A DNA stretch of 64,000 bases from Pseudoscardovia suis (GTDB taxonomy: Bacteria > Actinomycetota > Actinomycetes > Actinomycetales > Bifidobacteriaceae), in the NCBI RefSeq assembly GCF_002797875.1, contig NZ_PGFC01000001.1, positions 1 to 64,000 on the forward strand. Reading direction: 5' to 3'. Positions 1 through 64,000 of this stretch are shown here, piece by piece. The first letter of the stretch is position 1. Each line of letters starts with the position of its first letter. Both the position numbers and the translations under genes were made by a program. Under the pieces are notes generated by a model. The model was not told the DNA's origin. It saw nothing but the letters and a program-made list of their open reading frames with translations, and searched no databases.

Positions 1-17
1 CCATGAAGACACGGGAA

Positions 18-172
18 CCAAGTTCGACACCACGACACGCCTACGGCCACAACGCCTGCGGGGATTATAAGCAATAACTTTGGTTCCTATATGCCACCAA
101 GTTCGACACCCCGACACGCTTACGGCCACAACGCCTGCGGGGATTATAAGCAATAACTTTGGTTCCTATATG
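18..172. repeat. Two direct copies of a 76-bp sequence
   Basis: Copies lie at 18-93 and 97-172, offset by exactly 79 bp, and differ at only about two positions. Each contains GGGGATTATAAGCAATAAC followed by CTTTGGTTCCTATATG, an AT-rich patch in a GC-rich context that looks promoter-like. It lies upstream of the antitoxin/toxin pair. A 14-base part, ACTTTGGTTCCTAT (77-90 and 156-169), recurs at 29822-29835. Function is unknown; a duplicated promoter or an attachment-site remnant are both possible. Confidence 0.85.
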
Positions 173-284
173 TCGGAGATTCTACAGGAATCGTGGTAGG
201 GTTCCTATCAGGCGAAGGCCACTGCTACGCCCCGGTCTCGGGGTCGGGCCGACGTCCGTTTGGAATGAGATTCGTCCTAATTCG

Positions 285-317
285 AAGGGCCGGGGTCCGC
301 GAGGGTCCCGGCCCTTT
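285..317 (+). terminator. GC-rich hairpin terminator or attenuator ahead of the antitoxin gene
   Basis: AAGGGCCGGG (285-294) pairs with CCCGGCCCTT (307-316) around a 12-nt loop, followed by a short T run. No convincing gene ends just upstream, so it may end a short transcript starting in the 18-172 repeats, or act as an attenuator before the toxin-antitoxin pair. Confidence 0.55.
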
Positions 318-434
318 ACCGTCTTCGTGGTGGAATCTTCACGCTTCCTCCACATGGCGCGCTTGCGCCACGCGGCCGGGCGCCGGATGATGGTGGGTGG
401 CGGCCGCACGAGGCGGCCGGGAAAGGGAGACGAC

Positions 435-737
435 ATGGGCGACACCACCACGACAGGCGAATACGACGCATTCCCGCAGGACGGCCACCCGCTGCTCGAC
501 GGGGCCGCGCTGTACGACGTGTTCTACGAGGCCGGCACCAGGCTTGGTGGACGGTACATGGCCCTGGCCAACAAGGCCGAGGCCGCCGGCGACACGGAGG
601 CCGAGAAGAAATGGATGGACGCGGCAATCGCGCTCGACAGGGAACGCGAGGAGGTCGACCCGTTCGACCGCGCCCAGCAGATCGAGACCATGGACCGGTG
701 GAACGCCAGGCGCAAGGAACTGGGGGCGCTGCTGTGA
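435..737 (+). CDS. Putative antitoxin partner of the zeta toxin
   Basis: This encodes a 100-residue, acidic, probably all-helical protein starting MGDTTTTGEYDAFPQ. The ATG at 435 is chosen because AAGGGAG lies 6-10 bases upstream; the open frame extends further up to 159 but without coding character. Its stop codon overlaps the GTG start of the next gene as GTGA, so the two are translationally coupled. Position, size and coupling directly before a zeta-type kinase toxin suggest it is the neutralising antitoxin. That role is inferred from context: I see no clear epsilon or PezA motif in its sequence. The centre (about residues 35-85) is rich in Ala, Glu, Asp and Arg and looks like a helical pair that could cap the toxin's nucleotide pocket. 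Confidence 0.75.
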   Translation: MGDTTTTGEYDAFPQDGHPLLDGAALYDVFYEAGTRLGGRYMALANKAEAAGDTEAEKKWMDAAIALDREREEVDPFDRAQQIETMDRWNARRKELGALL

Positions 738-1699
738 CCGAACCCGACTACGAGGCGCTGTGGAGGAAACGCATCCTGCCGCGCATCAGGTCCCAGGCGG
801 TGCGCTCCCTGCCGTCCACGACGGTGTTCCTGGGCGCGCAGCCGGGCGCGGGCAAGACACGCGGCCAGGAGCTCGTCAAAAAGCTGTACGGCGGCAGAAT
901 CCTGCCGGTCGTGGGCGACGACTTCCGCCAGTACCACCCCGACTTCGACGCGCTCGTCGAGAACGACCCGCTCGCCATGCCCGGCATCACAGCGAAGGCC
1001 GCCGGCATATGGACCGGCATGGCGGTGAAATACGCGGACGACCACGGCGTCTCTTGCGTGATCGAGGGCACATGGCGCAACGCGCCCACCGTGCTCGACG
1101 AAGCAGGGAAGGCCATCGCCCTGGGACGGGGCACGCACGCCGTGCTCCTCGCCGTGCCGCCCGCCTTGAGCCGCCTGGGCACGCTCGCACGCTTCTACGA
1201 CGACCTCGCGGCCATGGGCGTCGCCCGGTGGACGCCGCCCGCGGCGCACGAGACCACCATCGCGAACCTTGAGAAAAACGTGCCCCTGATCGCGGACAGC
1301 GGGCTGATGGACCGGCTCACCGTCATCAGCCGGGACGGCACCGTCCTCTACGACGGGCACGACCCCCAGGCGTTCGCCGCCGCATGGAGCCAGGAATTCC
1401 ACCGCGACCTCACGCCACAGGAAGCCCGGCAGGCACTCAGCGAGACAGCGAGCCTGCGCACGCTCGCGGAACGCCACACGCCCGGCAACCAGGAAGCCAC
1501 GCGCCAGCTCGACCTCATCGAGCGCGACGCCCACCGCTCCCTCGCACACGCCGAGAACCGCGACACGCCCGGGGCTCCGGCCGCACCGGAACGCACAGGC
1601 CGGGGCGCGCACCCAGGGCAGGAACCCGTCGGCGACACCACCAGGCAGGCCGGCACGCCCGCAGCCAGGCAAACGAAAGGGCGCGGCCACCATCGGTGA
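734..1699 (+). CDS. Zeta-toxin family kinase (toxin of a TA pair)
   Basis: A 321-residue P-loop kinase. The Walker A motif GAQPGAGKT lies at residues 34-42 and is followed by GDDFRQYHP at about 61-69, the zeta-toxin signature that supplies the catalytic Asp and the substrate-binding segment. Zeta toxins phosphorylate the 3'-OH of UDP-N-acetylglucosamine and block peptidoglycan synthesis; this is family knowledge and the substrate here is inferred. The GTG at 734 overlaps the antitoxin stop, so the longer upstream frame is rejected. The last 80 or so residues form a Pro, Thr, Arg and Gly-rich tail with no recognisable fold. Composition is very GC-rich and unlike the housekeeping genes that follow, which fits horizontal acquisition. 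A mobile-element AAA kinase of other function cannot be excluded. Confidence 0.85.
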   Translation: MTEPDYEALWRKRILPRIRSQAVRSLPSTTVFLGAQPGAGKTRGQELVKKLYGGRILPVVGDDFRQYHPDFDALVENDPLAMPGITAKAAGIWTGMAVKYADDHGVSCVIEGTWRNAPTVLDEAGKAIALGRGTHAVLLAVPPALSRLGTLARFYDDLAAMGVARWTPPAAHETTIANLEKNVPLIADSGLMDRLTVISRDGTVLYDGHDPQAFAAAWSQEFHRDLTPQEARQALSETASLRTLAERHTPGNQEATRQLDLIERDAHRSLAHAENRDTPGAPAAPERTGRGAHPGQEPVGDTTRQAGTPAARQTKGRGHHR

Positions 1700-1828
1700 A
1701 CCGCGCCTCCGCACACGCCACATGCCAGAACAAGCCGGCGTCAGGCGTTCACGCCATGAGCTGGAAACCCTTGAAAACAAGCCAATCCCCACCATGCGAA
1801 CCGCATCCGGGGGCGACGTAATTTTGTA

Positions 1829-2110
1829 TCAAACGGAAAGTCTGTTATTCCACCGGGCACTTTGAGCCCGGCCGACACTGTCAGACGTTCCGTTTTCTTT
1901 TTGTCCGCGAACAGGACGATGCCGTCCCGCGCGCAACTGTCGAGCTATGCAGTCTTTCTTCAGGTTTCTGGCACGGATGGCAAACCCATGGCCCTTGCCG
2001 TACACGCTCGCCATCACGTTCGTCTCCACCATCTCGAAGCCGCAGCGCACGGGCAGGGCGAGCAGGTCATCGCGCCCCAGGCCGTGCATGTGCGTGTCAC
2101 CGGGCGTCAT
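1829..2110 (-). CDS. Possible short or degraded gene of unknown function
   Basis: An open frame of 93 codons beginning MTPGDTHMHGLGRDDLL, with GGATGGAGAG just before the ATG at 2110. The first 45 or so codons have the strong GC3 bias of the toxin region and look coding. The 3' third, however, runs straight through the terminator hairpin at 1831-1902, so the C-terminus is probably not native. It may be the surviving 5' piece of a mobile-element gene. I do not recognise the protein. Confidence 0.25.
   Translation of the reverse strand: MTPGDTHMHGLGRDDLLALPVRCGFEMVETNVMASVYGKGHGFAIRARNLKKDCIARQLRAGRHRPVRGQKENGTSDSVGRAQSARWNNRLSV
1831..1902 (+). terminator. Branched intrinsic terminator downstream of the zeta toxin
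   Basis: The outer arms AAACGGAAAGTCTG (1831-1844) and CAGACGTTCCGTTT (1882-1895) pair with one mismatch. Nested inside is a second hairpin, CCGGGC (1853-1858) with GCCCGG (1866-1871). A T-rich run TTTTCTTTTTG follows at 1893-1903. The nested layout gives a Y-shaped structure. Confidence 0.7.
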
Positions 2111-2173
2111 GCTCTCCATCCCCTTCCATCCATCATGATGGTCTGACGATGCGGAACGCCTTGGTCCTCACCC

Positions 2174-2495
2174 GAGGGTGCGCGATGGTGCGCCCTCGGT
2201 GGCAGTTAGGTCCCATCGGGTGGCCTTATTGCGGTCTATCTGCGGTCGAGGGTGCATAATAATGCATCCTCGACCGCGGATTATGGTGTGGGTGGCGGTC
2301 GGCGCGGGGGTAATCCGGGTTGAGGGTGCACAATAATGCATCTTCGGCCGCGGATTATGGTGTGGGTGGCGGTCGGCGCGGGGGTAATCCAGGTTGAGGG
2401 TGCACAATAATGCATCCTCGGCAGCAGATTAGGGTGTGGGTGGCGGTCGGCGCGGGGGTAATCCAGGTTGAGGGTGCACAATAATGCATCCTCGG
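2174..2495 (+). repeat. Five-unit array of palindromes with 74-bp pitch (family A, copy 1)
   Basis: Palindromic units start at 2174, 2248, 2322, 2396 and 2470, an exact 74-bp spacing. The core is GAGGGTGCA, 6 nt, then TGCA(C/T)CCTC. In the second unit pairing extends outward to GCGGTCGAGG (2242-2277). The last three inter-palindrome segments are nearly identical to each other (TATGGTGTGGGTGGCGGTCG and onward). It lies just past the 3' end of the minus-strand transporter gene. The same palindrome and pitch recur at 4170-5305. Confidence 0.9.
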
Positions 2496-2533
2496 CCGCG
2501 GATGGAATTCGGTGAACGGCGCGAAGCCGGACG

Positions 2534-4051
2534 CTAGCGCTTCGGCTGAAATCCGCGCTGCGCTCGCTGCCAGCTGTGTTTATCACGGTCCCACATGACC
2601 AGCAGAATCGCCACCAGTGCAACCGTGTACAGCACCGCCAGAATCGGCATCAGGGCAGCGTAGCGATGCGCCGGATCCGAAGCATGCGAAACCACGAACG
2701 ATGCAAGCTGGTTGCCGGATAGCCCTGCGAACGCCCATGCGCTCAACGCAAGTCCGTGCACGGTCGATACGGACGCCATGCCGAAATGTTGTTCCAGCAG
2801 CACTGGCAGCGTGGAGAAGCCCCCGCCGTAGCCTGCGTTCACAAGGAACAGCATGATGAGAATCATCCACATGGTCGCGTTGTCAATCGAATGGAACGCC
2901 ACCTGCATGGCGCACACGGCGATCGACATGACGAAAATCACCACATAACTGGTTTCGCGCCGGCGGCAATGGTCCGAGAGGGTAGAGAACCCCAGACGTC
3001 CGGCGGCGTTGAACACTGCGTCCACCGCCAGCACCATGCTGATGAAACCTGCCGTGGCAGCTGCGAACGCCGTGGCATCAAGCCCTGCGAATCGCGGCAT
3101 TGCGGCGAGTGCATCATGGAGGATGTCTTTCTCTTGCGAAATCAGCGCCAGACCGCACGTGATGTTGAGGTAGAACGCCACCCAGATGGCCCAGAAGACC
3201 GGGCGCCGCATCACTGTGCGCCTGCGTACGCGCGCCGCCGCGGAATATGCGTAGCCGGCGGGGCGGCGAATGAGCAGGAATCCCAGGAACATCATGACCG
3301 CATACACGGCAGCCAGCACATAGAACATGTTGGTGAGGCCAACGGAAGAAATAAGCCAGGTCATGACGGGGCTTGCGATGGCCTTCGCCAATCCGAAGCC
3401 TGCGACGGCGATGCCCGTGGCGAGACCCTTGTTGTCGGAGAACCATAGCATGAGGTTCTTCACCGGCGTGAGATAGCCTACGCCCAGGCCGACTCCCATG
3501 ATCGCGCCGTAGCAGATGAACACGCCGGGCAGCCATCCGGCTGCGATGCTCGCGCCCGTTCCGGCGAATCCTGCGACGAAGCATACAAGGCTGATGAGCG
3601 CGGATCGGCGGATGTCCTTCTCCACCACGGGGCCGAGGAACGCGGCGGACATGCCAAGGAAGAAAATCGCCAGGGAGAACGCCCACTCGATGGTGCCGGG
3701 TGCCGTGTGCATCTGGTCGGCGATGAGCTGCTTGAACACGCTCCAGCAGTACACGGTGCCGATGGAGACGTGAATGAGCAGCGCGGGGACGACGGCACGC
3801 ATCCAGCGGTTGTTGAGCGGGTCGCGTGTCGGCTGCTGGGGTTGGTGGGGAGCTTGGGGTTGTTGGTCTGCTTGGGCTGCTTGTTGAGCTTGTTGAGCTT
3901 GTTGGGGAGATTGTTGAAAGACCAGGGTCTGTGCTTGTTGGGGGGGCGGATGGTGACGTGTGCTGACGTGTATTGCGCGCCATGTATTCCTCTCCGCAGC
4001 GATGGCGGAGATGTCGGGGCTAACACCTGCGCATCTCTGCGGGCACGACAC
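2534..4051 (-). CDS. OFA-type major facilitator transporter, 5' end probably frameshifted
   Basis: Twelve-span MFS protein resembling the oxalate/formate antiporter (OFA) family. The membrane domain starts near RWMRAVVPALLIHVS and continues through about 410 residues. OFA members exchange small organic anions; the substrate here is unknown. The uninterrupted frame begins with a GTG at 4051 that has no ribosome site. A much better start, GGAGAGGAAT then ATG at 3983, is in another frame and would join this one if the run of seven Gs at 3939-3945 lost one base. In that state the protein would begin MARNTRQHTSPSAPQQAQ and carry a Gln-rich cytoplasmic leader of about 65 residues. An internal ATG at 3802 would give a typical 422-residue OFA protein but lacks a ribosome site. 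The gene is flanked on both sides by family A palindrome arrays. Confidence 0.85.
   Translation of the reverse strand: MSCPQRCAGVSPDISAIAAERNTWRAIHVSTRHHPPPQQAQTLVFQQSPQQAQQAQQAAQADQQPQAPHQPQQPTRDPLNNRWMRAVVPALLIHVSIGTVYCWSVFKQLIADQMHTAPGTIEWAFSLAIFFLGMSAAFLGPVVEKDIRRSALISLVCFVAGFAGTGASIAAGWLPGVFICYGAIMGVGLGVGYLTPVKNLMLWFSDNKGLATGIAVAGFGLAKAIASPVMTWLISSVGLTNMFYVLAAVYAVMMFLGFLLIRRPAGYAYSAAARVRRRTVMRRPVFWAIWVAFYLNITCGLALISQEKDILHDALAAMPRFAGLDATAFAAATAGFISMVLAVDAVFNAAGRLGFSTLSDHCRRRETSYVVIFVMSIAVCAMQVAFHSIDNATMWMILIMLFLVNAGYGGGFSTLPVLLEQHFGMASVSTVHGLALSAWAFAGLSGNQLASFVVSHASDPAHRYAALMPILAVLYTVALVAILLVMWDRDKHSWQRAQRGFQPKR
3939..3945. repeat. Seven-G homopolymer tract, candidate phase-variation switch
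   Basis: GGGGGGG on the plus strand (seven Cs in the coding sense) lies 38 bases inside the frame that starts at the well-formed ATG 3983. Six or nine Gs would fuse that start to the transporter frame; seven, as here, puts it out of frame. A sequencing length error in the tract would produce the same picture. Confidence 0.7.
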
Positions 4052-4169
4052 TATCAGCTAGCAGGCTTTCGCGCAGAATTGTGAGTGGCGTCACACTGCG
4101 GGGTTGATTGCTGTGCGTGGCGTGGGTGGGGTTCTGTTGAGCGACCTAGCGTTGGGCTACTTTGCTGTT

Positions 4170-5305
4170 GAGGGTGCACTTCCTTGCGCCCTCGGTGGTG
4201 GTTGTGCTGCCGTGCAAGTGGGTTGGGCCGTGCAATTGCTATTGAGTGCGCACAATGCTGCACCTTCGGCGGCAGTTGGATGGTGGGACGGCGGCCGGAG
4301 TGGGGACAAACCCGGTCGAGGGTGCACTGTTGTGCACCCTCGGGGCAGATTGGTGTTGCTGGGCTGGGTGCTCGGGGTGCTAATCGCGGTCGAGGGTGCA
4401 CTTCCTTGCGCCCTCGGCGGTGGTTGTGCGGTTGAGGCGGCGGTAGGGGCGGGGTATTCTTGGTTGAGAGTGCATTTCTGTGTGCCCTCGGGGCGTTTTG
4501 CTGTTGCTGGACTTGGTGTCTGGAGCCCTAATCGGTGTTGAGGGTGCGGTGTTGTGCGCCCTCGGTGGCGGTTGTGCTGCCGTGCGGGTGGGTTGGGTCG
4601 TGCAATTGCTGTTGAGGGTGCATAATGCTGCACCTTCGGCGGCAGTTGGGTGACGGAGTAGCGGCAGGAGTGGGGCAGACCCGGTCGAGGATGCACTGTT
4701 GTGCACCCTCGGCGTCGGTTGTGCGGTTGAGTTGAAGGTTGGGGACAGGGTGTTCTTGGTTGAGGGTGCACTCCTGTGCACCCTCCGTGGTGGTGGGATT
4801 CTGTTGAGCGGCCTAGCGTTGGGTTATCTGCGGTCGAGGGTGCGCTTCCTTGTGCCCTCGGTGGCGGTTGTGCTGCCGTGCAGGTGGGTTGGGTCGTGTA
4901 ATTGCTGTCGAGTGTGCGCAATGCTGCACCCTCGGTGGCAGTTGGGTGACAGAGTAGCGGCAGGAGTGGGGGTGAATCCGGTTGAGGGTGTATTCCTGTG
5001 CACCTTCGGTGGTGGTTGGATTCTGCTGGGTGGTCTGGTGCGGGTCTATCTGCTGTCGAGGGTGCACTTCTGTGCGCCCTCAGGGTGGGTTGCCGTTGCG
5101 GGGCTGGGTGCTTGGGGTGTTAATCGTGGTTGAGGGTGCATTCCTGTGCACCCTCGGTGGTGGTTGGGCTCCATTGAGTGGCCTGGTGCAGAGGTATCTG
5201 CTGTCGAGGGTGCGCTTCCTTGCGCCCTCGGCGGTGGTTGTGCTGCCGTGCGGGTGGGGTGGGACGTGTAGTTGCTGTTGAGGGTGCGCTCCCGTGATCC
5301 CTCGG
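4170..5305 (+). repeat. Sixteen-unit array of palindromes with 74-bp pitch (family A, copy 2)
   Basis: Units start at 4170, 4244, 4318, 4392, 4466, 4540, 4614, 4687, 4762, 4836, 4910, 4984, 5058, 5132, 5206 and 5280; every step is 74 bp except one 73/75 pair. The 26-bp core is GAGGGTGCA, 6 nt, TGCACCCTC, GG. The 48-bp segments between cores fall into about five sequence classes used repeatedly in mixed order. No gene lies inside the array and open frames through it are repetitive. It runs from the 5' side of the transporter gene to the lysS leader. It is not a CRISPR: segments recur and no cas gene is present. Confidence 0.92.
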
Positions 5306-5331
5306 TGGCGGTTGCGCCGCCTCGCGGTAAT

Positions 5332-5372
5332 TCCGGCGCCCCGGCACCGTCCGGGACGCCCCGGAGCGCCGG
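5332..5372 (+). other. GC-rich inverted repeat upstream of lysS
   Basis: CCGGCGC and GCGCCGG enclose an inner CCCGG/CCGGG pairing, giving a very stable hairpin between the palindrome array and the lysS leader. There is no T run, so it is more likely a 5'-leader structure or an upstream transcript end than a classical terminator. Confidence 0.4.
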
Positions 5373-5454
5373 CATATGCTGTATCAATGGCTCCCGACTA
5401 CCCCGCGTTGCGTCCTATCGCCGCCCAAACGTAATATGAAGAGGTTCAAGAGTC

Positions 5455-5532
5455 ATGGCGCTGTTGAAGATTCGCAAGGCGCCAGCGGCCTACTACAAGG
5501 CATACACCGAGCAGCGAGGATATTGTGGCTAA
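5455..5532 (+). CDS. Possible 25-codon leader ORF overlapping the lysS start
   Basis: The frame ATG (5455) to TAA (5530-5532) encodes MALLKIRKAPAAYYK and ten more residues. A weak AGAGG lies about 12 bases upstream. Codon choice is normal for this genome. It contains four Lys/Arg among the first eight residues and ends 8 bases inside lysS, so its translation would bring ribosomes to the lysS GTG. It could be a leader peptide for coupling or lysine-dependent attenuation, or simply chance. No database comparison was possible. Confidence 0.35.
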   Translation: MALLKIRKAPAAYYKAYTEQRGYCG

Positions 5533-7216
5533 CACTAACGAAAACGATAAGAATCAGCCTGCATCAACCGCGGCGGCATCGGCAACCGCGGGAACCCCTA
5601 CCACCGAGGAAACCAAGGAGCAGCAGACTCGCAGCAGCATCGACCATGCGCAGCTGCTGCTCGACCAGGACGCCGCCATCGCCCAGCGCATTGATGCCGG
5701 AGCAGAACTCGATGACGCCATCAACGCATCCGACCCTGAAGGTCATTCCGAGCAGGTGCAGATGCGCGTGGCCAAGCGTGCACTCATGCTTAAGGAAGGC
5801 ATCCAGCCTTACCCGGTCACCCTTGATGTGACCGCCACGATTCCGCAGGTGCGCGCCAAGTACGAGAACGCATTGCAGGCGGGTGACGAAACTGAGGACG
5901 TTGTGGGAATCGCTGGCCGTGTGATGTTCCTGCGCAACACGGGCGGCCTGTGCTTCGTGCAGCTCGCGTCGGGCGACGGCACCACGATCCAGGGCATGAT
6001 TTCCAAGAAGGAGGTCGGTCCGGATTCCCTCAAGCGTTTCAAGCAGCTCGTTGATTTGGGCGACCACCTGTATGTGCGTGGTCGTGTGATTTCCTCCAAG
6101 ACCGGCGAGCTGTCGGTGTTCGCTACCGAGTGGGCCATTGCCGCGAAGGCGCTGCAGCCGCTTCCGGCCCTGCACAAGGAGCTCAATGAAGACACCCGCA
6201 CGCGCAAGCCTTACATCGGCATGATCGCCGACCCGAAGATCCGCGACATGGTGCGCAATCGTTCGAAGGCAGTTTCGTCGCTGCGTCACACTTTCGAAAG
6301 CCATGACTTCCTTGAGGTCGAGACGCCGATGCTGCAGACCATTCATGGTGGCGCTGCGGCGCGCCCGTTCACGACGCACATGAATGCGTTCGACCTTGAC
6401 CTGTACCTGCGCATCGCGCCGGAACTGTTCCTCAAGCGCTGCCTCGTAGGCGGCATCGAGCGCGTGTTCGAGATCAACCGTGACTTCCGCAACGAGGGCG
6501 TGGATGCCACGCATGCGCCGGAGTTCACGATGGTCGAGGCTTACCAGGCCTACGGCAATTACGATACGATTGCTGCGCTCACCAAGGAGCTCATCCAGAC
6601 GACCGCAATGGATGTGTTCGGTAGCCACAAGGTGACTTTGCTCGACGGCACGGAATACGATTTCGGTGGCGAATGGAAGCAGATGAGCATGTATGATTCC
6701 CTCTCCGAGGCGCTCGGGGAAGAGATCACGCCTGAAACGCCGCAAGAGAAGCTGGCGCAGATTGCCGACAAGCTCGATGTGGAGCGCGATGAGGTCGAGA
6801 ACCGTGGCAAGCTCGTGGAGCACCTGTGGGAGCATTTCTACGAGGACAAGCTTTACGAACCGACCTTCGTGCGCGATTTCCCGGTCGAGACGTCGCCGCT
6901 GGTTAAGGGTCACCGTTCCAAGCCGGGCGTGGTTGAGAAGTGGGATCTGTATGTGCGCGGCTTCGAGCTGGCGACCGGCTATTCCGAGCTCAACGATCCG
7001 GTGGTGCAGCGTGAACGCTTCCTCGACCAGGCGAAGGATTCGCTGGCGGGCGATGAGGAGGCTGGCGACATCGATGAGGACTTCCTCGAGGCGCTGGGCG
7101 TGGGCATGCCGCCGGCAGGTGGCATGGGCATGGGCATCGACCGACTGCTCATCGCGTTGACGGGTGCCACGATCCGCGAGACGATCACGTTCCCGCTGGT
7201 CAAGCCGCTGCGCTGA
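5525..7216 (+). CDS. lysS: Lysyl-tRNA synthetase (class II)
   Basis: Charges tRNA-Lys with lysine in the cytoplasm. The 563-residue protein has an N-terminal extension of about 60 residues rich in Ala, Thr and Glu, then an OB-fold anticodon-binding domain (about 115-225, including GIAGRVMFLRNTGGLCFVQL). The class II catalytic core follows: motif 1 around FLEVETPMLQ, motif 2 FRNEGVDATHAPEFTMVEAY at about 320 and motif 3 GMGMGIDRLLIALTG at about 532. The start is the GTG at 5525, preceded by a weak GCGAGGA. Core lysyl-tRNA synthetases are about 500 residues, so the excess is the N-terminal extension. It stands alone, with the 74-bp palindrome array and a possible leader ORF upstream. Confidence 0.96.
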   Translation: MANTNENDKNQPASTAAASATAGTPTTEETKEQQTRSSIDHAQLLLDQDAAIAQRIDAGAELDDAINASDPEGHSEQVQMRVAKRALMLKEGIQPYPVTLDVTATIPQVRAKYENALQAGDETEDVVGIAGRVMFLRNTGGLCFVQLASGDGTTIQGMISKKEVGPDSLKRFKQLVDLGDHLYVRGRVISSKTGELSVFATEWAIAAKALQPLPALHKELNEDTRTRKPYIGMIADPKIRDMVRNRSKAVSSLRHTFESHDFLEVETPMLQTIHGGAAARPFTTHMNAFDLDLYLRIAPELFLKRCLVGGIERVFEINRDFRNEGVDATHAPEFTMVEAYQAYGNYDTIAALTKELIQTTAMDVFGSHKVTLLDGTEYDFGGEWKQMSMYDSLSEALGEEITPETPQEKLAQIADKLDVERDEVENRGKLVEHLWEHFYEDKLYEPTFVRDFPVETSPLVKGHRSKPGVVEKWDLYVRGFELATGYSELNDPVVQRERFLDQAKDSLAGDEEAGDIDEDFLEALGVGMPPAGGMGMGIDRLLIALTGATIRETITFPLVKPLR

Positions 7217-7838
7217 CATCGTGCCGGCTGGTCTGATGGGCTGGCTGCGGTGTTGTGCTGTTGGGGTCGCTTCCCAGTTGGGAGCCTTGACAGTATTTGT
7301 ATTGGGGGTGTCGCTTGTTGCGGCGCCCCACTGCGTTTGGTGCTGTGGCGTTTGGTTTTGTGGGGTTGTGGTGCTGTGTGATGCTGCAGGGCTGTGGTTC
7401 TGCTGCTTTGAGTCTGTCGTTTGTGGGACGTTGTGTGTAGGGCTGATCGTCATGTCTGTTGAGGCGAGTGCCGTGAGTCGCCGATGAGGGAGGTTTGGTG
7501 GGGCATGGGTGGGTAAGAATTTGATGATTTTGGAATGAATATTGTGCAAATTGTGTTGAAACGTATGCAAATGGAGAAATGCATGCTGCAACGCATACAA
7601 TTTTGCAATTGCGCAATTTTGCAACACGCTAAAAAGCGTTGTGGCTGTAGCCCATTTGAGCAAGTAGTCGTGCACCTTTGCATTGTGCAAAATAACTGGT
7701 TAACTTGAGAGAAAACAGCGATTGGCAAGGCCGGCGGCAAACGGAACCCGCACGATGCAGATGGGTGACGAGGCAATGTTCGTTCGCTGAAGATACGGCT
7801 GCAGATTTGGGAATGCGGATAGTCCAAGGGAGACGGAA
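7217..7838. other. Intergenic region between lysS and sbcD with an AT-rich palindromic patch
   Basis: The first 280 bases are G/T-rich low-complexity sequence without a supported gene. At 7555-7645 the sequence turns AT-rich with nested palindromes: GTATGC and GCATAC at about 7563 and 7592, the perfect 12-mer AATTGCGCAATT (7607-7618) flanked by TTGC and GCAA, and an AACACGCT/AGCGTTGT hairpin at 7622-7642. This is a plausible promoter or operator zone for sbcDC, but no clear -35/-10 pair could be fixed. Confidence 0.4.
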
Positions 7839-9245
7839 ATGATCAAGGTATTGCATACATCTGACTGGCATTTGGGGCGCAAGCTCAATGGCTATGATCA
7901 GTGTGATGCCCAAGAGCGGGCATTGCAGTGGATCATCGACACCGTGCGCGATGAGCATATCGATGTAGTGCTCATCTGCGGTGATGTCTACGACACCAAA
8001 CGTCCCGGGGACCAGCAGATGACCATGCTCGACAACGTACTGACCAAGCTTGTCAGCATCGAGCGCGATGGCAAACCTGCCGTGGATGTCATCCTTATCC
8101 CAGGCAATCATGACTCCGCTCCCATGCTGGGGTATCTTTCCCGACTGGTGACGCCGAACCTCCACATCTGCGCGTCGGTCGAAGATGTGGCTCAGCCAGT
8201 GATGATCGAACGAGGCGATGAAAGGCTTGCCGTATACGCTTTCCCCTACCTGTACCCCAGCTCAGCGCGTAATCCTATCAACAGACTTATGCATGAGTCT
8301 AACCCGGATCTGCCTGAGGAATCGACTGTGGACGAGACCACCCAGTCCGTCACTGGTGCCGCCATTCAGCTGGCGGCACGGGATCTTGCCATGCGTCGCG
8401 CGCAGGACTCTCACCTCGCGGCCATTCTCATGATGCATGCGAATGTGGCAAGTCGCATGCGTGGAAAGATCGGGGAGAGACTTGATAATTATTCCGGCGG
8501 TGAGACGGAGCATGCCGCATCAGAGTCACCGTTTGTTATCGGGACTGCGGACGCAATCCCCAGCGAATACTTCGCGGGCACGGGTTTTGACTACCTTGCC
8601 CTCGGACATATCCACAAACCGCAGATTGTCACCATCGTAGGGGATGGGCGTCTTCCTCAGGCGCGTTACTGCGGGTCGCTGCTTGCCTATGACGCCGATG
8701 ACGTCAAGCAATCCGAGCCGCAGGAAGGCAACTACCGTGTCGTGGACATCGTCACGGTCGAAAACGGCAAGGTGACTGACATCGCTGAGCGTTCCGTCCA
8801 ATCCGGCCAGCGTCGCATCGTCAATATTCGAGGCGACCTCAATGAGATTCTCGGTCCTGACAATGCTCAATACCGGGAGGATTTCGTCAACATCAAAGGC
8901 ACCTATGACCCCGAGGAACACAAGGATCCGTGGGGTGAGGTGCATGCCGCATTCAGCAGTGTGCTGTCCTACTCGGTCATGCCCTACGGTGAAGAAGACC
9001 AGGCTGCAGCTGACGGCGATGCCATCCGCCGCAATGTTGACGATCCGATGGACATCATGCTCTCCTTTGTGCATGACGTCACCAATGGGCATCGTGATGC
9101 GAATGAAAGCGAAAGGGATGTCTTGGGCGAAGCGCTTCGTCGAGCACAGGGCATCCCACAAGGGGAGACGTCGGATGCACGGGTATCCGATGCAGAAGAT
9201 AAGCACACGGAGCGGTCACGCAAAAACACGAATGCAGCAGAGTAG
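7839..9245 (+). CDS. sbcD: SbcD-type exonuclease subunit (Mre11 homologue)
   Basis: Nuclease subunit of the SbcCD complex, which opens DNA hairpins and processes blocked double-strand ends. The 468-residue protein shows the phosphodiesterase motifs in order: HTSDWHLGRKL (residues 6-16), GDVYDTKRPG, PGNHDSAPMLG and ALGHIHKPQ, which supply the two-metal site. The C-terminal part has the Mre11/SbcD capping region and a charged low-complexity tail rich in Asp, Glu and Arg. The ATG at 7839 follows GGGAGACGGAA. The sbcC gene begins 37 bp downstream in the same direction, so the two form an operon. The nearby dense palindrome arrays are the kind of structure this enzyme attacks, though that link is only a thought. 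Confidence 0.95.
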   Translation: MIKVLHTSDWHLGRKLNGYDQCDAQERALQWIIDTVRDEHIDVVLICGDVYDTKRPGDQQMTMLDNVLTKLVSIERDGKPAVDVILIPGNHDSAPMLGYLSRLVTPNLHICASVEDVAQPVMIERGDERLAVYAFPYLYPSSARNPINRLMHESNPDLPEESTVDETTQSVTGAAIQLAARDLAMRRAQDSHLAAILMMHANVASRMRGKIGERLDNYSGGETEHAASESPFVIGTADAIPSEYFAGTGFDYLALGHIHKPQIVTIVGDGRLPQARYCGSLLAYDADDVKQSEPQEGNYRVVDIVTVENGKVTDIAERSVQSGQRRIVNIRGDLNEILGPDNAQYREDFVNIKGTYDPEEHKDPWGEVHAAFSSVLSYSVMPYGEEDQAAADGDAIRRNVDDPMDIMLSFVHDVTNGHRDANESERDVLGEALRRAQGIPQGETSDARVSDAEDKHTERSRKNTNAAE

Positions 9246-9282
9246 CTGGCAGTAGATAAAAGGAACGAGAGAAGGAATTGCC

Positions 9283-12200
9283 ATGAGGATTCAAGCACTT
9301 GCCATCAAAGGCATCGGGCCATATAAAGATGAGTTCTTCATTGATTTCGGCAAACTGTCAAAGAACGGCCTGTTTCTCATCGACGGCGACACCGGTGCCG
9401 GCAAAAGCACAATCATTGACGCAATCTGCTTCGCGCTATTCAGCACAATAACAAGAAATGATGGGAGTGCAGGCAAAGAGCGTATGCGTTCGCGCTTTCT
9501 GCCTTTGGGCGCGAACAAAGAGGCGAGCTGCGTTGAACTGATTTTCAGTGAGAACGGCAAAACGTACTACATCAAGCGCAATCCGGGCTACTCCCATCCT
9601 AAGAAGGGCCATCTCGACGATCCGCAATCTGCATGGGTGCCAGTGACTGAGGCGGTGACCGTCAAGAGACTCGATTCGGATGGTTATAAGGCGGCACAGG
9701 AAAAGGCAGAGCATGCTCCTGATGTGCGCGGCGCGGGCAAAGTTCTTATCGGATTCGCTCGCGATGATGAGGGCGCCACAGTGGTGGCGAACGGCAGCAG
9801 ACAGGCTAACAGTGCCATTCAGGAAATCGTCGGTCTGAACGCCAGTCAGTTCCGCACTGTCATCTGTCTGCCGCAAGGGCAGTTCGAATCGTTTCTCCAT
9901 GCCAAGCCGGAGGAACGCAGCGGTATGCTCATCGATATCTTTCGCTTGGGAGTCTATGACCGCATTCAACACGCCCTGCAGGAGATGGAAAAGGAAAAGG
10001 ACACGGATATCGCGCATTCCAGCGCTCTTTTGCACGGCAAAGTCTCCGAACTGCAAGGCGCGTTGCCGGACCTCCCATTCGAAGAGGATGAACCTGATCG
10101 TGATGCCGTCGATGGCGCTGAGACCGCGTCGGCCATAGCGGCGACCACAGAAGAGCATGCTGATGGTGCGGGTGCTGCTGATGACCATGATGATGCCAGT
10201 GGTTTCAACGATGCTGCGTCTTCCGATGACATCACATCTGATGACGCTGATGACATTGATGACGCTGATGATGACGATACCCATGAGTCTTCCATCAGCC
10301 TGGGGGAGCGACTGGAGAGGTGGAATAGCCAGTCCATTAATGGGTCTCAAGCCGATCAGCTGGTGGAGTTGCCCATCGATAACATCGCCGATAAGCGGAA
10401 TGAACTTGACGCTATTCTCGACAGAATAGATATCGAGCTTTCCACTGTGGTGATGCAAGGCGCCGACGTGCGAGAGGCAGCTCAACACAGACGGGACGAA
10501 GCCCAAGTCGATCTCACCTTGGTGGGTAAACTCACCGAAGATTTGCGCAAGCAGCAGGGGCTTGTTGAAAGGCAGGCCATGCTCATGGCAGACAAAGATC
10601 GGATCGGTAAGATTTGTGCCCGCGTAGAGGAAGCACGCAATGCCATTCCGGTGTCTGACGCCAATGATGCCGTCAAGGATGCCGAGAAAGCGGTAGCTGA
10701 CAGAGAACATGCGTTGAAGGACGCCACCGACAAGCTCGCTGCCATGGAGTCGAAGGAGACGCTGATAGAACGCCAATCCGAGGCGCAGAAGGCGCAGATT
10801 GCAGTAACCAAGGAGCGGGCTGAGCGCGACCGTTGCACTGCCGACCTCGACCAGCTCAATCAACTCGACCGTGCGCAAAAGGAACTTGCCGACTTGCAGG
10901 ACGGTGTAGCGTCGGCAAAGAAAACCTTGGATGAAGCCGAGGCAAAACTCGCATCCTGCGGCGATCCCGAGAAGATCAACGCCGACTATGAAAGCGCCAA
11001 AGACGTTGTTGCAACAAAACCCGTCGTACAGAGCGCACTCGATGCCGCTGCCAAGACGCTTGCTGACTTCGAAACCCTCGACAGGTTGCTCAAAGAGCGG
11101 ACTGAGCTTGAGAACGACGAGAAAGAGGCCAAGGCGACCCATGATGCTGCGCAGGAACGCAACGAACAAGTGAAGCTGGAGCAGCGCATCGCTGAGCTCG
11201 GCATTGCCCTCGAAGACGGCAAACCGTGCCCGGTCTGCGGTTCGACCATGCATCCTCATGTCATTGCTGTATCCAATGCCGACGAGATAGACGATACAGG
11301 CAGAAAGTTCAAGGAAGCGAAGGCTGCATGGGAGGATGCGAAAAGCAAACTCAACCAGTGCCAAGGCAAGATTTCAAGCCTGACCGAAAGCCTCAAAGGT
11401 GTGACGCCTAACGAGGCGCAGACAAACCATGACATCGCCGTGAAGAATCTGAAGGCGGTTGAAAAGGTCGAGGAGGAACTGCAGTCGCTCAAAGCTGCCT
11501 CGGACGCCCTCGCCGTTGCGCAGAAGGCTCGTGACAAAGCGGCGAATGACCTCCGTGTTCAACAAGGAAAAGCAACGACCAAGCAAGAGGATGTCGACAA
11601 GAGACGTGAAGCGTGTGTGGGCAAAGACAAAGACGCGTTGTCCGCGCGCATTGCTGATCTCAATGAGCAGATTGAATCTAACGATAAGATCGCTTCCGGT
11701 ATTAACGCCATAGCGGACAAGATCGCCAAGCGTAATGAAGCCGAGAAAACGCAACGCTCCTGCAGTGATGTTCTCGCCCAGAAGAAAAAGGATCTTGAAG
11801 CGGCTCGGGACAAGCTTGCAAGAGTCATTTCGGAGCGTGGGTTCGCTTCCTTGGATGTGGCGCTCGCGGCAATCCTCGACGCGAAGGATCTTGATCACTT
11901 GGATGGACAGGTACGTCAGTACGAGCAGGATGTGCGTTCGACAGACGACCAATTGAAGGCGGCGCTCGATGATCTGCGGGACCATCTGACTGAAGACAGC
12001 AACCGTACTCTGCGACTGCTTGACATCGACGCGTTGCCTGAATGCATCGATTTGTGGAAGGTCAAGGAGACCGGTGCCGTTGGTCTTGGCGCCGCTGCTC
12101 CTGATGCGGTTGCTCTTGGCAATGCCGTTCTTGGCGCCGCTGCTCCTGATGCCGCTGCTCCTGCCGCCGCAGATTTTGACATTGCAGGTTTTAGTGCCGC

Positions 12201-13044
12201 AGATACCGACACAGGCCTATCCGATGCTGACAAAACCACCGAATTGGCATCCGGGGAATCCGCTCCCGTCATGTTGACGCATCTGGGGGCCCTCATCGAT
12301 GCTGTTGATGAGAAGGCGTTGCGTGAGTGTTTTGATGATGCGTCCCACGCATATGATGATGCGAACAGCAAGTATGAGTCCGCCAAATCGTCGTATGAGG
12401 GTTTCGGAACCAAGCGCAAGGCGATCGATAAGGCAGCCGACGAATGGGAGGAGACCCGTTCACAAGCATGGCCATACCAATGCATGAGTCAGCTTCTGTG
12501 TGGCAAGAACTACAGAGGAGAAAATCCCAATAGATTGACGATTTCGGCCTACGCGGTGCAGCAGATCTTCACAGCAGTGCTTGACGAGACCAACATCATC
12601 CTCAAAGGCATCCATGATGGCATCTTCCGCCTGAGCTTGGGAAACAAATCAAAAGGCGGTGCCAAGCAGGGTCTTCCGATTAGCGTCTATGATGCGCGCA
12701 CAAACAGGAACAGCGATGTAGAAACCCTGTCAGGAGGCGAAACATTTTTCATCTCGCTTGCACTGTCGCTAGGATTGGCGCGTGTTGTGCAGACGCGCGC
12801 CGCTGGCATCGAGATGGGGGTCTTCTTCATTGACGAGGGTTTCGGCACGTTGGACGAGAATTGTCGCGCAGACGTGGTCCTGGAACTGCAAAAGCTGGCG
12901 GAGCAGGGACGTTCCATTGGCATCATCTCGCATGTCAGTCAGCTTCAGGAGGCCATCGGTACCCAGATCAAGGTTATGCGCGGCAAATCCGCAGGCGGCA
13001 AGGACGGTGACGGTCCCAGCATGATTGACTTCCAGACCGCGTAG
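9283..13044 (+). CDS. sbcC: SbcC-type ATPase subunit (Rad50 homologue)
   Basis: SMC-like ATPase of the SbcCD nuclease, 1253 residues. The Walker A GDTGAGKSTIIDAICFALF lies at about 35-53, followed by a long coiled coil. The zinc hook PCPVCGS is at about 647-653. The ABC signature LSGGETFFISLAL is at about 1148 and Walker B GVFFIDEGFGTLDE at about 1179. Two insertions are unusual: a very acidic Asp-rich run at about residues 266-342 and an Ala/Pro-rich stretch with repeated AAAPDA-type units at about 930-975, both in the coiled-coil zones. GAAGGAATTGCC precedes the ATG. It forms an operon with sbcD. E. coli SbcC is about 1050 residues, so the extra length is mainly these insertions. Confidence 0.95.
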   Translation: MRIQALAIKGIGPYKDEFFIDFGKLSKNGLFLIDGDTGAGKSTIIDAICFALFSTITRNDGSAGKERMRSRFLPLGANKEASCVELIFSENGKTYYIKRNPGYSHPKKGHLDDPQSAWVPVTEAVTVKRLDSDGYKAAQEKAEHAPDVRGAGKVLIGFARDDEGATVVANGSRQANSAIQEIVGLNASQFRTVICLPQGQFESFLHAKPEERSGMLIDIFRLGVYDRIQHALQEMEKEKDTDIAHSSALLHGKVSELQGALPDLPFEEDEPDRDAVDGAETASAIAATTEEHADGAGAADDHDDASGFNDAASSDDITSDDADDIDDADDDDTHESSISLGERLERWNSQSINGSQADQLVELPIDNIADKRNELDAILDRIDIELSTVVMQGADVREAAQHRRDEAQVDLTLVGKLTEDLRKQQGLVERQAMLMADKDRIGKICARVEEARNAIPVSDANDAVKDAEKAVADREHALKDATDKLAAMESKETLIERQSEAQKAQIAVTKERAERDRCTADLDQLNQLDRAQKELADLQDGVASAKKTLDEAEAKLASCGDPEKINADYESAKDVVATKPVVQSALDAAAKTLADFETLDRLLKERTELENDEKEAKATHDAAQERNEQVKLEQRIAELGIALEDGKPCPVCGSTMHPHVIAVSNADEIDDTGRKFKEAKAAWEDAKSKLNQCQGKISSLTESLKGVTPNEAQTNHDIAVKNLKAVEKVEEELQSLKAASDALAVAQKARDKAANDLRVQQGKATTKQEDVDKRREACVGKDKDALSARIADLNEQIESNDKIASGINAIADKIAKRNEAEKTQRSCSDVLAQKKKDLEAARDKLARVISERGFASLDVALAAILDAKDLDHLDGQVRQYEQDVRSTDDQLKAALDDLRDHLTEDSNRTLRLLDIDALPECIDLWKVKETGAVGLGAAAPDAVALGNAVLGAAAPDAAAPAAADFDIAGFSAADTDTGLSDADKTTELASGESAPVMLTHLGALIDAVDEKALRECFDDASHAYDDANSKYESAKSSYEGFGTKRKAIDKAADEWEETRSQAWPYQCMSQLLCGKNYRGENPNRLTISAYAVQQIFTAVLDETNIILKGIHDGIFRLSLGNKSKGGAKQGLPISVYDARTNRNSDVETLSGGETFFISLALSLGLARVVQTRAAGIEMGVFFIDEGFGTLDENCRADVVLELQKLAEQGRSIGIISHVSQLQEAIGTQIKVMRGKSAGGKDGDGPSMIDFQTA

Positions 13045-13425
13045 ACCACGATTGATGATGTCGGTGCATCGGCAACCACTGGCCTCACCTGGCTTTCACA
13101 CCGAGTATTGCGGTTATGCTGCTGTGGCGCAGTGGTGTTTGCGTGTTCGCGCGGGCTTACGCGTGGCACCCGTTGGCATGCCAGCGGGCGTGTCAACGGG
13201 CGCAGAGTGAGCAGTCATGGCACGCGCGCGATCTAAGATGAACAGGTTGCGCTGTGCCCATCATCGCTGACTGCGTCGCGTGATAGTGTGAACGTGTTTG
13301 GCGGGGGTGACGGCGCATGTGGTTGCGGCTCTCGTGACCGCGCCAACGCTGCGCGGCTCTCGTCATTCGCATTCATCAATCACCAGTGATTGCCTTCAGA
13401 TCCATCACAAGGAGAGCCATAGCAC
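13045..13425. other. Intergenic region between sbcC and the purine permease gene
   Basis: No supported gene. An inverted repeat CCCGTTG (13169-13175) and CAACGGG (13194-13200) lies inside GC-rich sequence and may form the sbcC transcript end, although it has no T run. The last 50 bases hold the ribosome site AAGGAGAGCC of the permease gene. I saw no recognisable purine riboswitch. Confidence 0.4.
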
Positions 13426-14820
13426 ATGGAGAAGTTCTTCCATCTCAAGGAGAACGGCACCACGGTATCCACCGAGATAACCGCAGGCCTCACCACATTC
13501 TTCGCGATGTCATACATCATCGTCGTCAACCCGCAGGTCCTGAGCAAGACCGGAATGCCGTGGGGAGGCGTGTTCCTCGCCACCATCATCGCCGCCGTCA
13601 TCGGCACGCTCATCATGGGCTTGTTCGCCAACGTGCCGTACGCGCAGGCAGCCGGCATGGGCCTCAACGCCTTCTTCACCTACACCGTGTGCTTCGGCCT
13701 GGGCTTCACGTGGCAGGAAGCGCTGTGCATGGTGTTCCTGTGCGGTTTGATCAACATCTTCATCACGGTCACCAAGATCCGCAAGATGATTATCAAGTCC
13801 ATCCCGCCGGTGCTCCAGCATGCCATTGGTGCTGGCATCGGCCTGTTCGTCGCCTATGTGGGCATGCTCAACGTCGGGTTCATCAAGTTCACCCCCAGTG
13901 ACCCGAGCGAAGCCGCCAACGGCGGCGCCATCAGCGCAACGCCTGGCCTGGCAACCCTGAACACCCCCACGTTGTGGCTGTTCCTCATCGGCTTGGTTCT
14001 CGCCATCGTGTTCACTGTCACGAAGGTGAAGGCGGGCCTGCTGCTCACCATCGTTATCACCGCAATCATCGGTGTGCCGATGGGGCTGACCTCCATGTCT
14101 AACTCCGTGTCGATCGGCGAGGCATTCTCGCAGCTGCCCACTACCTTCGGCGCCATTTTCTCGGCGCAGGGATTCCCGGCGCTGTTCTCGAACCCGGCCC
14201 GCATCCCGCTCGTGCTCGTCACGATCTTCGCATTCTCGATGTCCGATACCTTCGACACCATCGGCACGTTCATCGGCACCGGTCGCCGCACTGGCATCTT
14301 CTCTGAGGAAGACGAGAAGTCGATTGAGAATGGCTCCGGTTTCAGTTCCAAGATGGATCGCGCGCTGTTCGCCGACTCCATCGCCACGTCCATCGGCTCT
14401 ATCTTCGGTACCTCGAACACCACGACCTATGTGGAATCCGCCGCGGGCATCGGCGCAGGCGGCCGTACAGGCCTGACCTCCGTGGTCGTCTCGATCTGCT
14501 TTATCCTGTCGATCTTCCTGTCGCCGCTCATCTCGGCCGTGCCGAGCGCCGCAACCGCAGGCGTTCTCGTTATCGTCGGCTGCATGATGGCATCCAGCCT
14601 CAAGGAAATCGCCTGGGACAACATCGACGAGGCCATCCCGGCGTTTTTTGCCGCCGTGTTCATGGCGTACTCGTACTCGATTTCCTACGGCATCGCAGGC
14701 GGCTTCATCACGTACTGCATCGTGATGACCTGCAAGAAGAAGGCCAAGGAGGTTTCCGCCGTCATCTGGGTCGTCGCCGCTTTGTTCATTCTCGACTTCG
14801 TGTGCATGGCATTGCTGTGA
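13426..14820 (+). CDS. NCS2/AzgA-type purine permease
   Basis: A 464-residue inner-membrane protein with about 12-14 hydrophobic spans, starting MEKFFHLKENGTTVSTEITAGLTTFFAMSYIIVVNP. This N-terminal block, with GMGLNAFFTYTVC and the later SNTTTYVESAAGIGAGGRTGLT segment, is typical of the AzgA-like adenine/guanine/hypoxanthine proton symporters. The length is about right for the family and ends look complete. AAGGAGAGCC stands 9 bases before the ATG. It is monocistronic and ends at a hairpin terminator. Which purine it prefers (adenine, or guanine and hypoxanthine) cannot be read from sequence by eye. Confidence 0.9.
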   Translation: MEKFFHLKENGTTVSTEITAGLTTFFAMSYIIVVNPQVLSKTGMPWGGVFLATIIAAVIGTLIMGLFANVPYAQAAGMGLNAFFTYTVCFGLGFTWQEALCMVFLCGLINIFITVTKIRKMIIKSIPPVLQHAIGAGIGLFVAYVGMLNVGFIKFTPSDPSEAANGGAISATPGLATLNTPTLWLFLIGLVLAIVFTVTKVKAGLLLTIVITAIIGVPMGLTSMSNSVSIGEAFSQLPTTFGAIFSAQGFPALFSNPARIPLVLVTIFAFSMSDTFDTIGTFIGTGRRTGIFSEEDEKSIENGSGFSSKMDRALFADSIATSIGSIFGTSNTTTYVESAAGIGAGGRTGLTSVVVSICFILSIFLSPLISAVPSAATAGVLVIVGCMMASSLKEIAWDNIDEAIPAFFAAVFMAYSYSISYGIAGGFITYCIVMTCKKKAKEVSAVIWVVAALFILDFVCMALL

Positions 14821-14837
14821 TGCATCGCGTTGCTTGA

Positions 14838-14873
14838 ACAGTGGCCCGTGCCTTGTGGCGCGGGCCATTGTTG
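14838..14873 (+). terminator. Terminator after the purine permease gene
   Basis: GTGGCCCGTGCC and GGCGCGGGCCATTG form a stem around TTGT just after the stop codon, followed by GTTGT. The short T content makes it a modest intrinsic terminator. Confidence 0.5.
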
Positions 14874-14886
14874 TATTGATGCTATC

Positions 14887-14988
14887 GGTGTGCGGTGTGC
14901 GGTGTGCGGCGTGCGGTGTGTGGCGTGTGGCGTGTGTGGTGTGCGGTGTGTGCTGTGTATGGCGTGTCGTGTGGGCGGCGTGTCGCCA
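14887..14988 (+). repeat. Degenerate GTGTGCG heptamer tract
   Basis: About 14 tandem variants of GTGTGCG, GTGTGTG and GCGTGTG occupy this stretch in the gap between the permease and the zinc-ribbon gene. Open frames extending through it (for example from 14895) gain only Cys/Val/Arg-rich low-complexity sequence, so they are not taken as coding. Between the tract and the next start (14989-15188) I see no gene. Confidence 0.8.
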
Positions 14989-15188
14989 TGCCGGATTTGG
15001 GATTGACGTCGCGGAACATGGAACGTTTCCGTGATGTCTCGTGGCATCTTCGTGGCGCCATTTCATTGCAGATTCACTCCACTATCACAATTTTTGCGGA
15101 TTGCCGTTGTACTCTCTCGAATCGAACAGATTCCGTGAGATACCATGATGTTGATTGCGAAATTCCGAGAACTCGAAAGGGAGCTTTT

Positions 15189-17189
15189 ATGTTCTGTCCT
15201 CAATGTGGCGCGCCTTTGGTGCAGGGTGCGCGCTTCTGCAATAACTGCGGATTCCAGGTTGCCGCAGTGCAGAATGCGCAGCCTGCCGCTGCACAGCCGG
15301 AAACGTCTCAGTCCACGCCGCAACCGCAGTATGCTGCTCAGCCTGTCGCGCAGCCTGCTCAGCCTGTCGCGCAGCCTGCTGCCTCACAGCAACCGTTTGT
15401 TCAGCAGCCTGTTGCACAGCCTGCTCAGCCGCAGCCCACGCAGCCGTTCGCACAGCAGCCGTTCGCACAGCAGCCGTTCGCGCAGCAGTCTGCCGCGGCT
15501 CAGCCCACGCAGCAGCCGGTTACTTCCCAGGCGGCGTCCAACCCGCAGGTCGCTGAGCTGAAGAACGATCTGAGCCGCCCGGAGGTGTGGCAGGTTGCTT
15601 TCAAGGGTGTGGGAATCGGACTTGCAGCCGCTCTTGTTGTGAACCTCATCGTGCTGTTGCTATGCATGGTCTTCCGTCCCAGTGCCATGAGCGGATTCGC
15701 GTCATCGGTATTGGGGGACGCGGGGGATGATATCAACCCGTTCAAGGCTTTCGTAGGCTTGCTGTTGATTGCGCTCGGAGGCTCGGCAAAGCTATCCCTT
15801 GAATATGACGGCGCACTCTCCGACTCCGATTTGGTGTCATCCATGATGTCCACGATCGCCGATCAGATATCAATGTCGATTTGCGTGCTTGGATTCGCAG
15901 GCATTGCACTCGTCGTGGGCAGCGCGTTCGGCGTGTATATGCTGTCGCGGAAGAGCGCCATCCGGTTCCGTTGGGCTGGCGTTGTGTCGTCTGCGGTGGC
16001 TGGACTTGCCGTGGGTGTCGTGAGCCTCATCCTTGCTGCCGTTAGCGTTGTCAAGTCGTCTTCCGGCTTCGGCGCCAGCGCCAGCATGACCTTTGTGACA
16101 GCCCGCACATTCTTCCTGCCTTTCATCCTTGCTGCGCTTGGCGCTCTGGCGGGATCCGCGCTTGCCTCTGCCACGTCTGCGGGGCGTAACAACGTGTTCC
16201 TCGCGTACTCGTGGTGGAAGTCCCATACGCGTGGCTGGTTGCGCACGCTTGTCGAATTCTTCGAAATCGTGTTCGCCTTCTGCGCAGCCGTTGTGTTCAT
16301 CGCGATGCTGGTGATGTTTATCGCTGGCAAGGTGGGCCACTCCTCCTCCGCATCCTCCCAGTATCTTCTTGCCAGCGTGTGTTCCGTGGGATTTGGCACC
16401 GCGGTGATTGCACTGCTTTCGATACTGACCTTCGGTGGCGTCGAAATGGCTAGCTCGTCGAGCAGCAGTTCAACCACGAGCCTCAATTTTGCCAATCTCA
16501 TCAAGAAGAACTCCGCGTTCTCAGGAATGCATTCGTATGCATGGGTGTGGTGGGTTCTGCTCGTGCTGTTCGTGCTCGTGCTGCTGTATCTGGTGATGCG
16601 CGAGGCGTTGCGCAACCAGTATGATCCGGCGAAAGCCGGCTGGGACCAGGCATGGCAAGCCCCTGTTGCTTCCTTCGGCGTGATGCTGGTGATGTGGGTG
16701 CTGTTCCAAGGTATCGAGATGACAGTATCGGATGAGCGCTCCGCTTTCAGGGTGGAACCGAGCATTCTGCTGCTGGTGCCGGTGTGCGTGTTCATCGTCG
16801 AAGCGCTGTCGCGCCTCATCGGTCAGCAGCTTGTCACTGCGTTGCCAGCGCTTTACAAGTTCGTGCTGCCCGGCACGGTAGCGGTCGATGCGCCTGCCGC
16901 ACCGGCTCCTGCTGCGGCTGCGCAGTCTGAAACGCCTGGCGTTGACTCGTTCGCTGCACAGCCGGGTTCCGATGCTCCTACCATTGCCATGCCGGTTCAT
17001 AATGCGGCACCGCAGACCCAGGCTACTGATGCCGCAACCCAGCTGAGCGGATTCGCTAATGGCGCGGCATCCACCAGCGCTGCAGATTCCACCACCAGCA
17101 CAGTGGAATCGACCGAAGTGGCGCAGTCCGCCGCTGTTGCTTCCGAGCAGCAAGAGTCCGACGTCAATCAGGCGCAGTTTGAAAGCTGA
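15189..17189 (+). CDS. Zinc-ribbon, Q/P-rich, multi-span membrane protein (paralogue 1)
   Basis: A 666-residue protein of unknown function. It opens with a double-CxxC zinc ribbon (MFCPQCGAPLVQGARFCNNC), then a Gln/Pro/Ala linker of about 100 residues built from QPVAQPAQ- and QPFAQQPFAQ-like repeats. About eight to nine hydrophobic spans follow from residue 140 to 560, then an Ala/Thr/Ser-rich acidic tail. The ATG at 15189 has GAAAGGGAG 8 bases upstream; an open frame further 5' comes from the GTGTGCG tract. It is a paralogue of the gene at 22251: both share AW..W followed by G(W/Y)(L/V)RT(L/V)VE, a W-QAPVA-like motif and ALSRLIGxxL. The two flank the SNF2 gene. The zinc ribbon should lie in the cytoplasm. 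Envelope stress sensing or scaffolding are guesses. Confidence 0.9.
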   Translation: MFCPQCGAPLVQGARFCNNCGFQVAAVQNAQPAAAQPETSQSTPQPQYAAQPVAQPAQPVAQPAASQQPFVQQPVAQPAQPQPTQPFAQQPFAQQPFAQQSAAAQPTQQPVTSQAASNPQVAELKNDLSRPEVWQVAFKGVGIGLAAALVVNLIVLLLCMVFRPSAMSGFASSVLGDAGDDINPFKAFVGLLLIALGGSAKLSLEYDGALSDSDLVSSMMSTIADQISMSICVLGFAGIALVVGSAFGVYMLSRKSAIRFRWAGVVSSAVAGLAVGVVSLILAAVSVVKSSSGFGASASMTFVTARTFFLPFILAALGALAGSALASATSAGRNNVFLAYSWWKSHTRGWLRTLVEFFEIVFAFCAAVVFIAMLVMFIAGKVGHSSSASSQYLLASVCSVGFGTAVIALLSILTFGGVEMASSSSSSSTTSLNFANLIKKNSAFSGMHSYAWVWWVLLVLFVLVLLYLVMREALRNQYDPAKAGWDQAWQAPVASFGVMLVMWVLFQGIEMTVSDERSAFRVEPSILLLVPVCVFIVEALSRLIGQQLVTALPALYKFVLPGTVAVDAPAAPAPAAAAQSETPGVDSFAAQPGSDAPTIAMPVHNAAPQTQATDAATQLSGFANGAASTSAADSTTSTVESTEVAQSAAVASEQQESDVNQAQFES

Positions 17190-17272
17190 TGATGAGCTGG
17201 TCGGCCCTTTATCAGATGCGGCTCCCATGAACCGCGCGGTGTGTTGATACATCGCGTGACGCATGGGGCCGC

Positions 17273-17306
17273 AACGCTCCAAGTAATTATGCTTGGAGCG
17301 TTTTTT
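17273..17306 (+). terminator. Terminator after zinc-ribbon membrane protein 1
   Basis: AACGCTCCAAG pairs with CTTGGAGCGTT around TAATTATG, followed by a run of six Ts. This is a classical rho-independent terminator, so the SNF2 gene that follows has its own promoter. Confidence 0.9.
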
Positions 17307-17365
17307 CGTATTGCTGGCACGGCGGTATAGCATGTGGAAAGTAGCGATAGCGCGGGGAGGCTTGT

Positions 17366-20300
17366 GTGTCTGAGAGGGATTCTGAATACGGCGATGGCCG
17401 CGGTTGGCGACGCGGCTCGATGCACGCGAGCATGAACGCCGCTGATTCTGCTGAACGAATCGCAATACAACAGCAGATTCGTGCAGGCATCAGACCGCAG
17501 TTGTGGCAGGATTGCTTGCGCGCCCAGTCAGAATCCGACGATTACATCAGCGGCGCCAGGCTGTCGCTGTATTCCACGGACATTCGCGCCACCGGCATAG
17601 ACATTGGCGACGTAATGGATTTCGGCGGCCGTGTGGTGAGGATTCATGGTGAGGTGAATCTTGCTGCGGCGCCCCGAAGCGATAATTCCGAGCCGACGGG
17701 TGGGGCGACGGCTGGAGCCGTGCGCGCTCGCGGCAAGCGTGGTGATGATTGGAGGCCGGTGGCGCTCACCATCACCCCTTGTGCTGACGGCTCGATGGAA
17801 GTGAGCGGTGCCAGATGCGATTGCCCGGTCGGATTGCTTAACAGGTCGGGAATCTGGCTGGATTCGCAAGGCAGGCCGCATGATGTGAGCGAAGGCGGTC
17901 GTGACGATTATGCCGCTCAGAGGGCTGAACTCGGCGGCATCGGCGGCATCGGCAGCGTCGGTGATGATGGCGGTTGGCGGCGGGAATCCGAGGACGATTA
18001 TGACGATTTTGCGGATTTCGGCGATCGTGACGACATCATAGGTTACGACGATGCAGATGCGTCGGATGGGGTGAGCTTTGGTAGCAGGGGAGGCCGCATG
18101 TCGCGGTCATCGATGCCGTCCGCTGCGTCATCGCCACGCCCATCGCGGATACGCTCCGTCGGAAGTCACTCCGTCGGAAAACAACCCGAGCGCAGCGCCA
18201 ATGCCACGCAGAATTCCCATGAAATGCTGTGTGCGCATGAGGTCGCCCTGTGCGAATTGTTCATCATCGCGCCGCAGTTGTTTTCGACCGCATCACTGCG
18301 CTGGGGACTTCACACGGACGAACCGGAAGGAGCCATGCGCATGTCGCTGCCTGAGCTGTCGGCGCAACCGGCGGCAGCGAAACCCCGGTCAACAAGGGCA
18401 TCTGCCCGCCGCACATCATCGGCATTGCAAGAGGTGATGGAACGGGCGAATTCGAGAAAAACCGGCGTGCGTCGGCAAAATCGGCGGAGTGCGTTGGAAT
18501 CCTTGCGCGAATTGGAAGACAACGCTGCCGGTTCGTCGAAAGGCCGTGGACGCAGAAAGGCAACAATAGCATCATCCGCAGTCGTGCCGACCATAGGAAG
18601 CGTGCATCTGCAGCCGCATCTGGAATACGGTTCGGGCGGATGGGAGCTCTCACTGCGCATCAACTGCGGGCAGCTTTCATACGTGGTGCAGGATCTATCC
18701 AGACTCATCCGGGATTTTCGCGATTGCAAATACGATGCCTATGGCAAGAAGCTCGCATTCGTGCATGCACCGCAGCTGCTTGATGCGTATTCTCGGCGGA
18801 TTTATGCGTATCTGCTGCGTCTGGAAGACACCCGGCTCACGGTCAGCACCATGAGTTTTCGGTATTATGCGTCCGGCGATTATGCGCCAGAACTTGGCAA
18901 GAAACTGCGCATCAGTGAGCCTGAAGTGTGTGAGCTGCTTGATCTCCATGGGTCGCATGTGCAAAGCGAGGCGCCTGGCGACGAATGGTATGCGCCGGCG
19001 TTTTTGACGAACCGCAGGAGTCCGCTGGCCATTGCGCGCCTTCACGCGGCGGCGAATCTCGAGGCGATACAAGCGCAAACGGCCGGGGAGGAACGACGGA
19101 GGGGCGTGGCGCGCCGTGAAGGTGAGGCGATTGCCGATGCTGCTGCCTCTGATTCCGCTGCCTCTGATTCTGTTGCTCCTGATTCTGTCGCGCTTGATTC
19201 TGTCACTCCTAGCTCCGCCATTGCTGGTCCCGCCATCCCGAGCTCACTCATGTTCCAGTGCCACAGCGGCACGCCTTACTCGGATCCGAGCACCATGCAC
19301 AATGCTCCGATTTTCGAAGGAGACCCCGCCGTTTTTGTCACGGTTGAGGCGGAACTTCCGGGCAATCCCACTGTCATCCAGCAAACGAGCGAACCATACA
19401 GCGCCGAGGATTTCAGCACGGCGCGGGGTGTGACGTTCATGTCCGCCACGCATATCAAAGCGTTCGTACATGGTGTGCATCATTCGTATGCGGTGGTGGA
19501 ATCTCCCCAGACCAACGGCATCGTGGCGTTCTTCCGTCTCTCCCAAGGTTTCATCGGCGCTGAGTCGTCGTTGAATGCCTTGTGCGGGGACTCGGGCGAG
19601 CAGTACGTCTCGGCGTCGGACTGGGCGATGTTCGAGGATTCCGTTGTGCCGGCTCTGGAATCCGCGGGGGTGAGGCTCACCCTTCCCACAATCGAGGGAA
19701 GCGAATCAAGTCATATGATCGACCCGGACCTCGCGTTCTACCTCGACCGCGACGACAATGGCGTCACTTGTGAGCTCGTCGCCGGATATCCCGGCACATC
19801 CGTGCAGCTCATTCCCGGGCAGGGCGTGGTCCATGCGCGGATGAGCCAGCAGAGGGCCATGACGAAGTTGTTCCGGAACACTACGGAAGAGGGCATCGGC
19901 ATCGACATGGTGCGCCAGCTTTTCCCTGCGGTCAGTGACCAGGGGCTGGCGTTGATCGAAGACGATGATGCCGACGCCATCATGTTCCTCATGCATCATG
20001 GCCTCAATGCGCTGCGCCAGGCGGGCACCGTGTATGCGACGGATGCATTCAATGCGATCAAGCCCCGTGCGATTAAACACTTGCGTTTCGGCGTGTCCAT
20101 GAAGTCCCACTTGCTGGAGGTCTCGCCGATGGCTGATGAGATTTCCGCAAGCGAGGTCGCTGCACTGCTTGCCAGCTACCGCAGGCGCCGCCGCTACCAC
20201 CGCTTGAGCAATGGAGAATTCATCGACCTTGAAGATTCCCATACGAGCGACGAGCTCATGAAATTCGGCGACGCCGCCGAGGCCTTGGGGCTGACGGATG

Positions 20301-22084
20301 ATGACATCGCCAACGGTGGCGCGCAACTGCCGGCCTCCCGTGCGTTCGTGGCGCAGGCGCTGGACGATGACGAGGTGGTCGAAGACGAGTCGTTCCGCGA
20401 CTATGTGCACGACATGGAGGTCATAGACCCTGAGCGCTACAGCGCGCCGGCAAGCCTGAATGCGACGATGCGCCCCTATCAACTGGATGGATTCCGGTGG
20501 CTTTCGACACTGTATGACAAGGGCTTCGGCGGCATTCTTGCCGATGAGATGGGCTTGGGCAAAACAGTGCAGACCATTGCGCTTCTTCTCGCGCGGCGCC
20601 ATGACGGTACGGCGCTTGTCGTGTGCCCGGCGTCCTTGGTGTATAACTGGGCGTCCGAATGCGCGAAGTTCGCGCCTGATCTTCGCGTGGAGGTCGCCGC
20701 CGGCAACAAGGCCCAGCGTCGGGCGGTTGTGCGCAAAGTGGCGAGGGTGTCGGAAGGCAGTGTGACGCCAGGGGCGGATGGCAACGCAGAAAACGCCGTG
20801 GCTGGCGATGATGTAACGCAGTCCGCGCAACCTGTGGAATCTGTGCAATCCACGCAATCGGACGACGCGCCGCAGCGGCCGGAACTGATCATCACGTCCT
20901 ACGACCTGCTGCGTCGCGACATCGATGATTACAAGGATGCGATGTTTTCCACTGTCGTGCTTGACGAGGCGCAATACATCAAGAATCCGCAAGCACAGAT
21001 GACGCACGCGGCCAAGAGCCTCAATGCGCAGCATCGTTTTGCGCTTACCGGCACGCCCATCGAAAACAAGCTGAGCGAACTGTGGAGCATTTTCGACTTT
21101 CTGATGCCTGGCTTGTTGCGCAACTACCATTGGTTCCGCTCCTATTTCGAAGGGCCGATTGTGCGGGCCATCGAGGATGGTCGCACGGATGTGCCCGCGG
21201 CGCTGCGGCTGCGTGCCATCACGCAGGTGTTTATCAAACGACGCTTGAAGTCTCAGGTGCTGCATGATCTGCCGGAACGGTTGGAAACGACGGTCAAAGT
21301 GCAGCTTGAAGGCGCGCAACGCAAGTTTTATGCAGCGCAGGAGCATCGCTTGCGCGCAATGCTTGACGGCGACCCTGATGAATCGCTGTCGAGCATGACG
21401 CTGCCTGTGCTCGCTGAACTGACGCGTCTGCGTGAAATCTGCTGTGATCCGCGCCTTGTCTATAACAATGCAACGGCATCATCGGCCAAACTCGACGCCA
21501 TTGTGGACATCGTGAGCACCGCCATCGATTCGGGCAGGCGGGTGCTCGTGTTTTCGCAATTCACCATGTTCCTTGACATCATTAGCAGGAGCTTGGATAA
21601 AGCAGGCATAGACAACGTGCAGTTCGTGGGCTCCACCCCGAAGAAACGTCGCATCGAACTCGCCAATGATTTCAATGCCGGGGTAGGGGCTCCCGTCATG
21701 CTTATCTCTCTGAAAGCGGGCAATACGGGGCTCAACCTCGTTGGTGCCTCCGTGGTGGTGCACGCAGACCCATGGTGGAATGCTGCGGCGCAGGATCAGG
21801 CGACCGGCAGGGCGCATCGCATCGGCCAGACGCATGACGTGGATGTCTACCAGATCATTGCCGCTGACACGGTGGAAGAGCGCGTGCATGACCTGCAGGA
21901 AAGCAAGAGCCGCCTCGCCCATGCGTTCACGACGGTGGATCGCAGTGCCGGCGCGATGAGCGATGCAGATGCAAAAATCGCTGACGCCGCTCTGTTCGAC
22001 GGTTTCGACGGAGATGGGGATGCTTCTGCGCCACCCTCAATTGGTCGCATGACGCGTGGCGATATCCTGCGGTTGCTGTCATGA
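17366..22084 (+). CDS. SWIM-domain SNF2-family ATPase
   Basis: A 1572-residue DNA-dependent ATPase of the bacterial SWI2/SNF2 (HepA/RapA-like) group, expected to act on DNA-protein or transcription complexes. The N-terminal third holds a SWIM zinc finger split in two: CDC at residues 151-153 and CAH at 289-291, separated by a Gly, Asp and Ser-rich insert of 135 residues. The C-terminal 550 residues carry the motor: LADEMGLGKT near 1058-1067, LDEAQYIKN with the DEAQ box at 1200, LTGTPIENKLSELW, VFSQFTMFLD, and AGNTGLNL with GRAHRIGQ at about 1480. An Ala/Asp/Ser repeat (DSAASDSVAPDSVALD) interrupts the middle region near 590. The GTG at 17366 follows GGGGAGG. Paralogous zinc-ribbon membrane genes lie on both sides and a second SWIM gene is downstream. 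Confidence 0.93.
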   Translation: MSERDSEYGDGRGWRRGSMHASMNAADSAERIAIQQQIRAGIRPQLWQDCLRAQSESDDYISGARLSLYSTDIRATGIDIGDVMDFGGRVVRIHGEVNLAAAPRSDNSEPTGGATAGAVRARGKRGDDWRPVALTITPCADGSMEVSGARCDCPVGLLNRSGIWLDSQGRPHDVSEGGRDDYAAQRAELGGIGGIGSVGDDGGWRRESEDDYDDFADFGDRDDIIGYDDADASDGVSFGSRGGRMSRSSMPSAASSPRPSRIRSVGSHSVGKQPERSANATQNSHEMLCAHEVALCELFIIAPQLFSTASLRWGLHTDEPEGAMRMSLPELSAQPAAAKPRSTRASARRTSSALQEVMERANSRKTGVRRQNRRSALESLRELEDNAAGSSKGRGRRKATIASSAVVPTIGSVHLQPHLEYGSGGWELSLRINCGQLSYVVQDLSRLIRDFRDCKYDAYGKKLAFVHAPQLLDAYSRRIYAYLLRLEDTRLTVSTMSFRYYASGDYAPELGKKLRISEPEVCELLDLHGSHVQSEAPGDEWYAPAFLTNRRSPLAIARLHAAANLEAIQAQTAGEERRRGVARREGEAIADAAASDSAASDSVAPDSVALDSVTPSSAIAGPAIPSSLMFQCHSGTPYSDPSTMHNAPIFEGDPAVFVTVEAELPGNPTVIQQTSEPYSAEDFSTARGVTFMSATHIKAFVHGVHHSYAVVESPQTNGIVAFFRLSQGFIGAESSLNALCGDSGEQYVSASDWAMFEDSVVPALESAGVRLTLPTIEGSESSHMIDPDLAFYLDRDDNGVTCELVAGYPGTSVQLIPGQGVVHARMSQQRAMTKLFRNTTEEGIGIDMVRQLFPAVSDQGLALIEDDDADAIMFLMHHGLNALRQAGTVYATDAFNAIKPRAIKHLRFGVSMKSHLLEVSPMADEISASEVAALLASYRRRRRYHRLSNGEFIDLEDSHTSDELMKFGDAAEALGLTDDDIANGGAQLPASRAFVAQALDDDEVVEDESFRDYVHDMEVIDPERYSAPASLNATMRPYQLDGFRWLSTLYDKGFGGILADEMGLGKTVQTIALLLARRHDGTALVVCPASLVYNWASECAKFAPDLRVEVAAGNKAQRRAVVRKVARVSEGSVTPGADGNAENAVAGDDVTQSAQPVESVQSTQSDDAPQRPELIITSYDLLRRDIDDYKDAMFSTVVLDEAQYIKNPQAQMTHAAKSLNAQHRFALTGTPIENKLSELWSIFDFLMPGLLRNYHWFRSYFEGPIVRAIEDGRTDVPAALRLRAITQVFIKRRLKSQVLHDLPERLETTVKVQLEGAQRKFYAAQEHRLRAMLDGDPDESLSSMTLPVLAELTRLREICCDPRLVYNNATASSAKLDAIVDIVSTAIDSGRRVLVFSQFTMFLDIISRSLDKAGIDNVQFVGSTPKKRRIELANDFNAGVGAPVMLISLKAGNTGLNLVGASVVVHADPWWNAAAQDQATGRAHRIGQTHDVDVYQIIAADTVEERVHDLQESKSRLAHAFTTVDRSAGAMSDADAKIADAALFDGFDGDGDASAPPSIGRMTRGDILRLLS

Positions 22085-22250
22085 CGGCCGTCTGCGGTTT
22101 TCTCCGCTTGCGGTGTATTGCCTGCGATGCAATCCGCTTAGGGTACGATGGTATGACAATGCGCGTGGTGAATGTGCATGGTGAATGTGCACGTTCAATG
22201 TGCACGGCGCCGTCGCAATGCGCCGGTGACATGGAGTGAGAGGGGAATAT

Positions 22251-24812
22251 ATGCAATGCTCGGTATGTGGCGCGATGGTGCCAGAAGGGCAGCTGTATTG
22301 CGCGGTATGCGGGGCGCCCATACAGCCGCAGCTGCAACAGCCGCAACAGCCGCAACAGACGCAGGGACCCCAGCAGCCACAGCAGTTCCAGCAAGTGCCG
22401 CAGTGGAGTCAGCAGTTCTCGCAGCCACCGCAACAGTCACCACAGCAACCGCAGCAGGCGCAATTCACGCAACTGGCGCCGCAGCAGCCGCAGTTTCGCA
22501 TGACGCTGCATTCGGAATCCGCTGGACGTGGCGCTCGCCATGGCTGGGGAGACCTGAACCGTGCGGCGATTTTTGCTGCGCTGCTCGCAGTGGCTGCGGC
22601 GATTGCATTCACTCTCGTGACGCTTCTGCTGGAGCTGGTGCCTTTCAGCTCATTGGCATCCGCAATGCAGAGCGCCGGCATGGGCTCTGGCGGATTGGGG
22701 TCAGGTGGACTGGGCACAGGCGGATTGGATGATTCCTCAGGGCTTTCAGGCATGATCCAAAACGTCATTGACAGCTTGAAACCGGGCATGTTCACGATGT
22801 TTGCGCTCGCCTTGGGGCTAGGCATCGGCGGAAGCGTTCACTGCGACTTGACGATGGACGTCGGCAGCAGTATGCAGATGTTTCTTTCTGACTCGGGAGA
22901 CAGCTCGACGGTGTCGTATGAAGCGACGCTTCGCGGCGGAATAGGCATCGCAGGAGTGGCGATGTTGCTGGGGGCAGCGTTCGGAGCCTACATCATCGCC
23001 AAGTCCGGTGCCTTGCGTCGCGTCAAAAGGTCCGCTCTCTATGGCGGTATCCAAACGGCTATCTGGGCGTCGGCAATCATCTCGGTGCTGCTGGCTGTAG
23101 GCAGGCATAATGAATCCGCGAGTTTTCTTGTGATCACTTTCATGTCGCATTATTCCGCGTTCACGTACATCACCGTCTTCATGGCGTGGATTCTGCCCGG
23201 CGTGGGTGCGGCGATTGGCATCAGTCTGGGCAACCGTGCTTCTGGAGCGCCAAGCGTGTTCCACGCCGCTTGGCGTTGGATGCACCGGCAGTCGGGTTAT
23301 GTGCGCACTGTGGTGGAAACGCTTGTGTTTGGTTCCGGGCTGTTTGCCGTGGCGGCGTTCGTGTATTCGCTGCTGCTGTGCTATTCGATGAGCGATTATG
23401 CCGGGGCAAACATGGATGCTTCGAACCCGGCGGCGCAGTGGCTTGCCTCGAACCCTGTGAAGATGTGGGTGGGCATGATTCCGCTGCTGCCAGAATTGGC
23501 ATTGTATCTGTTCATGTTGTGCTGCTTCGGCACGTACAAGTTGCATCCGCTGGGTCAATCCGACGTAGGCGATGGCAGCCAGCCGGCGAATGGGGAATTG
23601 CATGACCTGTTCACCGGTGCGTGGCTGGGGTCATTCCCCACGATGAGCTGTGCGTGGTTCAAATGGGTGGTGTTCGCAGCTTTCGTGCTATTGACGCTGT
23701 ATTTGGCGCTGCGAGCCGGCAAACGGTATCGCGCCGATGTGCAATCCGGCGAATGGTCTCACGTGTGGAAGGCTCCGGTTGCGATGTTGCTCATAGCGGC
23801 CGCGCTGCAGTTCGGCTTCATGGTTCTTTCGCTGCGGTTGCATATATCGGGCACGGGTGGTGATGGCTTCTTCTTGGATGCCGAGGCGGGCAATTCTGCC
23901 AATATGGGGGGCGCGATCGCACCTATGCCATGGTGCTTCCTGCTGTCGGGCGTATGGATGCTGCTCGTGGAGGCGCTGGCGCGAGTGGTTGGCGTCAAGC
24001 TGGCGCAACGCGTGCCTGTCGGTGATGGCGGGTGCATCTACCCGGAGGCTCCCGGCACACCTTTTGCTGGTCTGCCGCGTGCGCACGAACCCGCGGATCT
24101 GCCCGAGGGTTTTGATGCGCAGCATGTGGATGAATCGTGGTACGAGACTACGCTCGCTTACTCCCCGCGTGTTGATTTGGCGGGCGGGATGGTTCCTACC
24201 GCCGTTGCAGTCCCGTATCCGGCCCCGTCGTATTCTCAGCCAGATTCCCAGCCGGGCTATCAGCCGCAAGGGTACTACCAGTCGCAACAGGGGTACCAGC
24301 CGCAGGGGTATCAGGCAGCGGAGTATCAGCCGCAAGGCTACCAGCCGCAGGGGTATCCATCACAGGGGCATCCGCAGGGGTATCAGCCGCAGGGATATCA
24401 GGCGCCGGTATACCAGTCGGCGGAATACCAGCCGCAGGGAAACCAAGATGGCTATCAGCCGCAGGGATACCAATCCCAGGACTATCAGGCACCGGGATAC
24501 CAGCCGCAGGGAAACCAAGCGCAGGGGTACCAAGAGGGGTATCAGCCGCAGGGATACCAGTCGCAGGAATATCAGCCAGCCTCCTACATTGCGGATGAGT
24601 CCACCCTCGACCCTTACGCATACACTCCTGATGATCCCGCAACGCCTGCCGCTGACGGATCGCCTGCGGCGGGGGATCAATACTCGGGTTATGGGCAGCA
24701 GACGACGGCCGACTGGCAAGATCCCACTGCATCCCAGAATCCAACGCCAGCGCCCCAATCGCATGAATCCGCCTATTCCCATCAGTATGAGCACAAGAAT
24801 GGCGATCGCTGA
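22251..24812 (+). CDS. Zinc-ribbon, Q-rich, multi-span membrane protein with YQPQGYQ tail (paralogue 2)
   Basis: An 853-residue protein of unknown function. It begins with the zinc ribbon MQCSVCGAMVPEGQLYCAVC, then a linker of QPQQPQQ repeats (about 30-85), then about eight to nine membrane spans to residue 600. A tail rich in Tyr, Gln, Pro and Gly follows, with about 15 variants of YQPQGYQ at residues about 660-780 (24237-24590). Such repeats resemble low-complexity, self-associating tails. The ATG at 22251 is preceded by GAGAGGGG. A Gly-rich GSGGLGSGGLGTGGLDD loop lies between the first two hydrophobic blocks. It is paralogous to the gene at 15189 and lies 166 bp after the SNF2 gene. The repeat DNA is a likely site of length variation between strains. 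Confidence 0.9.
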   Translation: MQCSVCGAMVPEGQLYCAVCGAPIQPQLQQPQQPQQTQGPQQPQQFQQVPQWSQQFSQPPQQSPQQPQQAQFTQLAPQQPQFRMTLHSESAGRGARHGWGDLNRAAIFAALLAVAAAIAFTLVTLLLELVPFSSLASAMQSAGMGSGGLGSGGLGTGGLDDSSGLSGMIQNVIDSLKPGMFTMFALALGLGIGGSVHCDLTMDVGSSMQMFLSDSGDSSTVSYEATLRGGIGIAGVAMLLGAAFGAYIIAKSGALRRVKRSALYGGIQTAIWASAIISVLLAVGRHNESASFLVITFMSHYSAFTYITVFMAWILPGVGAAIGISLGNRASGAPSVFHAAWRWMHRQSGYVRTVVETLVFGSGLFAVAAFVYSLLLCYSMSDYAGANMDASNPAAQWLASNPVKMWVGMIPLLPELALYLFMLCCFGTYKLHPLGQSDVGDGSQPANGELHDLFTGAWLGSFPTMSCAWFKWVVFAAFVLLTLYLALRAGKRYRADVQSGEWSHVWKAPVAMLLIAAALQFGFMVLSLRLHISGTGGDGFFLDAEAGNSANMGGAIAPMPWCFLLSGVWMLLVEALARVVGVKLAQRVPVGDGGCIYPEAPGTPFAGLPRAHEPADLPEGFDAQHVDESWYETTLAYSPRVDLAGGMVPTAVAVPYPAPSYSQPDSQPGYQPQGYYQSQQGYQPQGYQAAEYQPQGYQPQGYPSQGHPQGYQPQGYQAPVYQSAEYQPQGNQDGYQPQGYQSQDYQAPGYQPQGNQAQGYQEGYQPQGYQSQEYQPASYIADESTLDPYAYTPDDPATPAADGSPAAGDQYSGYGQQTTADWQDPTASQNPTPAPQSHESAYSHQYEHKNGDR
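24237..24590 (+). repeat. In-frame repeats coding for the YQPQGYQ tail
   Basis: Short units such as TATCAGCCGCAGGGATACCA recur with 15-, 24- and 30-base steps inside the 3' end of the second zinc-ribbon gene. All steps are multiples of three, so slippage would change protein length without a frameshift. Confidence 0.85.
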
Positions 24813-24836
24813 CAACGCCATGGGGAGGCGATGAAC

Positions 24837-24883
24837 AATAGACCTATGCACTCGCATGTAAACGCATAGTGCATAGGTCTATT
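24837..24883. terminator. Bidirectional terminator between convergent genes
   Basis: AATAGACCTATGCACT (24837-24852) is a perfect 16-base inverted repeat of AGTGCATAGGTCTATT (24868-24883). It lies between the plus-strand zinc-ribbon gene and the minus-strand SWIM gene. Just after it, CATATGGGCATATG repeats occur at 24886-24912. Confidence 0.75.
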
Positions 24884-24965
24884 CATATGGGCATATGTCA
24901 TATGGGCATATGGCAGCCGTGATTCCAAGCCGACACTGGTTTGGAATCACAGCAGGCGGAGTGGG

Positions 24966-26882
24966 TCACTCGGCCGGGTGAGCGTCGGGGCGCAAAATCG
25001 CATCCACTGCAGCTGCGGCAGCGTCTGCGGCATCGAGCACATCGTATTCCTTCGAATCAATGAGCTCAGTGGGCTTCTCGCCGCGTGCCTTCTGCGCAGC
25101 CTGCAGCCTGTCGGAGATCTTGCGGGCCTCGTCCGGGGACTTGTCAGCCACGATGTCGAGCATCTCCTTGGAAACAGCACCCGTCACGCGAATGTAATCG
25201 AGCGCCGCATCGGCATCGCGATTTTGGATGATAAGCAGCTCGTATGCCGGGTTGCGCAAGGCGACCGGCGGCACGGGATTCTTGCCTTGCTTGCGCAGCT
25301 GTTCGTTCACATCCGCAAGCATCGCCCGGCGCTGCACCAGCTGGCGGCCGCACTTGGTCATCAGCTCCGTGTTCTTCGCCGGCCAGGCAGCCTGCCCCAC
25401 GAGGCGTGCCATGCGCGGCACATACAGGATGCCGATCTTCACCGTGGCATTGAGGATGTTATTGGTATACAGCTCCTCGAGGCCTTCCTTGTCGAGCGCC
25501 GCCTGCATCACGGCTTCGGTGACGCCCAGCCAGCCGCTGACGCCCAGCTCGCTACGAGGATTGATGTCGAGCGTCATGAGCAGCGCTTCGTTCGCCGTGC
25601 GGGCGGAATCCACGGTCGCTTGGTTCGCCTTATTCACCGAACGCACGATCTGCACCGCCGCGTCATTGTCGCCGCGCAGCACGTCGCTCGCCAGCTTCAA
25701 AGTCTGAGCGGTCACGTCGTCGCCCAATTCCTTGCGTGCCTCAGCGAGCGCTATGGAGTCTCCGGCGAGTGCCGCCACGTCATGGCGCAGCGCGATCAGG
25801 CGATGGCGGGACCAGCCGATGTCGAAGCCGCGGTTTTCGCACGCCGTCACGCTGGTGTCGGTGCCTAGGGCTTTGTCAGCGGTTTCCATGGCCTCGTACG
25901 CCCACATGCTCGTGTCATCCCAGCGGGCGAACGGCAGGGCGCAGCTGAAGACGGGGATGCCGCCGGAGAAGATGTGCATCACCATGTCGTCGGTGCCGGC
26001 TTTCATCAGCTCGTTCAGCGCGTTGCCGCTCACGTCGGGCGCTGCTTCTTCGCTCATCCACGTGAAGTAGCGGGTGACGGGCAGCATGAGCGCGTGCGCG
26101 TGGGAGCGGGCGATGCCGTCCTTGTCGTTGAAGACGTGCACGATTTGCGCCAGTGTGCGAATGCACAGGCAGATGTTGGCAGTGGCTTTCTCCCAATCCG
26201 TGGATTTGATGGCGTTTTCCAGCACGGTGTGCACGCCATTGAACACCGCCGAGCCTCGTGCGATCGGCGTGTTTTCAAGTTCCTTCGCGCGGTCTTCGGC
26301 GCTTTGGCCGGGCTTGGGCGCGGTGAAATCCGTCAGCGAGCGGTGAATGATGTCCGTGGCTTCGTCGATGGAGTACAGGTGGGTGAAATCATTGGGTGTT
26401 GAATCAGCCGGCATGTCTTGCCAACGCGAGGTCCAGATGAAGGTGAATGATTCGGGACCCAGGCCGCCGACGAAGCTCATGTCGTGCTTGGCGACGATGG
26501 CGGCGAGCAGCGCGTCGTACATTTCGTGAGGGATGTCTGCCATGTCCGTGGTGGAGCGGGCGATTGCACGGTCCACTGCATCCTGGTTCAGGTGCGCGGG
26601 GGACTTGCCGTCGCGCAGCTCCAGCATGGCTGCGGCGGCATGGCGGCATGGCTGCGGTGCACTGCATGTGCAGGTGGTGGAGGGCTGTGCGTCGGCGATG
26701 GTGAGGGTGACGGTGAAATTCGCGCTTCCCACATGCACCGTGGCGCTGGCTTCGGCGTTGCTATCGGTTGTTTCGTTGATGGACACGAGGCCGCGGCGCC
26801 AGTAATCGCGTGCCCGTTGCATGACGGATGAGGCAATCGTCTCGTCAAAGTGCGAAAGAGAAGCTTGCAATCCTTCGGGCAT
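24966..26882 (-). CDS. SWIM zinc-finger protein of unknown function
   Basis: A 638-residue cytoplasmic protein with a compact SWIM zinc finger near the N-terminus: C71-T-C73, four residues and a Pro, then C79-R-H81. SWIM fingers bind DNA or protein and often accompany SNF2 ATPases. The remaining 550 residues are mostly helical with no motif I recognise, and end in an Ala/Asp-rich helix. The ATG at 26882 is chosen for its ribosome site GGAAGGAT; the frame remains open to 26993 but that part is poor. It is transcribed towards the zinc-ribbon/SNF2 genes and ends at a shared terminator hairpin. Its neighbourhood suggests a functional link with the split-SWIM SNF2 protein, but this is inference from position and domain type only. 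Confidence 0.85.
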   Translation of the reverse strand: MPEGLQASLSHFDETIASSVMQRARDYWRRGLVSINETTDSNAEASATVHVGSANFTVTLTIADAQPSTTCTCSAPQPCRHAAAAMLELRDGKSPAHLNQDAVDRAIARSTTDMADIPHEMYDALLAAIVAKHDMSFVGGLGPESFTFIWTSRWQDMPADSTPNDFTHLYSIDEATDIIHRSLTDFTAPKPGQSAEDRAKELENTPIARGSAVFNGVHTVLENAIKSTDWEKATANICLCIRTLAQIVHVFNDKDGIARSHAHALMLPVTRYFTWMSEEAAPDVSGNALNELMKAGTDDMVMHIFSGGIPVFSCALPFARWDDTSMWAYEAMETADKALGTDTSVTACENRGFDIGWSRHRLIALRHDVAALAGDSIALAEARKELGDDVTAQTLKLASDVLRGDNDAAVQIVRSVNKANQATVDSARTANEALLMTLDINPRSELGVSGWLGVTEAVMQAALDKEGLEELYTNNILNATVKIGILYVPRMARLVGQAAWPAKNTELMTKCGRQLVQRRAMLADVNEQLRKQGKNPVPPVALRNPAYELLIIQNRDADAALDYIRVTGAVSKEMLDIVADKSPDEARKISDRLQAAQKARGEKPTELIDSKEYDVLDAADAAAAAVDAILRPDAHPAE

Positions 26883-27055
26883 TATTATCCTTCCGTTGTT
26901 GTGGATGCATGTTGTGGATGCACGATCGCGTGATACGCGATTCCTTCTGAGCGTTGTGCTGCATTCCACTCTATCGTGAATTCGCTGATCCATGAGGCGG
27001 CGCGTGGCATGATGGTAGGTGGACTCAATGAGGATTGCGAGGGACAGGAAGCGAT

Positions 27056-28270
27056 ATGAACGAAACTCAGCGTGATGGGGCAGTGCGCGGATCCTCCTCT
27101 GCCCGTGGAACGGCGGGAAGCAGCGGTAGCGCAGGCAACGCGGGAAGTAGCACGGGAAGTAGCACGGGAAGTAGCACCAATCCCCGTCGTAATTGGACCG
27201 AGGATTCTCAGCCGCAGGCGAACGCTGTGGTCACGCCGCAGTCGATCAAGCAGCCGCAGCGCCTATCGCAACCGCAGGTTGTAGATCAGCTGCAAGGCAC
27301 AAGTCGGTCGCAGGTTGCAGGTCGGTCGCAGGTTGTGCAGCGGGCCGAGCCATCGGTTCCGCAACCCCGAGCCAACAGGACGGGCGGTCAGATGGTGCAG
27401 CGCACGCCTGCCGGCAATGATGTGGCGCATGGCGGCGGGGTGTCCGAGGCGCCCGGCAACGGTCCATCGCGCGCGATGCGTGAATACGATGCCGCCACCC
27501 GCGAATACAAGCGAGTCAACGGCGAATATCAAAGCCGAGTGAAAAAAGCGGAATCGGCGCTCAATCGTGCGAAGAAGGAACATGCGGATGCCGTGGCGGA
27601 TGCGCGCAAGCTCGTCGAACGCGAGAAAAACGAGTACGGCCAGCCCGTTGCGCGTTTTGCGCACGCCACGTTGTATGTGGACCGCCTCGAATACAACCAT
27701 GCGAAGTTGAGATTGGACTCCGGGCAGGCGAGCGTGCGTGTATTGGGTGCCGAAGACGCTGTGCGCGCCAGCATCGACTATCCGCGCACCGAAAGCGGCG
27801 GCAGGTCGGCGAAACTCGCAAACAAGGTGATGGGCGAGGAAGACAACGCACAGCAGCTGTTTTTGGAGGTCTGGTCCGGCAACGACGTGATGCTGGTGCA
27901 ATTCGCCGCCAAGGACGAGCAGGAGGCGCGGTCGTTCGGCTCACGCATCGTGACGGGCGCGCTTAATTATGATTCGGCGCGAGCCAATCATGAGGAGCGA
28001 CTTGCGAATTTCGAAAGCAACGTGGACCGCGTGAACGCGGACGTCGCCACCATCGAACAGGCACAGGCGCGGCTCGCGGATGCGAAAGCCGACACTCATG
28101 AGCTGGAATCCGCCCGTACGCGCGTTGATTTCACGCGCGCCGCAGTGCCGACGCTCGAATTGGAACAACGGCGCCGCGCCGTGCGCAAACGCAACACGAT
28201 CGCCATCGTGGCGCTGGTGGTCGTCGCGGTCGTGGTGATCGGCGCATTGTGGTGGTTTACATCCCACTGA
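27056..28270 (+). CDS. Coiled-coil, tail-anchored membrane protein with a PH-like central domain
   Basis: A 404-residue protein. Residues 1-135 are low-complexity (Gly/Ser, then Gln-rich with SQVAGRSQV-type repeats). Residues about 140-195 form a charged coiled coil. At about 200-290 a strand-rich domain begins PVARFAHATLYVDRLEYNH and includes FLEVWSGNDVMLVQFAAKDE; the pattern is like bacterial PH or GRAM domains, but this is by-eye only. A second coiled coil follows, then a basic patch RRRAVRKR and a single C-terminal membrane span of about 22 residues ending FTSH. It should therefore be tail-anchored with the bulk in the cytoplasm. The ATG at 27056 is preceded by GGACAGGAAG. It diverges from the SWIM gene. 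Function is unknown; membrane scaffolding is a guess. Confidence 0.85.
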   Translation: MNETQRDGAVRGSSSARGTAGSSGSAGNAGSSTGSSTGSSTNPRRNWTEDSQPQANAVVTPQSIKQPQRLSQPQVVDQLQGTSRSQVAGRSQVVQRAEPSVPQPRANRTGGQMVQRTPAGNDVAHGGGVSEAPGNGPSRAMREYDAATREYKRVNGEYQSRVKKAESALNRAKKEHADAVADARKLVEREKNEYGQPVARFAHATLYVDRLEYNHAKLRLDSGQASVRVLGAEDAVRASIDYPRTESGGRSAKLANKVMGEEDNAQQLFLEVWSGNDVMLVQFAAKDEQEARSFGSRIVTGALNYDSARANHEERLANFESNVDRVNADVATIEQAQARLADAKADTHELESARTRVDFTRAAVPTLELEQRRRAVRKRNTIAIVALVVVAVVVIGALWWFTSH

Positions 28271-28363
28271 GTCGGTGCGTCGCGGCGGGTGGCTTGAATC
28301 CGTAGGGGTTCCTGCAGGGTCCACTGGGAACTCAATGGGAATTCCCGGGATTCCTGCAGGCAA

Positions 28364-28400
28364 GGATTCCTGTGGGGTCAACAGAAAACCGCAGGAATCC
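28364..28400. other. Inverted repeat between convergent genes
   Basis: GGATTCCTGTGG (28364-28375) pairs with CCGCAGGAATCC (28389-28400). Further GATTCCTGCAGG-like copies occur at 28308-28362. Lying between two converging genes, it probably ends transcription from both sides, but no long T run is present. Confidence 0.55.
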
Positions 28401-28435
28401 AACGGGAACTCAACAGTGAAAATCGACGGCGGGAT

Positions 28436-28834
28436 TCAGCGGGATTGCGGCACTTGGTATCCCGCCCAATTGACGACGGCCTCGATATTGTTGCCATCCG
28501 GGTCGAGCACGAACGCGGCCCAATAGCCGTCATGGTAGGCGCGGGGACCGGGCTTGCCGTTGTCGGTGCCGCCGGCGGCAAGAGCCGCGGCGTGGAATTC
28601 TTCCACGGCTTGCTTGCTGGGCGCGAGGAACGCGATGTGCGTGGGAACAACGGTGCGCCCCGGTTCAATCGGGGAGACGTAGAAATCGGAGTGTGCGGTG
28701 CCATCATCCACGCCGAATCCGATGGTGGGTTCGTGGTGTGCCTTGGGCACATAGCCCAGCGGAGCGAGGGCTGCGGTGTAGAAAGCGATGGATTTGTCGA
28801 TGTTGCTTGCCTTGAGGGTCATGTGGTCGATCAT
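28436..28834 (-). CDS. VOC-superfamily (glyoxalase-like) protein
   Basis: A 132-residue single-domain vicinal-oxygen-chelate protein. It starts MIDHMTLKASNIDKSIAFYTAAL, the usual first beta-alpha unit with a metal-ligand His at position 4. The middle carries THIAFLAPSKQAVEEFHAAALAAGG and the end YHDGYWAAFVLDPDGNNIEAV, which supply a second His region and the terminal Glu. The family includes glyoxalase I, dioxygenases and antibiotic-binding proteins; the reaction here cannot be told. The length is normal for the subfamily close to PhnB/YaeR-type proteins. No strong ribosome site is visible before the ATG at 28834. It is monocistronic and converges on the coiled-coil gene. Confidence 0.88.
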   Translation of the reverse strand: MIDHMTLKASNIDKSIAFYTAALAPLGYVPKAHHEPTIGFGVDDGTAHSDFYVSPIEPGRTVVPTHIAFLAPSKQAVEEFHAAALAAGGTDNGKPGPRAYHDGYWAAFVLDPDGNNIEAVVNWAGYQVPQSR

Positions 28835-28999
28835 GGTTCCATGCTAAGCACCGTTCGCGGTTGACGATGTCTGATGCGGCGCTTGGCGGTGCCTCATGTT
28901 GCTTGGCGGCGCCAAGACTGCGCGCGGTGTCTTTGAACCTGCCATAAAAAGCGGGTATAAGCAATTGCGGCGTTTTCGGTGGCGTCGCTGAATGCCGGT

Positions 29000-29190
29000 T
29001 GATAAGGTGAAAGCACTTTCGCGAAAAGCCGCATCGGTCGTGCGGCATGGCAATGAAACGTTGCGTTGCGAAAGTAGGTCCGTGATTTAGCGGGCTGACG
29101 CGTGTTGGGGCGCGTAATCCAGACGTGCCGGGTTGGGGAACGCCGGTACGCGGGGCTGGCTGGGCGAAAGTCCGGTCAGCCCCGTTTTTT
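29000..29190 (+). ncRNA. Candidate structured small RNA with its own terminator
   Basis: No gene is seen here, yet a classical terminator closes the segment, and several hairpins precede it: GAAAG/CTTTC near 29009-29020, GCCGCA (29028-29033) with TGCGGC (29041-29046), ACGCG (29098-29102) with CGCGT (29111-29115), and CGTGCCGG (29124-29131) with CCGGTACG (29143-29150). The 5' end is uncertain; GATAAG near 29001 is a weak -10 candidate. It does not match tmRNA, RNase P RNA, SRP RNA or 6S RNA by the features I know. The 165 bases between the VOC gene and this element show nothing else. Confidence 0.5.
29152..29190 (+). terminator. Strong intrinsic terminator of the candidate small RNA
   Basis: GGGGCTG (29152-29158) pairs with CAGCCCC (29177-29183), with extra GG/CC pairing inside and a GCGAAAG apical loop. 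Six Ts follow at 29185-29190. No open frame ends upstream on this strand. Confidence 0.85.
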
Positions 29191-29251
29191 ATCACCCGCT
29201 GTGTGTTTTTCTCGCCCGTTGTGCGGATATGCATAGTCGTATAGGCCCCAC

Positions 29252-29728
29252 AACCTCCGTTTTCGGCGAGTGGATCATGGTTCGCCGATGGTGGAGGTTA
29301 GGTCCCCGTTTTGGAGGTGTCTAACTTCCGTCTTCGGCGATTCTCGGATTGTGTCGCCGAAGAGGGAGGTTAGGAGTCTGTTTTGGGAGTGTGTATCTTC
29401 CGTCTTCGGCGATTCTCGGATTGTGTCGCCGATGAGGGAGGTTAGGGGTTCGTTTTGAGGGTGTGTAACTTCCGCTTTCGGCGACCCCTTGATGGTTCGC
29501 CGATGGTGGAGGTTACGACGGGTTGGGGTGTCGTCTATCTTCCGTTTTCGGCGAGTGGATTATGGTTCGCCGATGGCGGAGGTTTGGGGTCGGTTTCGGG
29601 GGTCTGTAACCTCCGTCTTCGGCGATTCTCGGATTGTGTCGCCGATGAGGGAGGTTAGGGATCCGTTTTGAGGGTGTGTAACTTCCGTCTTCGGCGAGTG
29701 GTTGATTGGGTCGCCGATGACGGAGGTT
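29252..29728 (+). repeat. Seven-unit palindrome array, about 71-bp pitch (family B, copy 1)
   Basis: Units start at 29252, 29323, 29395, 29467, 29537, 29608 and 29680 (steps 70-72 bp). Each has an 18-base arm AACCTCCGTCTTCGGCGA-like, a 13-15 base variable centre (two types, GTGGATTATGG and TTCTCGGATTGTG), and the complementary arm TCGCCGATGAGGGAGGTT-like. Units are joined by a G/T-rich linker resembling GGGGTTCGTTTTGAGGGTGT. No gene is present. The array lies between the candidate RNA and the amidohydrolase gene. The same family recurs at 46928-47231. Confidence 0.9.
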
Positions 29729-29884
29729 AGGGGTTTGTTTTTGGGCTACCGGATACCCGTACCTCAACCCCAGCACGCCCACGGGCGCAGCACCTGCGCG
29801 AATCGAGAATCAGAGACGATGACTTTGGTTCCTATGCGCCGCGGGTTACGATTGGTTGCGTCATCGAAGCAGGCAAGGAGAACC

Positions 29885-31240
29885 ATGAGCACAGACACCG
29901 TGAGCGGCGAGTCCGCGTCAGCGCAGCAGTCCGAGGAAGCAAGCCTAGATTGGGGTGATGTGGCGCAACTGGATGCGCTGCTTGATCCGCAGACACACAT
30001 TCCGCTTGATTACGATCCTTCCGTCGGCTATACGCCGGATCAGCTGCGCGCCATCCGCCATTACCTGCACCGTCACCCCGAGCCTGGCTTCCACGAAGTG
30101 CACACGACGGCGTATCTCAAGAGCCTCATGAAGCAAATCGGAATTGATATCGTTCCCACCCCTCAGCTGGAAACCGGCCTCATCGCTCGCATCCGCGGCG
30201 AGAAGACCCTCGACGGCCAGCCAGGTCCGCGTGTCGCCCTGCGCGCCGACATCGACGGACTGCCGGTCACGGAGCAGGCGGACGTGCCATTCATTTCACA
30301 GGAAGACGGATTCATGCACGCCTGCGGGCACGACCTGCACATGACCTATCTGATTGGCGCGGCATCGCGTCTTGCAACGCCTGCCAGCCGTCGCAACCTT
30401 GCAGGCACGGTGGACGTATTGTTCCAGCCTGCGGAAGAAACGAGCTTCGGCGCACTGCGCGTCATCAGCAACGCCATTGACACCGGCGACGCCGATAGGG
30501 ATGATTCCGGCGAAGGAAACTTGCCGAAGCTGTCGGCCATCATCGGCGCCCACAATATGCCCGACTACCAGCCGGATGAAATCGCCGTAGGCAAGGAACC
30601 GATGATGGCGTGCTCCATCCGCTTCGGCGTGACGCTTCACGCCCAGGGCTCCCATGGCGCGCGTCCGGAATCCGGCACCGGACCCATTGAAGCGATGGCG
30701 ACGATGATCACATCGCTGCAAACCATCGTGAGCCGCAATATTTCGCCGCTGCATCCCGCCGTGGTGTCGGTGACGAGCGTCCACGCGGGGTCCGTGTGGA
30801 ATGTGATTCCGCCCGAGGCGAAGTTCATCGGCACGGCGCGGGTGTTTTCTGATGATGACGCCGAGCTGGTGCGCAAACGCTTCTTCGCAATCGTGCAAGG
30901 CGTGGCACAGGCCTACGGCATCACCGCGGACATCGACTGGCCGCACGCGCAGCCCGTCATGCAATCCGACCCGGCGCTTGGCCTTGCCGTCGCCGACGAT
31001 GTGAAGCAGGGTGGCTATGCCAGGCTTGCGCCGATCGTGCAACAGATGCCGGGTGAGGATTTCGCTGAATTCGGCTCCCGCACGCGCGTCGTGTTCGCTT
31101 TCATCGGCTCGAACGGCCGGTCGGACCGTCATTACATCCATTCGCCCAAGTTCATCGGTCTGGATTCCTCCATTCCTACGGGCGTCGCGTTCTACGAGAA
31201 TGCCGCGCGCCGTGTGCTGCGCGAAATCGCAGCGCAGTGA
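29885..31240 (+). CDS. M20-family amidohydrolase (hippurate/aminoacylase-like)
   Basis: A 451-residue metal-dependent amidohydrolase of the M20D group, which removes acyl groups from N-acyl amino acids or related amides in the cytoplasm. After a 45-residue acidic leader the domain begins RAIRHYLHRHPEPGFHE. Metal-site motifs are HACGHDLH (about 145-152), PAEE (about 181-184), GAHNMPDYQPDEIAVG and a late HYIHSPKF. The dimerisation insert includes GSHGARPESGTGPIEA. The ATG at 29885 has AAGGAGAACC upstream; the frame runs further 5' into the palindrome array but that is not coding. ACTTTGGTTCCTAT, shared with the window's first repeat, lies 50 bases upstream of the start. The substrate is unknown. 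Confidence 0.9.
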   Translation: MSTDTVSGESASAQQSEEASLDWGDVAQLDALLDPQTHIPLDYDPSVGYTPDQLRAIRHYLHRHPEPGFHEVHTTAYLKSLMKQIGIDIVPTPQLETGLIARIRGEKTLDGQPGPRVALRADIDGLPVTEQADVPFISQEDGFMHACGHDLHMTYLIGAASRLATPASRRNLAGTVDVLFQPAEETSFGALRVISNAIDTGDADRDDSGEGNLPKLSAIIGAHNMPDYQPDEIAVGKEPMMACSIRFGVTLHAQGSHGARPESGTGPIEAMATMITSLQTIVSRNISPLHPAVVSVTSVHAGSVWNVIPPEAKFIGTARVFSDDDAELVRKRFFAIVQGVAQAYGITADIDWPHAQPVMQSDPALGLAVADDVKQGGYARLAPIVQQMPGEDFAEFGSRTRVVFAFIGSNGRSDRHYIHSPKFIGLDSSIPTGVAFYENAARRVLREIAAQ

Positions 31241-31335
31241 CTAGATAGCACAGTGACTAGGGCGCTGTGACCAGATGGCGCTGTGATGCGGGCAGCGCAG
31301 CGATGCAGCGATGCAGTGATGCAGGCAGCGCTGCA

Positions 31336-32067
31336 TCACTCTGGCTGCTCTGTGCTGTTTGGTTGCTCCGCGCTGCCTGGCTGCTCTGCGTCATTGCCAT
31401 CCGTGATCTGTCGATACAGTTTCTCAAGCCGTTCGGCACGCGCCTGCACTGTTTTCAGCTCGCATTCCCACACGACAATGACCCGCCAGCCTTGCGCGCG
31501 AAGCTGCGCATGCTGGCGGGCGTCGCGCGCCTTGTTGCGTTCGAGCTTGTCGGTCCAGAATTCCACGTGAGATTTGGGAATCTTGCAATTGCCGCAGTCA
31601 TGCATGTGCCAGAAGCATCCGTTGATGAACACCATCGTGTGCCATTTGGGCAGCACGATATCCGGGTGCCCTGGATACCGCTTGTCGTTTTTGCGAAAAC
31701 GCAGACCGCGTGCAAACAGATACGAGCGCGTCAGGGTTTCAATCGACGTGTCGGTGCCGCGAATCCGACTCATGATGAAACTGCGTGAACCACGTTCGAA
31801 CCCGGACCGCTTCGCAGCCCTGTTCTGCGCTGCCTCTGCTTTCTGAGCTTTTGTCATCCCGCGTCTGTGCGATGTTTTCCGCTGGGGCTTGTTGCGGGAA
31901 GAATCCCGTGGCGATGTCCCCTTCGAAGACGTTGCTGGGGCGTTGATGGGATCTGGGGCGTTAGCGGGAGCTGGGACGTTGATAGAGGTGCGTGGAGCGT
32001 TCGCCGTCTGCTGCTCCGATTCTGGAGCTGTTCCCTTGTTGTTCATTGTTGTCGCCAATCCAGCCAT
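31336..32067 (-). CDS. vsr: Very-short-patch mismatch endonuclease (Vsr)
   Basis: Nicks DNA 5' of T:G mismatches that arise by deamination of 5-methylcytosine. The Vsr core is at about residues 80-225: MSRIRGTDTSIETLTRSYLF, then RKNDKRYPGHPDIVLPKWH with the catalytic Asp, INGCFWHMHDCGNCKIPKS with the zinc-binding His and Cys residues, and NKARDARQHAQLRAQGWRVI with WECEL. An N-terminal extension of about 80 residues rich in Pro, Ala, Asn and Ser (APANAPDPINAPA) and a short polar C-terminal tail are not in E. coli Vsr (about 156 residues). No cytosine methyltransferase is adjacent, although vsr usually accompanies one, so it may be an orphan or its partner lies outside the window. A later ATG at 32046 is also possible. 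Confidence 0.9.
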   Translation of the reverse strand: MAGLATTMNNKGTAPESEQQTANAPRTSINVPAPANAPDPINAPATSSKGTSPRDSSRNKPQRKTSHRRGMTKAQKAEAAQNRAAKRSGFERGSRSFIMSRIRGTDTSIETLTRSYLFARGLRFRKNDKRYPGHPDIVLPKWHTMVFINGCFWHMHDCGNCKIPKSHVEFWTDKLERNKARDARQHAQLRAQGWRVIVVWECELKTVQARAERLEKLYRQITDGNDAEQPGSAEQPNSTEQPE

Positions 32068-32239
32068 TCCATCATCCTAAGCCGGATTGCGGCGGATCGA
32101 CGGTGAGCGTCTGGCGAATCGTTCGCTTGGGGAATCGTTCGCTTGAGGAAAACATTTACTTGGACTCGACTGTGTGCGCAGGGCGTTTGAAGGCGCCATA
32201 AGGAAGTCGTATAGGCGCGCGGCGGTTTTACCGCGAATC

Positions 32240-32256
32240 GTCACGTATGGTGTGAC
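32240..32256. promoter_or_regulatory. Candidate operator upstream of the metQ-like gene
   Basis: GTCAC, 7 bases, GTGAC form an inverted repeat about 85 bases before the metQNI operon start. It could be a repressor site for methionine control, but I cannot assign a regulator. Confidence 0.25.
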
Positions 32257-32342
32257 ACACATCAGAAAGTGGTCTGTATCAAGAGCATCCAAACCATACG
32301 CATCTGAATCACAGGCATTCACCAACGAGAAAGAAGGACATC

Positions 32343-33332
32343 ATGGCACAGGAACAGGAACCCCAGAAGAATCCGACAAATGCACAATCCGCCGCACCGG
32401 AGGAGCCGGTGCGCGTCAACCACACCGCGCGCAACATCATCATTGCTCTCGTCGTGGTTGTGCTCGTCGTCGCAGGTGTGCTTGTGGGCGTGCATGTGAA
32501 GAACTCCGGCAAGAACGCAGCCAAGGGCACCAAGGACAACCCGGTGGTCATCGGCGTGATCGGCGCCACCGACAAGCAGTGGCCGGTGCTGCAGCAGAAG
32601 GCCGAGGAACAGGGCATCTACGTGACGATCCAGGACTTCCAGGATTACGCTGCTGTTGACAAGGCGCTCGCAGCAGGCCAGATCGACCTCAACGAAATCC
32701 AGCACATCCTGTATCTGGCCAACTTCAATGAAAAGAACAACACTGACCTGCAGCCGATCGGCGGCACCGCCGTCTATCCGCTCGGCCTGTATTCCAGCAA
32801 GTACAAGTCCGTTGACGACATCCAGGCGGGCGACACGATCGCCATCCCCAACGATGAGACGAACCAGGCCCGTGCCATCGGCGTGCTCAAGTCCGCAGGT
32901 CTTATCACCCTGAAGGACGACTGGACCGCATTCTCCACGCCCGCTGACATCGACACCGACAAGTCCAAGGTGAAGGTCACCACGCTCGACGGCAACAAGA
33001 TCGCCCACTCCCTGAGCGATTCGCAGATCGCCGCAGGCGTCATCAACAACGATTACGTCGAAGACGCCGGCCTCAAGCCCACGGATGCGCTGTATCAGGA
33101 TTCCGCCGACACGGAGGAAGCCCACCCGTACATCAACATCTGGGCGGCCCGCAAGGAAGACGCCAACAATGAGCTGTACCTGAAGATCGCCAAGCTTTCC
33201 GCTGACCCGGACGTCGAGAACGCCCTGCAGGAGCAGTCCGGCGGTTCTGCATCCCTGGCGGACAACTACACGCCTGAGCAGCTCCAGCAGATCCTCGCTG
33301 ACCTGCAAAAGCAGATCGAAAGCCAGGAGTAA
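32343..33332 (+). CDS. metQ: MetQ/NlpA-type substrate-binding protein with a membrane anchor
   Basis: The 329-residue binding protein of a methionine-type ABC importer. After a 30-residue cytoplasmic start it has one hydrophobic span (NIIIALVVVVLVVAGVLVGV, about 31-52) and no cysteine, so it is probably held by an uncleaved membrane anchor and not by a lipid. The NlpA/MetQ domain follows, with VIGVIGATDKQWPVLQQKA, the GGTAVYPLGLYSSKYKSVDD segment and IPNDETNQARAIGVLKSAGL, which are diagnostic. AGAAAGAAGGACATC precedes the ATG. It is the first gene of a three-gene operon with the ATPase and permease. Substrates of this family include D/L-methionine and its derivatives; the exact one is inferred. 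Confidence 0.9.
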   Translation: MAQEQEPQKNPTNAQSAAPEEPVRVNHTARNIIIALVVVVLVVAGVLVGVHVKNSGKNAAKGTKDNPVVIGVIGATDKQWPVLQQKAEEQGIYVTIQDFQDYAAVDKALAAGQIDLNEIQHILYLANFNEKNNTDLQPIGGTAVYPLGLYSSKYKSVDDIQAGDTIAIPNDETNQARAIGVLKSAGLITLKDDWTAFSTPADIDTDKSKVKVTTLDGNKIAHSLSDSQIAAGVINNDYVEDAGLKPTDALYQDSADTEEAHPYINIWAARKEDANNELYLKIAKLSADPDVENALQEQSGGSASLADNYTPEQLQQILADLQKQIESQE

Positions 33333-33414
33333 GCCTGAACCCTGTCGGAAACGATACCAGCAGTGGCATTTCCCACCAACGCCGACCGCCAAAGCCGGCA
33401 TCGCATACCACATG

Positions 33415-33455
33415 AGGCCGGTAGCCTGCTTGCACAAGCGTGGCGCCGGCCTTGT
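33415..33455 (+). other. Intercistronic hairpin between metQ-like and metN-like genes
   Basis: AGGCCGG (33415-33421) pairs with CCGGCCT (33446-33452), with an inner GCTTG/CAAGC pairing and a short TTGTT tail. It could partially terminate transcription or protect the metQ mRNA 3' end, giving more binding protein than transporter. Confidence 0.5.
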
Positions 33456-33478
33456 TCCCCCATGTGAGGAGGCTCAAA

Positions 33479-34813
33479 TTGAGCGAACAAACACAATCGC
33501 CTCAAGCTGCATCATCGCAGCCTGAGGGGGCGCCGGCCGATGCCGGCGTGAAGCAGTCGCACGAGACAATAATCCGGCTCAGTCACGTCACCAAGGTCTT
33601 CGCCGATCCGCGCACTGCGCGCAAGGCAGCAAAACAAGGCAAGCCGCTGCCCAAAGCGGTCGATGACGTGAGCGTCGACATTGCCGAAGGAGAAATCTTC
33701 GGCATCATCGGATACTCCGGCGCCGGTAAATCCACATTGGTGCGCATGATCAACGCGCTGGAACGCCCCACGAGCGGCACCGTGGAAGTCATGGGACAGG
33801 ACATCACGAACCTGAGCGAAGGCAAGCTGCGCCCCATCCGGCAGAAAATCGGCATGGTATTCCAACAGTTCAACCTTTTTGAATCCCGCACGGTCGCCGG
33901 CAACATCGCCTACCCGCTGGTGCGCGACCACTGGCGTGCGGACTATCGCGACCGCCGAGTCGCCGAGTTGCTTGAATTCGTGGGGCTCACCGAGCACGCG
34001 AACAAGTATCCCAGCCAGCTTTCCGGCGGGCAGAAGCAGCGTGTCGGCATCGCTCGCGCGCTCGCCACGCATCCGCGCATACTTCTCGCCGACGAGGCGA
34101 CGAGCGCACTTGACCCCGAGACCACGAAGGATGTGCTCGACCTGCTGCGTCGCGTCAACCGCCAGCTGAGCGTCACCGTCGTACTCATCACGCATCAAAT
34201 GGACGTGATCAAGCGCATCGCCGACCGCGTGCTCGTCATGAGCCATGGCAAGGCGGTCGAAGAGAACGACCTGTTCTCTCTGTTCGCCAACCCCCAGAGC
34301 CCCGTCACATCGCATTTCATCTCAACGGTGCTCGACGGCGCCCCGTCGCGCGAAACGGTCGCCGACTTGCATCGCCATTACGACGGGCGCATCATCACCG
34401 TCGTGCTGCGCGAACCCGTGCCGGAACGTGGCATCACGCCATCGGGCCAGCATATTTCCAAGCTCATCGCCAGCAGTCCGGTTACCACCTCGCTGCTCAA
34501 CGGCGGCGTCAACGATGTGGCCGGGCACGCGCTGGGCGCCATCACCTATGAGATCACGGGGGAGAGCGCCAACGTGGAGAATTTCATCACCGCGTTGCGT
34601 TCCGACAGCGACATCGTGGATTTTGGCACCGCCTCTGCTCCCGTTGATTATGAGAAGGCGTTGCGTGCCTCGGTGTTCAGCAATGTGCTGGACGATCCGC
34701 TCGCATCCCGGTCGGGGAGCGGCGACGCTCCCAATGAAACGGACACCGAAACGAGCGCCGAAACGAGCAAGACGACGGATGCCAATGGCGATGACAAGGA
34801 GGCACAGGCATGA
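33479..34813 (+). CDS. metN: MetN-type ABC importer ATPase
   Basis: The 444-residue ATPase that powers methionine uptake. The chosen start is a TTG at 33479 because GAGGAGG lies just before it; the frame also continues up to 33440. Walker [10 protein letters not shown] is at about 77-85, the Q loop at VFQQFNLF, the signature LSGGQKQR at about 181-188, Walker [13 protein letters not shown] near 200 and the switch His in LITHQMD. The C-terminal part at about 285-375 ([20 protein letters not shown] to VENFITAL) is a NIL domain, which in E. coli MetN binds methionine and inhibits transport. An acidic Thr/Glu-rich tail ends the protein. It overlaps the permease start by four bases (ATGA). Confidence 0.93.
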
Positions 34814-35598
34814 GCGCGTTCATACAAGTGGCAGCCGCATCCCACTTCGCGGCAGCTTCGGCGACATCATTCGCGGCAGCGTCGGCGACGCATCATACGG
34901 CGGCTTTTGGCTCTGATGCAACGACGTTGGCAATCCATCAGGATTGGGCGGTATTGAAGCCGCTGTTCGTCTCCGCCATTTGGCAGACGCTCATCATGGT
35001 GGTCATCACGCTGCTCATCGGCGGTCTGCTGGGCCTGGTGGTGGGCGTCGTGCTGTGGGGCACCCGCCCGGGCGGACTGTTCGCCAATCGCATCGTCTAT
35101 CGCATTCTCGATGTGATCATCAACATCATCCGACCCATCCCGTTCATCATCTTTCTGGCGGCCATGCAGCCGCTCACCACGCTCGTCATCGGAACCTCCA
35201 TCGGCACGACGGCCGCCATCTTCCCGATGGTCATCATGTGCACGATGGCCACGGCGCGCTTGGTGGAGCAGAACCTCGTCACGACTGACCCGGGCATCAT
35301 CGAGGCCGCGCGTTCGATGGGCGTGCCGCGCCTGCAGATCATCACGACGGTGCTCATTCCCGAGTCCCTCGCGCCGCTGATCTTGGCCTACGCGTTCCTG
35401 TTCATCGGAGTGCTCGACATGTCGGCGATGGCCGGCTACATCGGTGGCGGCGGTTTGGGTAACTTCGCCATCTGCTACGGCTACCAGAAGTTCGACGAAA
35501 CCGCCACATGGGCTGCGGTCATCGTGATGATCGTGCTGGTGCAGGTCGTCCAATACGTAGCCAATGCCATCTCGAGGCGGCTTCTGCACCGCGGCTGA
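34810..35598 (+). CDS. metI: MetI-type ABC importer permease
   Basis: A 262-residue integral membrane subunit with five or so spans. The coupling loop [20 protein letters not shown] near residue 160-180 contacts the ATPase. The segment [21 protein letters not shown] and [21 protein letters not shown] are characteristic of MetI. The first 45 residues are Ala/Ser/Thr-rich with [15 protein letters not shown] repeats, an extension not in E. coli MetI (217 residues). Its ATG overlaps the metN stop as ATGA, so translation is coupled. It is the last gene of the operon and is followed by a hairpin terminator. Confidence 0.93.
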
Positions 35599-35612
35599 GG
35601 GCATCGCGGCAT

Positions 35613-35652
35613 GAATCCCGGCTGCGTCCGCACATGCCGGGATTCCCTGTTT
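35613..35652 (+). terminator. Terminator after the metQNI operon
   Basis: GAATCCCGG (35613-35621) pairs with CCGGGATTC (35637-35645), followed by CCTGTTTATTG. It lies 15 bases after the metI-like stop codon. Confidence 0.75.
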
Positions 35653-35761
35653 ATTGTGGCGGTCGGTTGCGCTCATGGTGCAACCGACTGCCAAATGTTA
35701 GGGGTCGTGGCATAATAAAAACGCATTTTTCCGCTATACGCACATTTGATAGGTGAATAAC

Positions 35762-36325
35762 GTGGCACAGACATCTAATGACATCAAGAACGGTTCCGTC
35801 ATCAACCTCGATGGCAAGCTGTGGCAGGTGATCAAGTTCCAGCATGTGAAGCCGGGCAAGGGCCCCGCCTTCGTGCGCACCACCATCAAGGACGTCATCT
35901 CCGGCAAGATCGTGGACAAGACGTTCAATGCGGGCATCAAGATGGAGTTCGAGACCGTCGACAACAGCACTCTGCAGTATTCTTACCGCGACGGCGACAA
36001 CCTCGTGTTCATGGATATGACCACCTACGACCAGATTATGATTCCGGCCTCCCTGCTGGGCGACCAGGAGAAGTACCTGCTCGAGGGCACCGACTGCATC
36101 GTCTCCTCCCACAACGGCACTCCAATCGCTGTGGAACTGCCCGCCTCCGTGGTCCTGACCATCACGCACACCGAGCCTGGCCTGCAGGGCAACCGCTCCA
36201 ACGCCGGCACGAAGCCCGCTACCGTTGAGACCGGCGCCGAGATCCAGGTTCCGCTGTTCATCAACGAAGGCGACCGCGTCAAGGTTGATACCCGCGACGG
36301 CTCCTACCTGGGCCGCGAGAACTGA
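35762..36325 (+). CDS. efp: Elongation factor P
   Basis: Relieves ribosome stalling at consecutive prolines. The 187-residue protein has the three EF-P domains: the KOW-like domain with the [10 protein letters not shown] loop (Lys33 at its tip), the OB domain [14 protein letters not shown]-like (here [16 protein letters not shown]), and the C-terminal [28 protein letters not shown] signature. The loop reads PGKGP, the form found in actinobacterial EF-P proteins thought to work without Lys modification; no modifying enzyme gene is adjacent. The GTG at 35762 is preferred over the GTG at 35753 because the family begins MAQTSND and AGGTGA stands before it. nusB follows 68 bp later and is probably co-transcribed. 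Confidence 0.96.
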
Positions 36326-36393
36326 TTTCCCGGAATTCCATTACGTCGAATCCCATCACGCATCATCGTCACGAAGGTAGGTTGCTGTAAGGC

Positions 36394-37113
36394 ATGGCTC
36401 GGTCAACCGCACGCAAAAGGGCTCTCAACACCCTGTACGAAGCAGATGAGAAGAATCAGGACATCGCGTCCCTTCTCGAAGAACGCATCGCCTACCCGGG
36501 AGCGCAGACGCCGCTGCCGGAATACGCGATTGAAATCTGCCGTGGCATAGCCGACCATCGCAAGGTCGTCGACCGCATGCTCAACCGTTATTCCACAAAG
36601 TGGAAGGTCGGTCGCATGCCGGTCATCGACCGCAACATCCTGCGCATCGGCGCTTGGGAAATCCTCTTCAACGAAGAGGTGCCGGATGGCGTCGCTATCG
36701 ACGAGGCAATCGCTCTTGCCAAGACGATGAGCGATGCCGGATCCCCGTCGTTCATCCACGGGCTGCTGTCTGCGATTGCAGCCCACAAGGATGACGTTGA
36801 TTCCGAGGGCCGTCTCGTGAGCGATGCTGGTGAGGGCGCCGCGGAATCCGAGCAGTCCCAGGCTGACAGGCACAACGCCGACGGTCATGGGGACGCCGAT
36901 GATTCTTCGACGGAGGGTTCCGACTCCGAATCCCCGTCCTCCGATGACTGGGACGATTGGGATGCCGATCTTTCCGACCCTGCAGACCAGTCCGGTCCGC
37001 ACGACGGCGGCGATCATATCGCAGCTGATGGTTCCACCGATCCGATTGCGGAACCGTCAGCTGATTCGACCGACAAACCGTCCGACGATCCCTCCGATGA
37101 ATCGCAGGGATGA
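36394..37113 (+). CDS. nusB: Transcription antitermination factor NusB with an acidic tail
   Basis: RNA-binding component of the NusB-S10 antitermination complex that supports rRNA transcription. Residues 1-135 form the all-helical NusB domain: RSTARKRALNTLYEAD at the start, then RMPVIDRNILRIGAWEILF and PDGVAIDEAIALAKTMSDAGSPSFIHGLL. The remaining 100 residues are an intrinsically disordered, very acidic Asp/Ser/Glu/Pro tail (DDWDDWDADLSDPADQ) not found in E. coli NusB (139 residues). GTAAGGC precedes the ATG. It follows efp, as in many Gram-positive genomes, and ends at a strong terminator before carA. Confidence 0.94.
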   Translation: MARSTARKRALNTLYEADEKNQDIASLLEERIAYPGAQTPLPEYAIEICRGIADHRKVVDRMLNRYSTKWKVGRMPVIDRNILRIGAWEILFNEEVPDGVAIDEAIALAKTMSDAGSPSFIHGLLSAIAAHKDDVDSEGRLVSDAGEGAAESEQSQADRHNADGHGDADDSSTEGSDSESPSSDDWDDWDADLSDPADQSGPHDGGDHIAADGSTDPIAEPSADSTDKPSDDPSDESQG

Positions 37114-37125
37114 CCATTGATTGTG

Positions 37126-37160
37126 AAGACCCGTTGCTTGTGCTTCGGGTCTTTATTTTT
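37126..37160 (+). terminator. Terminator after nusB
   Basis: AAGACCCG (37126-37133) pairs with CGGGTCTT (37146-37153), followed by TATTTTT. It separates the efp-nusB unit from carAB. Confidence 0.9.
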
Positions 37161-37265
37161 GCCTGATTCCTCCGCACGCCATTGTGGGGGACAGGCGCGC
37201 GGCGGCGCATAAATCCGCGTCGCTGCGTATAGTTGTAAAGAATGATTCCATAACGACGAGGGGCC

Positions 37266-38501
37266 ATGGTGAGTGTGAACGACTCTGTTGAAGCCGCTAC
37301 TGCAGATTCCTATTCCGTAAATGACGCTGTTCTTGTTTTGGAAGACGGCCAGGTCTATGTGGGTGATCCCTACGGCGCGACCGGTCAGACGCTGGGCGAA
37401 ATCGTGTTCGCCACCGGCATGACCGGCTACCAGGAGACGCTGACCGACCCAAGCTACGACCGTCAGATTGTCGTGCAGACCTTCCCGCACATCGGCGACA
37501 CCGGAGTCAATGACGAAGACCCGGAGTCCTCCCGCATCTGGGTCGCCGGCTACATCGTGCGCGTGCCCAGCCCGAATGTGAGCAACTGGCGCGCCGACGG
37601 CAGCCTTGACGATGATCTGGTCCGCAATGGCATCGTGGGCATGTCCGGCATCGACACCCGAAAGCTCGTGCGCCATCTGCGCTCCGCAGGCGTGATGCGC
37701 GCCGGCATCTTCTCGGGCGATGCTTTGACGAACGCCGACGGCAGCCTCAAGACCATCGATGAACTTCTCTCGCAAGTCAAGGCGTCCCCGCTCATGAGCG
37801 GCGCCCATCTGGGTCAGGAAGTCAGCACGCCCGAGGAATACATCGTCGAACCGTGCGGCGAATTTGAAGGCAAGCGCCCGCTGTACGAAGTGGTGGCGTT
37901 CGACATGGGCATCAAGTCCATGACGCCCCATCGCATGGCGGAGCGCGGCTGCCGCGTGCACATCGTGCCGGAAGACACCACGTTCGAACAAGTGCAGGCC
38001 ATCAACCCCGATGGCGTGTTCTATTCCAACGGTCCGGGCGACCCCAGCACCGCGGACAAGGAAGTCGAATTGCTGCGTCGCATCCTTGACGCCGGCTATC
38101 CGTTCTTCGGCATCTGCTTCGGCAACCAGCTGCTGGGCCGTGCCCTCGGATTCGGAACTTACAAGCTCAAGTTCGGTCATCGCGGCATCAACCAGCCGGT
38201 CATGGACCTGACCACTCGCAAGGTCGAGGTCACCGCCCACAACCATGGTTTCGCCGTGGATGCCCCCATCGGCGACCCGGTTCCCAGCCCGTTCGGCGAC
38301 GGACACTACGGTCGTGTGCGCGTAAGCCACATCGATCTGAACGACAACGTGGTCGAAGGCCTGCAATGCCTCGACATCCCTGCGTTCTCCGTGCAATATC
38401 ACCCCGAAGCCGCCGCAGGCCCGCATGACGCCGCGTACCTGTTCGATCGTTTCTGCGACTTGATGAAGAACAACAAGAAGGAAGGTAACGCCAATGCCTA
38501 A
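37266..38501 (+). CDS. carA: Carbamoyl-phosphate synthase, small (glutamine amidotransferase) subunit
   Basis: Releases ammonia from glutamine and feeds it to CarB for carbamoyl phosphate, used in pyrimidine and arginine synthesis. The 411-residue protein has the CPSase N-terminal domain ([20 protein letters not shown] to GYIVR) and a class I amidotransferase domain. The nucleophile is Cys284 in [12 protein letters not shown], with the His379/Glu381 pair in [10 protein letters not shown]. The ATG at 37266 follows GACGAGGGG. TATAGT at 37228-37233 could be the -10 box, though no clear -35 is seen. It overlaps carB by 8 bases, so the two are translated together. Confidence 0.97.
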
Positions 38502-41500
38502 GCGCTCCGACATCCATTCCGTGATGGTCATCGGCTCCGGCCCGATCCAGATCGGTCAGGCCGCGGAGTTCGACTACTCGGGAACCCAGGCTTGCCGAGT
38601 CCTTCGCGAGGAAGGCATCCGCGTCATCCTCGTCAACTCCAACCCGGCCACGATCATGACCGACCCCGAGATGGCCGACGCCACGTACATCGAGCCCATC
38701 GACGTGCCGATCCTCGAGAAGATCATCGCCAAGGAACGTCCCGACGCGCTGCTGCCGACGCTCGGCGGCCAGACCGCGCTCAACGCTGCAATGGCATTGG
38801 GCAAGGCTGGTGTGCTCGATAAATACAACGTCGAGCTGATCGGCGCCTCCCTCGAGGCAATCGACCGTGGCGAAGATCGCGAGCTGTTCAAGAAGGTCGT
38901 CGAAGAAGCGGGTGCTGAATCCGCCCGTTCCGAAATCGCTCACACGATGGAAGAAGTCGACAAGTGCGCCGACGACCTGGGATACCCGCTGGTCGTGCGC
39001 CCCTCGTTCACCATGGGCGGCCTGGGATCGGGCATCGCCCACAATCCCGAGGAGCTCCACCGCATCGCCGGAGCCGGCCTGCATTACTCCCCGACGAGCG
39101 AAGTGCTGCTCGAAGAGGGCATCGAAGGCTGGAAGGAATTCGAGCTCGAACTCATGCGCGACCGCAAGGACAATGTGGTCGTCGTGTGCCCGATTGAAAA
39201 CGTTGACCCGGTGGGCGTGCACACCGGCGACTCCATCACCGTCGCCCCGGCGTTCACACTGACCGACCGCGAATACCAGAAGCTGCGTGACATCGGCATC
39301 GCCATCATCCGCGGCGTGGGCGTCGATACCGGCGGCTGCAACATCCAGTTCGCGGTGAACCCCAAGACCGGGCGCATCATCGTCATCGAGATGAACCCGC
39401 GCGTCTCCCGTTCTTCCGCGCTGGCATCCAAGGCGACCGGCTTCCCGATTGCGAAGATTGCCACGAAGCTCGCCTTGGGCTACACCCTGGATGAGATTCA
39501 GAACGACATCACCAAGTCCACGCCCGCCAGCTTCGAGCCGACGATCGATTACGTGGTCACCAAGGTGCCGCGCTTCGCGTTCGAGAAATTCCCTGGCGCC
39601 GACACGACGCTCACCACGTCCATGAAGTCCGTGGGCGAGGCAATGGCGCTCGGCGGCAACTTCCAGGAATCCCTCGGCAAGGCCATGCGCTCCATCGACA
39701 AGCGCCACATGTCGTTCAGCTGGGACGGCGACAAGCCCACGCCGGAGGAGACCAAGCAGCTGCTCGAGGCCGCGCACACCCCGACGGAGCATCGCTACCA
39801 GCAGTTGCAGCGCGCCATTTGGGGCGGCGCCACGCTTGAGCAGATCTTCGACGCCACGAAGGTCGACCCGTGGTTCATCGAACAGCTCATCGGCATCAAC
39901 AAGACAGCCCTCGACGTGCGCGATGCCGCCGAGCTCACGCCGCGCCTGTTGAAGAAGGCAAAGCAGGCTGGCCTTTCCGACCTCCAGATTGCGCATCTGC
40001 GCCATCTGGGTGATGCCGGCGAGAACGTGATCCGCGAGCAGCGCTGGAAGCTGGGCATGCACCCGGTTTACAAGACCGTGGACACGTGCGCCGCCGAGTT
40101 CGACGCGGCAACGCCGTATTACTACAGCTGCTACGCAGACGAAAGCGAGCTGCGTCCGCGCAAGCGCGAGGCCGTGATCATCCTCGGCTCTGGCCCCAAC
40201 CGTATCGGCCAAGGCATCGAGTTCGATTACACCTGCGTGCATGCGGTGCAGGAGTTGGGCAAGGACTATGACACGATCATGGTCAACTGCAACCCCGAGA
40301 CCGTTTCCACTGACTACGACATCTCCGACCGCCTGTACTTCGAGCCGCTCACGTTCGAAGATGTGATCGAAATCTACGAAGCGGAAAAGAAGATGGGCCC
40401 CGTCAAGGGTGTCATCGTGCAGCTGGGCGGTCAGACGCCTCTGTCTCTGGCGGCCCGACTCAAGGCGGCAGGCGTGCCGATCCTGGGCACCACACCTGAA
40501 TCCATCGACTTGGCGGAGAACCGTGAGCTTTTCGGCAAGGTGCTGGCCGAGAAGGGCCTCAACGCGCCGCGCTACGGCACTGCGCTGTCGCTGGATGAGG
40601 CGCTCGACGCCGCACATTCCATCGGATACCCGGTGCTCGTGCGCCCGTCCTACGTGCTTGGCGGCCGTGGCATGGAGATTGTCTATGACGACGCGCAGCT
40701 GAAGACCTACGTCAACCGCGCACTCGCCGAAGCCAAGGCCGATACGGTCGTCTCCGGACGTCTCGCATCCCCGCTGCTCATCGACAAATTCCTGTCGGAC
40801 GCCATCGAAATCGATGTCGACGCGCTGTTCGACGGCAAGGAACTGTATATCGGTGGCATCATGGAGCATATCGAGGAAGCCGGCGTGCATTCCGGCGACG
40901 CCGCATGCTCGCTCCCGCCGAACACACTGTCCGCCGATCAGATTCGCCGCTTGCGTGAAGCCACCTATGCCATCGCCGATGGCGTGGGCGTGCAAGGCCT
41001 CATCAACGTGCAGTACGCTTACATGAGCAACACGCTGTATGTCATCGAAGCCAATCCGCGCGCGTCCCGCACTGTGCCGTTCGCTTCCAAGGCAACCGGC
41101 ACGGCAATCGCCAAGGCCGCCGCCCGCATCATGGCCGGCGAAACCATCCAGCAGCAGCGCGACCGCGGTCTGTTGCTTGCACACGGCGATGGCGGCGACA
41201 TGCGCCCTGGCCAGCCGATCGCAGTCAAGGAATCCGTGCTGCCGTTCAAGCGCTTCCGCACGGAAGCCGGCAAGACCGTCGATGTGCTGCTCGGACCGGA
41301 AATGCGCTCCACCGGCGAAGTCATGGGCTTCGACCGCGACTTCCCGCACGCATTCGCCAAGAGCCAGCTCGCCGCATACGAAGGCGGCCTGCCCAAGAGC
41401 GGCAATGTGTTCCTCTCCGTCAACGACACCGATAAGCGCCATCTGCCGCTCATCGCCCGCCGTCTGCAGGAACTCGGCTTCGACCTTTATGCCACCGAAG

Positions 41501-41925
41501 GCTCCGCATCCGTGCTGCGCCGTTACGGCATCAAGTCCAAGATCGTCGACAAGATTCGCGGCCGCATGGATACTCCGACCGGCAGCGCCCCTGTGACGCG
41601 CGCCGAAGGCTCCGTGGGCAAGAACGTCGTGCAGCTTATCGAGGAAGGCAAGATCGACCTGATCCTCAATACGCCGAACTCTCGTGGTTCGCGTGCCGAC
41701 GGTTACTCGATCCGCGCCGCTGCAATCGCCGCCGATGTGCCGCAGTTCACCACGATCACGGAATTCTCCGCAGCGTTGCTCGCCATCGAGGCCGTTAAGG
41801 CCGGAGACTACGAGGTCATGAGCATCCAGGAGCATGCCAAGCAGCTCTTCGATCTCGAGGCCAAGGCGGCGAAGGCTGAGGCTGAGCAGGCCGCTGCCAG
41901 CACCGAAGGTGCGACCGAGGCGTAA
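38494..41925 (+). CDS. carB: Carbamoyl-phosphate synthase, large subunit
   Basis: Makes carbamoyl phosphate from bicarbonate, two ATP and the ammonia supplied by CarA. The 1143-residue protein has two homologous ATP-grasp halves, first [22 protein letters not shown] at residue 9 and a second start at [20 protein letters not shown] near 563, with the oligomerisation domain between them and a methylglyoxal-synthase-like allosteric domain at the end (residues about 950-1110). Its C-terminus adds about 30 Ala/Glu/Lys-rich residues beyond the family norm (about 1070). The ATG at 38494 sits inside the carA stop region. A large open frame on the opposite strand is only a composition shadow. Confidence 0.97.
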
Positions 41926-42071
41926 GCGCTGACGACAGGCGGCTGACGGCTACGGGCTGATGGCTGGCGGCTGACGGGCGGATGACAGTGCTGTGCTAAT
42001 TGCGCTGGAAGTCACCGCAGAAGCTGCATCGGAAGCCCCATCAAAAGTCGTCTCAGAAGTCACCTCAAAAG

Positions 42072-42112
42072 CAAGGGTGTCATCAACATCGTTGGTGGCA
42101 CCCTTTCATTAA
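42072..42112 (+). terminator. Terminator after carB
   Basis: AAGGGTG pairs with CACCCTT at a 19-base distance, with additional GTCATC/GTTGGTGGC pairing between, then TCATTAATCC. The 150 bases before it hold short degenerate CTGACGG and AAGTCACC repeats and no gene. Confidence 0.55.
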
Positions 42113-42212
42113 TCCATTAAGTCGTCAGCCCCTTTTATGGCGCGCTGTGCCGCGTTGGAATCAGGTACCGTCGGTGCGTCAGACCGCTTGATGCGGTACA
42201 GTGAAGGAACGG

Positions 42213-42240
42213 TTGACTTGAATTAACAAGCCCTGATAAT
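42213..42240 (+). promoter_or_regulatory. Sigma-A-type promoter of the polyphosphate glucokinase gene
   Basis: TTGACT (42213-42218), 16 bases, GATAAT (42235-42240) match the vegetative consensus well. Transcription should begin near 42247, so the 5' leader contains the hairpin CCAGTGG (42249-42255) with CCACTGG (42261-42267). Confidence 0.65.
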
Positions 42241-42314
42241 GAACACTGCCAGTGGGGCTTCCACTGGATATTGCTGGCCATTGCGGCAACATCGCTGCAA
42301 TACTGGGAGGCATC

Positions 42315-43076
42315 ATGATTGAAAGCGCACAGGCATTCGGCATCGACGTTGGCGGATCGGGCATCAAGGGTGCACCGGTGAATCTCGAGGAGGGCAAGTT
42401 CGCGGACGAACGCCTGCGCATCCCCACTCCGGAAGTGTCCACTCCAGAAGCGGTGGCCGACATCATCAAGCAGATTCTCGATCATTTCGATGTGCCGGAC
42501 GGTGTTCCGATTGGCATTTCGTTCCCCGCTCCCATCAAGCCTGGCAAGCCGCTCGATTACATGGCGAACCTCGACCAGTCGTGGGTGGGCGTTGACATTC
42601 ATGCGCTGTTGAAGGAACGCACCGGTCGCACCGTTGTCGTCGTCAATGACGCGGATGCCGCAGGTGTCGGCGAGGCGCAGTACGGCGCCGCCAAGGGCCG
42701 CAAGGGCTTGGTCTTCATGACCACCCTCGGCACCGGCATCGGCACCGCCATCATCATGGATGGCGTGCTCGTGCCCAACACCGAGCTGGGTCATTTGCCG
42801 CTGCGTGGCATGGAAGCGGAGCAGTATGCCTCCGATGCCGCCCGCACGCGCGAGGACCTCAGCTGGAAGAAGTGGGGCAAGCGCCTCACCAAGTACTATC
42901 AGATGCTCGAGCACCTGTTCAGCCCGGATGTGTTTGTCGTCGGCGGCGGCGTGAGCAAGAAGAGCGATAAGTACTTCCCCTACATCGAGATCAACACGCC
43001 GATTGTGCCCGCTGACTTGCTTAACGATGCCGGCATCATCGGCGCCGCCTACTACGCTTCCACCAAGCAGGCGTAG
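42315..43076 (+). CDS. ppgK: Polyphosphate glucokinase (ROK family)
   Basis: Phosphorylates glucose to glucose 6-phosphate, using polyphosphate and usually also ATP; this is the family role. The 253-residue protein starts the kinase fold with FGIDVGGSGIKGAPVNL at about 8-24. Further motifs are GISFPAPIKPGKP, VVVVNDADAAGVGEAQYGAAKG with the catalytic Asp, and TTLGTGIGTAIIMDG. The last part, WKKWGKRLTKYYQMLEHLFSPDVFVVGGGVSKK, is typical of actinobacterial PPGK. The ATG at 42315 has GGGAGGC 5 bases upstream; a longer frame from 42252 would run through the leader hairpin. It is monocistronic, with its own promoter and a strong terminator. Confidence 0.92.
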   Translation: MIESAQAFGIDVGGSGIKGAPVNLEEGKFADERLRIPTPEVSTPEAVADIIKQILDHFDVPDGVPIGISFPAPIKPGKPLDYMANLDQSWVGVDIHALLKERTGRTVVVVNDADAAGVGEAQYGAAKGRKGLVFMTTLGTGIGTAIIMDGVLVPNTELGHLPLRGMEAEQYASDAARTREDLSWKKWGKRLTKYYQMLEHLFSPDVFVVGGGVSKKSDKYFPYIEINTPIVPADLLNDAGIIGAAYYASTKQA

Positions 43077-43158
43077 CACAAGCAGGCGCAACAGAGACGG
43101 TTCACAACCGTCGTGGGTTCCTCTTGCGAAACCGCAACTGTGGAACATAAAGGAACAT

Positions 43159-43208
43159 AAAAGGCACGGAGCCTTGCAGGGATTTACTTGCAAGGCCCCG
43201 CGCCTTTT
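43159..43208. terminator. Long bidirectional terminator
   Basis: AAAAGGCACGGAGCCTTGCA and TGCAAGGCCCCGCGCCTTTT pair almost fully around GGGATTTACT. With A-rich and T-rich ends it can stop both the ppgK transcript and the converging aminotransferase transcript. Confidence 0.92.
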
Positions 43209-43251
43209 CGCTATTGGGCGGTATCGGCAATGCGCACACTGCTGCAATCAC

Positions 43252-44493
43252 TCAGGCCAGTTCCCGATGCACCGCTTCGAGGATAATCCGCACATTGCGT
43301 TCGAACTGCGTGGGTTCGGGCAGCAGGGAAATGGAGAGGAATCCATTGGACTGCATGTCGAAGTAGTAGCCTGGCTGGCAATTCATGTGGAAGTCATGGG
43401 CGAGACGCAGCCCCAGTGCGTTCTCATCGATGGAGGAGGGGAAGCGCAGGAGCACATTCCAGCCGCCTTCGCTGCGCAGCACGTCTACCACGCCGTCGCC
43501 TGATTGCTTGTCGGCGTCGAGCAGACGGTGCAGCGCCGCCATGTTGCCTCGCACACGGGCAGCGACACGCTCGGTTTGCGTTGCCGCCTCCTGAAGCATG
43601 GTGGGGATGCGATCGGCGATGAGGTTGCTCATGGGCAGAAAGTCATCGGAGATCATATCGAGGTGGCGTTCGGCCTGCGCCACATCCTCTGCGGGACCAG
43701 AGACCTCGATCCAGCCGACCTTGGCGTGCGGTGCGGCGAGCATCTTGGAGAATCCGTCGAGCGAGAACGTGAGCACGCCCTGTTCACCCGCCCAGCGGGC
43801 ATTGCCGTCAAAGGGCTCGAGCGTGAAGTCATAGAAGACTTCATCGGCAATGATTGCGGCATCGTAGCGTTTCGCCAACTCTACGAGGCGCTGGCGTTCC
43901 CCCGGCTTCGTGTAGGCGCCGGTCGGGTTGTTGGGGTTGATGACAGCGATGGCCTTGACGCTGCCGTTGCCTTCGCGCAGCGCGTTCTCGATGGACGCCA
44001 GGTCGAGCGCCCACGAGCCGTCGAAGAACTGCTGGTAGGGGATGGCACGCGTGGCGGTGAGATTGCAAATGGATTCGATGAGCGGGTATCCGGGCTTGGG
44101 CATGAGAATCGCCTCTCCCGGATCGCACAGCAGCATCGCAAGCCACGCATATGCCTCGGACGTGGAACTGAGCACATACAGGTTCGACGGGTCCACGGCA
44201 GGGGCGGCAGAGAAGGAAGGGGAGGCATCGTCGTCAGGGGCGGCAGGGGCGTTGGCGGGATCGACGCCACGCCCGCGTGAGGCATTGATGAAATCTGCAA
44301 TCGCTTGGCGCGCGCCCAGGGGTCCGCGGGGATCAGCGGTATACGTCTCCGGCAGGAATTGCGGTGCCAAGCCATGGTGCGTGGGGTTCGAGTCATTGAG
44401 CTGGCCTAGCGGATGCCCCGCGGCTTTGGCTGCCGCTGCCTGCGCGGCAATGGGATTCATGGCACCTGCGTTGACCCTCGACGAAAATCTCAT
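43252..44493 (-). CDS. PLP-dependent class I/II aminotransferase
   Basis: A 413-residue fold-type I aminotransferase; the amino acid substrate is not determinable by eye. It opens GAMNPIAAQAAAAKAAGHPLG and LNDSNPTHHGL. The cofactor motifs are STSEAYAWLAMLLCDPGEAILMPKPGYP, VINPNNPTGAYTKPGE, IIADEVFYDF and FSLDGFSKMLAAPHAKVGW with the Schiff-base Lys in FSK. A Pro/Ala/Asp-rich insert of about 25 residues lies near residue 85. No good ribosome site is visible before the ATG at 44493. It is divergent from nothing close: the membrane-protein gene upstream runs in the same direction 58 bp away, so they may be co-transcribed. Confidence 0.9.
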   Translation of the reverse strand: MRFSSRVNAGAMNPIAAQAAAAKAAGHPLGQLNDSNPTHHGLAPQFLPETYTADPRGPLGARQAIADFINASRGRGVDPANAPAAPDDDASPSFSAAPAVDPSNLYVLSSTSEAYAWLAMLLCDPGEAILMPKPGYPLIESICNLTATRAIPYQQFFDGSWALDLASIENALREGNGSVKAIAVINPNNPTGAYTKPGERQRLVELAKRYDAAIIADEVFYDFTLEPFDGNARWAGEQGVLTFSLDGFSKMLAAPHAKVGWIEVSGPAEDVAQAERHLDMISDDFLPMSNLIADRIPTMLQEAATQTERVAARVRGNMAALHRLLDADKQSGDGVVDVLRSEGGWNVLLRFPSSIDENALGLRLAHDFHMNCQPGYYFDMQSNGFLSISLLPEPTQFERNVRIILEAVHRELA

Positions 44494-44551
44494 GGGAACA
44501 CCATAGGTCCGCGGCTGTACCGGGCATATCAGTGCGTGGAGCCGAGCGCTG

Positions 44552-46816
44552 TCAGATGAGCAACTGGAACCAGCTGCGCACGGTGTGGAAGATGCCGGGC
44601 TGATCGGTCACCAGAGGGTACGACACATTGCGCACGAACACGGACTGCAGACACAGGATGCCGCTTGCCACAGTGGCGACAAGCACAATCACCAGCACCG
44701 CCTTCGCCCAGCCACGGTATTCACGGCTGCGTGCCCATTGCAGCACGAGTGCGAGCACGAACATCGCGATGATGCACATGTAGATGGCGAAATCAATCTT
44801 GTAACGCCACAGCAGGCCGCCCTTGTAGCTGATGAACAGGAGCATCAGAACACCGGTCACCGCGCACAGCCAGCACGTGAGCCAGCCATTATGCTCGCGC
44901 AGCTTCTTGCGCAGGAACGGGAAAGCGAATCCCAACACCAGCAGCGGGGTCATGAAGAACATGCCGCCGATGATCGGTTCGTAGCATTGCCACGAGCTCA
45001 ATGCCGTCTGTGGTGAGGTGAGGAACGGGAATTCCTTCGTGAAGCTTAGCGGCAGGAACAGGTAGTAGAACACAATCTCAACCAGCACGTTGAGCGGCTC
45101 GTGGTAATTCTTGAGGTCCACGACGGTCAGCTGGTAATCGTTACCGAAGTCCAGCGGGCTGCCGAAACGGATTGCGTTCCAATACCCCAGCCCTGCGAGC
45201 ACCAAACACACGGGGATGGCGCAGACCAGAGCTGCGATGATCACGTCCTTCGTGCCGGCGGGGAGATGGCGTCGCGTTGTGGATTGCGTGGCCGAGGATT
45301 TCATGGCGGCGGCGCGACGGTTGAGTTGCGTGGCGATCTGGATGATCATCGGTACGAGCAGGATGCACAACGCAGCCAGCGGCGGGCGGCATCCCAGCGT
45401 GGCAATCATGAAGAACGAGCCGAAGAACAAGCGCAGCAGCGACACCTTGATGGTGGTTGCATCGCAGTCGCGATCGGCGACGGTCCACACGCGGGTGCGC
45501 GTGTGACCTCTGCGCGTCAGTCCCAAGGCGGGGTCGGCCACGCGCAGTGCGCTTTGCCACAGATACAGGCCGATGGCCGCCGTGCACAGGCCGGCGCAGA
45601 AGGGGATTGTGTAGAAGTCCACGCGGCAGATGGGAGCCATGATCGTGGAACCGGAAAACAGCAGCACGAAGCACAGCATCGCCGTGGCAATGCTCGCGTC
45701 AGGGAAATGGCGTTCCACGAAGCGCACCGTTGCAAGCGCGCCGAACAGCACCGCCAGGCACAGCATGAACGCGCCTGCGGTGATGGTGCTGAGCATGAGG
45801 CCGCCATCCGTCCACAGGCTGGTGAGCGCTTGGAACGGCAGGAACAGCAGAATCACCGGCACCACGCCGAAGTACGAGTAATAATGCCCGTTATACAACA
45901 CATGGTCCCAGAAAATCGGGTAGGCGCCGCGGCTGAGCAGTGTCTCGCGCGTGCCGGCGTCATAGGGGTTGTCCGCCTGGAGCAATTGCGGCGAGACATA
46001 CAGGTCAAGGTAGGTGTGCCCGTTGAGTATTGCGTTCGCCGTCTGCTGGAACTGGTTGAAATCGTAGGCGTACGAATTCGAATAATGGAAGAACGCCGGT
46101 GTCTGCACCAAGCCGTTGCCTACCAACGCCCAGGTGAACGCGGCGGCGCATGGCACGCCAATGATCGCCCAGAAGCCGACGCGTTGTTTCGTATCGTGCG
46201 TGTTCAGGCTCACTCGGTGAAGTCGCGAACGGGGGCGAAGCGCGATGAGCAGGAACATGACAGCCAGCATGAACAGCACCCGCTGGATGCTGATGCGGAA
46301 TGGCACGCGGGCATTGACGGTGACGCTGGTGACGGGGATGCGCGATCCCTTGGCTTCTTGGAACCACACGCGCACTTTGCTCACCGGCCCCGAGTAGCCG
46401 GTGCGGTTCTTCAAATACGTGCTCGAATCCACACGGTAACAGAACGAATCCACGGTGCCGGTGATCCACTCGTCGGACCCGGTGGGAAGCACGTCGATGC
46501 GTGTCGCCGTGTCGTTGGACACCGTGTAGGCGTAACGGGTGGAGGATGAGGGCTCGAGGCGTATGTACTCCACGCTGTGGTCGTCGGCATCCGCGTCGAA
46601 ATAGGCCTCGGATGTGTCTTCGATGCGGGCGGTGCCGTCATCGAGCCGTTGCAATCCTGTGCTCATGTCTTGGGACGCGGCGCTGGGCGCGGGTTTGGTC
46701 AGGCTGATCCAATGAGGCAGGTTGAACACGAAGACCTCGAGGAGCAGCACAATCGCCGCGGCCGCCATGAGCAACGTTCTGGTCCGCAATGTGGGCAAGG
46801 GTGTCCTGTTCTTCAC
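44552..46816 (-). CDS. Large multi-span membrane protein, possibly a GT-C-type glycosyltransferase
   Basis: A 754-residue protein of uncertain role. A first span (about 13-34) is followed by an extracytoplasmic beta-rich domain of about 140 residues, then 11-12 spans. The loop after the third span contains DFNQFQQTANAILNGHTYLDLYVSP and later IFWDHVLYNGHYYSYFGVVPVI, which resemble the Asp-bearing outer loops and YFG motif of GT-C/mannosyltransferase-like proteins. In that family lipid-linked sugars are added outside the membrane, for cell-wall or surface glycans. The resemblance is by eye only. The start is a GTG at 46816 with no clear ribosome site. It may be co-transcribed with the aminotransferase gene. 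Confidence 0.75.
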   Translation of the reverse strand: MKNRTPLPTLRTRTLLMAAAAIVLLLEVFVFNLPHWISLTKPAPSAASQDMSTGLQRLDDGTARIEDTSEAYFDADADDHSVEYIRLEPSSSTRYAYTVSNDTATRIDVLPTGSDEWITGTVDSFCYRVDSSTYLKNRTGYSGPVSKVRVWFQEAKGSRIPVTSVTVNARVPFRISIQRVLFMLAVMFLLIALRPRSRLHRVSLNTHDTKQRVGFWAIIGVPCAAAFTWALVGNGLVQTPAFFHYSNSYAYDFNQFQQTANAILNGHTYLDLYVSPQLLQADNPYDAGTRETLLSRGAYPIFWDHVLYNGHYYSYFGVVPVILLFLPFQALTSLWTDGGLMLSTITAGAFMLCLAVLFGALATVRFVERHFPDASIATAMLCFVLLFSGSTIMAPICRVDFYTIPFCAGLCTAAIGLYLWQSALRVADPALGLTRRGHTRTRVWTVADRDCDATTIKVSLLRLFFGSFFMIATLGCRPPLAALCILLVPMIIQIATQLNRRAAAMKSSATQSTTRRHLPAGTKDVIIAALVCAIPVCLVLAGLGYWNAIRFGSPLDFGNDYQLTVVDLKNYHEPLNVLVEIVFYYLFLPLSFTKEFPFLTSPQTALSSWQCYEPIIGGMFFMTPLLVLGFAFPFLRKKLREHNGWLTCWLCAVTGVLMLLFISYKGGLLWRYKIDFAIYMCIIAMFVLALVLQWARSREYRGWAKAVLVIVLVATVASGILCLQSVFVRNVSYPLVTDQPGIFHTVRSWFQLLI

Positions 46817-46927
46817 ACCAACATTCTAGGGGTGCCGCACGATACCCGGCGATGTGTGGTGGGAAGAGGGTGCGGGTTGGGCGGTGGCATGGGCAACGGG
46901 AGTGTGACGGCGGGGTTGGGACAGGTG

Positions 46928-47231
46928 TCGCCGAAGACGGAGGTTAGGGGGTTCGTTTTCATGATCTGTATCCTCCGTCTTCGGCGAGTGGTTGTTGGGT
47001 CGCCGATGGCGGAGGATAGGTCGGTTTGAGGAATCGGTCTGTCCTCCGTGTTCGGCGAGTGGTTGGTGGTATCGCCGATGGTGGAGGTTTGGGACTTGTT
47101 TTCGGGGTGTGTAACTTCCGTGTTCGGCGACTCTCGGATTTGTCGCCGAAGAGGGAGGTTAGGTTCCCTTTTTAAGGGTCTGTATCCTCCGTGTTCGGCG
47201 ACCCTTGATTTTGTCGCCGATGGCGGAGGGT
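46928..47231 (+). repeat. Palindrome array, about 71-bp pitch, four units plus a half unit (family B, copy 2)
   Basis: A right half-arm at 46928-46945 is followed by full units starting at 46970, 47041, 47113 and 47184. The arms are ATCCTCCGTCTTCGGCGA-like and TCGCCGATGGCGGAGGAT-like, around 13-15 base centres. Arms, centres and G/T-rich linkers match those at 29252-29728 in the same orientation. It fills the gap between the divergent membrane-protein and TPR-like genes. Confidence 0.9.
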
Positions 47232-47352
47232 AGGGGTGGATTGGGGGACCGCGGAGGTATCTGTTCCGCGGCCGTTCCGGTAATTCCAATGGTCAGGGTT
47301 CGCTGTGCGCCATGAGCTGATTCGCCAACGGATGTCGGCGAAAAAAGAGACA

Positions 47353-50300
47353 ATGGTAGGCATGGCTAGTTCTCCCCGTTCTTCGCAAGGAAACCACGCA
47401 CCCCGGCGCTTTGGAAAGGCCGCTTCGGCAGGTGACGCGGTTGGCCGCGCCATGCGCACGGCAGCTCGGGGAGCACAGACGGCGAAGGCAATGGCCGAGG
47501 CGGTGGCGGATGCAGCCGCCGGCGGCAATCATGGGGAGCCGGGCGGTGTGCTCAAGCGCATGAACCGGATTGCACAGTGGCGCAAGGAATATCCGGACAT
47601 GATCACCCTCACGCCGCTCATCAAAAGCAAGGTCATCGCTGGCATTCCGAGCGGTTCTTTCAAACCGTCATACGACTACGGGTGGGCCCAGCTTCCCTCG
47701 GCGAAAAGCAGGGGATTTTGCATCGGCATGTTCCTCGACCGCACGCATTTCGTGCCGTTGGCGTTTGCCGATGCGCAAGGCAGGGTGTTTGTCGGTTCGT
47801 CCGCGGCCACTGGTCCCTCTCGTCTCGATCCCAGCTTGCTGTTCGAGAAAGAGCACGACCAAAACGTGCCCGTCAGCTGGCTCAATGGCACGCCACAGGC
47901 GGACGACGACATGATCGCGCAGGCTGTTGTGGGCGGCATATACACCATGCCGATGGATTCGTCCTCGCCTGTGCGAGTGGGCACATGGATCAAATGGCAT
48001 GACCGCTACACCATCACGGATATCAGGCCGGGCATTCGCGTGCAAAACCGGTGCAGGCTGGAATACCGCGATGCGCTCACCGTGGCGTTCGTCGAATTGA
48101 GCGGTTTGTATTCCCATGGCGCCCCCAAGCCTTTCGGTGCCGACAACATCGTGGCGCATCTGGCGCAGGAGGCCCCGTTGGCGGCCATTCGCGCAGCAGC
48201 CGCCGACATTCGCGACACCCGTTCCGACGCCGGCAATGTGTCCGGTCTCGACGAGTATTTCGTGGACATCATGAACGACGTGGGCGCCCTCCAGCCCATG
48301 TCCGGCCTTGAAGCCCGGCATGGGCGCGAGCCCCTCGAAACCATGCAGTCGAGCAACTCCGGCAGGGTGTACTTCCTGTGGCATGACGACCTGACCCCAG
48401 CGCAATGCCTGTCCGCGCTGCGCGTCGAAGGGACCGTGAACCGCTTCCTCGCCATTGACGAAGCGCTCAAGATCAACGAGCAGTATGGGTTCCTTCCCAC
48501 GGAATCCACAATCACGAAGCAGCAGGCGGCGCAACTGGATTTTGCATTGCTTGAAAATCCGGCGCTGTCGATTCTGAGCGACCCCATGCGGGAAGCCGCC
48601 CGCCCCGGGGAAATTCACAGCGACCCCGTGGTCTCGCTGGCTCCCCGGGCGCGGGTCAAGGCGGTGCGGGAATACATGCTTCACCCATTCCCGTCAACGG
48701 ATCATGAAGCGCAGCAAGACCAGGACCCGGACCTCGACTCCCTGCAGACAACCGGTTCGGAATGGGTGTATCGCAAGGTGCTCGTGTCGCTGTTGCATGG
48801 CATCCGCACGCCTTTCCGCCATGACTTGGACTTCCGCTCCAACCTCAGGAACGGTTGCGTCGCCATCGAGATGACGGCGGCGGGCGACGCGCTCATGCCT
48901 ACGAAACGCTTCGACACCGGCAGCGACTCGTGGGTGGAGACGTCACAAGGCGAACGCATCGCCATGGCGGTCGATTACAACCTGCGGATGGGCATGATTA
49001 TTGCCGCGATGGCATTCGGCGTCGACCCCACGGTCACGAGCGTGTCGGTGAGGCTTGATTCCTTGGGCCTCGAGGAGGCGGTGCGTGAACAATCCGAGGC
49101 GATGACCACGCTGATAGCCCAGTTGCTCGGACCTTTGGGCGACCAAGGCAATGCGGCGCACACGCCGACAGGATCGCGTTCCGACCCCAAGGACATGGAT
49201 TCCCATGCATCGCTGCGGATTGATTCCGACGCAGCCGGCGTCGCATCCCAAGGTGCGTCGCAGGCGCCGCTTTCCGCAGCGGCAGCCGATTCCTCCCCAT
49301 CGCAATCCGCCACGGCATCGGCATCCGCTGGAGCGGAATCCTCATCGGAGACCGCTGCATCCGCTATGGCTGAAGCAGACACCCATTCCGGCGGCGCCAC
49401 AGATTCCCCGTCGATGGGCTACGCGCTGTCCGTGCGCTCGCAGGACCCTGCGGAAGGAACGGACGCCAATGCTGACGGCGGCGCGGAGCAAATGGACTCG
49501 TTCTCATTGCTCAAACCACTCGTCACCGTCACGTTCACCCGCGAGAAATTCCTCGATGCGTTGAAAACGCGGGGTCTTTCTGACCCCTTGGACCTGTACC
49601 GTTCGTTCAATGCGCGCATGGCATTTGACGACAACGGCAGGTTGGTGCCCATCGAACCGTCGTTCGACATCCACAGCACCAAGTTCGCCCCGGCCGGCGC
49701 CCAAGAGGTGCCGGAGATGAGCGATATGCCTTTCACCGAGGATGTTGCGAAGATTCTGGGATGCCATGATGTCACCGGCCTAGCCATTCAACGCGCCGAC
49801 CTGCTGCAGCGTGCAGTGACGGACTTCCATCGCATCGCTTCGGATGATTCGACAACCTCCGCCGACAAGGCGCGCCACGTCATGCGCATCGTTGACGCAT
49901 TGGGGGACCCCGAGCTCACGCAGATGGCGCCGCAGGTCACCTCGGCGATCATCGACGGACATGACCTGCCGGATTTGCCGTTCCATGCGACGCGGAACTT
50001 GGAGGCCGCCGATGAGGAAGCGCGCTCGCATCTTGAAATGGGCGATGCTGAAGGCGCCATTGCGGTAGCCGAGGAAGCCGTCGCTCGCATGGATGCTTTC
50101 TTCGCGACAGCGGACGGCGTGCCGCGCTACTTCAACTCGTATGCGGAACGTGTGGTGTATAACAGGCTTTTCGCCATGCATGGCGAAAAGGTCGTGCTGA
50201 TTCCCGACAAGCTGTTCGGACTGCATATGGCATTGGCGAACTTCATCGCGCAGGTCAAAAGCCCCAAGGACGCACTGCCGCACATGAACATGCTCGTCAA

Positions 50301-50823
50301 ATACGCCCCCGCGTATTCCACCGCGCATATGCTGCTCGCCACCCAGATGGCGGTGGCGCAGGATTGGGATTCCGTGTATGCGGCTTCCCTCAACGCTTTG
50401 CGGGTATCCCTCGCGAGGGATGACGCATCCTATGCCTACTACAGGCTCGCCTATGCCGAATGGATGCGCGACAGGTTCGATGTGGCTGCGGCATGCTATC
50501 TGCTCAGCCTTCAGATAAATCCCGGTCAGATGCCGCCCGCCCAGCAGGAGCTGCAGCAGCTCGTTGCCAACGCGGTGTCGCAGAACATCCCCGTGCCCCG
50601 CTCCGTGGACCAAGCGGTGCAGGTGCTGCGTAGCGAGGGCATCCCCGTGTGGCCTCATATGGAACTGACCGACATTGTGCGTGACGCGGAGCGCGTGTGC
50701 GTGGACATGGGATTGTTCATCCCCGGAGCCAATCTCGCCACCGCGTCGTCGCGCATGAACGACACTTCCGTGACGCGCATGGGCGCCGAGGACTGGCAGT
50801 TCCGTCAATCGTTGGGTGCATGA
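47353..50823 (+). CDS. Large TPR-like protein of unknown function
   Basis: About 1156 residues. Residues 1-80 are basic and Ala/Gly-rich. Residues 80-600 form a mixed alpha/beta region with no motif I know, including FGADNIVAHLAQEAPL and RNGCVAIEMTAAGDALMP. A disordered Ser/Ala/Glu linker occupies about 610-715. The C-terminal part (about 880-1100) is helical with TPR-like pairs such as GDAEGAIAVAEEAVARMDAFF, FIAQVKSPKDALPHMNMLVKYAP, WDSVYAASLNALRVSLARD and YYRLAYAEWMRDRFDVAAACYLLSLQINP. No signal peptide or membrane span is visible, so it is probably cytoplasmic. The start is uncertain (ATG 47353, 47332 or 47362); none has a strong ribosome site. A family B palindrome array lies upstream. 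Confidence 0.85.
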   Translation: MVGMASSPRSSQGNHAPRRFGKAASAGDAVGRAMRTAARGAQTAKAMAEAVADAAAGGNHGEPGGVLKRMNRIAQWRKEYPDMITLTPLIKSKVIAGIPSGSFKPSYDYGWAQLPSAKSRGFCIGMFLDRTHFVPLAFADAQGRVFVGSSAATGPSRLDPSLLFEKEHDQNVPVSWLNGTPQADDDMIAQAVVGGIYTMPMDSSSPVRVGTWIKWHDRYTITDIRPGIRVQNRCRLEYRDALTVAFVELSGLYSHGAPKPFGADNIVAHLAQEAPLAAIRAAAADIRDTRSDAGNVSGLDEYFVDIMNDVGALQPMSGLEARHGREPLETMQSSNSGRVYFLWHDDLTPAQCLSALRVEGTVNRFLAIDEALKINEQYGFLPTESTITKQQAAQLDFALLENPALSILSDPMREAARPGEIHSDPVVSLAPRARVKAVREYMLHPFPSTDHEAQQDQDPDLDSLQTTGSEWVYRKVLVSLLHGIRTPFRHDLDFRSNLRNGCVAIEMTAAGDALMPTKRFDTGSDSWVETSQGERIAMAVDYNLRMGMIIAAMAFGVDPTVTSVSVRLDSLGLEEAVREQSEAMTTLIAQLLGPLGDQGNAAHTPTGSRSDPKDMDSHASLRIDSDAAGVASQGASQAPLSAAAADSSPSQSATASASAGAESSSETAASAMAEADTHSGGATDSPSMGYALSVRSQDPAEGTDANADGGAEQMDSFSLLKPLVTVTFTREKFLDALKTRGLSDPLDLYRSFNARMAFDDNGRLVPIEPSFDIHSTKFAPAGAQEVPEMSDMPFTEDVAKILGCHDVTGLAIQRADLLQRAVTDFHRIASDDSTTSADKARHVMRIVDALGDPELTQMAPQVTSAIIDGHDLPDLPFHATRNLEAADEEARSHLEMGDAEGAIAVAEEAVARMDAFFATADGVPRYFNSYAERVVYNRLFAMHGEKVVLIPDKLFGLHMALANFIAQVKSPKDALPHMNMLVKYAPAYSTAHMLLATQMAVAQDWDSVYAASLNALRVSLARDDASYAYYRLAYAEWMRDRFDVAAACYLLSLQINPGQMPPAQQELQQLVANAVSQNIPVPRSVDQAVQVLRSEGIPVWPHMELTDIVRDAERVCVDMGLFIPGANLATASSRMNDTSVTRMGAEDWQFRQSLGA

Positions 50824-50892
50824 GAAGACACGCTTGGTAAGACGCGCCCGGTGAGGCGCTTGGCACGTGCCGGCGGTGACGGTATACGCTGA

Positions 50893-53601
<2,709 letters not shown>

Positions 53602-53667
53602 ACCGCGCAGCGGTGAACCCTATATACACAGTGAACCGCGTAGCAGCGAACCGCCGCAACATAGCAA

Positions 53668-53706
53668 AACGCCGTCGCACAGCAAACCGTGCGACGGCGT
53701 TGTTTA
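53668..53706. terminator. Bidirectional terminator between ligA and the converging gene
   Basis: AACGCCGTCGCAC (53668-53680) is the perfect complement of GTGCGACGGCGTT (53689-53701), with AGCAAACC as loop and TGTTTAT after it. Upstream, GTGAACCGCG-like repeats fill 53600-53660. Confidence 0.92.
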
Positions 53707-53718
53707 TCCCGAACTGCA

Positions 53719-54669
53719 TCACTTCGATGAGCCGCAGGTGAGGGATGTCAGCGTCTTCGTGTGAGGAAGGTACGAAATCGTTGCGGAGCGGTACTTCGTG
53801 TCCACTCCGCTAAGACCCGTGTTGCACGCATAGTATTCGTCCTGGGTCAGCGAAAACGTCATTGTGTTGCCGCTCGGTGCCTTGCCGGTGAGGGTGTAAG
53901 GCCCGTTGCCGGTGCTGTTGCCCTGCACCTGCAGCGCCGACAGCTGCACGCTGGTGGGGTTGAACACCCCGGGCACGTCGAGGGCATAGTAGACGAGGCC
54001 TGCCGCGGAAGCAACGCCGAGCAGCGTGAGGATGATGATGACGGCGCGGCGCAGACCGGTCACGAATGCCAGATCGTACTTGAAGCAGGTGCGGACGAGG
54101 CTGAAGAGCAACACCACGAATGCCGCGTTCATGATCGTCGCCGTGATGACACCGGCGGCTCCTGTGCGCATTGCGTTATGCACGAAAATCATGGCGATGG
54201 ACACCACAAGCGAAACGATGAGCTCCACGCGGCGTCCGTTCGTCAGCTTTTCGTTGAGCAGGCTGCGGCGCTTCACATCGACGGCATTGTCACCATCGGT
54301 CGTATACGAGTCTGCCGAGCTTGGCTGGGAATCCATGATGGACTCGAAATCCATGCCACGCGGTGCTTTGGTGGGGGTGCCGGCATTCGCGTTGAAGATG
54401 GCATTGGCGTTGAACGGCACGCTGACGCCGGTGTATGAGGATTGGGGATTCGCAGGATTCGCAGAGTTCCCAGCGCCTGCGAAATCCATGGCGCCTGATG
54501 GGCTGGACGGAGTCGCAGAGGCGCCAGAATAGGCGGCGGAAGGCGAACCCTGCCATGCGGAATTCGTGGACGATGCGTTTGGATCGTGATATCCGTATCC
54601 GTTGGGCGCCTCAGTGCCGGGGACATATCCAGCGGTGCCGTTCGAACCGTAATCGCGCTCGTCGCTCAT
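53719..54669 (-). CDS. Membrane protein with disordered N-terminus
   Basis: A 316-residue protein I do not recognise. The first 135 residues are low-complexity, rich in Gly, Ser, Ala, Asn and Pro. Three membrane spans follow (near VELIVSLVVSIAMIFVH, GVITATIMNAAFVVLLFSLV and RAVIIILTLLGVASAAGLVYYAL). The last 85 residues should lie outside the membrane and contain two Cys (YYACNTG and LTCGSSK) that could form a disulfide. GAAGGAGCATTGCA precedes the ATG at 54669. It is divergent from mrp and convergent with ligA. The extracytoplasmic domain resembles small envelope proteins paired with a short membrane domain, but no function can be proposed. Confidence 0.85.
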   Translation of the reverse strand: MSDERDYGSNGTAGYVPGTEAPNGYGYHDPNASSTNSAWQGSPSAAYSGASATPSSPSGAMDFAGAGNSANPANPQSSYTGVSVPFNANAIFNANAGTPTKAPRGMDFESIMDSQPSSADSYTTDGDNAVDVKRRSLLNEKLTNGRRVELIVSLVVSIAMIFVHNAMRTGAAGVITATIMNAAFVVLLFSLVRTCFKYDLAFVTGLRRAVIIILTLLGVASAAGLVYYALDVPGVFNPTSVQLSALQVQGNSTGNGPYTLTGKAPSGNTMTFSLTQDEYYACNTGLSGVDTKYRSATISYLPHTKTLTSLTCGSSK

Positions 54670-54891
54670 TGCAATGCTCCTTCGCCTGGGCCCAATGCAT
54701 GGTTGCGGGAGGGCCTTTTCCGCACTAATAATACGGCAGCCAGCCTGAAAAGATACGAAAAATTCGCGTCAATTGTGATGGAATCGTGGAGATTGAGATT
54801 CGCGCTGCATCCGCGCCCTTGTGTGGCGCGTGGTGAAACGGTTACAGTAACGGTGGCGTGCGGTGATCGGACGCGCGGCGCATTCGGTCGC

Positions 54892-54994
54892 TTCGCATTG
54901 TCGCATCGCATTGTCGTATTGAACGATGGCGTATCGCATGATGTCGTATCACATCATGTCGTATAACACTTTGGCGCATCACCTGATGGCGCAT
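54892..54994 (+). repeat. Seven degenerate 15-bp tandem repeats upstream of mrp
   Basis: Units such as CGCATGATGTCGTAT, CACATCATGTCGTAT, AACACTTTGGCGCAT and CACCTGATGGCGCAT follow one another, ending 22 bases before the mrp start. One unit is 13 bases. The consensus ends GTCGTAT or GGCGCAT. The rest of the 54670-55016 gap shows no gene. A role in expression or as a slippage site is possible but untested. Confidence 0.8.
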
Positions 54995-55016
54995 CACCTA
55001 TGGAAGGACTTGGCAC

Positions 55017-56270
55017 ATGGCTTCTTGCATGGCTTCACACGATGGTGTTCACGACGGTGCTGGTGACGGTGCCGGTGCTGGTGCCGGTGCTGAAGACTAT
55101 TCCGATGCATCCGCGCGAGGCATAACCCCGCAGAAGGTGCATGATGACATCCTGGAGGCGTTGCGACATGTCATCGACCCAGAACTGGGTCGCACCATCA
55201 CGGACCTGGGCATGGTCGGCGGCGTGGATGTCGCGCCGGCAGCGCACACTGCGGATGCTGACGATGGCACACCCGCATGGGACGTGACCGTGCACTTGGA
55301 GCTCACGGTGCCCGGCTGCCCGCTGTCGGAGACGATACGCCGCCGCATCCGTGCCGCTGTGGTGAATTATCCGCATGGGAGGATTCGCCTCACTATTGAA
55401 ACCGGCGTCATGGAATCTGCCAAGCTCAAGGCGCTTGTGGCGAGGCTCAAAGCGGAACGTCGGGCGAATCCATTCACCCGCAAAGGCGCCAAGACCCGCA
55501 TTTTCGCCATCGCCTCAGGCAAAGGCGGGGTGGGCAAAAGCTCGGTGACTGCCAACCTGGCCGCCACGTTCGCCGCGCTTGGATACGACACGGCCGCCAT
55601 CGACGCAGACATCTACGGTTTCTCACTGCCACGCCTGTTCGGGGTCAAGGATCAGCCAACCGATCTGGACGGCATGCTCGTGCCACCCGAAGCGTGGGGA
55701 GTGAGGCTCATGTCGATTGGCGTGTTCGCCGGCTCCGACCGCGCGATATTGTGGCGCGGCCCCAGGCTGCAGCGCTCGCTCGAACAGTTCCTGTCGGACG
55801 TGTGGTGGGGAGACCCGGACGTATTGCTTCTCGACTTGGCGCCTGGTACCGGCGACATGGCGATTTCCGTGGCTCAAGCGCTGCCCAACGCCGAGCTTGT
55901 GGTAGTCACCACGCCGCAGCCATCCGCATCCGAGGTGGCGGTGCGCGCCGGGCTTGTGTCGTTGCAAATGCCAATGCAAGTCGACGGCGTCATCGAAAAC
56001 ATGAGCTATTTCGAACACAAGGGTGAGAAGCTGCGCATATTTGGCGAAGGCGGCGGACAACGGGTGAGCGACCAGCTCACGCATGCGTTGGGCTATGACG
56101 TGCCGCTGCTTGGCCAGCTGCCCTTGGTGCCCGAGCTACGCGAGACCGCGGAATCAGGCAGGCCGGCGGTGCTTGATGAGAACGGCGAGCTGGCGCAATC
56201 CTCTGTGGCGAAGACCTTTGAAAATGTGGCGCGCGCCCTTATGCAGCGCGAACGCCCGTCGCTTGGCTGA
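55017..56270 (+). CDS. mrp: Mrp/NBP35-family P-loop ATPase (iron-sulfur cluster carrier)
   Basis: The 417-residue protein has an N-terminal Gly/Ala/Asp-rich leader, a MIP18-like (DUF59) domain at about 40-135 with VIDPELGRTITDLGMVGG, and an Mrp ATPase domain from 165. The deviant Walker A SGKGGVGKSS lies at about 168-177, with DADIYGFSLPRLFG and LLLDLAPGTGDMAISV after it. Mrp proteins bind and transfer Fe-S clusters to client enzymes; that role is family knowledge. The usual C-terminal CxxC for cluster binding is not obvious here: the segment ENMSYFEHKGEKLRIFG lacks the paired Cys of classical members. AATGGAAGGACTTGGCAC precedes the ATG. It stands alone, with 15-bp repeats upstream. Confidence 0.9.
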   Translation: MASCMASHDGVHDGAGDGAGAGAGAEDYSDASARGITPQKVHDDILEALRHVIDPELGRTITDLGMVGGVDVAPAAHTADADDGTPAWDVTVHLELTVPGCPLSETIRRRIRAAVVNYPHGRIRLTIETGVMESAKLKALVARLKAERRANPFTRKGAKTRIFAIASGKGGVGKSSVTANLAATFAALGYDTAAIDADIYGFSLPRLFGVKDQPTDLDGMLVPPEAWGVRLMSIGVFAGSDRAILWRGPRLQRSLEQFLSDVWWGDPDVLLLDLAPGTGDMAISVAQALPNAELVVVTTPQPSASEVAVRAGLVSLQMPMQVDGVIENMSYFEHKGEKLRIFGEGGGQRVSDQLTHALGYDVPLLGQLPLVPELRETAESGRPAVLDENGELAQSSVAKTFENVARALMQRERPSLG

Positions 56271-56310
56271 GCCGTTGGCCACCACCTGTGAGTGGGCGGC
56301 GGCCAACGGC
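56271..56310 (+). terminator. Hairpin after mrp
   Basis: GCCGTTGGCC (56271-56280) and GGCCAACGGC (56301-56310) are perfect inverted copies directly after the mrp stop. There is no T run, so it may be a factor-dependent or weak terminator. The following 80 bases to def show no gene. Confidence 0.5.
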
Positions 56311-56392
56311 CCAGAGTGACCGATGTCTGAGTTTGCTGACTGCAGTTGCCAGTGACTGGATAGTAGATCGATAGCGGCTAGATGAATAACGG

Positions 56393-56803
56393 CTAGATGA
56401 TCTTGCCGTCGAGGTGGTCCACCTCGTGCTGGATTATCTGCGCGGTGTAGCCGGAGAATCCACGCATATGGCGCGTGAAGTCAGCATCCTGCCACACGAC
56501 CGTCACGTTTTCGAAGCGCGTGGCGCGATGCACATCCGTCAGCGACAGGCACCCTTCCTTCGTCATATAGATGCCGGTGCGCTTGGTGATCGTGGGATTG
56601 ACCATCACCACATCGCCTTTTTCCGTCGAGACGATGATGATGCGGGTGAGCGAACCGATCATATTGGCCGCGAGTCCCACACATTCATCATGATGCGCTG
56701 CGAGCGTGTCGCGCAGGTCCTCGATGATCTGCGAATCAGCGGGAGTCGCTGGGCGCGAGATCTTGCTCAGCAGTTCGATGTCCGTCACAATGGGCTGTTC
56801 CAT
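56393..56803 (-). CDS. def: Peptide deformylase-like protein (short type)
   Basis: Removes the formyl group from the N-terminal Met of new proteins. The 136-residue protein has motif 2 EGCLS (metal Cys) and motif 3 QHEVDHLDG (HExxH). Motif 1 reads VGLAANMIG where most active deformylases have GxGxAAxQ, so the usual Gln is replaced by Met. Short deformylases with this variant exist in Gram-positive bacteria, and activity is not certain. AAGGAG lies 5 bases before the ATG at 56803. It runs in the same direction as glnA, downstream of it, but glnA has a strong terminator between them. A second deformylase elsewhere in the genome would be expected. Confidence 0.88.
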   Translation of the reverse strand: MEQPIVTDIELLSKISRPATPADSQIIEDLRDTLAAHHDECVGLAANMIGSLTRIIIVSTEKGDVVMVNPTITKRTGIYMTKEGCLSLTDVHRATRFENVTVVWQDADFTRHMRGFSGYTAQIIQHEVDHLDGKII

Positions 56804-56914
56804 GGGAACTCCTTTCTTTGGCGACTCCATTGTAGTGTGATTGCGGATTGTCTGTGGCTGCAGCATGAATTGCGATTCTGTGATGCAGCAGCAGGGGCTG
56901 CCGCAGATAAAGAA

Positions 56915-56953
56915 AGGACCCGGTTGGAATCATCTGGATTCCAACCGGGTCCT
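56915..56953 (-). terminator. Terminator after glnA
   Basis: AGGACCCGGTTGGAAT (56915-56930) and ATTCCAACCGGGTCCT (56938-56953) form a perfect 16-bp stem with a 7-base loop. On the minus strand TTTCTTTAT follows the stem, so it ends the glnA transcript. Confidence 0.92.
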
Positions 56954-57012
56954 AGGCTTCCGCGATTCATGCCGCCGAACCAAGCACCAAGCTCAGTTCA
57001 CACGGCAGGCGA

Positions 57013-58449
57013 TCAGATGTGGAAGTACAGCTCGTAATCGAGCGGCGTCGGCTGCAGGCGAGCCTTGTCGATCTCAGCATGCTTGATGTCGAGCCAGGTC
57101 TCGATGAGGTCGTCGGTGAAGACGTTGCCGGCGGTGAGGAAGTCGTGATCTTCTTCCAGAGCCTTCAGCGCTTCGTCGAGGGAGCCCGGAGCCTGCTTGA
57201 TGTTGGCGTACTCTGCCGGAGGAAGCTCATAGAGATCCTTGTCGATAGGTGCCGGAGGCTCGATGTGGTTGATGATGCCGTCGAGGCCAGCCATGAGCTG
57301 TGCGGAGAAGGCGAGGTACGGGTTGCAGGACGGATCCGGCGCGCGGAACTCGATACGCTTTGCAGCCGGGGACTTGCCAGCGAGCGGGATGCGGATGGCG
57401 GCGGAGCGGTTGCGTGCGGAGTAAACCATGCACACAGGGGCTTCGAAGCCAGGCACCAGACGGTGGTAAGAGTTCAGGGACGGGTTCGTGAAGGCAAGCA
57501 CGGAGGAGGAGTGCTTGATCAGACCGCCGACGTACCACTGTGCGATCTTGGACAGGCCGCCGTATTCCTTCTCGTCGAAGAACAGCGGCTTGCCGTCCTT
57601 CCACAGGGACTGATGGCAGTGCATGCCGGTGCCGTTGTCGCCAGCGATCGGCTTCGGCATGAACGTTGCGGCCTTGCCGGCCTGTGCAGCGGTCTCATGC
57701 ACGATGTACTTGTACTTCATCAGGTCATCGCCTGCGTGTTGCAGGGAGTTGAAGCGGTAGTTGATCTCCTGCTGGCCAGCGCCGCCCACCTCGTGGTGAG
57801 AACGCTCGAGCTCAAGGCCGACGGCCTGCAGGTTGTGCACCATGTCGTCGCGCAGATCCTGGGAGTGGTCGATCGGCGGAATCGGGAAGTAGCCGCCCTT
57901 GACCTTGTTCTTGAACGCGATGTTCGGGGTGCCGTCGTCTTCGTAATCCTTGCCGGAGTTCCACGGAGCCTCGATGGAGTCGACCTCGTAGAAGGAGCGA
58001 GCCATGGAGTTCTCGAAACGAACCTTGTCGAAGATGAAGAATTCAGCCTCAGGAGCGAAGTATGCGGTGTCGGCGATGCCGGTGGACTTGAGGAATGCCT
58101 CAGCCTTTGCGGCGACCTGACGCGGGTCACGGCTGTAAGGCTCATCGGTGATCGGGTCGACGATGGAGAAGGCGACATCAAGCGTCTTGTGCTTACGGAA
58201 CGGGTCGATGTAAGCGGTGGTCACGTCCGGCTTGAGGTTCATGTCGGACTCGTTGATCGCCTGGAAACCGGTCACCGAGGAACCGTCGAACGGCATGCCG
58301 TCGGTGAAAGCGTCGTGCAGGAACGCCGCAGCCGGCACAGTGAAGTGCTGCTGAACGCCGATGAGGTCGGTAAAGCGCACGGAGACATACTCGATGCCTT
58401 CCTTATTGATAAGGGCCTCGGCGTCTTCCTTGGTCTTGATGTCAGTCAT
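57013..58449 (-). CDS. glnA: Glutamine synthetase, type I (GSI-beta)
   Basis: Makes glutamine from glutamate, ammonia and ATP; the main ammonium assimilation step. The 478-residue protein opens [40 protein letters not shown] with [16 protein letters not shown] nearby. Active-site segments are [33 protein letters not shown] (metal-binding), [11 protein letters not shown] and [26 protein letters not shown] near 395-410 holds the Tyr that is adenylylated in GSI-beta enzymes, so covalent control by an adenylyltransferase is likely. AAGGATTGTCAG precedes the ATG at 58449. A GlnR-type binding pattern lies upstream. The gene ends at a perfect 16-bp hairpin terminator. Confidence 0.97.
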
Positions 58450-58499
58450 CTGACAATCCTTTCGTCTTGAGGAATACAAGGTAAAGTGTAGGGTTCCGA

Positions 58500-58537
58500 G
58501 TTTCGCAAAGTCGCTCGTTACGTTACGAACATGTTTC
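58500..58537 (-). promoter_or_regulatory. Candidate GlnR-type binding site upstream of glnA
   Basis: On the coding strand the order is GAAAC (58533-58537), 6 bases, GTAAC (58522-58526), 6 bases, AGCGA, 6 bases, GAAAC (58500-58504). GAAAC and GTnAC boxes spaced 11 bp apart are the actinobacterial GlnR pattern; one box is degenerate. A second GTAAC overlaps at 58517-58521. The site is 51 bases before the glnA start. Confidence 0.5.
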
Positions 58538-58624
58538 GGGACGCGTTTAAGTATTGAAAACAGTGGCGAGTTGATGTATTGCGATGTGGTCATTGGCTTG
58601 CGCTGCCGTTGCGAAATCAATAAA

Positions 58625-58655
58625 GAAAGCGCCCCATCAAGGAGCGCTTTCGAAT
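58625..58655 (-). terminator. Terminator of the DUF4191 gene
   Basis: GAAAGCGC (58625-58632) pairs with GCGCTTTC (58644-58651). Read on the minus strand, TTTCTTTATTG follows the stem, so it ends the minus-strand gene whose stop codon is at 58745. Confidence 0.8.
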
Positions 58656-58744
58656 TTCGAAAAGAAGCACGGGCCGCGTCCCTTACGCGATGCATGGTCG
58701 GGACGGTTGGTCGATTGCGACGGTTGCGACAGCGAGTCGCCGCG

Positions 58745-59512
58745 TCAGTTCTTTCCGCGCATTGCGCGAGGGCTGACGTGCACGCGGGAGGGATCCATGC
58801 CCTTGGGCATGTTCATCGTGTTGTTGCGCAGACGCAGGGAGCGCAGGCGGTTGTTGAGGCTTTCGAGTTCGTCGCGGCGCAGCTTGATCTTGTGGCCGCG
58901 CACGATCTTGCTGCGCAGCTTGCGCAGCGGCACCTGCTTGGGTCCATTGCCCACGCTGATGCGGTAGATCGGGATGTCGGAGCCCTGGGTGATCTTGCGG
59001 ATGGTCTTCTCCTGACGGTCCATGGCGCGCTGCACGCGGCCATAGTCTCCTTCGCCGATGAGGAAGATGCCGCTGAAGCTCGTGCCCAGCCAGATCATGT
59101 CCTTTGAACGGGGGTCAGCCCAGATGGGCTCTTCATTGAACGTGTATGCCTTGTTGTTGATGTTCTTGATCACCATCGCGGTGGCGCCCGGCCTGCCTTC
59201 GGCCATCGCATACATCGCAGTGTTCGAACGGTTGGTGAGCACGTACACGGCCACCGTGAAGCCGATCATGATGCCCAGAAGCACGGTGAGGATCCAACCG
59301 GGGATGCTGGTGCGGTACCACACGAGCGGCACGATGATCGAGATGATCACGGGGATTCCGAAGCTCAACGCCATCAGCAGCGGAAGGTGGGAGTCCTGCT
59401 GGCGTGTGAAATCGTAGACGGCGCTGAGCTGCTTGATGGTTCCGCGCAGGCGGCCTTCCTTCTTGGGCTTCTTGCCGTCGTTCTTCCTGGCGTTCGTGTC
59501 GTTCGTGGCCAT
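58745..59512 (-). CDS. DUF4191-family membrane protein
   Basis: A 255-residue protein of the actinobacterial DUF4191 family, no known function. A basic N-terminus ([20 protein letters not shown]) precedes two membrane spans at about 40-100 ([20 protein letters not shown] and [20 protein letters not shown]). A cytoplasmic domain of about 140 residues follows, with [42 protein letters not shown] and a basic helix. Such proteins usually lie beside lipoate/2-oxoacid-dehydrogenase or glnA genes in actinobacteria, as here. The ATG at 59512 is chosen because AAAAGGAAGCGC precedes it. The lpd-like gene lies 148 bp upstream on the same strand, so they may be co-transcribed. Confidence 0.9.
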
Positions 59513-59660
59513 GCGCTTCCTTTTGCTCGTGGGTGGATTCAACTGTTTTGCATATTAGCGAGGTGGCTGTATAGGGCGGCGCTGTGGCCTTCCTTGCGCT
59601 GTTCGCTGCGTTTGCGTTCTCTGAGCCTGTGTAGCGCCGCCTGCGTTCACGCCGCCTCGT

Positions 59661-61355
59661 TCACATCGTGTGCAAGGGGGAGCCGTCCGCCTTGAGCAAT
59701 GCCTCGCCCAATGCTTCGCTGAAAGTGGGGTGTGCATGTATCGCCAGCGCAGCCTCGGTGAGGTGGATTCGATTGCGCACGATTTGCTGCGCTTCACCGA
59801 TGAATTCCGAGACATGCGGGCCGGCCATGTGCACGCCGAGCACCAGACGCGGCGAATCGGGGGCGCTGCCATCAACGCCCGTCACGATGTCAATGACGCC
59901 TGTGTCCCCGGCGATTGCGGTGCGTGCGTTGCCATCCATGGGAATCGCTGTTTCGCGCACGTCGCTGAAGGTTCCGAATGCACCGGACTTCGCCTGGTCG
60001 GCGTCCAGTCCCACGCTTGCAGCCTCGGGAAGGCTGAAGACGACGCGTGGCACGAGCTCGTCGCGCACCGGGGCGGGTGAAAGCCCTGCCATCGTCTCGG
60101 CGACCACGCGTCCTTGTGCGAAAGCGCGGTGCGCGAGCTGTCGGCCGGCGGTCACGTCGCCCACCGCCCATATGCCCGTCGCCATGCCCGACGCCATGTC
60201 CGACGACGTGGTGCGCCCCCACGGGTCCGTGACGATGAATCCGCGGGAATCGCGCTCCACTCCCGCTTGTTCGATCCACGGAGCGTCGGTTGAAGGCGTG
60301 CGTCCGATGGCGACGAGGCAGTAGTCAGCGCAGAGGGCGGCGGTGCCTTTGCGCGTGGAGACGGTGACCGTCGTGGTGCCGTCGTCGGTAGTGCAAGATT
60401 CGACGGCGGTGTAGTCCATGAATGTCACGCCATGCGCCGTCATGCCGCGTTTGAGCGACGCCCCCACGCGGCGCGGCCAATCCGACAGCGGCCGGCCATG
60501 GCGCACCAGCACCGTGACGCTGCTGCCCATCGCGGCCCAGAAGCTGGCGAATTCTAATCCCACGGCTCCCGATCCGATGACGATGACGGAGCGGGGGATG
60601 ACGGGCAGTTCCAATGCGGCGTCGGAATCGAGCACGCGGCCACCGAAGGGCGCTTCGGCGAGTGGACGGGGAGTGGCGCCGGTTGCGATCACCACATGAC
60701 GTGCGCTGATGCGATGCCGCGTTCCATCGGCAGAGTCGATCGTTACGGTGCGCATGGGTTGCGCGTCTCCTGCCGCAGGCTCCGTGGCGCTCGCAGCGGT
60801 GGTGGCTGTGTCGATGGCGGATTGCCCGTGCACGAATGCGATGCGCCGTGCCTTGATGAGGGATTCGAGTCCATCGACCATCGTGCGCACGGCATTGTGC
60901 TGGAAGTCGAGCAAGCGCTCGCGATCGGGCTGCTGTGCGCGCGTGCCGAAACCGAGGCGTTCGCCGCGGCGTGCCTCCCATGCTGCGTGGGCGGCGTCTA
61001 GCAGTGCCTTCGTGGGAATGCATCCGCGGTTCAGGCATGTGCCGCCGGCATGTTCGTCTCGTTCGATGAGCGTCACATGCAGGCCGAGTTGGGCGGCGCG
61101 CAAGGCGCATGAGTAACCGCCGGGGCCTGAGCCGATGATCGCCACATCGGTGCGCGTCGGTATGTCATTGGTGAACGCGGGGGAGGGAGTTATGATCGCA
61201 CTCTCGGTTGCTTCCTGTGTGGTTGATGTGGCCGGTGTAGTGGGGTTGGATGCGGTCTGATGATGCGTGGTCGGTGCAGCCTGCGCAGCCTGTGCAGTCG
61301 GTGCTGCCGACTGGGGTGCGCTGTGTGACGGTTCGTAGTGGTCCGGGTCTGCCAT
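59661..61355 (-). CDS. lpdA: Dihydrolipoamide dehydrogenase-like flavoprotein
   Basis: Flavin- and NAD-dependent disulfide oxidoreductase, 564 residues. After a Thr/Ala/Gln/Pro-rich leader of about 65 residues comes the FAD site VAIIGSGPGGYSCALRAAQLG and the redox pair in GGTCLNRGCIPTK. The NAD domain has VIVIGSGAVGLEFASFWAAMG, the second FAD site GIWAVGDVTAGRQLAHRAFAQG, and the C-terminal HAHPTFSEALGEAL supplies the catalytic His-Glu pair. E3 subunits reoxidise dihydrolipoyl groups of 2-oxoacid dehydrogenases or the glycine cleavage system. No E1, E2 or lipoate gene is nearby. CCGCAAGGAGGGCTC precedes the ATG at 61355. A different disulfide reductase function is possible. Confidence 0.9.
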   Translation of the reverse strand: MADPDHYEPSHSAPQSAAPTAQAAQAAPTTHHQTASNPTTPATSTTQEATESAIITPSPAFTNDIPTRTDVAIIGSGPGGYSCALRAAQLGLHVTLIERDEHAGGTCLNRGCIPTKALLDAAHAAWEARRGERLGFGTRAQQPDRERLLDFQHNAVRTMVDGLESLIKARRIAFVHGQSAIDTATTAASATEPAAGDAQPMRTVTIDSADGTRHRISARHVVIATGATPRPLAEAPFGGRVLDSDAALELPVIPRSVIVIGSGAVGLEFASFWAAMGSSVTVLVRHGRPLSDWPRRVGASLKRGMTAHGVTFMDYTAVESCTTDDGTTTVTVSTRKGTAALCADYCLVAIGRTPSTDAPWIEQAGVERDSRGFIVTDPWGRTTSSDMASGMATGIWAVGDVTAGRQLAHRAFAQGRVVAETMAGLSPAPVRDELVPRVVFSLPEAASVGLDADQAKSGAFGTFSDVRETAIPMDGNARTAIAGDTGVIDIVTGVDGSAPDSPRLVLGVHMAGPHVSEFIGEAQQIVRNRIHLTEAALAIHAHPTFSEALGEALLKADGSPLHTM

Positions 61356-61755
61356 GAGCCCTCCTTGCGGCTTGGTGACACGGTGAGGATTCGCCATGCC
61401 ATGGGTGCGTGTGCTGTGCCGTATGGGCGTATTTTATCGAATCGTGGCAGGGCACGGTGGCGCAGATGCTGCGTTTACCCTCATGGCGAAATGAAATGAG
61501 CGAAATGAAAGCACGATGTTGCACATGTGCTCTGCACTGTGCTCTGCGCGGGGCTGCCAGACACGGGTGGGGCTGTCGTAGCTGCATGAAATGCGACTGG
61601 AATTTGATTTTGCTTGCGAATGGGAATGTTTAATTATGGGATAAAATAAAAAATGTTGAGGGGCAATGACACTGAGGTGGGCAATGACGATGAAATGTCA
61701 CTGAGGCTCAAAGAATACAAAAAACAAACAGAGCGAACACAATGCCCAATGAAAA
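61356..61755. other. Intergenic region between lpdA-like and DUF3043 genes
   Basis: No supported gene. The first 230 bases hold the likely lpdA-like promoter region on the minus strand. At 61595-61740 the sequence is AT-rich (TTAATTATGGGATAAAATAA) and then has GGGCAATGAC twice (about 61661 and 61679). A 60-codon plus-strand frame starting at 61653 has no ribosome site and overlaps the terminator, so it is not called. Confidence 0.4.
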
Positions 61756-61789
61756 ACGCCGCAATGGAACGAATGAACCATTGCGGCGT
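61756..61789 (-). terminator. Terminator of the DUF3043 gene
   Basis: ACGCCGCAATGG (61756-61767) pairs fully with CCATTGCGGCGT (61778-61789). On the minus strand the stem is followed by TTTTTCATTGG. The DUF3043 stop lies 15 bases upstream in that direction. Confidence 0.9.
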
Positions 61790-61804
61790 CGACGGGTGCG
61801 GGCA

Positions 61805-62443
61805 TCAGTCCGGCCAGTGTCCGCGCTTCTTGTAACGAGGCTTGGGCATGCGCCAAGCGCGGATCTGCAGAGCGCGGCTCCACGAGTAGAAGCCAGTGCG
61901 CTGGCCCTTGGCGACGGCTCTGTCGCCGAACTTCGCGATGAGCTTCTTTTTCAGTCCATGCCACATGACGGCAGCATCGATGATGGCGATAAGCATGTAA
62001 ACGTATATCGCCACCATGAGCACAAACGCCACGACCTGGGACCATTGCTGCACGATGATGGAGGCGATGAGCGCCACAAGAATCACCGGCAGGAACCATT
62101 CGCCCAAGTTCCAGCGGGCGTCCACATAATCACGTGCGTAGACACGCCATGGAATGCGCTCGGCGGCTGGCATGTGCTGCACGTCGCCGGTCTCCATGGC
62201 CTCGTATTCGCGGTCCTGACGGGCACGATACTTCGCCTTCTCTGCCTTCTTGGCGGCCTTGCGGTCCTTGGGCACGAGCGGGCGCAAGCCAGCCTGCTGC
62301 GCCTGCTTGCGCTTGGGGGTGGGGCGGCCTTTGCCGGCGATGGAGGAGTCCGTGGTCTGTGAGGCTTCGGCGGTGTCCGAATGCGGCGGCACCTGCGCGG
62401 AGTCGGAGGAATCCTTGTCGCTCGATTTCCTGAAGAGTGTCAT
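61805..62443 (-). CDS. DUF3043-family membrane protein
   Basis: A 212-residue protein of the actinobacterial DUF3043 family, function unknown. The N-terminal half is polar and basic: a Ser/Asp-rich start, then GKGRPTPKRKQAQQAG, which is a family hallmark, and KDRKAAKKAEKAKYRARQDREYEAMETGD. Two membrane spans follow at about 115-165 (WFLPVILVALIASIIVQQW and VVAFVLMVAIYVYMLIAII), then a basic C-terminal tail ending KKRGHWPD. The central RDYVDARWNLGEW motif lies just before the first span. No clear ribosome site is visible before the ATG at 62443. It is divergent from the M20 dipeptidase gene and ends at a strong terminator. Confidence 0.92.
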   Translation of the reverse strand: MTLFRKSSDKDSSDSAQVPPHSDTAEASQTTDSSIAGKGRPTPKRKQAQQAGLRPLVPKDRKAAKKAEKAKYRARQDREYEAMETGDVQHMPAAERIPWRVYARDYVDARWNLGEWFLPVILVALIASIIVQQWSQVVAFVLMVAIYVYMLIAIIDAAVMWHGLKKKLIAKFGDRAVAKGQRTGFYSWSRALQIRAWRMPKPRYKKRGHWPD

Positions 62444-62612
62444 GCGAACAGGTTACGTTTATACCTAGACGCTTCAACGCCATCCCGTAGGCTTTCCCAA
62501 TGGTGTGATTGGCGGCGTTGCAGCCATCCCAGCCATCCCCATCCCAGCCATTCGTAGAATAGATAAAAGTAAAAGCACAACAGACGTCGGTGAAACAACA
62601 GAGGTGAATGAC

Positions 62613-63989
62613 ATGACGGGTGAAGCGATGAACGTGGAAACCATCCGAGAACGGGTGAACGACGATTGGAATCGCATCGTGGCGATGTTGTCGGACAAGA
62701 TTGCCTTGGCGAGCGTTTCGGCGCAAGGCATCACCGGCGAGCATATGAAGCGTTCGGCGCAATTCGTGGCCGATCAGATGAAGCTCGTGGGCATCGACGA
62801 TGCGCACGTCGTGCAGTCCGAGAACCCTGACGGAACCCCTGGGGCATGGGAGGTCGTGGGCTCAAAGGTAGTCGACCCTCAGGCTCCCACCGTGCTGCTC
62901 TACGCTCACCATGACGTGCAGCCGGTGCCTGACCGCGCGGCATGGCGCACCGATCCCTTCACGGCGACCACAGTGGGAGACCGCCTGTATGGGCGGGGTG
63001 CCGCAGACGACGGCGGTGGCATCGCCATCCATTCCGGGGCGCTTCATGCGCTGGGCGGCGATCTGCCGTGCAACATCAAGCTGTTTTTCGAAGGCGAGGA
63101 AGAAATGGGCTCTCCGAGCTTCATCCCCTTCCTCAAAGCTCATCGCGATGAATTCGAATCCGACGTAATCATCGTGGCGGATTCGGGCAACTGGTCGGCG
63201 TCCATCCCCAGCCTCACCACGTCCTTGCGCGGCAACACCGACGTGGATGTAACGGTGAAGGTGCTCGAGCACCCCGTGCATTCGGGGCAGTTCGGCGGTC
63301 CGATCCTTGACGCGGTGACGCTCTCGGCGATGCTCATCTCCTCGATGTATGACTCCAACGGCGACCTTGCGGTGCCCGGTCTGGAATCGCAGGAGCCGGT
63401 CGGAGGCCTGCAACGCGACCTTGACGAAGCCACGTTCCGCGCGGATTCCTCCACGGTGCCCGGCTACCGGCTCGCCGGCACCGGCTCCTTGGCGCAGCGT
63501 GTGTGGACCAAGCCGTCCGTGAGCGTCATCGGCTTCGACGCCCACCCCGTCGACGGCTCGTTCAACGTCATCGCCAACACCGCACGATTCCGTCTGTCAC
63601 TGCGCACTGCACCTGCGCAGGACCCCGCTGAGGCGCAGAAGGCGCTCGCGGACTTCTTGGTGTCGCACGCCCCCTTTGGCGCTCAGGTGAGCGTTGCCAA
63701 TGGTGAGAACGGCATGGGGTGGGCGATGGACCCGGATTGCAAGGCAGTGGGCGTCGCAGAGCAGGCGATGAGCGACGCTTTCGGCGTCACGCCCGTGAAC
63801 AAGGGCGAAGGCGGTTCCATCCCGTTCATTCCCGAATTGCAGCGTCTTTTCCCGCAAGCGCAGGTCATCGTGACCGGTCCCGAGGATCCGCAGGCCAATG
63901 CGCACAGCCCTAATGAATCCATCTCCCTGAGCGGATTGCGCAACAACATCGTCACGGAGGCGCTGTTCCTCTCCCGCTACGCGCAGTGA
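62613..63989 (+). CDS. M20-family dipeptidase
   Basis: A 458-residue di-zinc peptidase of the PepV/CNDP-like M20 group, expected to cleave dipeptides or acylated amino acids in the cytoplasm. Metal-site motifs are VLLYAHHDVQPV (first His-Asp), DRLYGRGAADDGGGIAIHSG (bridging Asp; the usual DDKG reads DDGG), FFEGEEEMGSPS (catalytic Glu pair) and a late NAHSPNESISL His. The dimerisation domain includes LEHPVHSGQFGGPILDAV. The ATG at 62613 is preceded by AGAGGTGAATG; the frame runs on to 62505 but shows no better start. The gene appears complete and its stop lies 11 bases before the window ends. Confidence 0.92.
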   Translation: MTGEAMNVETIRERVNDDWNRIVAMLSDKIALASVSAQGITGEHMKRSAQFVADQMKLVGIDDAHVVQSENPDGTPGAWEVVGSKVVDPQAPTVLLYAHHDVQPVPDRAAWRTDPFTATTVGDRLYGRGAADDGGGIAIHSGALHALGGDLPCNIKLFFEGEEEMGSPSFIPFLKAHRDEFESDVIIVADSGNWSASIPSLTTSLRGNTDVDVTVKVLEHPVHSGQFGGPILDAVTLSAMLISSMYDSNGDLAVPGLESQEPVGGLQRDLDEATFRADSSTVPGYRLAGTGSLAQRVWTKPSVSVIGFDAHPVDGSFNVIANTARFRLSLRTAPAQDPAEAQKALADFLVSHAPFGAQVSVANGENGMGWAMDPDCKAVGVAEQAMSDAFGVTPVNKGEGGSIPFIPELQRLFPQAQVIVTGPEDPQANAHSPNESISLSGLRNNIVTEALFLSRYAQ

Positions 63990-64000
63990 CGGGCGGGTGA

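Follow-up and report, generated by a model that had tools for sequence, protein, structure and literature searches.

Upstream of lysS, the window analysed here (64,000 nucleotides, positions 1 to 64,000 of a Pseudoscardovia suis contig) carries sixteen palindromes that start almost exactly every 74 bp. Such a pitch is close to seven turns of B-DNA, and the locus therefore raises the question of whether the palindromes are held on one side of the helix for a purpose or whether the pitch is an accident of tandem duplication.

Palindrome arrays in one genus

The array occupies the gap between two divergent genes, a minus-strand gene for an MFS transporter and lysS, which is read from the plus strand. 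Its palindromes belong to a family that we call F1. The features of the window that the argument uses are the following.

2174-2493, plus strand: second F1 array, five palindromes at a pitch of exactly 74 bp, 3' of the MFS gene
2534..3983 (ORF open to 4051), minus strand: MFS transporter gene, between the two F1 arrays
4170..5303, plus strand: F1 array of 16 palindromes, GAGGGTGCA-N6-TGCACCCTC, 74-bp pitch with one 73/75 pair, the G/T-rich strand being the plus strand
4194..4243, plus strand: example of a 50-bp spacer between two F1 palindromes, its length kept across arrays and its central 28 bp not conserved
5525..7216, plus strand: lysS (lysyl-tRNA synthetase), downstream neighbour of the 4170-5303 array
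29250..29730, plus strand: array of family F2, alternating half-sites TAACYTCCGTCTTCGGCGA / TCGCCGAAGACGGAGGTTA, repeat pitch 70-72 bp
46928..47233, plus strand: second F2 array, half-sites TAACYTCCGTCTTCGGCGA / TCGCCGAAGACGGAGGTTA, pitch 71-72 bp

The units of the long array start at 4170, 4244, 4318, 4392, 4466, 4540, 4614, 4687, 4762, 4836, 4910, 4984, 5058, 5132, 5206 and 5280, so that all steps are 74 bp except for 73 and then 75 bp around 4687. The first-pass annotation had reported 16 palindromes at this pitch with one slip, spanning 4170-5305. Count, pitch, slip and start are confirmed, whereas the last palindrome stops at 5303. The shorter F1 array and the two F2 arrays had escaped that annotation. 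The pattern GAGGGTGC-N8-GCACCCTC is exact in 3 of the 16 units and has one to three mismatches in the others. At up to three mismatches the window holds 21 F1 matches, five of them in the shorter array, against 0.61 expected (maximum of 3 in 100 shuffles).

Arrays of this kind are numerous. Pseudoscardovia is a small group of gut bacteria, and sampled DNA from four species of the genus, including the window genome, P. radai and UBA2724, contained over 60 arrays. They represent at least nine palindrome families, are without exception intergenic and have up to 24 sites. Besides F1 (74 bp) and F2 (71-72 bp), the families are F4 (TTCAGTGTGAGCGTTCGCTCACACTGAA, 73 bp), F5 (TTCATGGCGAGGATTTTTCGCCATGAA, 72 bp), F6 (GGGTG-TGGCGG-CACCC, 73 bp), F7 (ACTTTTGCGGCC-N4-GGCCGCAAAAGT, 74 bp), F10 (AAACCTATGC-N24-GCATGGGTTTGCGA, 94-95 bp), F11 (AACRGTGCCTCTCACTGGCA...GCCAGTGAGRGYGACTGTT, 84 bp) and family G (GTGYGAG-TGGCGG-CTSGCAC), in which the outer arms vary and the spacings are 42, 52, 62, 73, 105 and 116 bp. 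A further array, in genome G173, was seen only as a lag of 84-85 bp. Sites of F4, F6, F7 and F10 were called by seed patterns because iterated PWMs drifted into other families or into noise; when dyads were sought without regard to family, the criterion proved too strict for degenerate sites and yielded too few spacings. Two tandem repeats without palindromes were also seen: a 79-bp unit present twice at the contig start (window positions 17-172), off the helical ladder described below, and a purine-rich 95-bp repeat in P. radai (L012:2966-3534), intergenic by the gene calls used.

About 1.4 Mb of this one genus was scanned, in stretches. The genomes are drafts, in which repeat copy numbers may be collapsed and spacings within a contig ought to be reliable. 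Gene calls come from a simple home-made finder, and gene names from inspection of the translations. The window genome has at least 114 F1 sites. Among 84,980 species, the exact F1 site was found only in P. radai and in the Bifidobacteriaceae MAG UBA2724, in a search whose database may lack entries for the window genome or for one very close to it. Across 189 Bifidobacteriaceae genomes, real F1 counts were confined to the window's genus, with stray single or double hits elsewhere, so the expectation that the palindrome would be found in Bifidobacterium failed. No comparable arrays were present in about 250 kb sampled from other Bifidobacteriaceae genera. The exact site was absent from viral contigs, which speaks against a phage origin of F1. 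A search of the open, non-subscription literature returned no description of such arrays.

Spacings quantised in helical turns

Family-specific site calls gave a first set of 401 consecutive dyad distances, which fall at 42, 50-54, 61-63, 71-76, 83-86, 94-96, 105-107, 114-117 and 124.5 bp. The gaps between these classes are empty apart from one call, a spurious site that cuts a 117-bp spacer into 92 and 25 bp. The class means follow spacing = 10.53 n - 0.3, a slope of 10.53 bp per turn. A second sample, from DNA fetched after the pattern had been seen, gave 52, 73-74, 94-95, 106, 116 and 126 bp together with a single 59, where a 7-bp duplication can be seen to have lengthened a 52-bp spacer; it included a new family with a pitch of exactly 84 bp in two arrays. 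An autocorrelation scan of the second-sample DNA returned non-coding lags of 52, 73, 74, 84 and 95 bp.

With F2 left out, 451 of the 456 pooled spacings (65 arrays) deviate by no more than 2 bp from n x 10.5 bp, with n = 4 to 12, although arrays within one genome share descent and the independent observations are therefore effectively fewer than 65. Among spacings other than seven turns, 82 of 84 (22 arrays) meet this 2-bp tolerance, the misfits being 50 and 59. When each array contributes one spacing, R is 0.81 (Rayleigh p ~5e-7; 0 of 20000 uniform simulations were as strong), a statistic that treats arrays as independent, which is partly true, and that we trust because the spread covers families and species. 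In contrast, coding tandem repeats from this DNA have lags that keep to a 3-bp period rather than to one of 10.5 bp (R = 0.05). The phasing is looser for F5 (72 bp) and F2 (71-72 bp, about 0.2 turn short of seven turns), since these pitches are 1.5-2 bp under 73.5. The half-site starts of the window's F2 arrays alternate between 31-32 and 39-40 bp, or about 3.0 and 3.8 turns, a phasing looser than that of the other families.

Could an ordinary satellite produce this picture? On such an account palindromic units were tandemly duplicated, the pitch was inherited and the helical fit of 74 bp is accidental. Higher-order repeats of 370, 148 and 222 bp indeed show tandem duplication, 74 bp is common to most F1 arrays, and units are more alike within an array, with a spacer identity of 0.49 against 0.35 between arrays. 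A satellite does not account, however, for unrelated families and irregular arrays keeping integral-turn spacings (42, 52, 62, 73, 84, 95, 105, 116, 125). Junctions between differing families keep them too, at 62.5, 72.5, 73, 73.5, 74, 83.5 and 124.5 with a looser 75.5, and are usually in phase where families meet within one P. radai array. Nor does it account for indels of 3-8 bp being nearly absent while those of about 10, 21 and 40 bp occur. We regard the satellite account as quite unlikely. The original proposal that 74 bp stands for seven turns, with all palindromes on one face, could not be decided from the 4170-5303 array by itself, since a unit that is duplicated in tandem passes on its pitch; it gains its support from the spacings of the other arrays (those just listed, apart from 73). 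The spacings are quantised in helical turns, and the idea of phasing is supported.

Successive deviations from the ladder are uncorrelated along the arrays. As they are not compensated, the constraint is local, between neighbours, and a global lattice with error correction is ruled out. The slip that was described as corrected in the next unit is so for the 73/75 pair, but such correction is not a general rule. Helical phasing is usually demonstrated with engineered spacer mutants at a single promoter. Here it has been repeated by evolution across several palindrome families and four species as a clean 10.5-bp ladder, and repeats that are easily written off as satellites can bear a measurable geometric constraint.

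Site structure, turnover and a predicted dimer chain

The profile of 216 F1 units consists of the palindrome, a TTA/TAA box about 21 bp (about two turns) to each side of the dyad, and a 28-bp spacer centre without conservation. Compared between arrays, spacer centres have an identity of 0.35, where composition predicts 0.29, yet the length stays 74 bp. The 68 edge sites of F1 arrays are complete, with 8.9 of 10 matches in the outer half, and no half-site was found one pitch beyond F1 array edges. The arrays are therefore made of N sites and N-1 spacers and are not tandem inverted-repeat elements; the complete edge palindromes rule out an array of tandem mini-transposons, or MITEs (TIR elements).

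The arms of a site vary independently. In 298 distinct F1 sites we counted 21 compensatory pairs with 18.5 expected, and 2633 Watson-Crick pairs with 2639 +/- 10 expected from arms shuffled within arrays; G-T and A-C mismatches match the prediction from composition. Independent arms are the behaviour of a homodimer operator, whereas covariation would be expected of a hairpin under selection. Family G differs in having outer arms of symmetric subtypes (47 vs 20), which is compatible with an RNA or a non-RNA reading.

It had also been suggested that the locus is a transcribed hairpin array, and an array of hairpins or terminators acting as RNA has some features on its side. Either strand gives a better fold than its shuffles, with the larger effect on the G/T strand (z -4.5 vs -2.9). 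Many arrays start 20-100 nt past a stop codon, and between tandemly oriented genes it is usually the coding strand that is G/T-rich (19 to 5). The suggestion is disfavoured, however, because the arms do not covary and RNA has no need for B-DNA phasing: the stem compensation of a structured RNA array is not seen in F1, and a 10.5-bp spacing is without reason in RNA. A search of the window found no Rfam family, and arrays also lie between divergent genes. To this explanation we give the least credence. Phased cruciforms or bends in the DNA itself, with no specific binder, would account for many different palindromes being equally good and mutually in phase. Selection for cruciforms should nevertheless yield compensatory changes, a signal that F1 does not show; the half-sites keep specific conserved bases beyond mere symmetry (F1 profile), and we see no helix-scale ground for cruciforms to share one face. 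Such a purely structural array appears highly improbable.

Arrays occupy convergent, tandem and divergent gaps alike, so a pure promoter role is unlikely, and their neighbours are ordinary genes such as lysS, tyrS, ilvC and those of proline biosynthesis. At orthologous positions, with one or both neighbours matched, the other species had the same family on 17 gene sides, another family on 7 and no array on 25, and an intergenic position that holds F1 in one species may be occupied by F2 or F10 in a second. The position upstream of lysS has F1 arrays in the same orientation in the window genome and P. radai. Locus L081 has F2 in the window genome and F1 in P. radai (L012), with both flanking genes orthologous and a similar pitch. 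A 1.5-kb intergenic region with an F1 array (L005:3604-5118) corresponds to an 80-bp gap without an array in P. radai (L144), which is a gain or a loss. Contigs of G172 (UBA2724) and G173 stop 0.2-0.5 kb upstream of lysS (L045, L069; L044, L070), probably because the array breaks short-read assembly. At L023:1465-3251 of the window genome, a single-copy IS605-type tnpA/tnpB pair has an F2 array on each side, at distances of about 1.3 and 2.2 kb; none of the three further genomes of the genus has the pair.

The main rival places the origin of the ladder in array formation. A recombinase or transposase acting at one palindrome would add, move or excise a unit only if two sites synapse on the same helical face, and no cellular function would be needed. 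A natural length ladder with a period of about 10 bp (10.2 bp) exists in the IES of Paramecium, where it is attributed to the excision complex (PMC3464196). These are, however, eukaryotic excised elements with terminal repeats, whereas the arrays here end on complete sites and are not tandem copies of an element so bounded. The size of the palindrome (11+6+11 bp) resembles that of recombinase sites, and the gain, loss and replacement of arrays between species would also suit this origin. Against it, the only Y1 transposase is the single IS605-like copy, missing from three array-bearing relatives, no recombinase is among the genes read beside G arrays, and recombination between in-phase neighbours should, by our reasoning, delete in-phase spacers and not preserve them. 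We consider a recombinase origin unlikely.

On balance, the array at 4170-5303 is probably one of many chromosomal clusters of predicted homodimer binding sites that are selected to lie on one face of the helix. A palindrome would bind one dimer, one protomer per 9-11 bp half-site, and the TAA/TTA boxes further out, some two turns away from the dyad, may aid DNA bending. Dimers on adjacent sites would make contact over a short spacer, bent or looped, that would have to span an integral number of turns (7 as a rule, with 4 to 12 observed) and would be almost unconstrained in sequence. The several palindrome families may be read by different proteins or paralogues, and that several proteins would be needed counts against the explanation. 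With arrays gained, lost and replaced at intergenic positions, the outcome would be a compacted or bridged nucleoprotein segment between genes, with a putative role in chromosome organisation, insulation or silencing. The candidate role of a phased protein-binding array proposed at the outset is thus supported in its phasing by the spacings; the binding protein, the contact between dimers and the chromosomal role are what we infer. From the ladder one would expect a dimeric DNA protein, sequence-specific and able to form contacts, that acts at many points of the chromosome in a single clade; the exact site sequences are a bait for it.

A symmetric dimer does not explain the strand polarity of the arrays or their coherent orientation. 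The G/T content of one strand is 0.65-0.68 in arrays against 0.53 in other intergenic DNA of the same strand. On contig C1 of the window genome the sampled arrays are on the plus strand up to 480 kb and on the minus strand from 606 kb, tracking the majority gene strand. Coherence over hundreds of kilobases is also seen on P. radai C31; an exception to the pattern lies at C4:55 kb (L007:4468-5623). A plain leading-strand bias is ruled out, as arrays are far richer in G/T than same-strand intergenic DNA and the third-position skew is flat. A more tentative possibility is that the arrays are genus-specific, chromosome-wide intergenic nucleoprotein anchors. These would be dozens of arrays in which the helical phase and not the sequence is invariant and palindromes turn over, with one-sided dimer chains folding or insulating the chromosome, oriented with the main direction of transcription or replication. 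We know of no described bacterial repeat class or nucleoid system that acts as phase-invariant, sequence-variable anchors.

Comparison with known systems

Cooperativity at integral-turn spacing is established for lambda repressor and lac loops. The likeness to lambda repressor and other cooperative operators is that dimers whole turns apart bind cooperatively via a small loop; such operators, however, come in twos or threes at a promoter, whereas here there are dozens of multi-site arrays in all types of gap.

RNA hairpins, tandem mini-transposons, REP/RAYT, CRISPR and TIGR-Tas fit poorly. A CRISPR array is ruled out, as the repeats are degenerate, the spacers are similar within arrays and the neighbouring gene calls include, by inspection, no cas-like genes. 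TIGR arrays also have tandem palindromic units, with tigRNAs of 36 nt and multiples of 72 (PMC12045711), but the arrays here are dispersed, share their unit repeats and have no unique guides; TIGR-Tas is ruled out by the absence of a Nop-domain (PF01798) Tas protein from all four genomes. REP and BIME elements are likewise short intergenic palindromes in high copy, sometimes clustered or in tandem. They differ in that the spacings here are quantised to helical turns and the arrays reach 24 sites. With respect to the REP tags (PMC3733652), F1 is without GTAG/CGTC and F2 carries CGTC inside its arm and not as an end tag. A RAYT-type Y1 transposase is absent from three of the four array-bearing genomes, and the single Y1_Tnp of the window genome adjoins tnpB (IS605 type), which argues against a REP/RAYT system.

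The sopC locus (parS-F) of the F plasmid consists of twelve repeats of 43 bp, and every one of them contains a 16-bp inverted repeat (PMC9178275). It resembles the arrays in its tandem units with a dimer-bound palindrome (SopB/ParB) and in a pitch of 43 bp that is about four turns, the dimer being predicted here from geometry. The difference is that sopC is one plasmid locus beside sopAB, whereas here there are many chromosomal arrays with many unrelated palindromes and several spacings; no partition genes (parAB) were seen beside the arrays, whose neighbours at dozens of loci are housekeeping genes. The arrays belong neither to sopC-type loci nor to REP/BIME elements, of which sopC is the nearest in geometry and REP/BIME the nearest in genomic style.
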